NCBI GenBank assembly: GCA_024225395.1
Contig: JAAEMR010000141.1
Span: forward strand, 1 to 45,744
DNA: 45,744 bases
Direction of reading: 5' to 3'
Origin: Gammaproteobacteria bacterium
GTDB taxonomy: Bacteria > Pseudomonadota > Gammaproteobacteria > GCA-001735895
Shown: piece after piece, positions 1 to 45,744 of the stretch
How positions within the stretch are numbered: the stretch's first letter is position 1
How the letters are laid out: every line of letters starts with the position of its first letter
Position numbers and translations under genes: made by a program
The notes under the pieces: model-generated
What the model was told of the DNA's origin: nothing
Databases searched by the model: none
The model's input: the letters and a program-made list of their open reading frames with translations, nothing else

Positions 1-327
1 GGGCATTATATATTTAATGGTTTGATTAATAATAAAGTGGTCACTTTCCTGGTTGATACCGGAGCAACAACCACCAGCATTCCTGCCAGTCTTGCTCCAG
101 CACTAGGCCTGCAGAAAGGTCACAGATTTTCCGTGCAGACCGCTAATGGCAACAGTTTTGCTTATTCAACAAAGGTTAACAGTTTGCAAATGGGTGATAT
201 TAAATTCACAAATGTGAGCGCAAGTCTTAATCCCGGATTACACAGCAATGAAATTCTTCTCGGCATGAATATCCTGAAACATGTTGAGCTTATTCAACTC
301 GGCGACACACTTATTTTAAGAAAATAA
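1..327 (+). CDS. Retropepsin-like clan AA aspartic protease (3' part)
   Basis: The gene enters from the left edge. Codons 1-21 read GHYIFNG in frame and run without a stop into the FLVDTGAT segment, so the TTG at 22 is probably internal and the true start lies outside. The DTG triad followed by A-T is the catalytic aspartate motif of single-domain retropepsin-like proteases; the hydrophobic ILLGMNIL near the C-terminus is the usual second core element of this fold. Bacterial members are often secreted or membrane anchored and probably work as homodimers. Substrate unknown. The gene lies about 110 bp upstream of bufA in the same direction, but no functional link is evident. Confidence 0.8.
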   Translation, partial: GHYIFNGLINNKVVTFLVDTGATTTSIPASLAPALGLQKGHRFSVQTANGNSFAYSTKVNSLQMGDIKFTNVSASLNPGLHSNEILLGMNILKHVELIQLGDTLILRK

Positions 328-388
328 AATCACTTTTTTTTGATATCTGTTGAACTTCCATATATGGTCGCCCTCTAACTCGGTGTAT

Positions 389-402
389 ATAGTAAACACT
401 AT
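389..402. promoter_or_regulatory. Small inverted repeat upstream of bufA
   Basis: ATAGT-AAAC-ACTAT is a perfect 5+4+5 inverted repeat 38 bases before the bufA start. It overlaps a TATAGT that could serve as a -10 element. It could be an operator or chance; no regulator can be assigned from sequence. Confidence 0.25.
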
Positions 403-439
403 GACGATTATTTAATTAAAAATAACGAGGATATACTTT

Positions 440-694
440 ATGAATACTGCAAAGAAAATTTCTGGTGTAGCTATAGCTGCCGCTGCTGCAACTATGTTCG
501 CTCTTGCTCCCATGAGCGCTACTGCCGGTGGACATAAAGCGGGAAAATGTACCGGCATCAATAGCTGCAAAGGAACATCTGCCTGTGCAACGGCTACTAC
601 TTCCTGTGCTGGTCAAAACTCCTGCAAAGGACAGGGCTGGATTAAAGCTACCAAAGCTGAATGTGAAGACAAAGGCGGTAAATTCGAGAGTTAA
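440..694 (+). CDS. bufA2: BufA2-family bufferin precursor (periplasmic metallophore peptide)
   Basis: The 84-residue precursor has a Sec signal peptide (residues 1-29: KK, an alanine-rich hydrophobic core, then ATA before G30). The mature part carries six cysteines at 37, 43, 49, 56, 62 and 75, arranged as INSCKG, SACAT, TSCAG, NSCKGQGW and AECEDKGG. This Cys spacing is the BufA2 pattern. Bufferins are ribosomally made, post-translationally modified peptides in which some cysteines are converted to thiooxazole heterocycles that bind copper, made by a DUF692 enzyme (BufB) with a partner (BufC); both follow at 926-2565. The start is supported by an ACGAGG-like ribosome site at 425-430. An intrinsic terminator follows the stop codon. 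The cysteines actually modified cannot be read from sequence. Confidence 0.88.
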   Translation: MNTAKKISGVAIAAAAATMFALAPMSATAGGHKAGKCTGINSCKGTSACATATTSCAGQNSCKGQGWIKATKAECEDKGGKFES

Positions 695-702
695 TCATCA
701 GA

Positions 703-846
703 TTAATTTTTAAAGAAAATGCACTGATTTATCAGTGCTTTTTTTTGGCACATGGATTTGCTTATGCTGCGAGGCCATGGATATATGGCAACCAGCAGTA
801 TTATGGCAAAAACGGCAACGAACAGTATTTTTACAGATAGCAACAA
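703..846 (-). CDS. Possible 47-residue single-pass membrane peptide
   Basis: A short minus-strand reading frame with a TTG start lies between bufA and bufB. Its product would have a strongly hydrophobic segment (VKILFVAVFAIILLVAIY) followed by WPRSISKS, which looks like a membrane helix with a basic flank. It has no ribosome site and reads through the bufA terminator stem, so it may be a chance frame or a relic. Reported only because it fills otherwise unexplained spacer. Confidence 0.12.
   Translation of the reverse strand: MLLSVKILFVAVFAIILLVAIYPWPRSISKSMCQKKALINQCIFFKN
721..746 (+). terminator. Intrinsic terminator after bufA
   Basis: GCACTGAT (721-728) pairs perfectly with ATCAGTGC (731-738) and is followed directly by eight T (739-746). 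This is a textbook rho-independent terminator 26 bases past the bufA stop. It should separate a short bufA transcript from the downstream maturation genes, or allow only limited read-through. Confidence 0.88.
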
Positions 847-868
847 TAATTAATTAGAAATACCTGCC

Positions 869-898
869 TTAACTAAAATCCACCTCTCAAGCTATAAT
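869..898 (+). promoter_or_regulatory. Candidate sigma70 promoter for bufBC
   Basis: TTAACT (869-874), an 18-base spacer and a perfect TATAAT (893-898) lie just before the bufB ATG at 926. Together with the terminator at 721-746 this suggests bufBC is transcribed separately from bufA. Judged by eye; no transcription data. Confidence 0.5.
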
Positions 899-925
899 TC
901 ACTTATAGATATAGTAAAACACCTT

Positions 926-1765
926 ATGCCAGCTCACATAGAAAAACCATTTCTCGGATTCGGCCTCGGGCTCAGATCAGAGCATTATCAGGAAGTGCTA
1001 GAACAACAGCCAAAGGAAATCGACTGGTTTGAAATTATTTCTGAAAACTACATGATCGATGGCGGAAAGCCACTGTATTTTCTGGATAAAATTCGACAGG
1101 ATTACCCGATGGTGATGCACGGCGTTTCCATGTCTATAGGCAGTACCGATCCATTAAATTTTGATTATCTAAAACAGCTTAAAGAATTAATAGACCGCGT
1201 AGAACCCATGTGGTTTTCTGATCACCTGTGCTGGACAGGAGTGGATCACCAGAATATGCATGACCTGCTACCACTGCCTTACACCGAAGCCTCGGTAAAC
1301 CATATTGCCGACAGAATTAGCCAGGTCCAGGATTTTCTCGGTCGTCAAATGCTCATCGAAAATCTATCGAGTTATATCACCTACACGGCCGATGCTATGA
1401 CCGAATGGGATTTTATAACCGCCGTGTCAGAAAAAGCAGACTGTAATATTTTGCTGGACGTTAATAATATTTACGTCAGTAGTTTTAATCATCATTTTGA
1501 TCCGATGGAATATCTTCGCGGAGTCCCGGCTAACAGAGTCTGGCAGCACCATCTTGCAGGCCACCAAAATACGGGCAACCTGATTATCGATACTCACGAT
1601 GAACCCATTATAGACCCGGTGTGGGAACTGTATGAAAAAACAGCACAACAGCTTGGCCCCGTTTCCACCATGATCGAGCGTGATGGCAATATCCCCCCGC
1701 TTTCTGAAGTCATTGATGAATTAAATCAGGCCAGAGAAATTGCCAAACCTTATTACGGAGCATAA
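926..1765 (+). CDS. bufB: BufB, DUF692 multinuclear iron enzyme for bufferin maturation
   Basis: The 279-residue protein is a full-length DUF692 family member (TIM-barrel, MNIO class, relative of MbnB). Typical family segments are visible: GFGLGLRSEHY at the N-terminus, WFEIISENYM, MVMHGVSMSIG, WFSDHLCW, LLPLPYTEA, MLIENLSSYI, LLDVNNIYVSS, HLAGH and IIDTHDEPI. The His, Glu, Asp and Asn residues in these segments form the di/tri-iron site in characterised relatives. It is expected to oxidise cysteines of BufA into heterocycles using oxygen and the mixed-valent iron centre, working with BufC. No clear Shine-Dalgarno precedes the ATG. bufC follows after 5 bases, so the two are almost certainly co-translated. 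Confidence 0.92.
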   Translation: MPAHIEKPFLGFGLGLRSEHYQEVLEQQPKEIDWFEIISENYMIDGGKPLYFLDKIRQDYPMVMHGVSMSIGSTDPLNFDYLKQLKELIDRVEPMWFSDHLCWTGVDHQNMHDLLPLPYTEASVNHIADRISQVQDFLGRQMLIENLSSYITYTADAMTEWDFITAVSEKADCNILLDVNNIYVSSFNHHFDPMEYLRGVPANRVWQHHLAGHQNTGNLIIDTHDEPIIDPVWELYEKTAQQLGPVSTMIERDGNIPPLSEVIDELNQAREIAKPYYGA

Positions 1766-1770
1766 TTTTA

Positions 1771-2565
1771 ATGAATAAAAAAAACTCCGAACTGCAGCAG
1801 TTACAAACTCGTTTCCAGGATTATATAACCGGGAAATCCGAGGACTTTGAGAAAGATATTATCAGTACCGAAGATGCTCTGGCAGAACATCGCCTGGGAG
1901 CATATTACAATGCTTACCGAATTCGTTTAATTAACAGTCTTGCTACCGACTTCGAGTGCCTGCAAAAAGAACTCGGTGAAGAAGCTTTTGAGTTAATGGT
2001 TCTGGATTACCTGAAACTGTACCCGTCAGATAACCCATCGGTACGCTGGGTGGGAATTCACCTCGTAGAATTTCTGCAACACAGTGAACACCCCGATAAA
2101 GCCTTCCTGGTTGAACTGGCAGAATTCGAATGGAACCAGGGACTGTGTTTTGATGCGGGTGATAGCGAGCAAATTTTCAGGCTGGAAGACATGGCTCAGA
2201 TAGCACCTGAAAACTGGCCACAATTAACCTTTCAATTTCATGATTCGGTGCGTTGGCTTGATCTGTATTCCAATGCGGCCCCTTATTGGGTTGCACTGGA
2301 TAGTAACAAACAACTTCCCGGGAAACATTTTGATGAAATTCCAACGCGCTGGTTAATGTGGCGCAAAGGCATGAGTCCGAACTGGCGCTCCCTGGAAGTT
2401 GCCGAAGCCTGGACCATAGAAGCCGCCTTTAATGGTATTAACTTTGCACAGCTGTGTGAAGGCTTATTAGAATGGATTGGTGAAGACCAGGTTGCCATAA
2501 CCGCTGCCGGTTTTCTTAAGCAATGGATACATGATGAATTAATCGTTCAGGTAAAATCGTCCTAG
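1771..2565 (+). CDS. bufC: BufC, DUF2063 partner of BufB
   Basis: The 264-residue protein begins with the HvfC/BufC N-terminal domain (DUF2063, once called putative DNA-binding): LQTRFQDYITG, RLGAYYNAYRIRLINSL, FECLQKELGEEAFELMVLDYL, then SDNPSVRWVG and FEWNQGLCFDA. The role known for the family is as a partner that binds the precursor and activates the DUF692 enzyme, comparable to MbnC; it is not now thought to be a DNA-binding protein. The C-terminal part (WLMWRKGMSPNWRSLEVAEAW onward) matches the usual extension. GGAG at 1757-1760, inside the end of bufB, is the ribosome site, 10 bases before ATG. Confidence 0.88.
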   Translation: MNKKNSELQQLQTRFQDYITGKSEDFEKDIISTEDALAEHRLGAYYNAYRIRLINSLATDFECLQKELGEEAFELMVLDYLKLYPSDNPSVRWVGIHLVEFLQHSEHPDKAFLVELAEFEWNQGLCFDAGDSEQIFRLEDMAQIAPENWPQLTFQFHDSVRWLDLYSNAAPYWVALDSNKQLPGKHFDEIPTRWLMWRKGMSPNWRSLEVAEAWTIEAAFNGINFAQLCEGLLEWIGEDQVAITAAGFLKQWIHDELIVQVKSS

Positions 2566-2571
2566 CATCAT

Positions 2572-2590
2572 AGCTGCACTCGGCGCAGCT
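2572..2590. other. Hairpin between convergent bufC and hupE-like gene
   Basis: AGCTGC and GCAGCT form a 6-bp stem with a 7-base loop in the 24-base gap between two convergent genes. There is no T-run on either strand, so a terminator role is possible but weak. Confidence 0.3.
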
Positions 2591-3711
2591 TACAGATAGC
2601 CGATTCTTTCTATGGTCCAGTACAACCCCATCATGGAAATACCCAAGGAACCGGGAATAATCACCAGCTTCCTGTACAGTTCATGATTTTTCCTGATCCA
2701 GAACACCGCTAAAAACGCCAGTAAGATCACACTCAACTGGCCCAGTTCAACACCCACATTAAAACTCAGCAAAGCAGTGACAAATTGCGATTCTGGTAGA
2801 CCCAGCTCTGTTAGAACTCCGGCGAATCCCATGCCATGCAACAAGCCAAATAAAAATACAATTACAATTCGCCACGGTTTTAACTCACGCGTCAGCAGGT
2901 TTTCTATGCCCACATAGGCAATAGATAATGCTATGAGAGGTTCAACAATCAATGATGAAACACTGATCAGACCGTACATGCTTAATGCCAGGGTAATCGT
3001 ATGGGCCAGAGTAAAAGCGGTTACCTGCCACAATAAAGGGCGGAATTTTCTACTCAGTAAAAAAAGCCCTAAAACAAACAGAATATGATCCAGACCCTTG
3101 GGTAGAATATGAATAAATCCCAGGCCGTTATAATCTACTGCAACATCAATCCAGCTACGTGGAATTACGTTTTCATGTAATAGGTATTGCGGGCTCTGCT
3201 GCCCTTTAACCAGCCAGTAGGTCGTTTTTTCAGCCTGACCTTCAGCGATAAAATTAACAACTGCATCACCATATTTTGGATCAAACGACCAAACAGCGGT
3301 TGAAGAACCCTGAGGTATTTGTGCAGAATAATGAATAACTGATTTTCTCGATAAGCGGGTATCGCCAACCTCCGGAATGTTTATATCCATTAACTGCCAG
3401 TCAACCTGAACACCTGAAAGCTCCAGCTTAAGCCCCTTACTAAATTTATCGGCATAGGCTTTAAATTTACCCGATAAATCATCAGCTGATAATTCACGCA
3501 ACTCCCGGTACACTTCAGCCTGAGGAGCATCATCGGTATTTTCATGTTCTGCACCAATTCCCGACAGCACAGCTTCTGCATTGGTCTCCAGCTGAACTTT
3601 TACCACTGCGTGTTGATCAAAGATAATAGTTGCAATAGCCGGACGCATTTGATGAGCCTGTGCCGGTGCTAAATTCAGAAAAAACAACAGTAAAAATAAG
3701 CTATGAAACAT
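2590..3711 (-). CDS. HupE/UreJ-family membrane protein
   Basis: A signal peptide (MFHSLFLLLFFLNLAPAQA) precedes an extracytoplasmic region of about 180 residues that starts HQMRPA. The C-terminal half is a HupE/UreJ_2 domain with six to seven membrane helices, including FIHILPKGLDHILFVLGLFLLSRK, FTLAHTITLAL and LLHGMGFAGVL. The histidines in LDHILF, LAHTITLA and LHGMGF are typical of the family, whose characterised members take up nickel or cobalt. The metal moved here is unknown. I prefer the ATG at 3711 because it gives a normal signal peptide; a GTG at 3732 in frame is the alternative. Either choice overlaps the start of the divergent gene at 3703. Proximity to the bufferin genes suggests metal handling; that link is inference. 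Confidence 0.75.
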   Translation of the reverse strand: MFHSLFLLLFFLNLAPAQAHQMRPAIATIIFDQHAVVKVQLETNAEAVLSGIGAEHENTDDAPQAEVYRELRELSADDLSGKFKAYADKFSKGLKLELSGVQVDWQLMDINIPEVGDTRLSRKSVIHYSAQIPQGSSTAVWSFDPKYGDAVVNFIAEGQAEKTTYWLVKGQQSPQYLLHENVIPRSWIDVAVDYNGLGFIHILPKGLDHILFVLGLFLLSRKFRPLLWQVTAFTLAHTITLALSMYGLISVSSLIVEPLIALSIAYVGIENLLTRELKPWRIVIVFLFGLLHGMGFAGVLTELGLPESQFVTALLSFNVGVELGQLSVILLAFLAVFWIRKNHELYRKLVIIPGSLGISMMGLYWTIERIGYL

Positions 3712-4527
3712 TTTTCTAATCAACAAAAGCACCTTTTATTTAAAATTTTAATAGTTTGTCTGACATTAATTTCTAGCAGAGGTTTCAGTCATGATTTCTG
3801 GTTGGAGGCGCACCCATTTTATACCAAAGCTAAAAAACCTGTTGATATTTCTGTGCATGTTGGTAATGAATTTATCGGTGACAGTCTGCCGAACATACTC
3901 AACTGGTATACAGATTTTAGCCTTTATCAAAAAAACTCAAAAACTGATATCAAGGGTGAACTGGGACGAGATCCCGCTGGATATTTTACACCCGATCAAA
4001 CGGGTACATATGCCATCGGCTATCAGAGTGATTTCAGCTATGTTGAAATTGATCCTGAGACCTTTATAAAATATTTAACCGATGAAGGTCTCGATAATGC
4101 CATTCAATTTCGCCAGAAAAATAAGCTGACGCAAACAATCGGAAAAGAAAACTATATTCGTCACGCCAAAGCGCTGGTGCAATCCGGTGATCAGTTTGGT
4201 ATCAATAACTCGAAAATTAACATGGGTTATGAGCTGGAAATAATTCCCTTAAGTAATCCATATAAAAAGAATTTAAACGACACGCTTAAAGTTAAAATTC
4301 TGTACCAGAACAAGCCTGTTAGTAACATCCTGTTAACTGCATACAGCAAAATCAGGCCCAGGCAGACTCAATCAATTCGAAGTAATAACAAAGGTGAGGC
4401 CAGCATTACCTTAGATCAAACCGGACCCTGGCTACTTAAGGCCGTTAAAATACAAAAGATTAATGATGGTAAAGCTAACTGGCAAAGCCACTGGGCCAGT
4501 CTAACATTCGAAGTTATTAATCCGTGA
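3703..4527 (+). CDS. DUF4198-family periplasmic protein
   Basis: The 274-residue protein has an N-terminal signal (basic KHFSNQQKHLLFK, hydrophobic ILIVCLTLISS) followed by SHDFWLEAHPF, the diagnostic beginning of DUF4198. The domain continues through YFTPDQTGTYAIGYQS and ends with a beta-rich segment (KIRPRQTQSIRSNNKGEAS, then LDQTGPWLLKAVKI) like a carboxypeptidase-regulatory or Ig-type fold. DUF4198 proteins are often encoded next to nickel or cobalt uptake genes and are thought to be periplasmic metal-binding or carrier components, which fits the HupE-like neighbour. No ATG other than 3703 precedes the signal sequence, so the overlap with the divergent gene appears real. Exact function unknown. 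Confidence 0.72.
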   Translation: MKHFSNQQKHLLFKILIVCLTLISSRGFSHDFWLEAHPFYTKAKKPVDISVHVGNEFIGDSLPNILNWYTDFSLYQKNSKTDIKGELGRDPAGYFTPDQTGTYAIGYQSDFSYVEIDPETFIKYLTDEGLDNAIQFRQKNKLTQTIGKENYIRHAKALVQSGDQFGINNSKINMGYELEIIPLSNPYKKNLNDTLKVKILYQNKPVSNILLTAYSKIRPRQTQSIRSNNKGEASITLDQTGPWLLKAVKIQKINDGKANWQSHWASLTFEVINP

Positions 4528-4589
4528 ACATTACACATTTGTATTTTCTCAGCGAGTATCAATAATTTATCACTTTTAATTCCCGCGCT

Positions 4590-4720
4590 GGGAACACGAA
4601 GCTCACGAAGAAAACAAAGGCTGTTTGAGAAGATAAGCGCAAAACCATCCATTACCATAATTTTGAAAACTTATAGCCATTCTGATTTTTCTTGGTGTAT
4701 TTCTGCTGTTCGTGGAAATA
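4590..4720. repeat. Interspersed repeat, type 1, copy A
   Basis: The left end AACACGAAGCTCACGAAGAA (4593-4612) is mirrored by the right end TTCTGCTGTTCGTGG (4701-4715). The interior includes CCATTACCATAATTTTGAAA, also seen in diverged form in copy C (11126-11271). It lies in the 246-bp spacer between DUF4198 and the DUF2007 gene. The rest of that spacer shows nothing else. Confidence 0.6.
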
Positions 4721-4773
4721 ATCTTGTAACTTTATTAGTTCACAGCATGTTTTTCATAAGGAACCATTAAAGT

Positions 4774-5094
4774 TTATTTATTTATCTCTGGAACAGGGGA
4801 ATTACATTTCCAGCATATATTGAAGTTTTCGCTATTGCTTTCGCTACAGATAGAGCAGATCCAGTCGACCCCGTGTGTTTTAATTCTCAACATTTCGGTG
4901 ATAATTTTTTCTGCTTTTTCAAACTGATAATCCTCAGAAACCCAGATTTCCGGCCAGGTTTCAACAGGTGCTAAAACACCAGCACCGCTACTGGAAAATT
5001 CATTTTCTATAAAACAACTTATACCCTGTTCTTCCAGCAGGTTTTTAAGATTAAAAACTATCAGTCGATTTTCGTGGGTATACAGTTTTTTCAT
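4774..5094 (-). CDS. DUF2007 protein with C-terminal zinc ribbon
   Basis: The 106-residue protein has a DUF2007 domain (residues 1-70: KKLYTHENRLIVFNLKNLLEE, then EIWVSEDYQFEKAEKII), a small alpha-beta fold labelled as a putative signal-transducing domain. A linker leads to a C-terminal zinc finger with Cys80, Cys83, Cys94 and Cys97 (CxxC-x10-CxxC, with W78 and N92), like RanBP2-type ribbons. Such ribbons bind RNA or protein partners. It is the last gene of a minus-strand run (prmB, methyltransferase, DjlA-like, cupin), separated from the cupin by 25 bases. Function is not established for the family. Confidence 0.75.
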   Translation of the reverse strand: MKKLYTHENRLIVFNLKNLLEEQGISCFIENEFSSSGAGVLAPVETWPEIWVSEDYQFEKAEKIITEMLRIKTHGVDWICSICSESNSENFNICWKCNSPVPEINK

Positions 5095-5119
5095 TGAGTA
5101 ATATCAGGTTGAAATAAAG

Positions 5120-5398
5120 TTACTCAAAACGATAATGCTTGGAAATAAATTCAATCACTTTCCAGGTGCAGGACATGCCTTTTGGAAAAGTCACAAAGTC
5201 ACCCCGGTTTAACTCAACAGGTTCTCCACCATCGGGAGTCACAATGACTTTACCTTCAAGAATGTAACAAACTTCCTGGCGGTCATAAGTCCACGGGAAT
5301 TCAGAGGGTTCTTTTTCCCAGATTGGCCATTCCTCTACGCCTAAGACATCCAGTTTTCCTGGTGCAGGATTATGCTCATATAAAATATCGGTAATCAT
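5120..5398 (-). CDS. Small cupin-domain protein
   Basis: The 92-residue single-domain cupin carries motif 1 (VCYILEGKVIVTPDGGEPVEL) and motif 2 (GDFVTFPKGMSCTWKV), related to the (S)-ureidoglycine aminohydrolase-type cupin (DUF861). The usual metal-binding His residues of motif 1 are not all present, so it may bind a small ligand rather than catalyse. The ATG overlaps the stop of the upstream DjlA-like gene by 4 bases (ATGA), indicating translational coupling. No substrate can be inferred. Confidence 0.8.
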   Translation of the reverse strand: MITDILYEHNPAPGKLDVLGVEEWPIWEKEPSEFPWTYDRQEVCYILEGKVIVTPDGGEPVELNRGDFVTFPKGMSCTWKVIEFISKHYRFE

Positions 5399-6198
5399 CG
5401 CATTTCTCTGGATTCTTTAATTTGTTCGTAGGCGTCTTTAATTTGCTGCGTTTTTTCAGTGGCATCCTTAATCATTTCTTCCGGTAAACCTTTTGCAACA
5501 AGCTTATCCGGGTGATGTTGAGACATCAGGCGACGATATGACTTTTTTACTTCAGCATCAGTCGCTGACTTAGTGCTACCCAAAAGATGATAGGCATCAG
5601 ATAAACTGGTAGTACGATGTGTTTGAGCAGAAGATTGATACCCACCGCGACCAAAACCGGCTTTAAGCATTTCTTCCAGTCGGCGCAACTGGGAAACAGG
5701 AACTCCTAAACGGTTGCAGATATGAATCAGTAATTCTTCTTCAGCCTGGTCCAGTACACCATCGGCATAAGCAGCCTGTAACTGAATTTCCAGAAACATT
5801 TGCAACAGCGTACTGCGACGATGCAATTCCTGTTTAAACTGATCAAGGATTTCATCCAGCGGAAAATCATCCGATTTACCTTCGTTGAATAAACGTTTGG
5901 CAGACTCACGGACATCAGCCTCAAGCCCCATGTGAGACATGACCGCTTCAGCCATTCGAATTTCTTCAGGGGTTACCTTGCCATCGGCTTTTGCGATATG
6001 CCCCATGACTGAAAAAGTGGCGGTAAAAAAAACTGCCTGCACACGCTCCTGCTGTCCGGGCTGAAATTTCTCACCCGACATGACATTGCCGAGCCCCTTG
6101 TCAAAATTATGTCCGAAGCCGATACCGATTAGCGCTCCTAACGGACCACCCAGCATAAACCCAAATGCGCCACCAAGCGCTTTACCCCACCACGCCAT
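5395..6198 (-). CDS. djlA: DjlA-type co-chaperone (TerB-like plus J domain)
   Basis: The 267-residue protein has three parts. A glycine-rich hydrophobic N-terminus (MAWWGKALGGAFGFMLGGPLG, then ALIGIGFGH) probably inserts in or lies on the inner membrane. A TerB-like helical domain spans about residues 50-175 (FSVMGHIAKADGKVTPEEI, then ADGVLDQAEEELL). The C-terminal J domain (about 200-265) has the HPD motif in SQHHPDKLVAKGLP. The HPD motif stimulates the ATPase of DnaK. This is the DjlA layout and length. It sits 5 bases downstream of the methyltransferase gene and overlaps the cupin gene, so it is part of one transcript. Confidence 0.88.
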   Translation of the reverse strand: MAWWGKALGGAFGFMLGGPLGALIGIGFGHNFDKGLGNVMSGEKFQPGQQERVQAVFFTATFSVMGHIAKADGKVTPEEIRMAEAVMSHMGLEADVRESAKRLFNEGKSDDFPLDEILDQFKQELHRRSTLLQMFLEIQLQAAYADGVLDQAEEELLIHICNRLGVPVSQLRRLEEMLKAGFGRGGYQSSAQTHRTTSLSDAYHLLGSTKSATDAEVKKSYRRLMSQHHPDKLVAKGLPEEMIKDATEKTQQIKDAYEQIKESREMR

Positions 6199-6203
6199 CT
6201 GAT

Positions 6204-7052
6204 TTAGCTCTCCATCTGTAATAAATAAAATTTGTAAATTTTGTATTTGGCAAAAGATTCAGCATTACGTTCACCACTCAGGTATTTGTAATCAATCTTG
6301 TCCAGCTTTTTACGAAATTTCCAGGTGAACACTTTAGATAACCAGGGCCGGTTATTTTTGAAAGTATAACCAATCAGTTTCATCGTCGGCAGTAGCAGTT
6401 CCCTTCCCATCTGGTTTACCAGATCCAGGTTTGGAGCTGTTTCTTTAGTGATATCTTTTTCTTCCAGCACTTTAAGACCCGAGTCATTAAGCACCTTTTG
6501 AAACTTTTCAAACTTATGTCCACCACCAACAACCGATTTCCCGGTGGCATTGGTTTTAAAGAAGTCACAAATCACAATATAGCCACCCGGTCGCAGTAAT
6601 GACTGCGCTTTATCAAGCACCATGTCCAACGTAATATATTGAAAACTTTCACTGAACATGACCATATCAAATTTTTCATTGACCGAAAATTTCACGTCTT
6701 CAAAACGACCATGATGAATCTTAAAATCATCTCCTGCCTGACTTTGAGCTGCTTCTGATAGCAATGGACTGGGTGAAACACCCTGTACCTGATAACCACG
6801 ACTCAATAATTCGGTGGCTAAACCACCCGCACCACAGCCCACATCGAGAATGCTTTTCACATCATCAGGAAAATGACTGATTAAAAAATCAGAATATCGT
6901 TTTTGTGCTTCGGGTAAATTCTGCACCGTAACATCAAGATCTTCACCCCATAAACCATAATGTAAATCCTTTGTGCCGAGAAAAAAATTAAACAGATTCA
7001 GTCCTGCGACCAAACCAACTTCTTTCGAATCTACTTTTACTTCTTTAGCCAT
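6204..7052 (-). CDS. Class I SAM-dependent methyltransferase
   Basis: A Rossmann-fold methyltransferase of 282 residues, with SAM motif I ILDVGCGAGG (about 68-77), acidic motif II region QVQGVSPS and a post-I segment FDMVMFSESFQYI. The N-terminal NLFNFFLGTKDLHYGLWGED resembles methyltransferases acting on lipids, quinones or tocopherol-type substrates, but the substrate is unknown. The start at ATG 7052 (MAKEVKVD) is chosen because it falls one base after the prmB stop; an upstream in-frame start would overlap prmB by about 75 bases. Part of the prmB-to-DUF2007 run. Confidence 0.82.
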   Translation of the reverse strand: MAKEVKVDSKEVGLVAGLNLFNFFLGTKDLHYGLWGEDLDVTVQNLPEAQKRYSDFLISHFPDDVKSILDVGCGAGGLATELLSRGYQVQGVSPSPLLSEAAQSQAGDDFKIHHGRFEDVKFSVNEKFDMVMFSESFQYITLDMVLDKAQSLLRPGGYIVICDFFKTNATGKSVVGGGHKFEKFQKVLNDSGLKVLEEKDITKETAPNLDLVNQMGRELLLPTMKLIGYTFKNNRPWLSKVFTWKFRKKLDKIDYKYLSGERNAESFAKYKIYKFYLLQMES

Positions 7053-7053
7053 T

Positions 7054-7980
7054 TTAAACTCTATCGCTATTGTGTTTAAGTTCCTCTGCAGTGATGCAAA
7101 AAACACCACCCCCACCATTTTCAAACTCAATCCATGATAATGGAAGATTACTGTATTTTTCCATCATGGCTTGCTGTGAATTACCAACTTCTACAACAAG
7201 CAGACCATGATCACTCAGGTAATCAACTGCCTGAATTAGCATTCTATCAACAATTTCCAGACCGTCCTGCCCGGCAGCCAGTCCCATCTCCGGTTCAGCC
7301 TTAAATTCATCCGTTAAATCTGCCATATCCTGGGCATCAACATAGGGCGGGTTTGACACAATCAAATCAAACTTCTGCGCAGGAATATTCTCAAATAGAT
7401 CAGATTCATATAACTCCAGAGTCTGCTCAAGGCCATGTTTTTTACAGTTCCTGGTGGCAACTTCAATGGCATCTGCAGAAAGATCTGATGCACTGACCTG
7501 GGCATCAGGAAAAGCATATTGACAGGCAATAGCGATACAACCACTACCGGTACATAAATCGAGTACATTATCGACGCCAGTAGCATCAAGCCAGGGTTCA
7601 AACTGGTTATTTATTAATTCTGCAATGGGCGAACGCGGCACCAGCACTCTTTCGTCGACGTAAAAAGGCAGACCGCAAAACCAGGCTTCATTAGTCAGGT
7701 AAGCAGCTGGTTTACGTGAATAAATACGTTTCATCAACAGGTTAAGAACCTGCTCCCGCTCTGTTTCTGTCAGCCTTGTATCGAAATAACTTTCAGCCCA
7801 GTCGATGGGTAATGACAGCGCATGTAAAACAAGGTAAACAGCCTCGTCCAGAGCCCGGTTAAAACCATGCCCGAAAGTCAGTTTCTGGCGATGAAATTCA
7901 CTACTACCCCAACGAATATAATCTCTCAGAGTTATTAATGACTCGGTTATCTCTTTATGTTCCACTAGGTTTAAATTCAT
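7054..7980 (-). CDS. prmB: 50S ribosomal protein L3 N5-glutamine methyltransferase
   Basis: The 308-residue protein has the HemK/PrmB layout: a helical N-terminal domain (about 1-115, ending FYVDERVLVPRSPIAELI), then a SAM-binding Rossmann domain with DLCTGSGCIA at 141-150 and the catalytic NPPY at 210-213. The RVLVPRSPI segment and overall length favour PrmB (L3 glutamine) over PrmC (release factors). It acts on ribosomal protein L3 during assembly in the cytoplasm. It is the first gene of a minus-strand operon and is divergent from the SCO gene across an 80-bp spacer. Confidence 0.9.
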   Translation of the reverse strand: MNLNLVEHKEITESLITLRDYIRWGSSEFHRQKLTFGHGFNRALDEAVYLVLHALSLPIDWAESYFDTRLTETEREQVLNLLMKRIYSRKPAAYLTNEAWFCGLPFYVDERVLVPRSPIAELINNQFEPWLDATGVDNVLDLCTGSGCIAIACQYAFPDAQVSASDLSADAIEVATRNCKKHGLEQTLELYESDLFENIPAQKFDLIVSNPPYVDAQDMADLTDEFKAEPEMGLAAGQDGLEIVDRMLIQAVDYLSDHGLLVVEVGNSQQAMMEKYSNLPLSWIEFENGGGGVFCITAEELKHNSDRV

Positions 7981-8032
7981 GATTCAAATATAATGGAGCG
8001 GATTTTACATGGTTTTGGACTTCCATTCCGAC

Positions 8033-8046
8033 TTTTCAATTGAAAA
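8033..8046. promoter_or_regulatory. 14-bp perfect palindrome between prmB and the SCO gene
   Basis: TTTTCAATTGAAAA is perfectly self-complementary and sits 14 bases before the SCO GTG start. A TATAAT at 7989-7994 lies further upstream on the plus strand. The palindrome could be an operator in the 5' leader; the regulator is unknown. Confidence 0.3.
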
Positions 8047-8060
8047 ACTGACTAAATATT

Positions 8061-8672
8061 GTGAATAAACCCCTTATTATTATTACATCGCTCGCAATCG
8101 TTCTGGGATTCGCCAGCGCCCTGTTTCTGCTCAAACCTCAACCGGTCCAGTTGCAGGCTATCACCTGGCTGGGTGAACAAGCCAAACCTTTACCCGCCTT
8201 TGAGCTCACCGATCACAACAACAAACCCTTTAATAATGAAACTATAAAGGGAAAATGGAATCTACTATTTTTTGGCTACACGAATTGTCCCGATATTTGC
8301 CCGGATACCCTGACAATGCTTATCAACATGGTTTCTCAAATTACGGACAAAAAAGTATTAGACAAGCTACAGCTTACTTTTATTACTGTTGACCCGGATC
8401 GGGATACTCAGGAAAAGATGAAAGCTTATGTAACTTATTTCAACAAGAATTTTATGAGTGCACGAGCAGATATTGATAGTGTCAACATATTAACGGATGC
8501 GACCGGAATTCTTCATTACATTGTTAAATCAACAGAGGGTGACGTTTACGAAGTGGCTCACAGTGGCTCTCTCATTCTGGTTGATCCCCAGGCTCGATTC
8601 GCCGGCGTTTTTAGTTCACCGCATGACAGCAGTAAAATTGCGCATGATCTAACAGCTCTAATTAACCCTTAA
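8061..8672 (+). CDS. SCO family copper chaperone
   Basis: The 203-residue protein has an N-terminal membrane anchor (LIIITSLAIVLGFASALFLL) and a periplasmic thioredoxin fold. The copper site is complete: Cys76 and Cys80 in FGYTNCPDICPD and His167 in VAHSGSLILVD. SCO proteins deliver copper or reduce the CuA site of subunit II of cytochrome c oxidase. The start is a GTG with a weak ribosome site; no ATG precedes the anchor. The PCu(A)C chaperone gene follows, a standard pairing in CuA assembly. The oxidase genes themselves are outside the window. Confidence 0.9.
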   Translation: MNKPLIIITSLAIVLGFASALFLLKPQPVQLQAITWLGEQAKPLPAFELTDHNNKPFNNETIKGKWNLLFFGYTNCPDICPDTLTMLINMVSQITDKKVLDKLQLTFITVDPDRDTQEKMKAYVTYFNKNFMSARADIDSVNILTDATGILHYIVKSTEGDVYEVAHSGSLILVDPQARFAGVFSSPHDSSKIAHDLTALINP

Positions 8673-8717
8673 CCCCTGAATTATCACTTTAATTTAAAAT
8701 TGTCCGAGTTTCCTTAC

Positions 8718-9137
8718 ATGAAAAAAATTATCCTACTGGCTATCCTACTGATTTCCAACTCTGTTTTTGCAGAAAATATTAATGTTCAATTTATTGATGG
8801 ATGGATCAAACAGTTACCTCCCGTGGTACCGATGCGCGCTGGTTACATGCAAATCAAAAATGATTCCAGGGAGTCGATGGAAATCATTTCGCTTCAAAGC
8901 GATGCCTTTGAAACCGTGGAAATGCATGAGACCAAAATGGAAGGTGGCATGATGAAAATGATTGAACTGGAAACCATACCATTGCCGGCTCAGTCCAGCG
9001 TGGAGCTTAAACCCGGTGGTAAACACCTGATGTTAATTTCCCCGATACAACCACTACAAATAGGCGATATTGTTAAAGTCATCGCAACCTTCAACAATGA
9101 CTCTACTCAAAGTATTGAGCTTGAAGTTAAAAAGTAA
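8718..9137 (+). CDS. Periplasmic copper chaperone PCu(A)C
   Basis: The 139-residue protein has a signal peptide (MKKIILLAILLISNSVFA) and a PCuAC domain with the conserved copper ligands: His70 in VEMHET, Met81 in MMKM, and His103 and Met105 in PGGKHLMLI. It binds Cu(I) and passes it to CuA centres together with SCO proteins. I use the ATG at 8718 because it begins the signal peptide; a TTG at 8700 would add six residues without hydrophobic character. It lies 45 bases after the SCO gene and is probably co-transcribed. Confidence 0.9.
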   Translation: MKKIILLAILLISNSVFAENINVQFIDGWIKQLPPVVPMRAGYMQIKNDSRESMEIISLQSDAFETVEMHETKMEGGMMKMIELETIPLPAQSSVELKPGGKHLMLISPIQPLQIGDIVKVIATFNNDSTQSIELEVKK

Positions 9138-9150
9138 ACTCAACTAGACA

Positions 9151-10020
9151 ATGCAAAATTCATCCTTAAGCTGGAAAGAGCGTTTACTGACCGGGTTATT
9201 TATCATACTGCCCCATCACCTGATATCTCGCATTATTTTCAAATTAACCAGAATACAAAGTCCTCAAGTTACTCCCGTCATTCGCTGGTTTATTAAAAAG
9301 TTTAAAGTCGATATGTCCGATGCGGTGATACAGGACATCTCTCTCTTCCCTTCTTTTAATGATTTTTTTGTACGGTCGCTAAAAGCAGAATCCAGACCGG
9401 TTACCGCCGGTGAACACGACCTGGCCAGTCCGGTGGATGGTACCGTCTCACAAGCTGGTAATATCACGAATGACCAACTGTTTCAGGCCAAAGGTCATTC
9501 CTACTCCGTTCAGGATCTGATAGGTGGCGATGCTTTATTAGCTAAATTATTTAACGGTGGCCGCTTCGCCACAATTTATCTTGCTCCCTACAATTATCAT
9601 CGTATTCATATGCCAGTTGAAGGACGCCTGAAAAAAATGATTCACGTGCCAGGCAGGTTATTCAGTGTCGCTCAGTGGACAGTAAGAGCTATCTCCCGCT
9701 TATTCGCCCGTAATGAAAGAGTGATCTGCCTGTTTTCTACTCCCGCCGGACCTGTAGCCATGGTCCTGGTCGGTGCTATCAATGTTGCTGCCATAGAAAC
9801 GGTATGGAGCGGGCTGGTTACTCCACCAAAAGGAAAGTCAGTTTCTGATTTCAATTACGACCATAGCGAAAAAGACTTTGCCAAAGGTGAAGAAATGGGT
9901 CGATTTAATATGGGTTCAACGGTTATTTTATTAACCACCGATAAGGTTGAATGGTCTCAACTTCTAACACCCGGTCAAACGCTTAAAATGGGTGAGCTGA
10001 TCGGACAGTTTAAAATATAG
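9151..10020 (+). CDS. psd: Phosphatidylserine decarboxylase proenzyme
   Basis: The 289-residue proenzyme makes phosphatidylethanolamine from phosphatidylserine at the inner membrane. Visible residues of the self-cleaving protease triad are Asp96 (SPVDGTV), His153 (YHRIHMPV) and Ser256 in GSTVILL, where cleavage between Gly255 and Ser256 leaves the pyruvoyl group. The motif is MGST rather than the common LGST. Length is normal for the bacterial type I enzyme. It follows the PCuAC gene by 13 bases, although no functional link is expected. Confidence 0.95.
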   Translation: MQNSSLSWKERLLTGLFIILPHHLISRIIFKLTRIQSPQVTPVIRWFIKKFKVDMSDAVIQDISLFPSFNDFFVRSLKAESRPVTAGEHDLASPVDGTVSQAGNITNDQLFQAKGHSYSVQDLIGGDALLAKLFNGGRFATIYLAPYNYHRIHMPVEGRLKKMIHVPGRLFSVAQWTVRAISRLFARNERVICLFSTPAGPVAMVLVGAINVAAIETVWSGLVTPPKGKSVSDFNYDHSEKDFAKGEEMGRFNMGSTVILLTTDKVEWSQLLTPGQTLKMGELIGQFKI

Positions 10021-10040
10021 AAGCGAATTTAAAGTGATTT

Positions 10041-10181
10041 TTCACCACCAAGAGCACGAAGATAATTCTTAATGTGGCGGGGTTATTCGTAATCAGAACA
10101 ATGGCTGATTAAATCCATTACCTTAAAAAGGGTTTGTTTTTCTTCGTGTTCATCTTGCCTTCGTGGTGAACATCTTTTGAC
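10041..10181. repeat. Interspersed repeat, type 1, copy B
   Basis: The left end TTCACCACCAAGAGCACGAA (10041-10060) is complementary to the right end TTCGTGTTCATCTTGCCTTC plus GTGGTGAA (10143-10170). The right end is followed by CATCTTTTGAC, which also follows copy C as TATGCTTTTGAC. It fills the 175-bp spacer between convergent psd and the TSUP gene. Confidence 0.7.
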
Positions 10182-10195
10182 TTTTTAATTTACAC

Positions 10196-10969
10196 TCAAT
10201 CGATCAAATAATTATCATAAAAGAAATAGGCAGTGATCCCGATGCTCGCAAAAATAACACAAGCTCTGACATAAGACTGAGGTATTTTTCGGGATAGATG
10301 AGCAGCAAAGTATCCACCCACAAATGTGCCGAGTAGAACCAGGCTGCCTTCGTACCACACAATCACGTCTTCAATGATAAACAGCACGACGGCAATAACC
10401 GATACACAGGAAGAAACCAGCAATTTGATTCCATTCATCGTATTAATATTATTGTAACCGGCCAAAGCCAGATAACTGAGGATAATAATGCCCAGACCGG
10501 CATTGAAAAAACCTCCGTAAATACAAACTCCCAGCAAAAATAGAAATATAAAAAATGCGCCTATGGATGAAGCATATTTATGCTGAGTAGCGAGTGTCTT
10601 TAGTGACCGGTTTAACTGTTCTCCGAAAATAAATAACGCCGTTGCAAACAGGAGCAACCATGGAATGGCTTCTCTAAACAGTGAATCGGAAGTTTGTAAT
10701 AAAAGCCAGGCACCCGCTATACCCCCGACCAGGCTGGTAAGAATAAACAGGGGTAATTCTTTTTTATGCGCTATCAACTCTTCCCTGAATGCAAATGCCC
10801 CACTTAAATAACCGGATAAAGAAGCGAAGGTATTGGTTGCATTGGCACTCACTGGAGAAACACCGACAAATAACAGCGCAGGAAAAGTAATGAAGCTTCC
10901 GCCACCGGCTATTGAGTTAATAACTCCACCCAAAAATCCTGCCATAAATAAAAAAATTACGTCAAACAC
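10196..10969 (-). CDS. TSUP (TauE/SafE, DUF81) family permease
   Basis: The 257-residue protein has seven to eight membrane helices and the TSUP signatures GFLGGVINSIAGGGSFITFPALL near the N-terminus and GFFNAGLGIIILSYLALAGY in the second half. The family exports or imports sulfite, sulfonates or other small organic anions. Substrate unknown. The start is a GTG (10969) without a strong ribosome site. It stands alone between repeat copies B and C. Nothing nearby is a sulfur gene, so no pathway is assigned. Confidence 0.88.
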   Translation of the reverse strand: MFDVIFLFMAGFLGGVINSIAGGGSFITFPALLFVGVSPVSANATNTFASLSGYLSGAFAFREELIAHKKELPLFILTSLVGGIAGAWLLLQTSDSLFREAIPWLLLFATALFIFGEQLNRSLKTLATQHKYASSIGAFFIFLFLLGVCIYGGFFNAGLGIIILSYLALAGYNNINTMNGIKLLVSSCVSVIAVVLFIIEDVIVWYEGSLVLLGTFVGGYFAAHLSRKIPQSYVRACVIFASIGITAYFFYDNYLID

Positions 10970-11101
10970 AACAAATACTTATCCCAATAGCCTTCAAACT
11001 GATTAGAAGGTTACAGGTTCAATTGAGTGTTTAATAGATACAGATTTATATAAATTGAGTGCTTTATTATTTTAATAGCTGGTTACTACTCAGCAATTTT
11101 C

Positions 11102-11118
11102 TATAGTCGTTGACTATA
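11102..11118. promoter_or_regulatory. Operator-like palindrome TATAGTC-GTT-GACTATA
   Basis: A perfect 7+3+7 inverted repeat lies about 135 bases upstream of the TSUP start and immediately left of repeat copy C. The size and symmetry resemble binding sites of dimeric repressors. It could equally belong to the repeat element. No regulator gene is adjacent. Confidence 0.35.
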
Positions 11119-11125
11119 AACAATT

Positions 11126-11271
11126 TTTACCACGAAGAGCACGAAGAAAAATAAAGATATATTGAAAAAAAGCTGGATAAATTAGTCATTGCCATAGTCT
11201 TGAAAGCCTGTGCCTCAAAATGATCTACCTTTGTGTATTTCGTGCTCTTCGTGGTGATATGCTTTTGACTT
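11126..11271. repeat. Interspersed repeat, type 1, copy C
   Basis: The best preserved copy. The left end ACCACGAAGAGCACGAAG (11129-11146) is the exact complement of the right end CTTCGTGGT preceded by TTTCGTGCT (11238-11255). The interior TCATTGCCATAGTCTTGAAA resembles copy A. Confidence 0.75.
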
Positions 11272-11290
11272 TTATTACAATGAATTTTTA

Positions 11291-12220
11291 CTAAAAATTT
11301 AATGTATCCAGGGTTAAAACAGATTTCAGACTTTCTTCTTCAAACATCACCATTAGCAAACGATCCAGCCCGACAGCGACACCTGCACACTCTGGCATTC
11401 CGCGCTCCAAAGCCTGTAAAAAATCTTCATCAATAAGATAGCTTTCTAAACCGGATTCAACACGCCTTGCATTATCCTGCTCAAAACGAGCTCGTTGTTC
11501 CGTTGAATCGGTTAATTCGCTAAAACCATTGGCCAGCTCCAGATCGTTAAAAAATAATTCGAAACGCTCTGCAACTTCAGGATTTGATCGTTTTAATTTT
11601 GCCAGTGAAGCCTGCGATGAAGGATAATCATAAACAAAGGTAAATCCCTTGAACTGTTTTGAGATAACCTGGCTGATCAGCAAATCAAGACAATCATCCC
11701 GATTTAACAGTAAAGTATCGATACCCGAAATATGTTCTGCAACGCATTGCCGGCAGTCATCCAGTCTGGCAGATTTGAGGTCCAGATGTAGATGCGTTTT
11801 AAAACATTCAAAATAACTGATTCGCTGAAAAGGCTGTGCCACATCCAGCAAATTGCCAATCAACTGTTCAAGCTGATTCATCAATGCGTGATAATCAAAT
11901 CCACAGCTATACCACTCCAGCAGCGTAAATTCAGGATGATGATAGCGGCCTTTTTCTTCATCCCTGAAAGCATGGCATATTTGATAAATTGACCCACTGC
12001 CAGCTACCAATAAACGTTTCATGGAAAATTCGGGAGAAGTTTGTAAATACACCTGACGATCGCAGGTGACGGCCTGGATCGATTGAATATGAATATCGGT
12101 ATTGGTAGCTTTCCCGAGCAGAGGTGTATCCACCTCAAGATAGTCTATAGCATTAAAAAAGGCCCTGATTTTTTGGTAAACCAGGGCCCTTGTTTTTATA
12201 TTTTCAAGTTGAAACTGCAT
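11291..12220 (-). CDS. epmA: EF-P--(R)-beta-lysine ligase
   Basis: The 309-residue protein is a class II lysyl-tRNA synthetase catalytic core without the anticodon-binding domain, the hallmark of EpmA (PoxA/GenX). Visible class II motifs: YLEVDTPLL (motif 1 region), FRDEEKGRYHHPEFTLLEWY (motif 2) and GVAVGLDRLLMVMF (motif 3). It activates (R)-beta-lysine and attaches it to Lys34 of EF-P. It lies 15 bases downstream of efp on the same strand, with epmB divergent beyond efp, so the full modification set is together. Confidence 0.94.
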   Translation of the reverse strand: MQFQLENIKTRALVYQKIRAFFNAIDYLEVDTPLLGKATNTDIHIQSIQAVTCDRQVYLQTSPEFSMKRLLVAGSGSIYQICHAFRDEEKGRYHHPEFTLLEWYSCGFDYHALMNQLEQLIGNLLDVAQPFQRISYFECFKTHLHLDLKSARLDDCRQCVAEHISGIDTLLLNRDDCLDLLISQVISKQFKGFTFVYDYPSSQASLAKLKRSNPEVAERFELFFNDLELANGFSELTDSTEQRARFEQDNARRVESGLESYLIDEDFLQALERGMPECAGVAVGLDRLLMVMFEEESLKSVLTLDTLNF

Positions 12221-12235
12221 TTATGCAGAGTATCT

Positions 12236-12805
12236 CTACCCTTTCACACGAGACATATAATCTCCGCTACGAGTATCAACACGTACTTTTTCACCTATCT
12301 CCAGGAATAAAGGTACTTTAACGACTGCTCCTGATTCCAGAGTTGCGGGTTTGGTGCCACCCTGTGCGGTATCACCTTTCAGGCCGGGATCAGTATCGGT
12401 TATTTCCAGTTCAACAAAATTAGGGGGAGTAATGCCAATAGGAGCCCCATTGTATAAAGTCACTTCATACATATCCTGAGGTTTAAGCCAGATATTAGCA
12501 TCTCCTACCGCAGTTCTATCTGCAGGGTGTTGCTCGAAGGTGTCAGGCACCATAAAATGATAGAATTCGCCATCGTCATACAAATATTGCATGTCAACAT
12601 CTATAACGTCAGCCGCTTCTAAAGATTCTCCGGATTTAAACGTTTTATCCAGCACCCGACCTGTTTTCAGGTTACGAATCTTGACGCGATTAAAGGCCTG
12701 GCCTTTACCTGGTTTTACAAATTCATTTTCGATAATGGAACAGGGATCTCCATCAAGCATCACCTTTAAACCACCGCGGAATTCATTCGTGCTATAACTT
12801 GCCAT
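12236..12805 (-). CDS. efp: Elongation factor P
   Basis: The 189-residue three-domain protein has the KOW-like N-terminal domain with the modified lysine Lys34 in [10 protein letters not shown] and the C-terminal OB domains ([11 protein letters not shown], then [22 protein letters not shown]). EF-P rescues ribosomes stalled at polyproline sequences; beta-lysylated Lys34 reaches the peptidyl-transferase centre. Lys34 plus neighbouring epmA and epmB show this is the beta-lysine type, not the rhamnosylated Arg32 type. AAGAGA upstream is the ribosome site. The start codons of efp and epmB are only 26 bases apart. Confidence 0.96.
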
Positions 12806-12831
12806 ATAAATCTCTTAAATTATTTCTATAA

Positions 12832-13845
12832 ATGTTAATGATACCCGAACCTGTCTTTTCACCACAAACTCACGACTGGAAAGTTGCCTTGTCAGAGTCA
12901 TTTCGGCAGATAGAAGATTTGCTTAAATATTGTGAGCTGGATGTTAACCGTCCTGAAAGCGGAAGTGAAGCTGGTTTTCCTGTTAGAGTGACAAAATATT
13001 ACGCATCACTCATTGAAAAAGGGAATCCACAGGATCCCTTATTGCTACAGGTCATGCCCGACAAGAGAGAACATCATCATATTCAAGGCTACAGTCTGGA
13101 TGCCGTGGGTGATATTAAAGCCATGCCGGTGCCAGGTTTGATTCATAAATACCCCAATAGAGTTTTGTTAACGCTCACCGCTGCCTGCCCGATTCATTGT
13201 CGATATTGTTTTAGACGTCATTTTCCCTATAGCGAGGCCAAACTGGATATCAGCAACTGCAGTCCAGTGATAAACTACCTGAACAGGCACTCTGAAATCT
13301 CCGAAGTGATTCTTTCCGGTGGTGACCCGCTGATGTTAAGTGACCAGAAAATATCGACCTTAATCACTCAGCTCAATAAAATTCCGCATATTCAGTATTT
13401 ACGCTTTCATACGCGGTTACTGTCGGTATTACCCGAAAGGGTAAATGAAACTTTTATCAGCATACTTGAACAGTTTAACGGCAAGGTTGTTTTTATCACC
13501 CATATTAATCACCCTAATGAGATCTCTGAATTTAATCAGCGGGTATTTAATTTATTATCTCAGCATGGGTTTCAATTATTAAATCAGTCGGTATTACTGA
13601 AAGCAATTAATGATAAAAAATCGATTTTATCTGAATTATCCTACAAACTATTTGACAACCACATTATTCCTTACTATTTACATAGTCTGGATAAAGTACG
13701 AGGTGCAGCTCATTTTGACCTAACCGTCGATCAACAATGCAAAATATACACAGAGCTTCGTAATAGTCTGCCCGGTTATTTAGTACCAAAATTAGTAAAC
13801 GAAATTTCCGGCCAACTATCAAAAACTCCAGTACAATGTAGCTAA
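12832..13845 (+). CDS. epmB: EF-P beta-lysylation protein (lysine 2,3-aminomutase-like)
   Basis: The 337-residue radical SAM enzyme has Cys119, Cys123 and Cys126 in AACPIHCRYCFRRHF binding the 4Fe-4S cluster, and SGGDP at 162-166 for SAM. It isomerises (S)-alpha-lysine to (R)-beta-lysine with PLP, feeding EpmA. It is shorter than clostridial lysine 2,3-aminomutase, as expected for EpmB. Two starts are possible (ATG 12832 or 12838); neither has a clear ribosome site in the 26-base gap to efp. Confidence 0.93.
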   Translation: MLMIPEPVFSPQTHDWKVALSESFRQIEDLLKYCELDVNRPESGSEAGFPVRVTKYYASLIEKGNPQDPLLLQVMPDKREHHHIQGYSLDAVGDIKAMPVPGLIHKYPNRVLLTLTAACPIHCRYCFRRHFPYSEAKLDISNCSPVINYLNRHSEISEVILSGGDPLMLSDQKISTLITQLNKIPHIQYLRFHTRLLSVLPERVNETFISILEQFNGKVVFITHINHPNEISEFNQRVFNLLSQHGFQLLNQSVLLKAINDKKSILSELSYKLFDNHIIPYYLHSLDKVRGAAHFDLTVDQQCKIYTELRNSLPGYLVPKLVNEISGQLSKTPVQCS

Positions 13846-13868
13846 CCCGAAATTATAATAAGGACAAT

Positions 13869-15962
13869 ATGACTGCAGAATCTGACAAATTGATTCGACT
13901 CTTAATTGTTGATGAAGGCCTTTACCAGGCGGAAGTAATCACCAGCGCATTACGCAGCTCTGGCATGCATGTTTTAGCAGAGCACGCTGAAATCAGTGAA
14001 GATATGGAAGAAATCATCAAACAAAAACCTATTGACCTGGTTTTATTCTCCCTGCAATTAACGGATTTCACCCTGCAACAGGCTCAACAACTGATCAGAA
14101 CGTGCGGACGTCATCTGTATATTGTCGGAATGGCCAGCGAAGTGAATGAGGAAATGGTCACTGAAACCATGAAGCTCGGTGCTCAGGATGTCATTTGCAA
14201 TAGTTCACTGGATCACCTGGCACTGGTTGTAAAAAGAGAATCGGACAACATTAAAATATGGCGTAAAACCGCTAAGAGTGAGAAAGAACTGCACGAATCT
14301 GAAAAACGCTGTCAGTCATTGTTAGCAAATTCAAAAGATGCCATTGCCTACGTACATGAAGGCATGCATATCTTTGCCAACAATGTATATATGGAGTTAT
14401 TCGGTAATACTGATTTTGACGAACTTGAGGGTATGCCCTTAATGGACATGGTCCATAGCGACCAGCAGGATGAGTTAAAACAGTTTCTGCGTGATTTAAG
14501 CCAGAATAAAAATAAAAGCAACTCACTCGAACTGAAACTTATGCAAGTGAGCGGTGAAACCATCGACGGCATATTAGAATTTTCACGTGCAAGTTTTGAA
14601 GGTGAAACCTGCACCCAGATCGTCATCCGTTCTCAGGCCGATACGACCGAACTGGAACAACAGATTAGTTATATGCACCAGCATGACCTGGTTTCCGGAT
14701 TATTTAACAGGCAGTATTTTATGGAGCAGCTTCAACAGCGAATGGACGAAGCTGCTAATGGAAAGTCTCCCAGCTATTTCCTGTTTATCTCTATCGATAA
14801 TTTCCAGGGCATTCGAAATACTGTCGGTATTTCCGGTTGTGATATTTTAATCAATGATATCGCTAAAATCATCAAACAGCATTCATCTGAAAATGAACTG
14901 GTAGCACGTTTCGGAGCCTACAGTTACAGCGTACTCAGTAGCGACAAGGAAAAACAAAACGTCGAGAAAAACTCCAGCGCTTTATTGAAACAGATAGAAC
15001 AGCATATCTCAGAAACAGGACAGCAATCGATCAGTTGTACCTGCAGTATTGCAATTTACTCTATCGATGAGATTTCTCCGGATAACCCGAATGAAATTAT
15101 TTCCAGAATTGAGAGAACTCTGGATAAAGTCCAGCAAAATGGTGGAAATGACAGCCTGTTTTATGTACCCGTCAGCGGTGAAATGTCACAGCAGGAAGAA
15201 GACGGGGAAATCATTAAACAGATTAAATATGCAATTTCTACTGACTCTATCACTCCATTATTTCAACCCATAGTCAGTATTACCGGGGTGACGGGTGAAC
15301 GTTATGAATTAACAAAATCAATCAAGACCAAAGAGGGTAATGAATTAAGCGAAGAAGATTTCATGCCTGCTGCCGAAAGAAGCAAAATGTCTAAAACTCT
15401 TGACCGGTGGTCAATCATTACCGCTATCAAGCAGATTGCCGTAGCAGCAAAGGCTGAAAGAAAGGTCAATATTTTCATTCCATTGAGTTTAGATGGATTA
15501 CAGGATGCTACCCTGGCCCGGTGGATTGCTGAACGTATTCAAAGTGCCAAGATTCCGGGGGAACAACTGGTGTTTTGCATTAACGAGGTACATGCAGTCA
15601 ATCAGCTAAAAGCTGTTAAGACATTATATAAAGGTCTCAAGCAATTACATTGTCAAATAGTTCTGGATGAATTTGGAACCGGGTTAAATCCATTTCAACT
15701 GGTTAAACATATACAGCCGGATTATTTGCGCATCAATATGGCATACATTGAAGGGTTGGCCGCTAATACCGATAATCAGGATAGTATTCGCGAACTCACT
15801 ATCCAGGCTGCATCGATGGAAATTTCTACCATTCTGCCAGGCGTCAGTGATCCCGGTATGCTCAGCGTGATCTGGTCCGTTGGAACTGATTATGTTCAGG
15901 GAGACTTTTTACAGTCACCGGCAAAAGCATTAAATTATGATTTTTCTTCAATGTCTGGCTAG
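13869..15962 (+). CDS. FimX-like protein: degenerate REC-PAS-GGDEF-EAL
   Basis: The 697-residue protein has four domains. A receiver-like domain (9-125) keeps the acidic D15-E16 but has Ser61 where the phosphoacceptor Asp should be. A PAS domain spans about 145-255. A GGDEF domain (270-435) reads GAYSY at 349-353, so it cannot be a cyclase. An EAL domain (450-690) has E480-L481-T482 in place of EAL, Pro538 where the metal-binding Asn sits, DEFGTG at 600-605 and LRIN instead of LKID, so phosphodiesterase activity is unlikely. This domain order, length and pattern of losses match FimX, a c-di-GMP receptor that controls type IV pilus assembly and twitching. AAGGA precedes the ATG. Pilus genes are not in the window; FimX identity is a strong inference. 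Confidence 0.78.
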   Translation: MTAESDKLIRLLIVDEGLYQAEVITSALRSSGMHVLAEHAEISEDMEEIIKQKPIDLVLFSLQLTDFTLQQAQQLIRTCGRHLYIVGMASEVNEEMVTETMKLGAQDVICNSSLDHLALVVKRESDNIKIWRKTAKSEKELHESEKRCQSLLANSKDAIAYVHEGMHIFANNVYMELFGNTDFDELEGMPLMDMVHSDQQDELKQFLRDLSQNKNKSNSLELKLMQVSGETIDGILEFSRASFEGETCTQIVIRSQADTTELEQQISYMHQHDLVSGLFNRQYFMEQLQQRMDEAANGKSPSYFLFISIDNFQGIRNTVGISGCDILINDIAKIIKQHSSENELVARFGAYSYSVLSSDKEKQNVEKNSSALLKQIEQHISETGQQSISCTCSIAIYSIDEISPDNPNEIISRIERTLDKVQQNGGNDSLFYVPVSGEMSQQEEDGEIIKQIKYAISTDSITPLFQPIVSITGVTGERYELTKSIKTKEGNELSEEDFMPAAERSKMSKTLDRWSIITAIKQIAVAAKAERKVNIFIPLSLDGLQDATLARWIAERIQSAKIPGEQLVFCINEVHAVNQLKAVKTLYKGLKQLHCQIVLDEFGTGLNPFQLVKHIQPDYLRINMAYIEGLAANTDNQDSIRELTIQAASMEISTILPGVSDPGMLSVIWSVGTDYVQGDFLQSPAKALNYDFSSMSG

Positions 15963-15972
15963 GTAAATTGCA

Positions 15973-17601
15973 ATGGATTTTGAATGGGTTGCAATAGCTC
16001 TGGGTGATGTCAGCTGGATCACACTGGCATTTGTTCTGGGATTTCTGGTCAAGTTAATTAACCTGCCGCCACTGGTCGGTTTTTTAGCCACTGGTTTTGT
16101 TCTCAATTATCTGGGTTTTACCAGTGGTGAACCTCTGCAAAAACTCGCCGATTTAGGTATCACGCTGCTGTTATTCACGGTTGGTTTAAAGCTCAACCTG
16201 AAAGTTCTCATCAGACCCCAGGTCTGGTCAGTGACCCTGTTACATATTTCTCTCACTCTCATTATCTTTGGCTCGGCTATTTATGCGCTGGCCTTGATGA
16301 GTGCACCACTATTCTCCGGACTCGATCTCAAACTGGCCGTCATGCTTGCCTTTGCACTGAGTTTTTCCAGTACGGTTTTTGTCGTCAAACATCTGGAAGA
16401 AGCCGGTGAAATGTCATCATTGCACGGCCGAATCGCCATTGGCATTCTGGTTATGCAGGACCTTGCAGCCGTCATCTTCCTTGCAGCATCAACCGGAAAA
16501 CTCCCTTCATACTGGGCCCTGTTACTATTTTTATTAATCCCGATGCGCCCGCTATTTCACTACCTGTTACAAAAAACAGGACATGGTGAGTTGCTCATTC
16601 TGTATGGCCTGGTACTTGCCCTGGGCGGAGCCGAACTGTTTGAACTGGGTGGCGTTAAAGATGATCTCGGTGCGCTTATCATGGGCATACTGATATCGAC
16701 TCATCCCAAAGCCAGGGAAATGTCTAAAACCATGCTGGGTTTCAAAGATCTGTTTCTGGTCGGCTTCTTTCTTTCAATCGGCATGTCGGGTCAACTGTCA
16801 CTCGAAGCACTGACTATTGGCATACTGCTGGTACCTTTTATCTTCATAAAGTCAGCATTATTTATTAGTTTACTGACAGGTTTTAAATTACGCGCTCGAA
16901 CATCTTTACTGACGACTCTAAACCTGACCAACTACAGTGAATTCGGCCTGATCGTTGCAGCTATTGGCGTCAGTAATGGCTGGATGGATGCAGAATGGCT
17001 GGTGGTCATTGCTATCGCGCTTTCACTCTCTTTTGTCGTCGCTGCACCTCTTAATGACCACGATGACAAAATTTACAGTCAGTTCAGAGTATTCTGGAAA
17101 AAGTTTCAGCGCGATAAACTATTATCCGAAGACAACGTGCTGGATACTCTGGATGCAACCATCGCTATCTTTGGGATGGGTCGAGTAGGAACTGGTGCTT
17201 ATGACAAAATGAGAGAATTACATGGTGATACTGTAGTCGGTATAGATTTTGATTCTGAGCAGGTAAAAATGCACCAGCAACATAGTCGAAATGTTTTACA
17301 CGGTGACCCCAGTGATGCTGATTTCTGGGACAAGCTTAAACGAAACCATAAAATTGAACTAATCATGCTTGCTTTACCTAATTTGCAGGCCAACCTGGAT
17401 GCACTGGAGCAACTTGAGCAAACTTCTTTTTCCGGGCGTTTAGCAGCGATCGCTAGATTTACCGATGATGCACAAATTTTACTCCAGGCCGGCGCTACAG
17501 CAGTATTCAATATTTACACAGAAGCCGGTACAGGATTTGCCGATCATGTAGAACGTTCACAGCCACACAATAACCACCAGGCAGCCGTAAACTCTGAATA
17601 A
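15973..17601 (+). CDS. Kef-type monovalent cation:proton antiporter with TrkA-N domain
   Basis: The 542-residue protein has a CPA2 membrane domain of about 12 helices (residues 1-350) and a cytoplasmic TrkA-N/RCK Rossmann domain from about residue 392 (TIAIFGMGRVGTGAYDKM, then VVGIDFDSEQVKMHQQ) that binds NAD(H) or a similar ligand. It resembles KefB, KefC and YbaL: potassium efflux coupled to proton entry, gated by the nucleotide-binding domain. It is shorter at the C-terminus than E. coli KefC. It follows the FimX-like gene by 10 bases, and both may share a transcript. It converges on the P-type ATPase gene. Confidence 0.85.
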   Translation: MDFEWVAIALGDVSWITLAFVLGFLVKLINLPPLVGFLATGFVLNYLGFTSGEPLQKLADLGITLLLFTVGLKLNLKVLIRPQVWSVTLLHISLTLIIFGSAIYALALMSAPLFSGLDLKLAVMLAFALSFSSTVFVVKHLEEAGEMSSLHGRIAIGILVMQDLAAVIFLAASTGKLPSYWALLLFLLIPMRPLFHYLLQKTGHGELLILYGLVLALGGAELFELGGVKDDLGALIMGILISTHPKAREMSKTMLGFKDLFLVGFFLSIGMSGQLSLEALTIGILLVPFIFIKSALFISLLTGFKLRARTSLLTTLNLTNYSEFGLIVAAIGVSNGWMDAEWLVVIAIALSLSFVVAAPLNDHDDKIYSQFRVFWKKFQRDKLLSEDNVLDTLDATIAIFGMGRVGTGAYDKMRELHGDTVVGIDFDSEQVKMHQQHSRNVLHGDPSDADFWDKLKRNHKIELIMLALPNLQANLDALEQLEQTSFSGRLAAIARFTDDAQILLQAGATAVFNIYTEAGTGFADHVERSQPHNNHQAAVNSE

Positions 17602-17630
17602 ATTGCCTTTTTAAAATTAGCTGGCTGGAG

Positions 17631-20351
17631 TTAATTCAACGACGGGGGATTCGCTTTCGAATCAATTTGTCGTACCACATATTTTTCTAACTCGACAAGA
17701 AATAACACCGAAGAAGAAATGACAATAATTTGTAACCAGGTGTTTAAGTTTATCGCCGTGGTTCCAAATAACATTTGCATCGGTGCAAGGTAAGTAAAAG
17801 CCAGCTGAAGAAAAATCAGGATAGAGATGGCAATCAGTACATAACGGTTTCCCGTTAACCCGGCCCAGTTAAAAATCGAATCAAAAATATATCGAGAATT
17901 AAACAGGTAAAATATTTCAAACATGACCAGTGTATTTACCGCTACCGTGCGGGCATACTCAATACTCATGCCCCGGTCGATTTCTAACATAAAAAGACCG
18001 AAAGTCCCTCCCATCAAAATAAACGACACGAAGGTTATTCGCCACAGTAAATGAGGCGTCAGCATCGGCTGATCGGCATCACGTGGCGCACGCCGCATGA
18101 CATTCTGCTCTGAAGGCTCAAATGACAGTGATAACGCCAGTGTTACTGCCGTCACCATATTAACCCAAAGAATTTGCACCGGGGTTAATGGCAATTGATG
18201 AAAACCGAGGATAATCGCCGCAAGAATAATCAAAGCTTCTCCACCGTTGGTTGGCAGAATAAATAAAATTGCCTTTTTGAGGTTATCGTAAACTGTTCGC
18301 CCTTCTTCCACGGCATGAGTGATGGATGCAAAGTTATCATCAGCCAGCACCATCTCGGCGGCTTCTTTGGCGGCTTCAGTACCATTATGCCCCATTGCTG
18401 TCCCCACATCGGCACGTTTCAGGGCTGGTGCATCATTCACGCCATCACCCGTCATGGCCACGATGAAACCCAGTTCCTGCATCAGCCTCACCAGCAACAG
18501 TTTATGCTCAGGATTAACGCGAGCATAAACATCAACACTCACTACTTTTTGACGTAACTCGTCTTCAGACATTGAGTTTAACTGCTCTCCGGTCAGCACC
18601 TCTTCGGTGTTCACCAGCTTTAACTGTCGTGCAATAGCTATGGCTGTGGCAGCATGGTCCCCGGTAATCATTTTCACTCTAATACCCGCGTTACCACATT
18701 TTTTTATTGCACCAATCGCTTCCTCTCGCGGGGGATCAATCAATCCGAACAGGGCCTGCAGAGTCAGTCCACTCTTTACATCATCAAAATTTAGTTCAAG
18801 CTGTTCATAATCGACCGAGCGGGTAGCTATGGCCAAAACCCTTTGCCCCTGCCTCGCCATTTCGTTTATGCGATGCAACCAGTAGTCCTTATCAATCGGT
18901 TGATTACCAGAGACTGTTTGCTGCTGATCACACATATCCAGTAATTGCTCAGGTGCGCCTTTTACATAAATAAACGCATCACCTTTATGACTGTGATGCA
19001 ATGTAGCCATAAAACGATGTTCCGATTCAAATGGAATCAGGTCGGTTCGTGGATATTGTTTTGCTTCTACGTCTATTTCCAGCCCGGCTTTGAGGCCGGC
19101 TACTAATAATGCGCCCTCCATCGGATCACCATGAACCAGCCATTCCGAGTCTTTATGCTCCAGTGAAGCATCATTGCATAAAACAGCTGCCCTGACTGAC
19201 TGCTGCAGAAGCTGTTTGTATTCTCCATTTTCCCCTGCTTGCAAAATAGCCCCATGAGGATCATAGCCGGTACCTGCCAGCTCAAATAAATTACCCGTGG
19301 TTACAATCATTCGAACAGTCATTTCATTACGGGTCAGAGTACCTGTTTTATCCGAACAGATAATGCTGACAGCCCCTAGTGTTTCCACCGCCGGTAATCT
19401 GCGTATGATTGAGTTTCTCCTGGCCATACGCTGTACACCTATCGCCAGCGTGATGGTCATAATGGCCGGTAACCCTTCAGGAATCGCTGCGACGGCAAGG
19501 CTCACTGCCGCCAGAAACATTTCTGCGTATTCATAGTCTCGAACCAGCGAGCCAAACAGGAAAGTTATGATGGCTATAGCTAAAATGGCCAGGGTCAGCC
19601 AGCGACCGAACTGTGCCATCTGACGTAATAACGGTGTGGTCAGTGACTCTACTTCCGAAACCAGGGTACTGATGTGACCAATCTCCGTTTGAACACCGGT
19701 CGCTATCACCACGCCACCACCCTGACCATGGGTCACCAGCGTGCCCGAAAATGCCAGGCACCGACGATCTCCGATAGTAGATTGCTGCGCGACAGCTTCG
19801 GTAATTTTTTCAACTGCTATAGATTCTCCCGTCAGTACCGACTCCTGAATTTGCAGCCCTTTTACCCGAAACATGCGTAGATCTGCCGGCACCTTATCAC
19901 CGGACTGCAGCAACACGACATCACCCGGTACCAGGTTTTCTGCCGGTATCGATATTTGCCTGTTATCACGTAATACCATGGCATTGGGAGAAAGCATTTT
20001 TTGAATGGCCTTCAACGCATCTTCGGCCTTGCCTTCCTGCACGAAACCAATCAGAGAATTTATAAATACCACGGCAAAAATCACTGACGCATCTATCCAG
20101 TGCCCTAATAGAGCGGTAACGACTCCGGCAATAATCAACACATAGATAAGTACATTGTGAAACTGGTATAAAAACCGCATCAACGGGCCACGGGTTTCTG
20201 GTGCAGGAAGTTGGTTCAAACCATATTTCAGCTGCCGCTCACGGACTTCATCAACTGAAAGTCCATTGATGCTGGTACCGAGTGATTCGCAAACTGTTTC
20301 TACACTATCTGCATGCCAGTATTTAGCAGTAAAACCATCATCGTTCATCAC
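17631..20351 (-). CDS. Cation-transporting P-type (P2/PMA1-like) ATPase
   Basis: The 906-residue protein has a complete P-type ATPase set: cation ATPase N-terminal domain (WHADSVETVCESLGTSINGL), actuator TGES at 174-177, PEGLP at 291-295, phosphorylated Asp334 in DKTGTLT, and hinge MTGDGVNDAPALKRADVG. The PEGLP helix and length place it with type II calcium or sodium/potassium-like ATPases and bacterial PMA1 homologues; heavy-metal type (CPC) signatures are absent. Likely substrates are Ca2+, Mg2+ or another hard cation, exported at the inner membrane. AAGAGAG upstream is a good ribosome site. Probably co-transcribed with the upstream PsiE-like gene. Confidence 0.88.
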   Translation of the reverse strand: MMNDDGFTAKYWHADSVETVCESLGTSINGLSVDEVRERQLKYGLNQLPAPETRGPLMRFLYQFHNVLIYVLIIAGVVTALLGHWIDASVIFAVVFINSLIGFVQEGKAEDALKAIQKMLSPNAMVLRDNRQISIPAENLVPGDVVLLQSGDKVPADLRMFRVKGLQIQESVLTGESIAVEKITEAVAQQSTIGDRRCLAFSGTLVTHGQGGGVVIATGVQTEIGHISTLVSEVESLTTPLLRQMAQFGRWLTLAILAIAIITFLFGSLVRDYEYAEMFLAAVSLAVAAIPEGLPAIMTITLAIGVQRMARRNSIIRRLPAVETLGAVSIICSDKTGTLTRNEMTVRMIVTTGNLFELAGTGYDPHGAILQAGENGEYKQLLQQSVRAAVLCNDASLEHKDSEWLVHGDPMEGALLVAGLKAGLEIDVEAKQYPRTDLIPFESEHRFMATLHHSHKGDAFIYVKGAPEQLLDMCDQQQTVSGNQPIDKDYWLHRINEMARQGQRVLAIATRSVDYEQLELNFDDVKSGLTLQALFGLIDPPREEAIGAIKKCGNAGIRVKMITGDHAATAIAIARQLKLVNTEEVLTGEQLNSMSEDELRQKVVSVDVYARVNPEHKLLLVRLMQELGFIVAMTGDGVNDAPALKRADVGTAMGHNGTEAAKEAAEMVLADDNFASITHAVEEGRTVYDNLKKAILFILPTNGGEALIILAAIILGFHQLPLTPVQILWVNMVTAVTLALSLSFEPSEQNVMRRAPRDADQPMLTPHLLWRITFVSFILMGGTFGLFMLEIDRGMSIEYARTVAVNTLVMFEIFYLFNSRYIFDSIFNWAGLTGNRYVLIAISILIFLQLAFTYLAPMQMLFGTTAINLNTWLQIIVISSSVLFLVELEKYVVRQIDSKANPPSLN

Positions 20352-20390
20352 AGTACTCTCTTAAACAGAATTAGAATATAAAAATGTTAT

Positions 20391-20855
20391 TCAGGATTTT
20401 CTACTAATCAGCCAGTAGGTAATTCCTAAAGCCATAACTACAGCAGCGGTTGCCAGAATAAATTGTGGTGTTATTTTCTCGAAATCAAAAATTATAACTT
20501 TACGTGAAATAGCCATTAATGCTGTCGCCACTACTATCCTGACAGGAATTACATCCGTCTTAAGATAGAGCGTGATATTGATGAATATTTCGATAGCGAT
20601 AAGTACTGCCAGAAATGCACCGAATGTGGCCAGAATATCGCCAATACTTAATAGTAAAAAAGGGGGAGCAATAAGTCGCTGATACAGGACATATATCACA
20701 TCCCCTATTCCCCAGACAATGACGGCCACCATCAAAACCGCCAGTACTTTTACCGCTACACGAATGATTTTATGTAGAAAATCCATAAAGGCATCTTCTG
20801 AATCATCCGCTAAGTTATGACCAGGTTCGGCAAGAAGATCTTTATCTTTTATCAT
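20391..20855 (-). CDS. PsiE-family membrane protein
   Basis: The 154-residue protein has four predicted helices (VLAVLMVAVIVWGIGDVI, LLLSIGDILATFGAFLAVLI, VRIVVATALMAISRKVIIFD, FILATAAVVMALGITYWL), matching the phosphate-starvation-inducible PsiE family. Function is not established. It lies 39 bases upstream of the P-type ATPase gene on the same strand and is divergent from nhaA across a 216-bp spacer in which I see no clear regulatory element beyond AT-rich sequence. Confidence 0.82.
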   Translation of the reverse strand: MIKDKDLLAEPGHNLADDSEDAFMDFLHKIIRVAVKVLAVLMVAVIVWGIGDVIYVLYQRLIAPPFLLLSIGDILATFGAFLAVLIAIEIFINITLYLKTDVIPVRIVVATALMAISRKVIIFDFEKITPQFILATAAVVMALGITYWLISRKS

Positions 20856-21071
20856 AGTTTCAAATATACCCTGTGGTGATGGGAAATTTAGTAACCAGCA
20901 TTCATTATACTTTACTGCTTTCGCCCTGCCTCAACAATGACCGTGAGTACAATAAAACCTTAAGATTCAGTCATATTTATGACCCTGGTCAATATCTCAG
21001 ACTGTTTACCGGTTAACACATAAATCAGCTACAATTAGTGCTTTAAACCATTTCAACAGAATAATTAGTGG

Positions 21072-22436
21072 ATGCTGATGGTCAATAAAGCCGCAAAAGA
21101 ATACTGCGCCCCGTGGGAAAAAGCTTTCAACTGGGTTTTGTCTCCTGTTGAAGAATTCATCCACCGGCAAACCACCAGTGGCATCTTGCTCATGTTGTGT
21201 GCCATCGCTGCCATCTCCATCGCAAACAGTCCATGGAATGAGGCTTATCATCACCTGCTAGAACTAACCTTTACCGTTGGAGTGCCCGGATTTCAGCTAT
21301 CAAAATCGGTACACCACTGGATTAATGATGGTTTGATGGCCATATTTTTCTTCGTCATTGGACTGGAACTTAAACGTGAAATACTGGTGGGGGAACTCGC
21401 CGATATTAAACTGGCGATCTTACCCATTGTCGCTGCATTAGGCGGCATGATAGTCCCCGTAGTCATTTACATGAGTATTAACCCGAGTGGTCATACTTTT
21501 GATGGATGGGGTATTCCAATGGCTACCGATATCGCCTTTGCCCTTGGTACTCTGGCACTTTTAGGCAACCGAATACCTAAAAATTTACTCACCTTTCTGG
21601 TTGCTTTGGCCATAGTCGACGACCTTGGAGCAGTAATCGTTATCGCCTTATTTTATACCGAAACAATCAGCATCCCGGCACTGGCAACAGCCATCGTCAT
21701 GCTGGCTGTTCTAATCGCGCTAAACCTGGGAGGGACTCGCCGAACTATTCCTTACATATTGATCGGTATCATTCTGTGGATTGCCATGCTGAAGAGTGGA
21801 ATTCATGCAACGCTTGCTGGAATTTTTCTCGCATTCACCATTCCCATGCGCCCCAAATACGACCCGGGACGTTTTCTCGATAAAATTCGTGGCATGGTTG
21901 ATGATATCCAGCAAGCCTATCAACAGGAATCCAATATTATAAAAAATGATATGCTACGAAATCGTGTTCAGGCACTGGAAGAAGGGGTACACCTGGTACA
22001 GGCACCGGCACAGGTTCTAGAGCATAAAATGCACCTGCCTTCAGCCTATATCATTATTCCCATATTCTCTCTGGCCAATGCGGGAGTGCCTATCGATTTT
22101 TCATCACTGGGTGATATTATTTTTCACCCGGTATCGATGGGAATTTCTGCTGGCCTGGTTATTGGCAAGCTTCTAGGTATTGCCGGTTTTTCCTGGTTAG
22201 CAGTAAAAGTCGGACTGACCACCTTACCCCATGGATTAAATTTCAATCATATTATCGGTGTCGCCCTGATGGGTGGAATTGGTTTCACCATGTCAATATT
22301 CATCGCCGAACTTGGTTTTGCACATTCTCCGGATGATTTACTGATGGCGAAATCAGGAATACTGCTGGCCTCACTTATAGCTGGAGTATCTGGATTTCTG
22401 TGGTTATATTTCAGTGCTGATAAAACTACAGAGTAG
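21072..22436 (+). CDS. nhaA: Na+/H+ antiporter NhaA
   Basis: The 454-residue antiporter has the transport aspartates Asp183 and Asp184 in LAIVDDLGAVIVIAL and the ATDIAFALGTLALLG segment with Asp153. It exchanges Na+ or Li+ for protons at the inner membrane. It is longer than E. coli NhaA (388 residues), with a hydrophilic insertion of about 50 residues (KYDPGRFLDKIRGMVDDIQQ and on to VLEHKMHLP) before the last helices, as in many marine relatives. Two start codons (21072 and 21078) are close; either gives the same protein apart from two residues. Confidence 0.94.
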   Translation: MLMVNKAAKEYCAPWEKAFNWVLSPVEEFIHRQTTSGILLMLCAIAAISIANSPWNEAYHHLLELTFTVGVPGFQLSKSVHHWINDGLMAIFFFVIGLELKREILVGELADIKLAILPIVAALGGMIVPVVIYMSINPSGHTFDGWGIPMATDIAFALGTLALLGNRIPKNLLTFLVALAIVDDLGAVIVIALFYTETISIPALATAIVMLAVLIALNLGGTRRTIPYILIGIILWIAMLKSGIHATLAGIFLAFTIPMRPKYDPGRFLDKIRGMVDDIQQAYQQESNIIKNDMLRNRVQALEEGVHLVQAPAQVLEHKMHLPSAYIIIPIFSLANAGVPIDFSSLGDIIFHPVSMGISAGLVIGKLLGIAGFSWLAVKVGLTTLPHGLNFNHIIGVALMGGIGFTMSIFIAELGFAHSPDDLLMAKSGILLASLIAGVSGFLWLYFSADKTTE

Positions 22437-22460
22437 CTATTGATGAAATATAAATAAGAA

Positions 22461-22946
22461 TTAAAAGGGTGGAGGATTTTCCCAGTCTATCGGTCCCTGT
22501 TCGAATCGAAGTTTGAGTCTTGGTAAAACTATTTCTCTCCACGCCCTGTTAAAATATTGATAAGCATCTTCCCACTCTCCACCTGTTCCCCAACCCTGGT
22601 GAATAAGTCTCACTGTAGTTTCATTATCATATTCAGCTTGAAAACGAATAATGACATGAGTTCTTTGCCCTCTCACTTCTGGTAGCGTTGGAGGAGCATT
22701 CCAGGTGAACGAAAACATGCTCATAGGCTGAATAGCCAGTATCCGTAACCCCTCTCCACCCTTCTCTCCATGAGGAGCATCCGGGTTAAAATAAATTTCG
22801 TACATCCCGTCCGGACAAAGGTCTATCTTACAGTCTGGTGCAAAAAAACTTTTCACGCCATTTTCAGTTGTCCATGCTGCCCACACATCTTCAACAGATG
22901 CTGCTACTTTAATTTCAACGAAAATAGATTTTTCATTTTCCATCAT
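22461..22946 (-). CDS. SRPBCC (AHSA1-like) domain protein
   Basis: A 161-residue single START-like domain protein: VEIKVAASVEDVWAAWTTENG at the N-terminus, FFAPDCKIDLCPDGMYEIYF in the middle and a C-terminal helix (DAYQYFNRAWREIVLPRLKLRFE). The family resembles the C-terminal domain of Aha1 and binds hydrophobic ligands; bacterial members are functionally diverse and this one is unassigned. A GGA ribosome site precedes two tandem ATGs. It is convergent with nhaA. Confidence 0.82.
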   Translation of the reverse strand: MMENEKSIFVEIKVAASVEDVWAAWTTENGVKSFFAPDCKIDLCPDGMYEIYFNPDAPHGEKGGEGLRILAIQPMSMFSFTWNAPPTLPEVRGQRTHVIIRFQAEYDNETTVRLIHQGWGTGGEWEDAYQYFNRAWREIVLPRLKLRFEQGPIDWENPPPF

Positions 22947-23063
22947 TTTATTCCGTCAACTGGACTGAGTGTTTTAATCAGTTATTAAATCGTACTTATG
23001 GGCAAAAACATCAATTTAGTATAACCTGTAAAGCAACAAAGCAGGCTCTGTCACAACCTGAAT

Positions 23064-23757
23064 TTCGATCCTACCAGCTTCAAAGACTGGAGTTCTTTAT
23101 TTATTCTCGGGTTACTCGGCACATACCTGTATTACCTTTTTCTCTACCAGGGTTACGCAATAGCGACCGGAATGGAGGTATTGGTTGTTCAGTACACCTG
23201 GCCGATACTGATCGTTGTTTTTTCATTTTTCATATTGAAAGAAAGCTTAAATTATTGCGATCACACTGGGCTTTAGTGGCGTCATTTTAGTGCTGACAAA
23301 AGGAGGCTTTCAAATCATGGGTATCAATAATGCTCCGGTGATTGGGCTGGTAGGAGCTGCTGCTGCATGTTTTGCATTATTTTCTGTTCTCAGTAAAACA
23401 ATAAAAAAAGAACCCCTGGGCGTAGTCACCATATATTTTTTAACCGCCTGTATAGCTTCTTTATTATCTATGCTTTATTACTCTAAATTTGCTTTTCCTT
23501 CATCGGGTGAACTGATACAGATATTTTTAAATGGCGTACTGGTAAATGGCTTTTCGTATGTATTCTGGTTACTGGCATTGAGGTCGACAGAAGCTTCATA
23601 TTTGGCCCCTTTTACGTTTATGACCCCCATATTGTCCGCATTTTATTTAATTATATTATTTGATGAACCCGTTGTGGCGGTCTATGCTGCTGGTCTGTTG
23701 TTAGTTGTTGCAGGAAGTCTGTTAACTAGTGTATCCCGACGGGCTCGGCAACCTTAA
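23064..23757 (+). pseudogene. Decayed EamA/DMT-family transporter
   Basis: Two adjacent frames encode successive parts of one EamA/DMT permease. The first, from 23064, reads DPTSFKDWSSLFILGLLGTY through VVQYTWPILIVVFSFFILKE and stops at TAG 23274-23276. The second continues with AITLGFSGVILVLTKGG and runs to 23757 with the remaining helices. The frame changes near 23250-23260 (one base gained or two lost, possibly a larger indel). The first 60 or so residues of a normal DMT protein are absent; upstream in frame there is a stop at 23022-23024 and no helix. The ATG at 23317 could still express the C-terminal half, but a working transporter is unlikely. Its stop codon overlaps the ribosome site of the next gene. 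Confidence 0.82.
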
Positions 23758-23762
23758 GAAGG
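23756..23762 (+). promoter_or_regulatory. Ribosome binding site that sets the glycosylase start
   Basis: AAGAAGG lies 5 bases before ATG 23768 and overlaps the stop codon of the decayed transporter. It favours 23768 over the in-frame ATG at 23729. Confidence 0.6.
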
Positions 23763-23767
23763 TCAGC

Positions 23768-24379
23768 ATGGATACTCAAATAATCAATACAGGTATGAAC
23801 GCCCTGGCCACAGTAGACCAGGATATCGAGCTGGCTTTTAAAACAACAGGTCCACCTCCGCCTCGACTTCGCCCGCAGGGACTCGAAGCCTTCCTTTCCA
23901 TCATTATAAGCCAACAACTATCAACTCAGGTGGCGAAAGTTATCATGCAACGGGTGACTGATTTACTGCCTGAAGTCTCAGCACAGGCCTTAATAAAGCT
24001 GGAAGATAAACAGTTACACGAAGCCGGTTTATCTTATCGCAAGATAGAATATGCCAAAGGTCTGGCAGACGCTATTCTGAGTGGGAACTTCAATATCAAT
24101 GAACTGGAAAAAATGGATAACGACGTCGCAATTAATGCGATCACATCCATCAGGGGTTTAGGTCGATGGAGTGCAGAAATTTATCTTATGTTTTCGCTTC
24201 AACGGCAGGACATTTTCCCTGCCGATGATCTTGCACTATTAGTTGCGCTTGGGCGATTGAAAAATCTGCCTGCCAAACCCACACCTGCACAGGCTCGTGA
24301 TCTTATCGAACACTGGTCTCCCTGGCGAAGTGTTGGTTCATTATTTTTATGGCATTACTACCGGGGTATACCCGCTTAA
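23768..24379 (+). CDS. DNA-3-methyladenine glycosylase (AlkA/HhH-GPD family)
   Basis: The 203-residue protein is an HhH-GPD DNA glycosylase. It shows the helix-hairpin-helix IRGLGRWSAEIYL (128-140), the catalytic aspartate in FPADDLAL (D153/D154) and an upstream FLSIIISQQLSTQVAKVI helix typical of AlkA and Mag-type enzymes. No Cys-rich iron-sulfur loop follows, which excludes Nth and MutY. It removes alkylated purines in base excision repair. It lacks the N-terminal AlkA domain, so it resembles the short Mag or fission yeast Mag1 type. Confidence 0.88.
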   Translation: MDTQIINTGMNALATVDQDIELAFKTTGPPPPRLRPQGLEAFLSIIISQQLSTQVAKVIMQRVTDLLPEVSAQALIKLEDKQLHEAGLSYRKIEYAKGLADAILSGNFNINELEKMDNDVAINAITSIRGLGRWSAEIYLMFSLQRQDIFPADDLALLVALGRLKNLPAKPTPAQARDLIEHWSPWRSVGSLFLWHYYRGIPA

Positions 24380-24398
24380 ATCAGACAATCTATCCAGG

Positions 24399-26654
24399 TT
24401 ATTTTGCACTCTGCTCAACCCAGTCTACATTCTGCCAGCCTCTGGGTAACTTACTGCCACGTTTACCGCGCTCAACAACATAGTCCTGTAATTCACGATG
24501 ATTCATGCTTTTGAATTTTTTACCAACATGAACGGTAATTTTTTCCTTTTCGGTGATGCAGTGAATAGCACCCACAATCTCTTCATTGGCTTTAAGTTTT
24601 TTGGGCGGCACGTTGATTATTTTATTGCCCTTGCCTTTGGACAGTTGCGGCAATTCATTGAGTGCTATGACGGCGATATAACCTTCACTGGTAATCGCTA
24701 CTATTTGTTGTTCATCTACATTTGATATGGCAACCGGTGGCAATAACTCAGCGCCTGCAGGAATAGAGATCAATGCCTTACCATTTTTATTTTTAGTCAC
24801 CATATCTGAAAATTTACAGATAAAACCGTAACCGAAAGTGGTCGACATCAAAAACAGGTCATCATCCCTGCCCATAACGGTGCTTACATAGCTAGTTCCA
24901 GCAGCAGGTTTGAAACGTCCTGTGAGTGGCTCTCCCTGTCCACGAGCTGACGGTAATGAATGCGCAGGTGCAGCATAACTGCGGCCACTGGAATCTATAA
25001 ACACGGCTTGCTGATTACTCTTACCCTGAGCCGATGACAGAAAAGCATCTCCGGATTTATAGTTTAATGCTGCGCCATCAACATCATGCCCTTTAGCTGC
25101 TCGCACCCAGCCTTTAGTGGATATCACAACCGTTAATGCTTCAGAAGGAATCAGATCAGATTCATCCATCGCCCTGGCTGCTTCGCGTGTCACAATCGGT
25201 GAGCGACGATCATCACCGTAGGTTTCTGCATCTTCAATTATTTCTTTCTTAATGAGGGTTTTCATACGTCGCTCTGAACCTAGAATTTTTTCCAGGCCGA
25301 GCTTTTCTTTAGTCAATTCGTCCTGCTCTGCACGAATTTTCATTTCTTCAAGTTTGGCCAGATTACGCAACCTGGTTTCCAGAATGGCTTCGGCCTGAAT
25401 ATCAGAAATATTGAAAGTTTTCATCAATACCTGTTTTGGCTCATCCTCAAAACGCACGATGCGAATCACTTCATCCAGGTTCAAAAATGCAATCAATAAT
25501 CCTTCGAGTATGTGTAAACGTTTATCGACCTTGTCAAGGCGCCATTCAAGGCGACGACGCACGGTTGCCATACGAAATGCAATCCATTCCTGCAATATAT
25601 GCTTCAGGTTCTTAACCTGTGGACGACCATTAGTCCCGATCATGTTCATATTCACACGATAGGTTTTTTCCAGGTCAGTTGACGCAAACAGGTGGTTCAT
25701 TAAACCGTGAATATCGATGCGATTTGAACGCGGTACAATCACCAGCCGAGTAGGATTTTCATGATCCGACTCATCTCGTAAATCATCAACCATGGGTAAT
25801 TTTTTTGCCTGCATCTGGCCGGCTATCTGCTCAAGAATTTTGGCACCCGAAACCTGGTGCGGTAATGCGGTAATAATAATATCGCCATCCTCTTTTTCAT
25901 ACACGGCACGCATACGAATACTGCCATGTCCTGTTTCATACATGGTTTTCAAATCAGCATGAGGTGTGATTATTTCTGCCGAGGTGGGATAATCTGGCCC
26001 CTTAATGTGTTCCAGTAATTCATCCAGCGTCGTTCTGGAACTATCAAGCAATCGAATACAGGCAGTAGCCACTTCGCGTAAATTATGCGGTGGCAAATCG
26101 GTTGCCATTCCAACGGCGATGCCGGTTGTACCATTGAGTAAAATGTGAGGAAGTCGTGCTGGTAATAAAGATGGTTCCTGCATGGTGCCATCGAAGTTTG
26201 GAACCCAGTCGACCGTACCCTGCCCCAGTTCCTGTAATAAAACTTTTGCAAAAGGTGATAAACGCGATTCAGTGTAACGCATCGCAGCAAATGACTTGGG
26301 GTCATCTGGTGAACCGAAGTTACCCTGACCATCAATCAATGGATAACGATAGGAAAATTTCTGCGCCATCAGTACCATCGCTTCATAACAGGCTGAATCA
26401 CCATGCGGATGAAATTTACCTAGTACATCACCCACTGTACGTGCAGATTTTTTATGTTTGGAGCTGGCAGATAGACCCAGCTCGGACATGGCATAAATAA
26501 TGCGTCGCTGTACCGGTTTAAGGCCATCACCAATATGTGGTAATGCACGATCAAGAATGACGTACATGGAATAATCGAGATAAGCTTTTTCGGTAAATAC
26601 ACCTAGAGGTTCATGTTCAACCCCTTCGTAATTCAGTTCCATATTTTCTGGCAT
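24399..26654 (-). CDS. parC: DNA topoisomerase IV subunit A
   Basis: The 751-residue protein has the breakage-reunion domain with catalytic Tyr127 in [11 protein letters not shown], GRxLP-like and coiled-coil regions, and a C-terminal beta-pinwheel with fewer repeats than GyrA and no GyrA box (QRRGGKG). Length and the lack of that box indicate ParC. It decatenates daughter chromosomes with ParE. The quinolone region reads [10 protein letters not shown] with Ser87 and Glu91, equivalent to E. coli Ser80 and Glu84, so it is of the unmutated, sensitive form. parE lies about 2.4 kb upstream on the same strand with two genes between. Confidence 0.95.
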
Positions 26655-26775
26655 AACGATGTTTTTATATTTATGAATATCTAAAGATAGCGCTGTATTT
26701 TACCTGTTGATCATACTTATCTCTAATATTTTTGTTAACAAGGCAGATCTTAAAAGTTTTTGATAAACTACCCCG

Positions 26776-27534
26776 ATGCTGAAAACATTCACATTTTTAA
26801 TTGCTTTATACGCTCTGGCCTGCCTGTTTCTGTATATAAAACAACGCAGTATTCTGTATTACCCTACGCCGGAAAACGCTGATACCCGTGCTGAAGCTTT
26901 ATGGTTAAAAACCCCGGAAGCTAAATTAAAAGTATGGGTGCTGAATAAACAGGATTTTGATCAGGAAAAACCCGCAATACTGTATTTTGGAGGTAACGCC
27001 GAAGCGGTTGAAAATAGCATACCTGAATTTACTCAAATGTTCAGTGACTTCACCATCTATCTGACCAATTACCGGGGTTACGGGGGCAGTAGCGGAAAAC
27101 CAACCGAAGCAGGTTTATTCTCGGATGCATTGGCAATTTATGACCGGTTAACAGCACAGCATTCTTCGCTCAGTGTGATTGGTCGTAGTCTCGGATCCGG
27201 TGTGGCCAGCTACCTTGCGGCGAATAGAAAAGTATTAAAACTGGTACTCATTACACCTTATGACAGCATTAGTCGTGTCGCTCAATCTCACTACCCGGTT
27301 TTTCCAGTCAAATGGTTATTAAAAGATCAATTCGATTCCACTCGTTATGCACCCACAATTAGCAGCCAAATTCTGGTTTTATATGCGCAACAAGATCAGG
27401 TCATTCCTATGGGTCATACAAAAAATTTGTTAACCTATTTGCCTGCTGCCAAATCACATATGATAAAGAATGCAACACATAATGATATTTCAACAAATAT
27501 TGAGTATCAAAAATTACTGGTCGATTTTTTTTAA
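26776..27534 (+). CDS. Membrane-anchored alpha/beta hydrolase
   Basis: The 252-residue protein has one N-terminal helix (FTFLIALYALACLFLYI) and an alpha/beta hydrolase domain. Visible features are the oxyanion segment YFGGNAE (70-76), NYRGYGGSSGKP, nucleophile Ser138 in GRSLGSG, acid Asp in YAQQDQVIP and His in NATHND. It resembles the ABHD13/YfhR-like serine hydrolases attached to the inner membrane. Substrate unknown. It is inserted between parC and the HD-GYP gene on the opposite strand. Confidence 0.85.
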   Translation: MLKTFTFLIALYALACLFLYIKQRSILYYPTPENADTRAEALWLKTPEAKLKVWVLNKQDFDQEKPAILYFGGNAEAVENSIPEFTQMFSDFTIYLTNYRGYGGSSGKPTEAGLFSDALAIYDRLTAQHSSLSVIGRSLGSGVASYLAANRKVLKLVLITPYDSISRVAQSHYPVFPVKWLLKDQFDSTRYAPTISSQILVLYAQQDQVIPMGHTKNLLTYLPAAKSHMIKNATHNDISTNIEYQKLLVDFF

Positions 27535-27587
27535 TTAAGCAACATATGACGGTTAATTTGTCCGTATTGGTTCTACTGGTAACAGAC

Positions 27588-28994
27588 TTACTGATTAAAC
27601 AACGTTGACATATCGAGACCAAAAGCACCTTGTGCCAGGCCATGGGAAATAGCAACATCATTTTTCAGTTTCTCAAGATCAATTTCCTGATAAACCGGTA
27701 ATGATTGTTTATTTTTATCCAGAATAAGTTTTAGTCTGGGGCGAAGACGATTTGAGGGGTTTACAGCAATAACTACTCCAACTTCTCCCGTCTTCATTTC
27801 CACCAGAGACCCGGTAGGGTAGATGCCGACTGTAAGAACAAATTGTTGAACTAGTTCTAACTGAAATTGACTGCAGCGTAAATTATAAATTTCATTAACA
27901 GCATGGTTGGGAGACATTGACTCTAAACCTTCGTTCGAGCGTTTACTGGTCATTGCATCAAAACTATCAACAATACCCGCTATGCGTCCAAAAAAAGAAA
28001 TGTCCTCATTTTTTAAATTCTCAGGATAGCCACTGGCATCAGCACGTTCATGATGATCAGCAACCATTTCAATTAAATCATTATATTGATTTATATTAAA
28101 ACTCTCCCTGCTCGCTTCTTTAATTATATCAACACTAAAATTGACGTGCATTTGCATCACTCTAAACTCAGCGGCGGTAAGAGACCTGGGTAGTTTCAGG
28201 AATTTTGGTGACAACTTATGTTTACCTATATCCAGCAATAAACCTCCCAGAGTTAAAGTATCAATTGCCGATTTTTCCAGACCAAGATGCCTTGCAAAAG
28301 TACAGCACCATATGGATGAACTCAGTGCCCGTGAAACTGTAGAATCCTTCAGACTTTTTATATGCGCAACCCAGGACATTGCAAAAGGGTTACGCATAAT
28401 ACTTTCAGTCAATGCTTTGATGTCTATCGTCAGAATATCTAAATTTAATTGATTTCCCTTCTTTATATCAATTTCAACAGCTTGAAATTTAGAGCCCAGT
28501 TTTTCATACACCTTTGAAGCCGTTTTTAATTCATCATCAAATGATTTTTCTACGCTGTAATCCTGCTTTCGTCTACCGGCAATATCTTCTTCATAACCGT
28601 TATATTCAGATAACTTCTGATTTCTTTTATGCGCTGATTTACTTTTGACTGACTCTACCGGTTGATCCCTGGCGGGTGTCTTTTTCTGTTGCTTTTTTTT
28701 GCTAACACGTCGTGTTTGAACATTCCTTTTTTTACCAAAAGGATTGATACTTTTATCCTGAAAATTGATCAGAGGGATATCACCGGTTAGTATAGATTTT
28801 GGATGTGGTTCACGTCCTCTCATCAAATCTACATAAACATATTTACAGGCTTTTTTAAGATCGTTTATATCTTTAATAGATTCAACCAAAAGCCCTTCAA
28901 GCAAAAAAGGGGTCTCTATCCATGGCCTGTCCAGACGAGAAACGTACATGCCTATTTTCAATCCGGCCAACTCAATCTTTACTTCTTTTTTCAT
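27588..28994 (-). CDS. DUF3391 plus degenerate HD-GYP protein
   Basis: The 468-residue protein has an N-terminal DUF3391 domain (about 4-80), a lysine-rich linker (about 88-130, KKRNVQTRRVSKKKQQKK), and a C-terminal HD-GYP domain. In the HD-GYP domain the HD pair reads LLLDIGK (Leu254-Asp255), so the metal-binding His is lost, and the helix that normally carries the first His has serines (SSSIWCCTFAR). HHERADASGYP (314-324) and the DSFDAMTSKR segment remain. Active HD-GYP enzymes hydrolyse c-di-GMP; this one probably cannot and may be a c-di-GMP or protein-binding receptor. No ribosome site is evident. It lies 76 bases downstream of parE on the same strand. Confidence 0.8.
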   Translation of the reverse strand: MKKEVKIELAGLKIGMYVSRLDRPWIETPFLLEGLLVESIKDINDLKKACKYVYVDLMRGREPHPKSILTGDIPLINFQDKSINPFGKKRNVQTRRVSKKKQQKKTPARDQPVESVKSKSAHKRNQKLSEYNGYEEDIAGRRKQDYSVEKSFDDELKTASKVYEKLGSKFQAVEIDIKKGNQLNLDILTIDIKALTESIMRNPFAMSWVAHIKSLKDSTVSRALSSSIWCCTFARHLGLEKSAIDTLTLGGLLLDIGKHKLSPKFLKLPRSLTAAEFRVMQMHVNFSVDIIKEASRESFNINQYNDLIEMVADHHERADASGYPENLKNEDISFFGRIAGIVDSFDAMTSKRSNEGLESMSPNHAVNEIYNLRCSQFQLELVQQFVLTVGIYPTGSLVEMKTGEVGVVIAVNPSNRLRPRLKLILDKNKQSLPVYQEIDLEKLKNDVAISHGLAQGAFGLDMSTLFNQ

Positions 28995-29070
28995 GAGGAG
29001 AACAATTTCAGCTTAAAAACTAAGTACAAGCATAATCTACAGGGGTTTTTTTTGAAACTTATGAACTGCT

Positions 29071-30957
29071 TCACAGTTCAGCCAGATCACCTTTATCCTG
29101 TAACCAGGATTTTCGATCTGCAGCCTGCTTTTTTGACAATAACATATTCATAATTTCAAACGTATCATCTCCCTCTTCGATAGTGAGTTGAGCCAGTCTG
29201 CGAGTATCCGGATCAATAGAACTTTCACGTAACTGCAGCGGGTTCATTTCACCCAGGCCTTTGAAACGGGTCACGGTGATCTTGCCTTTTCGTTTTTCCG
29301 CAGTTATTCGGTCCAGAATACCATCACGTTCAGCTTCATCCAGCGCATAAAACTTTTCTTTGGCAACGTCTATTCGATATAACGGTGGTTTAGCCACATA
29401 GATATTTCCATTTTCCACCAGCGGTTGAAAGTGCCGTAGAAATAAGGCGCATAATAACGTCGCAATATGAGCACCGTCTGAATCAGCATCTGCCAGGATA
29501 CAAATTTTTCCATAACGTAAACCGGATAAATCAGACGATCCCGGTTCAACACCTATTGCCACCGAAATATCATGTACTTCCTGTGAAGCCAGTACCTGAT
29601 CCGAAGCAACTTCCCAGGTATTTAAAATTTTGCCGCGTAAAGGCATGATGGCCTGAAACTCTCGACTACGAGCCTGCTTGGCAGAACCGCCAGCCGAATC
29701 GCCTTCTACCAGGAATATTTCTGTGAGTCTCACATCCTGACTTGAACAATCCGCCAGTTTGCCCGGTAAAGCGGGCCCCGAAGTCACTTTCTTTCGAATA
29801 ACTTTTTTACCGGATCTTAATCGTTTTTGAGCACTGTCTATGGCCATCTGTGCCAGCAGGTCACCAACATCGGCATGCAGGTTTAACCACAGGCTAAATG
29901 AATCCTTGGCAATGCCCGACACAAATGCGGCTGATTCTCTAGACGATAATCTTTCCTTGGTCTGTCCCGAGAATTGGGGATCCTGCATTTTGACGGATAA
30001 CACGTAGCTCACTTTGTCCCACACATCATCCGGAGCTATTTTTACACCGCGAGGTAATAAACTACGGAATTCACAAAATTCACGAATCGCATCGGTCAAA
30101 CCGGTGCGCAACCCGTTCACATGGGTGCCTCCCTGAGCGGTTGGGATTAAATTTACATAACTTTCAGTAACCGCTTCTCCGCCAACGGGTAACCAGTTAA
30201 CAGCCCAGTCCACGGCTTCTTTCTCACCTTGCATAGAACCCATAAAAGGCTCCTCAGGTAATAACTCATAACCTTCCAGCGCTTCTTTAAGGTAATCCGA
30301 TAATCCATCCTGGTAAAACCAGTCTTCGCTTTCTTTGGTTTTTTCTACGTAAAACTTTACCCGTAAACCGGGGCACAAAACTGCTTTGGCACGCAACACA
30401 TGTTTAAGCCGGGGAATAGAAAAGTTAGCACTGTCAAAGTAACTACCATTCGGCCAGAAATGAATCGTGGTACCGGTATTTTTTTTCCCTACCTTGCCTA
30501 TTTCAGTCAACTCACTGGTTTTGTCACCATCGGCAAAACTTATAGAGTATTCTTTTGAGTCTCGTCGAACTCGCACATCCAGTTTACTGGATAGAGCATT
30601 CACCACCGACACCCCTACCCCATGCAATCCACCTGAAAACTCATAGTTTTTATTTGAAAATTTACCACCTGCATGCAGCTTGGAAAGTATAACTTCAACA
30701 CCTGGAATACCCTGTTGGGGGTGAATATCAACTGGCATACCCCTGCCATTATCTATCACCGACACCGAGTTATCATGATGCAGAATCACCCCTATCTGCG
30801 TGGCAAAACCCGCAATCGCTTCATCCACAGAATTATCGATAACTTCCTGAGCGAGGTGATTTGGACGGGTAGTATCGGTGTACATACCCGGTCTTTTTTT
30901 GACCGGATCAAGACCGGTAAGAACTTCTATTGATGAAGCATCGTATTGACTATTCAA
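29071..30957 (-). CDS. parE: DNA topoisomerase IV subunit B
   Basis: The 628-residue protein has a GHKL ATPase (YDASSIEVLTGLDPVKKRPG, VIDNGRGMPVDIH, GGLHGVGVSVVNALS), a transducer domain and a TOPRIM domain (EIFLVEGDSAGGSAKQARSR, LADADSDGAHIATLL). PLRGKILNTWEV and the absence of a GyrB-type insertion indicate ParE. The start codon is TTG (30957): the residues after it match the usual ParE N-terminus and no ATG precedes them. GGAA lies about 10 bases upstream. A 7-bp stem (29062-29080) encloses the stop codon. Confidence 0.95.
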   Translation of the reverse strand: MNSQYDASSIEVLTGLDPVKKRPGMYTDTTRPNHLAQEVIDNSVDEAIAGFATQIGVILHHDNSVSVIDNGRGMPVDIHPQQGIPGVEVILSKLHAGGKFSNKNYEFSGGLHGVGVSVVNALSSKLDVRVRRDSKEYSISFADGDKTSELTEIGKVGKKNTGTTIHFWPNGSYFDSANFSIPRLKHVLRAKAVLCPGLRVKFYVEKTKESEDWFYQDGLSDYLKEALEGYELLPEEPFMGSMQGEKEAVDWAVNWLPVGGEAVTESYVNLIPTAQGGTHVNGLRTGLTDAIREFCEFRSLLPRGVKIAPDDVWDKVSYVLSVKMQDPQFSGQTKERLSSRESAAFVSGIAKDSFSLWLNLHADVGDLLAQMAIDSAQKRLRSGKKVIRKKVTSGPALPGKLADCSSQDVRLTEIFLVEGDSAGGSAKQARSREFQAIMPLRGKILNTWEVASDQVLASQEVHDISVAIGVEPGSSDLSGLRYGKICILADADSDGAHIATLLCALFLRHFQPLVENGNIYVAKPPLYRIDVAKEKFYALDEAERDGILDRITAEKRKGKITVTRFKGLGEMNPLQLRESSIDPDTRRLAQLTIEEGDDTFEIMNMLLSKKQAADRKSWLQDKGDLAEL

Positions 30958-31029
30958 AGATTAGTTTCCAGTTTGTTTTTTTACAGGAGTTGATAAACCC
31001 CTAATCAATTTAAAGTATATATCGCAAGC

Positions 31030-31057
31030 TTGATTTTGTAACTTAAATCCTTATATA
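31030..31057 (+). promoter_or_regulatory. Candidate promoter of the thioredoxin-TPR gene
   Basis: TTGATT (31030-31035), a 16-base spacer and TATATA (31052-31057; TATATT is 2 bases further) lie 30 bases before the ATG at 31088 in the spacer divergent from parE. Confidence 0.4.
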
Positions 31058-31087
31058 TTCAACATCATTTTTACCGGTAAAAACTCA

Positions 31088-31951
31088 ATGAGCGACTCTC
31101 CCTATATCTATAATGTGACAATTGAAGACTTTGAGTCTCTGGTTATCAAGAACTCTTATAAACACCCCGTACTGGTTGATTTCTGGGCTGACTGGTGTCA
31201 ACCCTGCCAGTCATTAATCCCGGTATTACATAAACTGGCTGAAGAATACCAGGGGGCTTTTACCCTGGCGATGGTCAATAGCGATGAACAGGGAGAGCTT
31301 GCGGGTCATGCGGGAGTTAAAAGCTTACCAACAGCAAAACTATTTGTAGATGGACAAATGGTCAATGAATTTATGGGAGCACTGCCGGAAGCCGAGGTTA
31401 GAAAATTTCTTGACCCTTATATAAAAACCGAATCTGACCAGGTTCTGAATGAAGCTATTCAGGCATTCAACGAAGGCAAACAACAGCAGGCCCTGGAAAT
31501 GCTAAATACTGCTTTGGCCAATGACCCGCAAAACTCAAAACTCAAGATTAATATTGCAAAACTGGTTGCTAATCAGAATGATTTTGAGTCAGCCATCGCC
31601 CTGATCAACACATTAGCGGATGATGAAAAAGAGCAACCGGAAGTGAAAGAAATATTGACCAGGATAAAACTGGCCAATCAATTAAAAGATTTGGGAGACC
31701 CGGCCGAGCTTGAGCAACGCATCAAAGATAATCCGGATGACCTTGATGCTTTGCTACAAATGAGCACCTATCTGAATGCAGGCGGGAACCATGAGGCAGC
31801 GATACAAATACTGATGCAAATCATGCAAAAGGACAGATCCTTTAAAGATGGTGCCGGACAAAAAGGATTGATAGAAATTTTTGATATGCTCGGTGGTGAA
31901 AACCCACTGGTTCAAACCTATCGCCGTAAGATGTTTACGTTGTTGCATTAA
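31088..31951 (+). CDS. Thioredoxin-TPR chaperone (CnoX/YbbN family)
   Basis: The 287-residue protein has a thioredoxin domain (about 8-110) with a full WADWCQPCQ active site (Cys37, Cys40), followed by tetratricopeptide-like helices (NEAIQAFNEGKQQQALEML, DPQNSKLKINIAKLVANQND, DLDALLQMSTYLNAGGNHEA). This is the CnoX/YbbN layout: a chaperone-redoxin (chaperedoxin) that passes clients to GroEL or DnaK. E. coli CnoX has SxxC and no thioredoxin activity, whereas this protein keeps both cysteines and could act as an oxidoreductase. Confidence 0.9.
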   Translation: MSDSPYIYNVTIEDFESLVIKNSYKHPVLVDFWADWCQPCQSLIPVLHKLAEEYQGAFTLAMVNSDEQGELAGHAGVKSLPTAKLFVDGQMVNEFMGALPEAEVRKFLDPYIKTESDQVLNEAIQAFNEGKQQQALEMLNTALANDPQNSKLKINIAKLVANQNDFESAIALINTLADDEKEQPEVKEILTRIKLANQLKDLGDPAELEQRIKDNPDDLDALLQMSTYLNAGGNHEAAIQILMQIMQKDRSFKDGAGQKGLIEIFDMLGGENPLVQTYRRKMFTLLH

Positions 31952-31962
31952 AAGATTTTTTG

Positions 31963-32103
31963 AACCATAGAGGACGTAAAGATACGCAGAGGTTTTCTAT
32001 TTTTTTGCTGTCTTTACGTCCAGTTTATGTTCCGATATGTAAGCCCGTTTTAGAATATAAGCCCCCTCGATACTCCTCTGCGTTGCTTTTCATCCTTTGC
32101 GCT
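31963..32103. repeat. Interspersed repeat, type 2
   Basis: The left end AACCATAGAGGACGTAAAG plus ATACGCAGAGG (31963-31992) is imperfectly complementary to the right end CCTCTGCGTTGC plus TTTTCATCCTTTGCGCT (32075-32103). The ends resemble each other over about 28 bases, but not type 1. It fills the spacer between convergent cnoX-like and xerD genes and could form a long hairpin. Confidence 0.6.
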
Positions 32104-32114
32104 AAAATTTTTTT

Positions 32115-33020
32115 CTACCCGCGAGGATGATGCTTCTCATGCAGTGCCTGAAGCCTTGCCTGAGCGACATGGGTATAAATTTGTGTAGTCGATAAGTCAC
32201 TGTGACCTAATAACATTTGCACGGTTCGCAAATCGGCTCCATGGTTAAGTAAATGTGTAGCAAAAGCATGCCTCAGAGAGTGCGGAGAAAAACTGTCTTT
32301 TAAGCCTGCAATAGTTAAATATTTTTTGATGTGTTGCCAGAAGGCCTGACGAGTAATCGCAGAACCACGACTGGACAGGAATAAAGCATCAGTAGGCCGT
32401 TGCTCTTTACGCAGAACAGGACGGGATTCTTTTAAATATTTATTAACCCAGAATAAAGCCTCTTCACCCACCGGTACAACCCGTTCCTTATTGCCTTTCC
32501 CGGTGAGCCGGATTAAACCCAGATTTTGATTGAGTTGATTCAATTCCAGAGACACTAGCTCACTGACTCTAAGACCTGATGAATACATCAGTTCAAGCAT
32601 GCAACGATCACGAAGTCCAAATTCTGATTTTATATCCGGCGCATTTAATAAATTATCACAATCTTTTTCAGATAAATTATCGGGCAAACTTCGATTTAAC
32701 TTCGGCGCATTTATTAGCTCGGTGGGATTATCTTGCCGCTGGCCTGTTCTAACCTGAAAACGATAAAACTGTTTTAACGTTGAAAGAAGCCGGGCATTTG
32801 AACGTGCAGCACTTTTTTTGTTTACCTTGAATGCCAGATACTCAAGGATGGATGTCTGGGTGGCTTCAGTCAAAACCAGATTTTGTTTATTTAGCCACTG
32901 AGAAAATAGCTTTAAGTCCTGTTGATACGCATCCAGAGTTAATTTTGAAAGACCTTTTTCAGACCATATCGTATCGATAAATTGATCTATTTTTGAATAT
33001 GATAACTGTAAATCATTCAT
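32115..33020 (-). CDS. xerD: Site-specific tyrosine recombinase XerD
   Basis: The 301-residue protein has an N-terminal SAM-like DNA-binding domain and a catalytic domain with the full set: Arg151 (SSGLRVSELV), Lys175 (TGKGNKER), His247 and Arg250 (HSLRHAFATHLL), His273 (LLGHSDLSTT) and Tyr282 (IYTHV). The HEKHHPRG ending and sequence around the active site favour XerD over XerC. It resolves chromosome dimers at dif with XerC and FtsK. No mobile-element context is present, so it is the housekeeping enzyme. Confidence 0.92.
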   Translation of the reverse strand: MNDLQLSYSKIDQFIDTIWSEKGLSKLTLDAYQQDLKLFSQWLNKQNLVLTEATQTSILEYLAFKVNKKSAARSNARLLSTLKQFYRFQVRTGQRQDNPTELINAPKLNRSLPDNLSEKDCDNLLNAPDIKSEFGLRDRCMLELMYSSGLRVSELVSLELNQLNQNLGLIRLTGKGNKERVVPVGEEALFWVNKYLKESRPVLRKEQRPTDALFLSSRGSAITRQAFWQHIKKYLTIAGLKDSFSPHSLRHAFATHLLNHGADLRTVQMLLGHSDLSTTQIYTHVAQARLQALHEKHHPRG

Positions 33021-33316
33021 GTTAAATGATGAGTATTATTCATTTTGACTTGATTTTAAGGTCTAGTTAATTCCCGATAAAATCATCACCGGGATGACAG
33101 CAAATAAAGACGTCATTGCACCCCATGGTTTCATTAACGGAGCATCCCTGCCCTCGCAGCATAAGCAGATTAACGCATCTTTACTTTCTAACTTCCGCTC
33201 TAATTACAATCTATTTGAACGAATACTGCTCGACGCCATCCATGGCCAAAAAAAAAAGCACAAAAAATGTGCCTTTTTTACATCTTGATGAGCCCTGGCC
33301 TCTCAGCTGATTAATA
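33021..33316. other. 296-bp spacer between xerD and the histone-like gene
   Basis: Apart from the terminator at 33249-33279 I see nothing convincing. Two overlapping plus-strand frames of 64 codons exist (33094-33288 and 33116-33310), but both run through the terminator and neither has a ribosome site or family features. Confidence 0.5.
33249..33279 (-). terminator. Terminator of the histone-like gene (works on both strands by sequence)
   Basis: GCACA (33258-33262) and TGTGC (33268-33272) form a stem with an A5 loop. It is flanked by ten A on the left and six T on the right, so on the minus strand a hairpin is followed by a long T-run. Confidence 0.75.
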
Positions 33317-33835
33317 TTACTTACCACTATCAGCTATAATTTTCTTTTTACGAGGCTTTGGCTTAAGTGACTTAGTCAAAGTTACCATTTCAGCCTTCAC
33401 CATTCTGGTCACCGATTTCTCGATTGCGGAACTCATATTTCCTATTATTTTAGCTAAACCGGCTTCACTTTTTTTGCTAGCCTTTAATGCCGCTTTAACT
33501 TCAGCCAGTTCAGCTCTTAAAGCCTTCATTCTTTCAACTGCTGGATTAGCATTCCTTATAACTTTCTTTTTAGTTGCTGACTTTCTTGCAACTGTTTTCT
33601 TTGCGGGTGCTTTCTTTGCGGGTGCTTTCTTTGCAACTGCTTTTTTTACAGGTGCTTTCTTTGCGGGTGATTTTTTTACTGCTGGCTTTTTTGATACAGC
33701 TTTCTTTGCGGGTGCTTTTTTTGCTGCTGCTTTAGGTCGGCCACGACCCGTTTTTATCACTGGAGTTTTTTTCATTGCTGATTTTTTGGTGGTAACGCTC
33801 TTCTTGGATTTAACAGATTTTTTATTAATAGCCAT
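33317..33835 (-). CDS. Histone H1-like, AT-hook-bearing Lys/Ala/Pro-rich DNA-binding protein
   Basis: The 172-residue protein is very basic. Residues 1-30 are Lys/Ser-rich and contain an AT-hook core (TGRGRPKAA) that would fit the minor groove of AT-rich DNA. A central region of about 50 residues is built of PAKKA-type pentapeptides, as in histone H1 tails, AlgP and HctB-like proteins. The C-terminal part (ERMKALRAELAEVKAALKAS) is a short coiled coil followed by another basic tail (KPKPRKKKIIAD). It probably coats or condenses DNA. A ribosome site (CAGGAT) precedes the ATG. Confidence 0.82.
   Translation of the reverse strand: MAINKKSVKSKKSVTTKKSAMKKTPVIKTGRGRPKAAAKKAPAKKAVSKKPAVKKSPAKKAPVKKAVAKKAPAKKAPAKKTVARKSATKKKVIRNANPAVERMKALRAELAEVKAALKASKKSEAGLAKIIGNMSSAIEKSVTRMVKAEMVTLTKSLKPKPRKKKIIADSGK
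33581..33730. repeat. 15-bp tandem repeat inside the histone-like gene
   Basis: Ten consecutive 15-base units occur, with consensus TTTCTTTGCGGGTGC on the plus strand (A-P-A-K-K on the coding strand). Units at 33596, 33611 and 33701 are identical, the unit at 33656 differs at one base, and the others are more diverged. The unit is a multiple of three, so changes in copy number keep the frame. Confidence 0.85.
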
Positions 33836-33867
33836 TTTATATCCTGATAAGTGATTAACGTATACTG

Positions 33868-33895
33868 ATTATAAAAAGGGATTTATATTTTTCAA
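33868..33895 (-). promoter_or_regulatory. Candidate promoter of the histone-like gene
   Basis: Read on the minus strand: TTGAAA (33895-33890), a 16-base spacer and TATAAT (33873-33868), about 33 bases before the ATG at 33835. Both boxes are close to the sigma70 consensus. Confidence 0.6.
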
Positions 33896-33959
33896 TAATA
33901 TATTGTTGATTTTTACAAACTTTTTTATTATATGGGACGATTTTTAAAATTTTATCGCC

Positions 33960-34397
33960 ATGAATCATAAATTATTAAAAGAATGCCCTTCCGCTAGTTT
34001 GTTTAAACAGATTATTGCGATGATTTACGACAGCTTTTTAATTGTTTCAATTTTATTTATTGGCACCGCCATTCTATTACCTTTCAATCAGGGTGAAGTT
34101 GTTGGCGGATTTTTTTATTCCGTTTATTTACTGCTATTAGTTTTTATTTTTTATAGCTGGTTCTGGAATAAGTCAGGCCAAACTTTAGGCATGAAAGTGT
34201 GGAAAATAAAAATCATCAACGATTATGGTGTTAACCCTTCCTGGCCCGTCTGCTTTTTAAGGTTAATATTTGCATTACTTTCTTTTGGATGTTTTGGATT
34301 AGGTTACTGGTGGAGACTTTTCACCCCCTATACCTGGCATGACCACCTGAGTAATACTCGTATAATTACCATTTCTAAAATACCGAAAGATAGTTGA
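33960..34397 (+). CDS. RDD family membrane protein
   Basis: The 145-residue protein has three hydrophobic segments (MIYDSFLIVSILFIGTAILL, GFFYSVYLLLLVFIFYSWFW, FLRLIFALLSFGCFGLGYW) and RDD hallmarks: an early YDS (in place of the R-D-D start), WNKSGQTLGMKVWKIKI, and the C-terminal DHLSNTRII. RDD proteins are small membrane proteins of unclear function; some have been linked to ion transport. It is divergent from the histone-like gene across an AT-rich 124-bp spacer. Confidence 0.85.
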   Translation: MNHKLLKECPSASLFKQIIAMIYDSFLIVSILFIGTAILLPFNQGEVVGGFFYSVYLLLLVFIFYSWFWNKSGQTLGMKVWKIKIINDYGVNPSWPVCFLRLIFALLSFGCFGLGYWWRLFTPYTWHDHLSNTRIITISKIPKDS

Positions 34398-34437
34398 TTA
34401 GCTTGTAACCATTCAGCGTAGATTCTTTTAAAAGACA

Positions 34438-34796
34438 TTTCATCACGAAGAAAAACAAGTATCTGTAGTCAGAGAACGCTTTAGCTAAGACATATCAGAA
34501 ATAAAACTAACCCTTAGGTCAACAGGGAATTGGATCTATATAAAAACTTGAGAGTACATCTGTTATTTACCGGCTGGAATTGGCTATGAAGCCAACTATA
34601 AACTTAAAAAAATTAGTTAAGTACAACAAAGATGCGTAACGAATTGATGTGCATGGGGAATTTTAAAACACCGTGGTCAGCTGATTGGTGATGAGTGTAT
34701 TTTTGAGTTTTCCAGGTGCACCAAGACCTTGCGTAGACTTTTGTATATTTAGATTGAAAGCACCTGTAATAACACTTCGTGTTTTCGTGGTGCATG
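34438..34796. repeat. Interspersed repeat, type 1, copy E (expanded interior); 434-bp gene-free spacer
   Basis: The left end TTTCATCACGAAGAAAAAC (34438-34456) is mirrored by the right end CACTTCGTGTTTTCGTGGTG (34773-34792). As in B and C, the right end is followed by TTTTGAC (34811-34817). The interior is about 320 bases, more than twice that of other copies, and shows no gene, suggesting an inserted or unrelated sequence between type 1 ends. The remainder of the 34398-34831 spacer holds nothing else I can identify. Confidence 0.5.
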
Positions 34797-34831
34797 TTCT
34801 TAAATATGTATTTTGACACTGAATAGCTACA

Positions 34832-35902
34832 TTAGCTTTTAATAACTTTTCGATGAATTAAAAAAGCCGTAAATAGTATAAACAGTAATGTCGGGGTAAG
34901 CGCATTTACAAATGCAGCAACTTTTAATTGCTCACCTAACTGAATTAATACCTTATCTAAAACTACATAAACCAGTCCTAAAAGGATTCCGGTAATAATA
35001 CGTTGACCGGCATTACTGTTTCGCTGTGAACCTAATACAAATGGAATAGCCAGGATGGACATCACCATCACGGTGAGGGGGAAGTAAACTTTCTTCCAGA
35101 ATGAAAGTGATTCTGCAGCTGAATTTAAATGATTTTCGTCCAGGAAGCTGACATAAGTATATAAATCTAAACTGGACATCTGCCTGGGTTTTACGACCAG
35201 GGATTGAAGTAATTTTTCTGACAAGTTGCCTTCATAGAGCAATTGTTTTTTATGAATAACCGAGATTTTGCTTTCCGTTAAAAGCGATTTTTTAACCTGT
35301 TGTAACATCCAGCTCTGATCTTTAATAAAAGCTTTTCGAGCAAAAGTGGTTGATTGCAATTTATCCTGATCATCAAGATGATAAATTTCAATAAACTTCG
35401 CATTTCCATCAGGGAATAATTGCTGGATAAAAATTATATTATTACGATCCTTTATCCATAAACCTTTTCTGGACTGCATACTAACCCTGGATGAAATGCC
35501 TGAGGTTTTAATTTCTTTTGCAGAGGTTTCACTATAGGGAACCACAAAGTCTGATATCACATAAGCGATTAATGCCAGTATAAAAGCCGCCTGTGAAACA
35601 GCCAGAATAAATCTTCTAACAGAAACTCCAGAAGACTGGAAAGCAATCAACTCACTATTTGAAGCCAGGTTACCCAGAGTTAACATGCTGCCCAACAGTG
35701 CCGCCAGAGGCATAAAATCTACAACTTTCGCTGGAGCACTTAGTAACAGAAACTGGGTAAATTTCCAGGGACCAAAGTTACCCTGCCCCAAATGATCGAT
35801 TTGCTGTATCAAGGTAAAAAAAAGACTCAGGCTAACAAGAATTATTAATACCAGTGCTGTGCCTTTAAAAATATTAATTGCCAGGTACCTTGAAAAAATC
35901 AT
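34832..35902 (-). CDS. lptG: LPS export ABC transporter permease LptG
   Basis: The 356-residue YjgP/YjgQ family permease has three N-terminal helices (TALVLIILVSLSLFFTLIQQ and others), a periplasmic beta-jellyroll (about 130-250) and three C-terminal helices (VYFPLTVMVMSILAIPFVLG, ITGILLGLVYVVLDKV). It forms LptB2FG with LptF and moves lipopolysaccharide from the inner membrane to the LptA bridge. Its ATG overlaps the lptF stop by 4 bases, so the pair is translationally coupled. Confidence 0.93.
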   Translation of the reverse strand: MIFSRYLAINIFKGTALVLIILVSLSLFFTLIQQIDHLGQGNFGPWKFTQFLLLSAPAKVVDFMPLAALLGSMLTLGNLASNSELIAFQSSGVSVRRFILAVSQAAFILALIAYVISDFVVPYSETSAKEIKTSGISSRVSMQSRKGLWIKDRNNIIFIQQLFPDGNAKFIEIYHLDDQDKLQSTTFARKAFIKDQSWMLQQVKKSLLTESKISVIHKKQLLYEGNLSEKLLQSLVVKPRQMSSLDLYTYVSFLDENHLNSAAESLSFWKKVYFPLTVMVMSILAIPFVLGSQRNSNAGQRIITGILLGLVYVVLDKVLIQLGEQLKVAAFVNALTPTLLFILFTAFLIHRKVIKS

Positions 35903-36993
35903 TTTCCTTTACCTCGCCAGAATACTATAGCCTGTTTCGTCCTCTGCTTTAAAAGTAACAGGGTAAAAACACCAAACAGAAGATGCACCCACCAGAAATT
36001 CAACCAGATGGGTAAACTGCCTCTTTCCATGGCTCCTTTAGTAAATCCCAGCAGGTTCAGATAAACTATAAAGACTAAAAGCGCCAGACCCACGCGCCCA
36101 TAACGTCCCTGGCGCGGAGAAATATAAGAAAGAGGCACCGCTAATAGACCTAGTACAATCAAGGTGAGCGGAATATTCAGGCGCCAGAACAACTCAACAG
36201 CATCCCTGTGTTTATTTGATTGCTGAAGCTGACTAAAGTGTTTTTCAGAGGGTTTCAACGGTTTTACTTTAGTCTGATTTTTTCCCAGTAAAATACCGTG
36301 AGTATCAAACTCAATAATTTTATAATCAACATTTCCCGCCTTGCCTTCATAACGGGTACCCGGGCCTACTTCAAGGAAAAGATCACCGCTATTATCATGC
36401 AGTTTATGCTTACCGAATTTTGCCGTTTCCAGCACATTGGTCTGATTGCCTTTTTGAGTGATAATAACGTCCTGTATTTCAAGTTTGTCAGCAGACATAG
36501 ATTGCATAAAAAATACATTTTTCTTATCTTTACTTAAATTGAACTGACCGACTTTTAGTTGCTGAAATTGATGAACATCCTTCTTCACATCAACTATTTG
36601 TTTGGACGCCTGTAAAGCTTCCGCACTCAACCAGATACTTAACCAGGCCGTTAGCAGGGCGATCGGTAACATAATTATCAAAACAGCTTTATACAGTTGT
36701 TTATAACCGTAACCACAGGCATGTAAGACCACTAACTCATGATCTTTATATAAACGTCCTAAAGCAAACACCACTCCGAGAAAAAAACCCAGCGGTAAAA
36801 GAAAAGATAAAATTCGAACTGATTGACTTAAAAATACCGGTAGCATTGCTTCGACAGGAATCTCTCCATCTGATATTTCTGATAACACCCTGCCCAGGGT
36901 ATTACTCATAAGAATTACGAACAATATTAAAATAGTCGCAGCACTACTTTTAAATATCTCGAGAATTAGATAACGTTGAACAATGGATAGCAT
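35899..36993 (-). CDS. lptF: LPS export ABC transporter permease LptF
   Basis: The 364-residue partner of LptG has the same layout: three N-terminal helices, a periplasmic jellyroll (about 125-265, including GQFNLSKDKKNVFFMQSMS and GPGTRYEGKAGNVDYKI) and three C-terminal helices (LFWRLNIPLTLIVLGLLAVP). The conserved ISPRQGRYGR loop is typical of LptF. It is the first gene of the pair and is divergent from pepA, the usual arrangement in gammaproteobacteria. Confidence 0.93.
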   Translation of the reverse strand: MLSIVQRYLILEIFKSSAATILILFVILMSNTLGRVLSEISDGEIPVEAMLPVFLSQSVRILSFLLPLGFFLGVVFALGRLYKDHELVVLHACGYGYKQLYKAVLIIMLPIALLTAWLSIWLSAEALQASKQIVDVKKDVHQFQQLKVGQFNLSKDKKNVFFMQSMSADKLEIQDVIITQKGNQTNVLETAKFGKHKLHDNSGDLFLEVGPGTRYEGKAGNVDYKIIEFDTHGILLGKNQTKVKPLKPSEKHFSQLQQSNKHRDAVELFWRLNIPLTLIVLGLLAVPLSYISPRQGRYGRVGLALLVFIVYLNLLGFTKGAMERGSLPIWLNFWWVHLLFGVFTLLLLKQRTKQAIVFWRGKGK

Positions 36994-37079
36994 TATTGGA
37001 TTTTAATTGTCTGAATGAGTATAAGCAATTAACTAAACTACTTAAAAGCTGAAAAACGCAAAATCAACCGGGTTGTTAT

Positions 37080-37113
37080 TTGCAACTTAAGCTAACTTAT
37101 ACCATTATAATGG
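37080..37113 (+). promoter_or_regulatory. Candidate pepA promoter region
   Basis: A perfect TATAAT (37106-37111) lies within the palindrome CCATTATAATGG (37102-37113), with TTGCAA upstream at 37080-37085. The 20-base spacer is long, so the -35 assignment is uncertain. The palindrome also gives a TATAAT on the other strand, toward lptF. The leader to the pepA ATG is about 125 bases with no other clear element. Confidence 0.35.
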
Positions 37114-37242
37114 TTAATTTCCGGATGAATCCTGAATGGATCATTTTGGGCTCTAAAAACACTCTTGAAAGCCTTGCTGAAACATGACCTTAAAGTCGAT
37201 GATAGCAGGGCTTTCCACCTGTTAAACATAGGGTAAGTATCT

Positions 37243-38736
37243 ATGGAATTTAATGTAAAAAGCGGTAATCCTGAAAAGCAACGTACAGCCTGTTTAATTC
37301 TTGGCGTATCACAACCTCGAAAATTATCGCATGCTGGTCGCCAGATCGATAAAATGAGCGATGGTTATCTATCAACCATTATTCGTCGTGGAGATATGGA
37401 CGGTAAGCTGGGCCAAACACGAGTCCTGCATAATGTACCCGGTACTCTATCTGATCGTGTATTACTGGTTGGCTGTGGTAAAGATAAAGATTTAAATGAA
37501 ATAACTTATTTGAAAATTCTTGATAATCTTTCGGGTGCACTGGAAAACCTCGGCGCGATGGAAGCCTACTCTTATCTCACCGATATCAATATAAAAGGTC
37601 GTTCCATTGACTGGAAAATTAGTCAGACTGTCATGCAAATGGAAAAAAATCGTTACCATTGCGAACAGCTTAAAAGACAAAAAAGTGAAGCACCCAAAGG
37701 AATTCGTAAACTGGTAATGAACGTACCCAGTCGAAGAGAGCTAAACATCGGTGAGCAAGCTATCCAGCAGGGAACTGCTATTAGTTCAGGGGTCAGCCTG
37801 GCAAAAGATCTGGGGAATTTACCAGGTAATATTTGTACGCCTACTTATCTTGCCGAACAGGCCCGGCGTCTGGAGAAAACATTCCCTCCCCTGGTGGTCG
37901 AAATTCTCGAAGAAGAAGACATAAAGAGCCTGGAGATGGGATCATTCCTGTCTGTTGCTGCCGGTAGTCGTCAACCGGCCAAGCTCATTTCACTGGAATA
38001 TCATGGTGGTCCGTCAGATCAGAAACCTGTTGTACTGGTGGGTAAAGGCGTCACCTTTGACTCCGGTGGTATTTCTCTAAAACCCGGCGCGGCAATGGAT
38101 GAAATGAAATATGATATGTGTGGCGCAGCATCCGTGCTTGGAACTGTTTCTGCAGTTGCCGAAATGCAGTTGCCTATCAACCTGGTCGGTATTATTCCTG
38201 CCACAGAAAATATGCCTGATGGTCTGGCGACCAGACCCGGTGATATAGTCACCAGCATGTCAGGGCTCACTATTGAAATATTGAATACTGATGCTGAAGG
38301 GCGCCTGATTCTTTGTGATGCCTTAACCTATGCAGAAAAATTTGATCCTGACGTTGTCATCGATATAGCCACCCTGACGGGTGCCTGCATTGTTGCTTTA
38401 GGTAGAAACCCTTCTGCCGTATTAGGAAACCACAGTCCACTGGTAAATGATTTAATCAGCTCAGGTAAACAAATTGAAGACAAGGTATGGGAACTCCCTT
38501 TATGGGATGAATACCAGGAACAGCTAAAAAGTAATTTTGCCGATATAGCCAATATTGGTGGCCGGGAGGCCGGCACGATTACTGCTGCCTGCTTTTTATC
38601 CCGCTTCACCAAAAAATACAAATGGGCTCACCTGGATATAGCCGGGACCGCCTGGGTTTCCGGTGACAAAAAAGGTGCCACAGGGCGTCCTGTTCCACTG
38701 TTAACCCAGTACATACTGGGTCGACTCGAAGAATAG
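37243..38736 (+). CDS. pepA: Leucyl aminopeptidase (M17)
   Basis: The 497-residue protein has an N-terminal macro-like domain (about 1-160) and a C-terminal M17 peptidase domain with the metal ligands and active site in VGKGVTFDSGGISLKPG and NTDAEGRLILCDAL. It releases N-terminal residues as a hexamer with two divalent metals; in E. coli PepA also binds DNA in Xer recombination at cer and in carAB control. AGGGTAAG precedes the ATG. It starts the pepA-holC-acidic protein unit. Confidence 0.95.
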   Translation: MEFNVKSGNPEKQRTACLILGVSQPRKLSHAGRQIDKMSDGYLSTIIRRGDMDGKLGQTRVLHNVPGTLSDRVLLVGCGKDKDLNEITYLKILDNLSGALENLGAMEAYSYLTDINIKGRSIDWKISQTVMQMEKNRYHCEQLKRQKSEAPKGIRKLVMNVPSRRELNIGEQAIQQGTAISSGVSLAKDLGNLPGNICTPTYLAEQARRLEKTFPPLVVEILEEEDIKSLEMGSFLSVAAGSRQPAKLISLEYHGGPSDQKPVVLVGKGVTFDSGGISLKPGAAMDEMKYDMCGAASVLGTVSAVAEMQLPINLVGIIPATENMPDGLATRPGDIVTSMSGLTIEILNTDAEGRLILCDALTYAEKFDPDVVIDIATLTGACIVALGRNPSAVLGNHSPLVNDLISSGKQIEDKVWELPLWDEYQEQLKSNFADIANIGGREAGTITAACFLSRFTKKYKWAHLDIAGTAWVSGDKKGATGRPVPLLTQYILGRLEE

Positions 38737-38772
38737 GGCCCGGTGGATAAGTAACAGACAAAGTACTATTTT

Positions 38773-39186
38773 ATGACACGCATAGATTTTTATGACATAA
38801 GCCAGTCACATCACACGACTGATGGTCTGGTTTGCAAGTTGTGTCATAAAGCCTTGCAGGGTAAACAAAATGTTCTTTTGCTCACTGCCAACCAGAACCA
38901 GTCAAATAGACTGGATCGAATGTTATGGACCAGCGAAGATGAAAGTTTTCTGCCACATGACCAGCAGGAACAGGAAGGTCTGCTAACCCCGATTCTTATC
39001 AACCATCAGGCAGACCCTCGAGGTGAAAGGCAGTTACTGATTAATTTGAGCAACGAAATACCACAATTCTTTGCTCAATTTGAACGTGTAATCGAACTGG
39101 TTGCTGACGATAATAAACAACATGCCCGTTCCCATTACAGCTTTTATAAAGACCGTGGTTATGAACTGAACCATCACAAACTATGA
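38773..39186 (+). CDS. holC: DNA polymerase III subunit chi
   Basis: The 137-residue protein matches HolC: TRIDFYDIS at the start, VCKLCHKALQGKQNVLLLT, LDRMLWTSEDESFLPHDQQ and the C-terminal ARSHYSFYKDRGYELNHHKL. Chi links the clamp loader to single-stranded DNA binding protein. Position after pepA is conserved. The next gene begins within its stop codon (ATGA overlap). Confidence 0.93.
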   Translation: MTRIDFYDISQSHHTTDGLVCKLCHKALQGKQNVLLLTANQNQSNRLDRMLWTSEDESFLPHDQQEQEGLLTPILINHQADPRGERQLLINLSNEIPQFFAQFERVIELVADDNKQHARSHYSFYKDRGYELNHHKL

Positions 39187-39536
39187 GTAACGAATCCGAC
39201 ATTCCACTATTACAGGATCTTTTGTTCAAAGGACAGCCTGATAGCGGGAATAAAGAATCAGAATATTCTGACGATGAAAACAAAGATGTTGAAATTGAGC
39301 AGGATGAGACAAATAGTGATTCTAGCAGTGAACAGCAAGTCCATCATGTTGAACTTGCTGAATCACTAGAACCTGAGGAAGAATTGCAGGAAGAACTTCC
39401 TGAAGAACTTCCTGACGATATAGAATCCAGCTACCAGCAACGAATTGTCGATGAGGAAATTCGACGTATCATGGAAAAGCATATGGACAAGGCTTATACA
39501 GAAATTAAAAAATTACTGAAAGATAAAATTTCCTGA
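39183..39536 (+). CDS. Acidic small protein of unknown function between holC and valS
   Basis: The 117-residue protein starts with the short motif SDIPLLQDLL, continues with a long acidic, low-complexity region (Glu/Asp/Ser, about 20-85, ending EELPEELPDDI) and ends in an amphipathic helix (RIVDEEIRRIMEKHMDKAYTEIKKLLKDKI). A short acidic protein with an IPxL-type start and a helical tail is a recurrent pattern in proteobacteria, but I know no characterised member. Translational coupling with holC suggests a replication-related or co-regulated role; that is inference. Confidence 0.7.
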   Translation: MSNESDIPLLQDLLFKGQPDSGNKESEYSDDENKDVEIEQDETNSDSSSEQQVHHVELAESLEPEEELQEELPEELPDDIESSYQQRIVDEEIRRIMEKHMDKAYTEIKKLLKDKIS

Positions 39537-39567
39537 CTAAATTTCTTTCCACGAGAAATATCCCCCC

Positions 39568-39592
39568 TTCCTACATTGATAACTGGTAGGAA
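39568..39592. other. Hairpin between convergent genes
   Basis: TTCCTAC (39568-39574) pairs with GTAGGAA (39586-39592) around an 11-base loop in the 83-base gap between the acidic-protein gene and the DUF4442 gene. No T-run follows on either strand in the correct place, so it is only a weak terminator candidate. Confidence 0.35.
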
Positions 39593-39619
39593 AAACACAT
39601 CCCTGTCAATCCTCCCCTG

Positions 39620-40099
39620 CTAATTATCTTTTTCCGGCCCGATCAACCAGCTGGCTGAAGCAGTGGCCACCACATCACCCTCTTCGTTGGTAATTTCACC
39701 CTGAATGAGCATTTCTTTTTTCTCATTCGTGACAGGTATTTCACACAAACATTTAGCCGTGAGTAACCCCCTGGCTTTTTTTAAATACTGCATTTGAATA
39801 CCCGTCAGAATGCCGCGAGTATTATCCGGAAGACTATTCATTAATGTCAGTCCGGTCACCAGCTCAGCCAAATTCAATAATGCAATTGCATGCGTGGACT
39901 TCAAGTGATTTCTTACCCGGCGGTGCTCCTGAAGAGTCACCACTCCACACCCGGGTTCCAGTTGAATCACAGAAGCAGAAATAGTCCCCGAATAAGGTGC
40001 CATAAAACCGACTGCTTTACTAAAAAACCACTGACCAAATGGTAGGCCAGCACAAATCCGCCAATATTTCCTTAAGTTAGGACCAATGGATGATGACAT
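39620..40099 (-). CDS. DUF4442 hotdog-fold (thioesterase-like) protein
   Basis: With the start at ATG 40099 the protein has 159 residues and is a DUF4442 hotdog domain: YSGTISASVIQLEPGCGVVTL, RNHLKSTHAIALLNLAELVTGLTLM, RGILTGIQMQYLKKARG and a C-terminal strand DVVATASASWLIG. The HAIALLNLAE helix carries the usual hotdog active region, and thioesterase activity on acyl-CoA is likely but untested. A longer frame reaches 40225, but its extra 42 residues (YVNSSVYLCGFVVLYQFIKC) lack conservation and would be unusual; I reject it. Confidence 0.78.
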   Translation of the reverse strand: MSSSIGPNLRKYWRICAGLPFGQWFFSKAVGFMAPYSGTISASVIQLEPGCGVVTLQEHRRVRNHLKSTHAIALLNLAELVTGLTLMNSLPDNTRGILTGIQMQYLKKARGLLTAKCLCEIPVTNEKKEMLIQGEITNEEGDVVATASASWLIGPEKDN

Positions 40100-40351
40100 A
40101 TCGAAATACTCGATAAATAAAAGTAATTTAGCACACTTTATAAATTGATATAGAACAACAAAACCACATAAATAAACTGAGCTGTTAACATAAAAACAAA
40201 AAACAGCCTTTATTTCCAATATCAATACATTTAAGCACTTGATTTATCAATATATTTTTTGCAATTACAATAATATTAATCGACTACCGGTCGCACAAAT
40301 CCATCAATAATAAAAATTATTATTTAATCTGAAGTGGTTAAAATTCTTCCA
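40100..40351. other. AT-rich 252-bp spacer
   Basis: No gene is evident. It contains an inverted ATCGA-GTATT-TCGAT on the minus strand (40099-40113) directly upstream of the DUF4442 start and an A/T-only hairpin (about 40304-40325) between the two minus-strand genes. The latter could terminate the PDC gene, though its stem lacks G-C pairs. Confidence 0.4.
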
Positions 40352-41299
40352 TCACTTAACCCCAAACCAGAAACTATTATCCTTGTCCAGAAATTCTTTA
40401 TAAGGCACATAATGAGAACCATCACAGGAAAAATTCAACCCCACTTTTTCATTCACAATATTTAATGACGCTGCACGTAAATAAATAGTTTCATCAGCAA
40501 ATCTAAGCTTTTTGAATTGTTTGAAAATTTTAGCAATTTTTTTGCGTGGAATCTTTGCCTGATAAAAATATTCTCTCTTTGGAAATGCCAGGCATAAACT
40601 GGCATCGGTCAGTTCATCAATATTGAGTATCTGGTAATCATAAGGTGAGTCCACTAACCAGATGGTTGCCCGACTACTGGAAAAGTGTAGTTTTACATGA
40701 AATACACCATGAGAAATCAGCAGCTCGGTAATAAGATCCAGCACATCATCAATTTTTTCATCCATTGCACTAACCGTTCGCTGCTGAGCAAATAAACCAC
40801 CCCGGATTGCCGGGTCACCCTTCATCTGTAACCAGCCCTTTTTATCCAGATTGAGTTTTGCGGTATAGGGTAGTTTGCGTAAATCAAAGTCAGCACCCAG
40901 ATAACCGAGGATCCGGCCATCTTCGTCATAAAAGGTTTGAACCGCAGTAAGTGAAGGTCTTCTGCGAAAGCGACTGATATAGGCATCAGACAGATAAAAC
41001 GGGTCACCCTTTAAAGCTCGTTGCATATAAGGTCGCGCAGCACGGTCTCTTCCCCTTTGTCCTTCTTTAAGTTTTTTTCGACTCACTGTAGCACTCAGCT
41101 GGCGAGCCGAGTGATCAAGCACCCATAGATATTTGACAAAACTGTATTGCTTAAAATGATTCTGTAGCAACTTATCAAGTTTATCCGGTTGATCTATCAA
41201 CGGGGAACATTGCTGACCCAGTTGATTCATGCTATCGGATAAAAACTGCTTTAATATCTGTCGCTGTCGTACAACGTGATCGAGTATTGTTGAGCCCAT
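40352..41299 (-). CDS. Orphan PDC (Cache-like) sensor protein without output domain
   Basis: The 315-residue protein has an N-terminal PDC/Cache-like sensor domain: a leading helix (LDHVVRQRQILKQFLSDSMN), LWVLDHSARQLSATVSR, the RDRAARPYMQRALKGDPFYLS segment and TAVQTFYDEDGRILGYLGADFDL, all typical of dCache ligand-binding. No membrane helix, signal peptide, or kinase, GGDEF or methyl-accepting domain is present. The C-terminal half (about 180-315) shows no motif I recognise. It may bind a small molecule in the cytoplasm. The first residues lack a signal and the 197-bp region upstream has repeated ATGACA motifs. Confidence 0.7.
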   Translation of the reverse strand: MGSTILDHVVRQRQILKQFLSDSMNQLGQQCSPLIDQPDKLDKLLQNHFKQYSFVKYLWVLDHSARQLSATVSRKKLKEGQRGRDRAARPYMQRALKGDPFYLSDAYISRFRRRPSLTAVQTFYDEDGRILGYLGADFDLRKLPYTAKLNLDKKGWLQMKGDPAIRGGLFAQQRTVSAMDEKIDDVLDLITELLISHGVFHVKLHFSSSRATIWLVDSPYDYQILNIDELTDASLCLAFPKREYFYQAKIPRKKIAKIFKQFKKLRFADETIYLRAASLNIVNEKVGLNFSCDGSHYVPYKEFLDKDNSFWFGVK

Positions 41300-41336
41300 T
41301 CAATGCTATTTGTTGATTCTAGATCACTACATTATA

Positions 41337-41383
41337 GAGATGTCATCTAACATCTCCATGACATGAGAGTCACTTTCATGACA
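41337..41383. promoter_or_regulatory. Repeated ATGACA/TGTCAT motifs and 7-bp hairpin upstream of valS
   Basis: GAGATGT-CATCTA-ACATCTC (41337-41356) is a perfect 7+6+7 inverted repeat. CATGACA occurs twice as a direct repeat (41357-41363 and 41377-41383), 20 bases apart, which places both on the same face of the helix. TGTCAT also occurs at 41341-41346. The stretch lies between the divergent PDC gene and valS. It may be an operator; no regulator is assigned. Confidence 0.35.
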
Positions 41384-41456
41384 ATTAACTAGATTTTTTT
41401 ACTCTTCCTTTGTTCCACTGACATTAATTATTTTTTTATGATACCCATCTGCCATG

Positions 41457-41462
41457 TATAAT
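41457..41462 (+). promoter_or_regulatory. Candidate -10 element of valS
   Basis: A perfect TATAAT directly preceded by TG lies 34 bases before the valS ATG. No convincing -35 element is seen at the expected distance. No T-box leader, which would be unusual in this group, is present. Confidence 0.4.
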
Positions 41463-41496
41463 CGCTTTCTTTGATTTTTTAGACTGAATAAGCACC

Positions 41497-44319
41497 ATGG
41501 AAAAAACCTACGATCCTCACGCTATCGAGCAAAACTGGTATCAACAATGGGAGCAAAAGGGGTATTTCAGCCCGGCTTCCGGGGGTGGAAAAAGCTATTG
41601 CATCATGATCCCGCCACCGAATGTCACCGGTAGCCTGCACATGGGACATGGTTTTAATAATGCCATCATGGATACATTGATACGCTATCACCGCATGAGT
41701 GGAGATAAAACTTTATGGCAACCGGGCAGTGATCACGCCGGTATCGCGACCCAGATGGTGGTAGAACGACAGATGGAATCCGAGGGCTTATCTCGTCATG
41801 ACCTTGGACGGGAAAAACTGATCGATAGAATCTGGGAGTGGAAGGAAAAATCAGGCGGGCATATAACATCACAGTTACGCCGTCTGGGTTCTTCTCTGGA
41901 CTGGGAACATGAACGTTTTACCATGGATGACGGCCTGTCAGATGCAGTTCAGGAAGTTTTTGTACGTTTGTATGAAGAAGGCCTGATTTACCGCGGTAAA
42001 CGACTGGTTAACTGGGATACCCGGTTTCACACCGCCATTTCCGACCTGGAAGTGATCTCAGAAGAAGAAAATGGCAGCATGTGGCATCTTCGCTACCCAT
42101 TCAGTAATCAGGAAGGCCATCTGGTCATTGCCACAACGCGGCCCGAAACCATGCTGGGTGACTGTGCGATTGCGATCGCTCCGGGTGATGAACGTTATAT
42201 GCACCTGGTTGGACAAACCGTTGAATTGCCTTTAACCGGCCGCCATATCCCCATCATTATCGATGAACATGTCGATGCTGAATTTGGCACCGGTTGTGTA
42301 AAAATCACCCCGGCACATGATTTTAATGATTATGAAGTATGGACACGCCACAACAAGGAAACCCCCATACAGGATCAACCACACGGTGGGCTGGTTAACA
42401 TCTTTACTCAGGACGCCGCTATTCGAGACAATCTGGGCGAAGAAGGGCAACTGCTTCCAGCAAAATACATTGGACTGGATCGTTACGTTGCACGTAAGCA
42501 AATTGTAGCGGATCTTGAAGCACTCGATTTAATTGAAAAAATCGAGCCTCACAAACTGATGGTTCCTCGTGGTGATCGATCCGGCACAGTTATTGAACCC
42601 TACCTTACAGATCAGTGGTATGTAAAAGCGGCTCCATTGGCTAAACCTGCTATAGAAGCAGTTGAATCCGGCGCTATAAAGTTTGTTCCACAAAGTGCTG
42701 AAAATATCTATTACGAATGGATGAATAATATCCAGGACTGGTGTATCAGTCGTCAAATCTGGTGGGGACACCGCATCCCGGCCTGGTACGATGACGAAGA
42801 AAATCTATACGTCGGGCATAGCGAACAACAAATCAGGGAAAAGCATAATATTCCTGATACTGTAAGATTACGTCAGGATGAGGACGTACTGGATACCTGG
42901 TTTTCATCAGCACTGTGGCCCTTTTCAACTTTAGGCTGGCCAGAACAGACTCAACGCCTGGAAGATTTTTACCCGACCCAGGTTCTGGTCACCGGCTTCG
43001 ACATCATCTTTTTCTGGGTCGCCAGAATGATTATGTTTGGACTGAAATTTATGGATGGCCAGGTACCTTTCAAAGAAGTGTACGTACACGGTCTGGTTCG
43101 TGATTCACTCGGTCACAAGATGTCTAAATCAAAAGGTAATGTGCTTGACCCCATCGATCTGATTGATGGTATTGATCTTGAAGCACTGGTCACTAAGCGT
43201 ACCAGTGGCATGATGCAGCCAAAACTTGCCGCAAAAATTGAGAAGCAAACTCGCAAGGAGTTTCCTGATGGCATTCAAAGTTATGGCACCGATGCCTTAC
43301 GATTTACCTACACGGCACTCGCCTCTACCGGCCGTGACGTTAAATTCGATATGGGTCGTATCGAAGGTTACCGAAATTTCTGTAATAAAATATGGAATGC
43401 CACCCGCTATGTTTTACAAAATACCGAAGGTGAAGATACCGGTCTCGATAATGGAAACTTAACCATGTCGTTAGCAGATCGCTGGATTACCGCTCGATTG
43501 CAACAGGTATCAACCGAAGTTGCCCGCCACATTGAATCCTACCGTTTTGATTTAGCTTCAAAAGAAATTTATGAATTCATCTGGAACGATTACTGCGACT
43601 GGTACATCGAATTATCCAAGCCAGTTATTTATTCTGATGAATCCACTACAGATCAAAAACGTGCTGCCAGAAAAACGCTGGTCACCGTGCTCGAATCCAT
43701 GCTGCGTTTATTACACCCGATCATGCCTTATATCACTGAAGAGTTATGGCAAAAAGTAGCGCCCCTGGCAGGCGCTCAGGGTGAAACTATCATGTTGCAG
43801 GCTTATCCTGTTGCGAATGAATCACTCATCGATCAGGATGCCATTGATGAACTCAGCTGGGTTAAAACATTCATCATGGGCATACGTCAAATTCGTTCTG
43901 AAATGGATATCAAACCGGGCAAACCTTTACCGGTATTATTACAAAATGGTTCGGAGCAGGATAGTTTTAGACTCACTAACAATGAGAGTTTGCTCATCTC
44001 ATTGGCCAGACTAGAGTCTATCACCTGGCTTAAAAGTGATGATGCTGCACCGGAGTCGGCAACATCACTGGTTGGCGATATGAACCTGCTAATTCCCCTG
44101 GCCGGTCTTATCGATAAACAGGCAGAACTGGCTCGTCTGGAAAAGAACATGGATAAATTGCAAGCAGAAACAAGCCGCATCACGGGCAAACTGGGCAACG
44201 CAAATTTTGTCGAAAGAGCACCCGAAACCGTGGTAAATAAAGAACGTGAAAAACTGGCAGAAGCCGAATCAGCACTTAAGTCATTACAGGTTCAGGCTGA
44301 GAAAATCAGGGCTTTATAA
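41497..44319 (+). CDS. valS: Valine--tRNA ligase
   Basis: The 940-residue class I synthetase has the HIGH-type motif in [15 protein letters not shown] (about 47-61), the CP1 editing domain with [10 protein letters not shown], the KMSKS motif in [15 protein letters not shown] (about 541-545), an anticodon-binding domain ([15 protein letters not shown]) and the C-terminal coiled coil ([20 protein letters not shown]) typical of ValRS. It charges tRNA-Val with valine. An extra segment around 565-590 ([20 protein letters not shown]) follows KMSKS, as in many proteobacterial ValRS. The next gene begins one base after its stop. Confidence 0.97.
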
Positions 44320-44320
44320 T

Positions 44321-44863
44321 ATGGATCGTCAACAACAGATCATTCAATCACATGCCGGCATCATCGTGCAGGTTGTGCAGTGTATTGGTAACCCTGAACT
44401 GCTACAACCCACCGAAGAAATTCTTCAGGTCAGTGAGAAAAATGGCTGGGACGACGTGGTAAAGGTTATTCGCAGAATCATTAAGGGCGAAAGAAGTGAA
44501 AGCCTGCTACAGGGGCTGGATGAAGAAGACAGCACCATCGTTGCTGCAATTTTGCAGGGTATACAAAACCCTGCAACTCTACCGGATCCTGATAAACAGG
44601 CCGATGCCAGCATGGCAGCCCCGGGTATAGCGCAGATGATTCACCAGGCAGCAACAGGAAGCCCTGAAGCACTTGAAATCATCAGCCAGATGGCTGAACA
44701 AATGACTCAGGCGGGTGGCGACATGAAAAACCTGGGCGGCATCATTCGCAAGATGATTAATGGCGAAAGAGAGCCCAAAGTACTCAGCCGAGGCATGGGA
44801 GCACAGGGGCGACAGCTGGTTGACTCCATCCTGGAAGAGCTGCATAAACTTTCAGGGCATTAA
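44321..44863 (+). CDS. Conserved-looking protein of unknown function with internal duplication
   Basis: The 180-residue protein is mainly helical. Two segments resemble each other: VIRRIIKGERSESLLQG plus LDEEDSTIVAAILQGIQN (about 47-81) and IIRKMINGEREPKVLSRG plus MGAQGRQLVDSILEELHK (about 142-177). They share the pattern [IV]IR[RK]xIxGER followed by a hydrophobic helix. A linker with a PDPDKQADASMAAPG stretch and a Met/Gln-rich helix lies between. I do not recognise a named family. The start at 44321 (ATG one base after the valS stop) is chosen; an in-frame start at 44246 would overlap valS. Confidence 0.72.
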   Translation: MDRQQQIIQSHAGIIVQVVQCIGNPELLQPTEEILQVSEKNGWDDVVKVIRRIIKGERSESLLQGLDEEDSTIVAAILQGIQNPATLPDPDKQADASMAAPGIAQMIHQAATGSPEALEIISQMAEQMTQAGGDMKNLGGIIRKMINGEREPKVLSRGMGAQGRQLVDSILEELHKLSGH

Positions 44864-44870
44864 TACCATT

Positions 44871-45006
44871 TCACCACCAAGGCACGATGGTTTTCCTGTT
44901 TAAGCTCAGCCATTAAAAAAGCTGCTATAAGTTAATTAAAACCTGGAATTTGGAGGAACAAAATAATTATTAAACATCTTCGTGTTCTTCATGCCCTGGT
45001 GGTGAA
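44871..45006. repeat. Interspersed repeat, type 1, copy F
   Basis: The left end TCACCACCAAGGCACGATGG (44871-44890) is mirrored by the right end CATCTTCGTGTTCTTCATGC plus CCTGGTGGTGAA (44975-45006). It fills the spacer between the valS-linked gene and srkA and ends 21 bases before the srkA start. Confidence 0.65.
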
Positions 45007-45027
45007 TAAATTTTCTACTAAGACATC

Positions 45028-45744
45028 ATGAGCGATATAAATAATTCTCACCCCTTTGAAACACTGACACCGGATTTCATCATGGATGCTATCGAGTCTC
45101 AGGGTTATCTGTGTGATGGGCGAAATTTGGCTCTCAACAGTTATGAAAACCGTGTTTATCAAATAGGTATAGAAGATGGTACTCCGATCATCGCGAAATT
45201 TTATCGCCCTGAGCGCTGGACCAAAAAACAAATTCTGGAAGAGCATGCCTTCAGTTATGAACTAGCAGTACAGGAACTTCCCGTCGTCACTCCGTTAAAA
45301 AATAAAGCGGGCGAAAGTTTATTTGAATACAAAAATTTCAGCATTTCTCTTTTTGAACGCAAAGGAGGACATGCACCGGAACTTGACCATAAAGACAATT
45401 TATTAATACTAGGTCGTTTGCTGGCCAGGATGCACTTAATCGGCTCAACAAAACCTTTTCAGTATCGTCCATCTATCAATATCGAAAATTATGGTTATGA
45501 AAGCGCTAAATTTATTAGTGAAAACTGTATTCCATCTGAGTTAAAACTTGCTTATGACAGCCTGACAAAAGATGTGCTTAACGCAATGGAGCAGTCCATA
45601 TCCTTAGCAGGGTCTGTACACAATATAAGAGTCCACGGGGATTGTCATGCCGGTAATATGTTATGGCGTGACGATAACCCTAATTTTGTAGATTTTGATG
45701 ACTCCCGTATGGCTCCAGCCGTGCAGGATATCTGGATGTTACTA
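45028..45744 (+). CDS. srkA: Stress response kinase A (5' part)
   Basis: The reading frame starts at ATG 45028 and continues past the right edge, giving the first 239 residues of an SrkA/YihE-type protein kinase. Visible: FETLTPDFIMDAIESQGYLC, LNSYENRVYQIGIEDG, catalytic lysine in IIAKFYRPERW, catalytic loop VHGDCHAGNMLW and metal-binding DFDDSRMAPAVQDIW. The enzyme is a Ser/Thr kinase of the aminoglycoside-phosphotransferase fold that in E. coli counters MazEF-linked death under stress. The C-terminal third is outside the window. Confidence 0.9.
   Translation, partial: MSDINNSHPFETLTPDFIMDAIESQGYLCDGRNLALNSYENRVYQIGIEDGTPIIAKFYRPERWTKKQILEEHAFSYELAVQELPVVTPLKNKAGESLFEYKNFSISLFERKGGHAPELDHKDNLLILGRLLARMHLIGSTKPFQYRPSINIENYGYESAKFISENCIPSELKLAYDSLTKDVLNAMEQSISLAGSVHNIRVHGDCHAGNMLWRDDNPNFVDFDDSRMAPAVQDIWMLL

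Follow-up and report, generated by a model that had tools for sequence, protein, structure and literature searches.

A Buf2-type bufferin operon with a sigma-E-type promoter and a conserved terminator-like hairpin in a family of marine Gammaproteobacteria

The window, that is, the whole stretch of 45,744 nucleotides analysed here, carries a typical Buf2 bufferin operon, a kind of system that is already known; what is new here is its non-coding regulation, consisting of a sigma-E-type promoter in front of bufA2 and an internal terminator-like hairpin (Table 1). With a probability of about 85%, the operon would encode a Cu(I)-buffering peptide modified by BufBC, would be switched on by sigma-E and would be attenuated at the hairpin. 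We also regard as fairly probable the more specific claim that, in one marine family of the Gammaproteobacteria, the Buf2 operon belongs to the general sigma-E regulon through a promoter shared almost exclusively with rpoH, and that the hairpin sets a high ratio of precursor to enzyme.

Table 1. Features at and around the buf locus, in positions of the window.
Feature	Position	Strand	Description
Clan-AA aspartic protease gene	1-327		TIGR02281; directly 5' of bufA2; cut by the contig edge
Sigma-E (RpoE/ECF02)-type promoter	350-378	+	TTGAACTT-N16-CTCTAA; 88 bp 5' of bufA2
bufA2	440-694	+	84 aa; bufferin precursor; NF050166 BufA2
Intrinsic-terminator-like hairpin	721-746	+	7-bp stem with T8 tail; 26 nt 3' of the bufA2 stop
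bufB	926-1765	+	279 aa; MNIO-family bufferin maturase; NF050167, DUF692/PF05114
bufC	1771-2565	+	264 aa; DUF2063 partner, PME type 1; PF09836
HupE_UreJ_2 gene	2590-3732		Convergent with bufC
DUF4198 gene	3703-4527		Beside the buf locus

Buf2 bufferins form a large, already published family, and the earlier note had assigned the three genes to it at the coordinates given in Table 1, which proved right. The assignment was borne out by profile scores for all three products, the lack of which the note had named as grounds for refutation: BufA2 matched NCBIfam NF050166 (E 2.5e-23, 82.1 bits; cutoff 60), BufB matched NF050167 (E 9.9e-117, 388.9 bits; cutoff 310) and Pfam PF05114 (380.6 bits), and BufC matched Pfam PF09836, DUF2063 (59.7 bits; cutoff 27.2). 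BufC stayed below the HvfC equivalog cutoff (30.9 versus 142 bits), as expected of a Buf2-type partner. Both the order bufA2-bufB-bufC and the six-cysteine pattern of the precursor, which the note had also described, were kept across dozens of loci. A ribosome-binding-like CGAGGA lies 5' of bufA2. The genes bufA2 and bufB are 231 bp apart, and this gap contains the hairpin; neither the gap nor the promoter is mentioned in the earlier note, although the two conserved elements are the most informative feature of the locus. The source genome (4.45 Mb in 265 contigs, the window being contig C141) encodes one MNIO protein and one BufA2, both at this locus, and when six BufA2-negative genomes of the family (G005, G011, G013, G022, G024 and G032) were re-scanned, MNIO was absent from them too. 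An Rfam search of positions 1-6000 of the window gave no match, a search of solved structures gave none for BufA2, and the same search with BufC returned one non-significant match. The description of the locus as complete holds for the A-B-C core and does not hold for DoxX, for which no gene was found at the locus; DoxX is frequent in published Buf clusters and is not essential. A DoxX/HvfX-like gene on another contig (C177, locus L142) was considered as a missing bufD and was not assigned, with 58.5 bits against an HvfX cutoff of 80; it lies near a different ECF sigma/anti-sigma-like pair and is unlinked to buf.

The locus shares the Sec signal, the six cysteines, the bufABC order and the pairing of an MNIO enzyme with a DUF2063 partner with the known Buf2 systems (Buf_6/12Cys, BufA2) such as the second bufferin of Caulobacter vibrioides (PMC12452194), and exceeds the NCBIfam cutoffs for BufA2 and BufB. 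It differs from them in having a sigma-E-type instead of a SigF-type promoter, a terminator-like hairpin conserved in the bufA2-bufB gap, no DoxX, and Gly or Ala where they have Asp beside the catalytic Asp of BufB. The Buf1 (DUF2282) bufferins, or GIG operons, of C. vibrioides, Cupriavidus and Legionella use the same enzyme and partner families, and that of Caulobacter resembles the operon of the window as an ECF-controlled metal-stress operon (PMC3511200, PMC8224329). Their precursor, however, belongs to another family with four conserved cysteines (DUF2282/BufA1, PF10048), which had no match in the genome of the window, and their clusters, unlike this locus, can include their own sigma factor together with NrsF.

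Sigma and anti-sigma factor genes were reported in Buf1 clusters and not in Buf2 clusters (PMC12452194), which raises the question of how Buf2 operons outside Caulobacter are switched on. In Caulobacter, where ECF-controlled bufferin operons respond to metals (PMC3511200, PMC8224329), both bufferin operons require SigF, which acts through GTAACC-N16-CGAA (PMC3511200), and copper induces them (PMC8224329). A DUF692 operon of Sinorhizobium is controlled through a similar motif by RpoE7, an ECF16 factor (PMC6180224). The open literature that we searched, outside which most subscription journals lie, yielded no link between sigma-E and Buf2.

The loci compared were 67 buf loci together with matches in 35 of 57 related genomes; some loci are the same record in both collections, and counts refer to distinct sequences where so stated. 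When the upstream regions of the family were aligned, a single common block was found, GAACTT-N16/17-TCTAA, located in nearly all of them 78-97 bp before the start codon. The promoter was present in 26 of 30 distinct upstream regions under a strict definition and in 29 of 30 under a relaxed one, with approximately none expected, while strict matches were found in none of eight orphan bufA2 paralogues and in none of 44 loci of other lineages. The promoter of bufA2 is thus conserved and family-specific in this sample. The core GAACTT-N15-17-TCTAA alone is not enriched genome-wide, with six sites in the own genome against 12 in the control; three of the six are those of bufA2 (352-378), of a sigma-32 gene and of a tail-specific protease gene. 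The extended form TTGAACTT-N15-17-CTCTAA occurs only twice in this genome, before rpoH and before bufA2, and all 12 matches in 20 relatives precede either rpoH (8) or bufA2 (4). Using TGAACTT-N15-17-CTCTAA on 40 family genomes, 27 of the 42 sites listed belonged to bufA2, 12 to rpoH and 3 to other genes, the sites being sorted by sequence patterns in the downstream open reading frame.

A closely similar element, TTGAACTT-N16-TCTGA, lies 120 bp before the start of rpoH in E. coli K-12 (NC_000913), and is the established sigma-E promoter of that gene. The bufA2 element reads TTGAACTT-N16-TCTAA over the same stretch, and has a metallophore operon downstream where E. coli has rpoH. GAACTT-N16-TCTRA is thus common to bufA2 and rpoH, and the genome encodes RpoE (TIGR02939, 313 versus 236 bits) as well as RseA-like and RseB-like proteins. 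From these sequence features we infer that the bufA2 operon of this family would belong to the envelope-stress regulon of sigma-E (RpoE).

It is conceivable, although we consider it unlikely, that an ECF sigma factor other than RpoE recognises the motif, for instance a copper-responsive one encoded elsewhere. The genome does hold several further sigma-70 family/ECF factors, the known bufferin operons run on SigF/ECF16 (PMC3511200, PMC6180224), and the sigma-E motif was not found 5' of the rpoE gene itself, although the own operon of sigma-E belongs to many sigma-E regulons. On the other hand, the same motif stands before bufA2 and rpoH in the same genomes and is also that of the E. coli rpoH promoter. 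As to SigF, its anti-sigma factor NrsF is absent from the genome and passed the cutoff in no family genome, and GTAACC-N16-CGAA was not found in the family upstream regions, whereas two Buf2 loci of Sphingomonadales (L052 and L055) carry it exactly, 89-90 bp before bufA2. Control by RpoE is the reading that we retain, and the comparison suggests that the same operon has been plugged into different ECF sigma factors by lineage, of the SigF type in the two Sphingomonadales loci and of the sigma-E type here.

Directly 3' of the promoter, at 379-400, there is an inverted repeat (TATAGT-AAAC-ACTATG), with counterparts of other sequence in some relatives (for example L003, L079 and L006) and not in all; it is possibly a stem-loop at the 5' end of the mRNA. 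A further side observation concerns a second, orphan bufA2 without nearby bufBC, which is present in several family genomes (L072, L073, L074, L075, L078, L080 and L086). These paralogues have more Cys-Lys motifs and are devoid of the sigma-E-type promoter, so a single BufBC may act on two precursors that are under different control.

The second regulatory element is the hairpin, whose sequence is GCACTGA-TTTA-TCAGTGC followed by eight T. All 41 canonical loci of the family that were tested have it, approximately 20-35 nt after the bufA2 stop, as do 2 of 27 other Buf2 loci, with 0.3 predicted in all by simple mononucleotide shuffles, some of the loci being duplicates; the hairpin is conserved and family-specific in this sample and rare elsewhere. 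Across 28 distinct sequences, pairing was retained in 96.7% of cells compared to 30-58% in slid controls, four pairs had changed on both sides, and the observed covariation score was reached by no shuffle. Pairing and covariation together therefore argue for a maintained, transcribed hairpin, and its sequence is most simply read as that of a partial terminator. A somewhat doubtful alternative is that it is a full terminator followed by a separate bufBC promoter, or a stabiliser of the mRNA 3' end, and not an attenuator. The window offers some room for this, as hairpin and bufB lie 180 nt apart and the sequence TTAACT-N18-TATAAT at 869-898 is promoter-like, but the distance is only about 50 nt in most relatives, which leaves little space for a promoter, and a stabilising role would be compatible with attenuation. 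Partial termination would also explain how the amounts of precursor and enzyme could differ.

The BufA2 precursor has a Sec signal peptide, judged by eye from its positive N-terminus, hydrophobic stretch and ATA-G, with AxA cleavage predicted after A29, and six invariant cysteines, at the positions 37, 43, 49, 56, 62 and 75 that the earlier note had listed correctly. Their spacing, C-x5-C-x5-C-x6-C-x5-C-x10-14-C, was found in 82 of 82 distinct BufA2 sequences. An alignment of 37 BufA2 sequences showed two CxxxNxC units and the invariant residues C37, N41, C43, K44, G45, C49, C56, G58, N60, C62, G66 and C75. Only the Lys after C43 never varies; of the 82 distinct sequences, 61 have Lys and 21 have Ala directly after C62. 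Because all six cysteines are invariant, conservation cannot single out the modified ones; by analogy with Buf1, C43, C49, C56 and C62 might tentatively be expected to be modified, with C37 and C75 perhaps forming a disulphide. The view that BufA2 is the less well characterised subtype was a fair one, as the chemistry of the modification on Buf2 was still to be established according to PMC12452194. Homology to published bufferins (PMC12452194, PMC13097082) suggests that the product would bear thiooxazoles and have a function in copper handling. MNIO-PME1 pairs install 5-thiooxazole (PMC13097082), and such a pair is common to the operon of the window and to the Lys-Cys captophorins fontiphorin, oxazolin and bulbicupramide, in which the modification is made on a Cys-rich peptide (PMC13097082, PMC12538549). 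Those peptides have EGKCG repeats, whereas BufA2 of the window has the two CxxxNxC units and falls in the Cys-Lys group. The finding that expression with copper was undetected for the related mmr cluster of Microbulbifer (PMC12538549) counts against the explanation favoured here.

BufB aligns to the MNIO structure 3BWW and to MbnB structures, and is predicted to be a multi-iron oxidase. Its metal-ligand-type residues H65, H100, N180, H209, D222, H224 and D253 were invariant in 70 of 70 BufB sequences, D253 aligning with the catalytic Asp and G254 occupying the position of substrate specificity. The residue after the catalytic Asp governs selectivity (D249, then F250 in FonB), and in Cys-Lys enzymes it is an Asp (Asp251 of BufB2) for which a model suggests a contact to the substrate Lys (PMC13097082). 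BufB of the window lacks the Asp that marks the MNIO enzymes of Cys-Lys captophorins and has G254 in its place, a further point against the favoured explanation; in its family, the position is Gly in 24 and Ala in 4 of 28 distinct BufB sequences, compared to Asp in 20 of 29 outside the family, a comparison confounded by phylogeny. Since the family has Gly or Ala at this position despite the invariant Cys43-Lys44 of its precursor, the proposed Lys contact is not general, and the combination provides a test of the proposed specificity rule.

Genes on both sides of the operon were also considered as parts of the system. The remainder of the upstream protease gene was located on contig C47, adjoining aroC, so C47 and C141 are probably adjacent in the genome, and the order aroC-protease-buf is kept across the family. 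That this protease is dedicated to bufferin maturation or processing is highly improbable. Nearly all canonical family loci on contigs that extend far enough have it directly 5' of bufA2, and a protease gene is reportedly lacking from the related mmr cluster (PMC12538549), but the aroC-protease pair persists in genomes with neither BufA2 nor MNIO in a PF05114 scan (G011, G013 and G032), and the Buf2 loci of other lineages gave no match to such a protease gene. The protease was ruled out as a buf partner on the grounds that aroC-protease occurs without buf; most likely it is not required and is a passive neighbour by position. In two of these genomes (L124 of G013 and L125 of G032), a LysR gene stands between the protease gene and gcvP, in the slot that bufABC occupies elsewhere in the family, which suggests gain or loss of the whole buf cassette.

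Downstream, the adjoining HupE_UreJ_2 and DUF4198 genes could speak for a BufA2 peptide that handles a metal other than copper, such as nickel or cobalt. We give this very little credence, as only some loci from the genus of the window (L003, L005, L015 and L122) have the two genes after buf, gcvP or other genes take their place in the other family loci, and the HupE-type gene and bufC are convergent. Being linked to buf in some loci of one genus only, they were ruled out as part of the system, and they may concern another metal.

Taken together, we propose the following working. In the cytoplasm, BufC would recognise the precursor together with its signal peptide and present it to BufB, the multi-iron MNIO, which would oxidise selected cysteines to 5-thiooxazoles; the modified peptide would be exported by Sec, cut after A29, and would buffer excess Cu(I) in the periplasm. 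Periplasmic damage, including that caused by copper, would lead RseA to release RpoE and so switch on the operon, most transcripts would end at the hairpin after bufA2, so that precursor would be in large excess over enzyme, and bufBC would be expressed from read-through. A promoter almost exclusively common to rpoH offers a direct and testable answer on the control of Buf2 for the whole family. If true, peptide-based copper buffering in these bacteria would be coupled to envelope damage rather than to SigF or a dedicated copper sensor.

Follow-up and report, generated by a model that had tools for sequence, protein, structure and literature searches.

Leaky terminators of the nisin type are known among other RiPP systems. 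Our literature search, which covered few subscription papers, returned no paper on these nisin-type terminators, and no report of a terminator or of an RpoE-type promoter in a bufferin cluster. In the accessible part of the published report, the Caulobacter Buf1-type operons CC2907-CC2906-CC2905 and CC3254-CC3257 are each described as one sigma-F-controlled unit comprising the whole operon (PMC3511200). The accessible part of a bufferin survey places sigma-factor genes in Buf1 clusters and none in Buf2 clusters (PMC12452194). For the GIG operon of Legionella pneumophila (lpg2108-lpg2105), the available portion of the report describes RT-PCR products over every junction, so that co-transcription exists in a relative, and an upstream promoter responsive to copper and gold; the word 'terminator' does not occur in that portion (PMC5413113). 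In other peptide systems, the sections available report that lasso peptide clusters often contain a terminator-like inverted repeat between gene A, which encodes the precursor, and the biosynthetic genes that follow it, where swapping that region for another ribosome-binding site or promoter increased yields (PMC5974421), and that a terminator lies between the precursor gene epeX and the enzyme gene epeE of Bacillus subtilis epeXEPAB (epipeptide EPE), the sRNA FsrA binding next to it (PMC12871923).

The window analysed here, a 45,744-nucleotide stretch of gammaproteobacterial DNA, contains three buf genes on the forward strand. The bufA gene (440-694, +) encodes an 84-residue BufA2-type bufferin precursor (NCBIfam NF050166, 82.1 bits against a cut-off of 60), for which Pfam returned no family and whose N-terminus, by eye alone, is signal-peptide-like. 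The bufB gene (926-1765, +) encodes an MNIO-family bufferin maturase of 279 residues (NF050167, 388.9 bits, cut-off 310; PF05114, 380.6 bits), and bufC (1771-2565, +), located 5 bp 3' of bufB, encodes a DUF2063 partner protein of 264 residues (PF09836, 59.7 bits, cut-off 27.2) that scored 30.9 bits with the HvfC model NF050145, under the cut-off of 142. The BufA2 precursor, MNIO BufB and DUF2063 BufC classify the cluster as a predicted Buf2 bufferin biosynthetic cluster. A HupE/UreJ-like gene (2590-3732), convergent to bufC, ends 24 bases beyond the bufC end, and a scan of positions 1-4000 found no terminator-like site between the two genes (2565-2590).

Relatives of BufB were gathered, together with BufA2 matches over the curated cut-off across a class sample of 321 genomes, from which junctions were taken only for BufA2 places above that cut-off. 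This yielded 100 distinct bufA-bufB junctions, of which 32 from the family and 57 from outside the family were scored, and 11 with gaps of < 35 bp were left unscored. The analysis of the bufA promoter region omitted two loci that were too short (L010 and L059), and the sister-genus alignment comprised the 19 junctions whose gaps measure 94-104 bp, five other junctions of that genus (L010, L012, L015, L028 and L148) lying outside it.

Sequence, folding and conservation in the family all point to an intrinsic terminator directly after bufA (721-746, +). Its arms, GCACTGA (721-727) and TCAGTGC (732-738), form a 7-bp stem closed by the 4-nt loop UUUA, and this G+C-containing stem, which is kept by compensatory changes in the family, passes directly into eight T (739-746). 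The preliminary description had placed an 8-bp stem with eight T here; the position and the eight T agree with our analysis, and the stem has been corrected to 7 pairs because closing one more A-U pair would shrink the loop to 2 nt. In the RNAfold structure, A-U and G-U pairs also form between an upstream A-tract and the U-tract, giving -15.7 kcal/mol (z -3.8, with 0 of 200 shuffles as good). The terminator had also been called strong, and its T-tract is indeed excellent and its d score positive (23.8), but the core energy is only -8.8 kcal/mol, which lies near the weak end of the range of -6.3 to -20.1 kcal/mol among the 30 family terminators listed, so that the word was generous.

The scan of positions 1-4000 gave four terminator-like sites where 3.3 +/- 2.0 were expected from shuffles, and 15 promoter-like sites where 9.1 +/- 2.6 were expected. 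Since neither class clearly exceeds the shuffles, one sequence alone is insufficient, and it is conservation in relatives that raises both the terminator and the bufB promoter discussed below above chance. A terminator-like hairpin was found right after bufA in 29 of the 32 family junctions (0.5 expected from shuffles), and a hairpin of -10 kcal/mol or lower in 25 of the 32 (1.3 expected); in the three junctions scored negative (L022, L024 and L043) a hairpin is still visible by eye. Within the family stem, four of ten pairs have changed on both sides, a number reached by 2 of 500 shuffles, and 97.7% of cells are paired; four pairs are invariant and thus uninformative for covariation. Among control stretches, the terminator-like call was made for 0 of 89 inside bufB and 2 of 88 before bufA; of 38 further codirectional gaps, defined crudely from ORFs of at least 100 aa, four received it.

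Among the 57 junctions scored from outside the family, 22 are terminator-like (1.1 expected), and the hairpin reaches -10 kcal/mol or lower in 43 (9.2 expected). These stems have entirely different sequences and many have no T-tract; the general feature is therefore a hairpin at the precursor-enzyme boundary, of which termination is the clearest version. Strong T-less hairpins lie directly 3' of bufA in, for example, L072, L076 and L102, and may be processing or protection elements rather than terminators.

Folding of positions 600-760 also revealed an A+T-only hairpin, TTAATC-ATCA-GATTAA, with T at 707-711, which overlaps the bufA stop (691-711, +). The identical hairpin precedes the main terminator in the sister genome (L003). 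At another locus (L149, G012:C190), bufA is still followed by a terminator of the family type and by TACAAT, although bufB is represented only by a short matching fragment and the usual bufA start is immediately followed by a stop codon, which suggests a decaying cluster.

The part of the bufA-bufB gap between the terminator and the bufB promoter (747-862), which had been overlooked as such, is a dispersed intergenic repeat. It is best matched over its first 56 bases and recurs in the same genome at 20 places with E <= 1e-3, or 30 with E <= 1. The gap is 231 bp in the window and 104 bp in the 96%-identical sister genome, and the repeat is an insertion accounting for the extra length of ~127 bp. 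Related repeat-like sequence was also found 3' of the bufA terminator in three other genus genomes (L004, L008 and L130). In one of these (L130, G004:C4, 1-760), the bufA contig continues beyond the terminator with a transposase gene (DDE_Tnp_1_4), and bufB is found on a separate contig (L036, 1-225) with 224 bases ahead of it. The two contigs of this genome suggest that a mobile element has probably been inserted between the two genes, and since the genes lie on different contigs the two parts are apparently separable. The tolerance of the gap to insertions is consistent with separate transcription of bufBC. A hidden or lost second precursor in 747-925 was rejected, because no ORF of at least 50 aa lies wholly inside this mostly repeat-derived region on either strand, and so was a known RNA, the sole Rfam match up to E = 1 being STnc40 with 19.9 bits, far under the gathering score of 45.

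A sigma-70-type promoter for bufBC is likely at 869-898 (+), where TTAACT (869-874) and TATAAT (893-898) are separated by 18 bases, as the preliminary description had already noted. The two hexamers match 10 of 12 consensus bases. In the scan of 1-4000 this site ties with one other for the top score of 10/12. The stretch before bufB is A+T-rich, and 64% of its shuffles contain a -10 of at least 5/6. In the family, a -10-like hexamer of at least 5/6 lies ahead of bufB in 22 of 32 junctions, compared with 7.1 expected; the other 10 have none, and in some junctions the best -10 is only 5-7 bases from the ATG. In the aligned sister-genus junctions, TACA[AC]T occurs in all 19, about ten bases past the T-tract, with diverged sequence further 3'; the -10 is conserved in this genus and a convincing -35 was not found before bufB. 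TATAAT is located 27 bases from the bufB ATG in both the window and the sister genome, despite the repeat insertion.

A different class of promoter, which had been missed, is predicted for bufA. Positions 351-378 (+) contain TGAACTT (351-357), a 16-base spacer and TCTAA (374-378), a sigma-E (RpoE)-type site that is conserved in the family and from which the bufA RNA would be expected to start near 385. It is the sole match to the sigma-E-type pattern in the whole window, where 0.04 were expected. Family members share TGAACTT-N15-16-CTCTAA upstream of bufA, followed by a conserved CGTA block; 27 of 31 carry the strict motif and all 31 fit a looser pattern of GAAC and then either CTCTAA or TTCTAA, the -35 being reduced to GAAC in L024 and L027. 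The pattern was found in none of 31 family bufA-bufB gaps, and the bufA motif in none of 67 loci outside the family.

The same form of motif lies before rpoH in all 30 family loci examined, which are the 30 loci returned from a set of 41 genomes; it is strict in 14 of them, and 15 bases always separate GAAC(NN) from [CT]TCTAA. In E. coli K-12, GAACTT-N15-GTCTGA is present upstream of rpoH, which we take to be the sigma-E-dependent P3. The published sigma-E consensus, in the accessible part of its source, is GGAACTTTT and GTCAAA (PMC1804206); the bufA site is one base off this consensus in each box and agrees with the sites before rpoH. With a -35 like GGAACTT and a -10 like TCAAA or TCTGA at a distance of ~16 bases, the bufA site can be assigned by pattern to the sigma-E (RpoE) promoters.

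The genome of the window encodes an RpoE (TIGR02939, 313.3 bits, cut-off 236.15), an RseA (RseA_N, PF03872, 64.9 bits) and, next to it, an RseB-like protein (102 bits, below the cut-off of 368), the three genes adjoining one another. Four matches to the strict motif were found in this genome, located before bufA, 50 bases before rpoH, before a Tsp-type protease gene, and at one place with no obvious nearby gene; since the reversed control gave two, these counts do not establish a GAACTT-type regulon. The E. coli rpoE gene is autoregulated, and an autoregulatory copy of the motif before rpoE characterises the known regulons as a whole rather than any individual promoter. In none of eight genus genomes was the sigma-E-type pattern found before rpoE, so that the assignment of the bufA site to RpoE among the ECF factors is tentative. 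A different conserved block, GAATCTTTTG-TATATT, lies upstream of rpoE in the genus genomes (L187-L193).

A small palindrome, ATAGT-AAAC-ACTAT (389-402, +), lies where the bufA RNA would be expected to begin, and may act either as an operator or as a stem-loop in the RNA. Genus members show the compensatory variants ATGGT/ACCAT and ATGGC/GCCAT. Its statistics are weak: the fold z is -0.83 for the window sequence, and the sister genus has 89.1% of cells paired, with three cells changed on both sides.

The translation signals of the genes also differ. The bufA ribosome-binding site, GAGGA (427-431, +), is predicted to form a duplex of -5.9 kcal/mol with the 16S tail, compared with +0.4 for bufB, upstream of which a ribosome-binding site is nearly absent, and -5.8 for bufC. 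The mean pairing in the family is -5.84 kcal/mol for bufA and -1.80 kcal/mol for bufB. In 29 of 32 cases the bufA site is stronger by at least 2 kcal/mol, and in none is the bufB site stronger by that margin, a comparison in which two bufA start codons are probably misplaced (L009 visibly so).

We assign a probability of about 0.68 to the reading that the cluster consists of two transcription units, a monocistronic bufA under a sigma-E-type promoter and a bufBC unit under a housekeeping-type promoter. The elements, their conservation and the family assignments are observed; that the promoters are used and transcripts stop at the terminator, which sigma factor acts, how the two protein levels compare and how copper is connected are inferred from sequence. 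A division of bufA from bufBC had been proposed in the preliminary description and is well supported, at the level of sequence, by conservation among the relatives. As its consequence, much more precursor than enzyme, or independent control of each, had been suggested. Independent control through differing promoters appears to be the better-supported half, because bufA has a conserved sigma-E-type promoter that is missing from the gap and bufB has a -10-only or sigma-70-type site; an excess of precursor over enzyme would fit the terminator and the ribosome-binding sites.

On this two-unit reading, transcription of bufA would begin at the sigma-E (RpoE)-type promoter (351-378), the RNA might carry a stem-loop at its 5' end, and most transcripts would end at 721-746, giving a short, well-translated mRNA of ~360 nt. 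The bufB and bufC genes would be co-transcribed from the weak sigma-70-type promoter at 869-898 and translated from a poor bufB ribosome-binding site, with terminator read-through adding to the supply of bufBC. Envelope stress, probably including copper stress, would then raise the precursor alone, and the enzymes would stay at a low, steady, catalytic level. Such a split would be economical because the precursor is needed stoichiometrically to bind metal and the enzymes only catalytically.

A related but unlikely explanation is that the hairpin acts as an attenuator within a single operon, in which transcription from the bufA promoter mostly halts at 746, read-through feeds all of bufBC, and no second promoter operates; precursor excess would then arise without independent control. 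This would suit the junctions outside the family, where hairpins are more frequent than terminator-like sites (43 compared with 22 of 57), as well as the precursor-enzyme hairpins reported for many lasso peptide clusters in the available sections of that account (PMC5974421) and the co-transcription detected by RT-PCR in the accessible part of the Legionella report (PMC5413113). However, an attenuator alone does not account for the conserved -10 hexamer before bufB, whose position was kept after the insertion of ~127 bp, and it is difficult to reconcile with the likely mobile-element separation of bufA and bufB in G004.

The hairpin might instead serve mainly RNA processing or 3'-end protection, so that cleavage of a single bufABC primary transcript would release a bufA fragment protected by hairpins at its 3' (and 5') end. 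The T-less hairpins at the same position outside the family and the possible 5' stem-loop in the genus are compatible with this, but we consider it improbable: the 5' element is itself weakly supported, and in the window, as in 29 of 32 family junctions, the stem runs into a T-tract, so that termination would be expected rather than processing alone. That terminator and promoter are functionless chance matches is the view to which the region-wide scan, with neither class of site clearly above shuffles, would lend itself. Against it stand the 29 of 32 junctions where 0.5 were expected and the compensatory changes, by which chance is refuted for the terminator; for the bufB promoter it retains some plausibility, and as an explanation of the two elements together it is very improbable indeed.

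The two-unit reading can be extended to a broader proposal to which we give roughly even odds: in this gammaproteobacterial family, the precursor of a periplasmic copper-buffering RiPP would have joined the envelope-stress regulon of RpoE as an mRNA of its own, capped by a hairpin, with its enzymes expressed constitutively. How much of the stress-induced precursor is matured would depend on the enzyme pool, and BufA2 clusters in general would follow the rule of a boundary hairpin, achieved differently in different lineages. If true, this would provide Buf2 bufferins with a testable regulatory logic, in which a general envelope-stress sigma factor induces the precursor alone and precursor and enzymes answer different signals. 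The arrangement illustrates how an enzyme needed catalytically and a metal sponge needed in stoichiometric amounts could be held at different levels. Junction-spanning RT-PCR would be insufficient to settle the operon structure here, and for heterologous expression, replacement of the precursor-enzyme gap is suggested, following lasso peptide practice.

In comparison with known systems, as far as the accessible parts of the published accounts describe them, the cluster resembles the Caulobacter Buf1 operons in its order of precursor, MNIO enzyme and DUF2063 protein and in having an ECF-type sigma at the cluster front (PMC3511200), and differs from them in its BufA2 precursor, its RpoE-type promoter, and the terminator and second promoter ahead of the enzymes. 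The bufferin-type gene order is shared with the Legionella GIG operon, a likeness drawn via the published description in its available portion (PMC5413113). Lasso peptide clusters involve another peptide class and other enzymes, and the available part of their description includes no sigma-E-type promoter (PMC5974421). The bufA-bufB gap is like that between epeX and epeE in having a terminator, and an sRNA of the FsrA type is a feature of B. subtilis, according to the available part of that report. The GAACTT-N15-GTCTGA upstream of E. coli rpoH is similar to the GAACTT-N15-CTCTAA of bufA, the likeness being one of promoter class, as the E. coli site drives a sigma factor gene. In conclusion, a hairpin at the precursor-enzyme boundary is already known in other peptide systems, and the combination in Buf2 clusters appears to be new.
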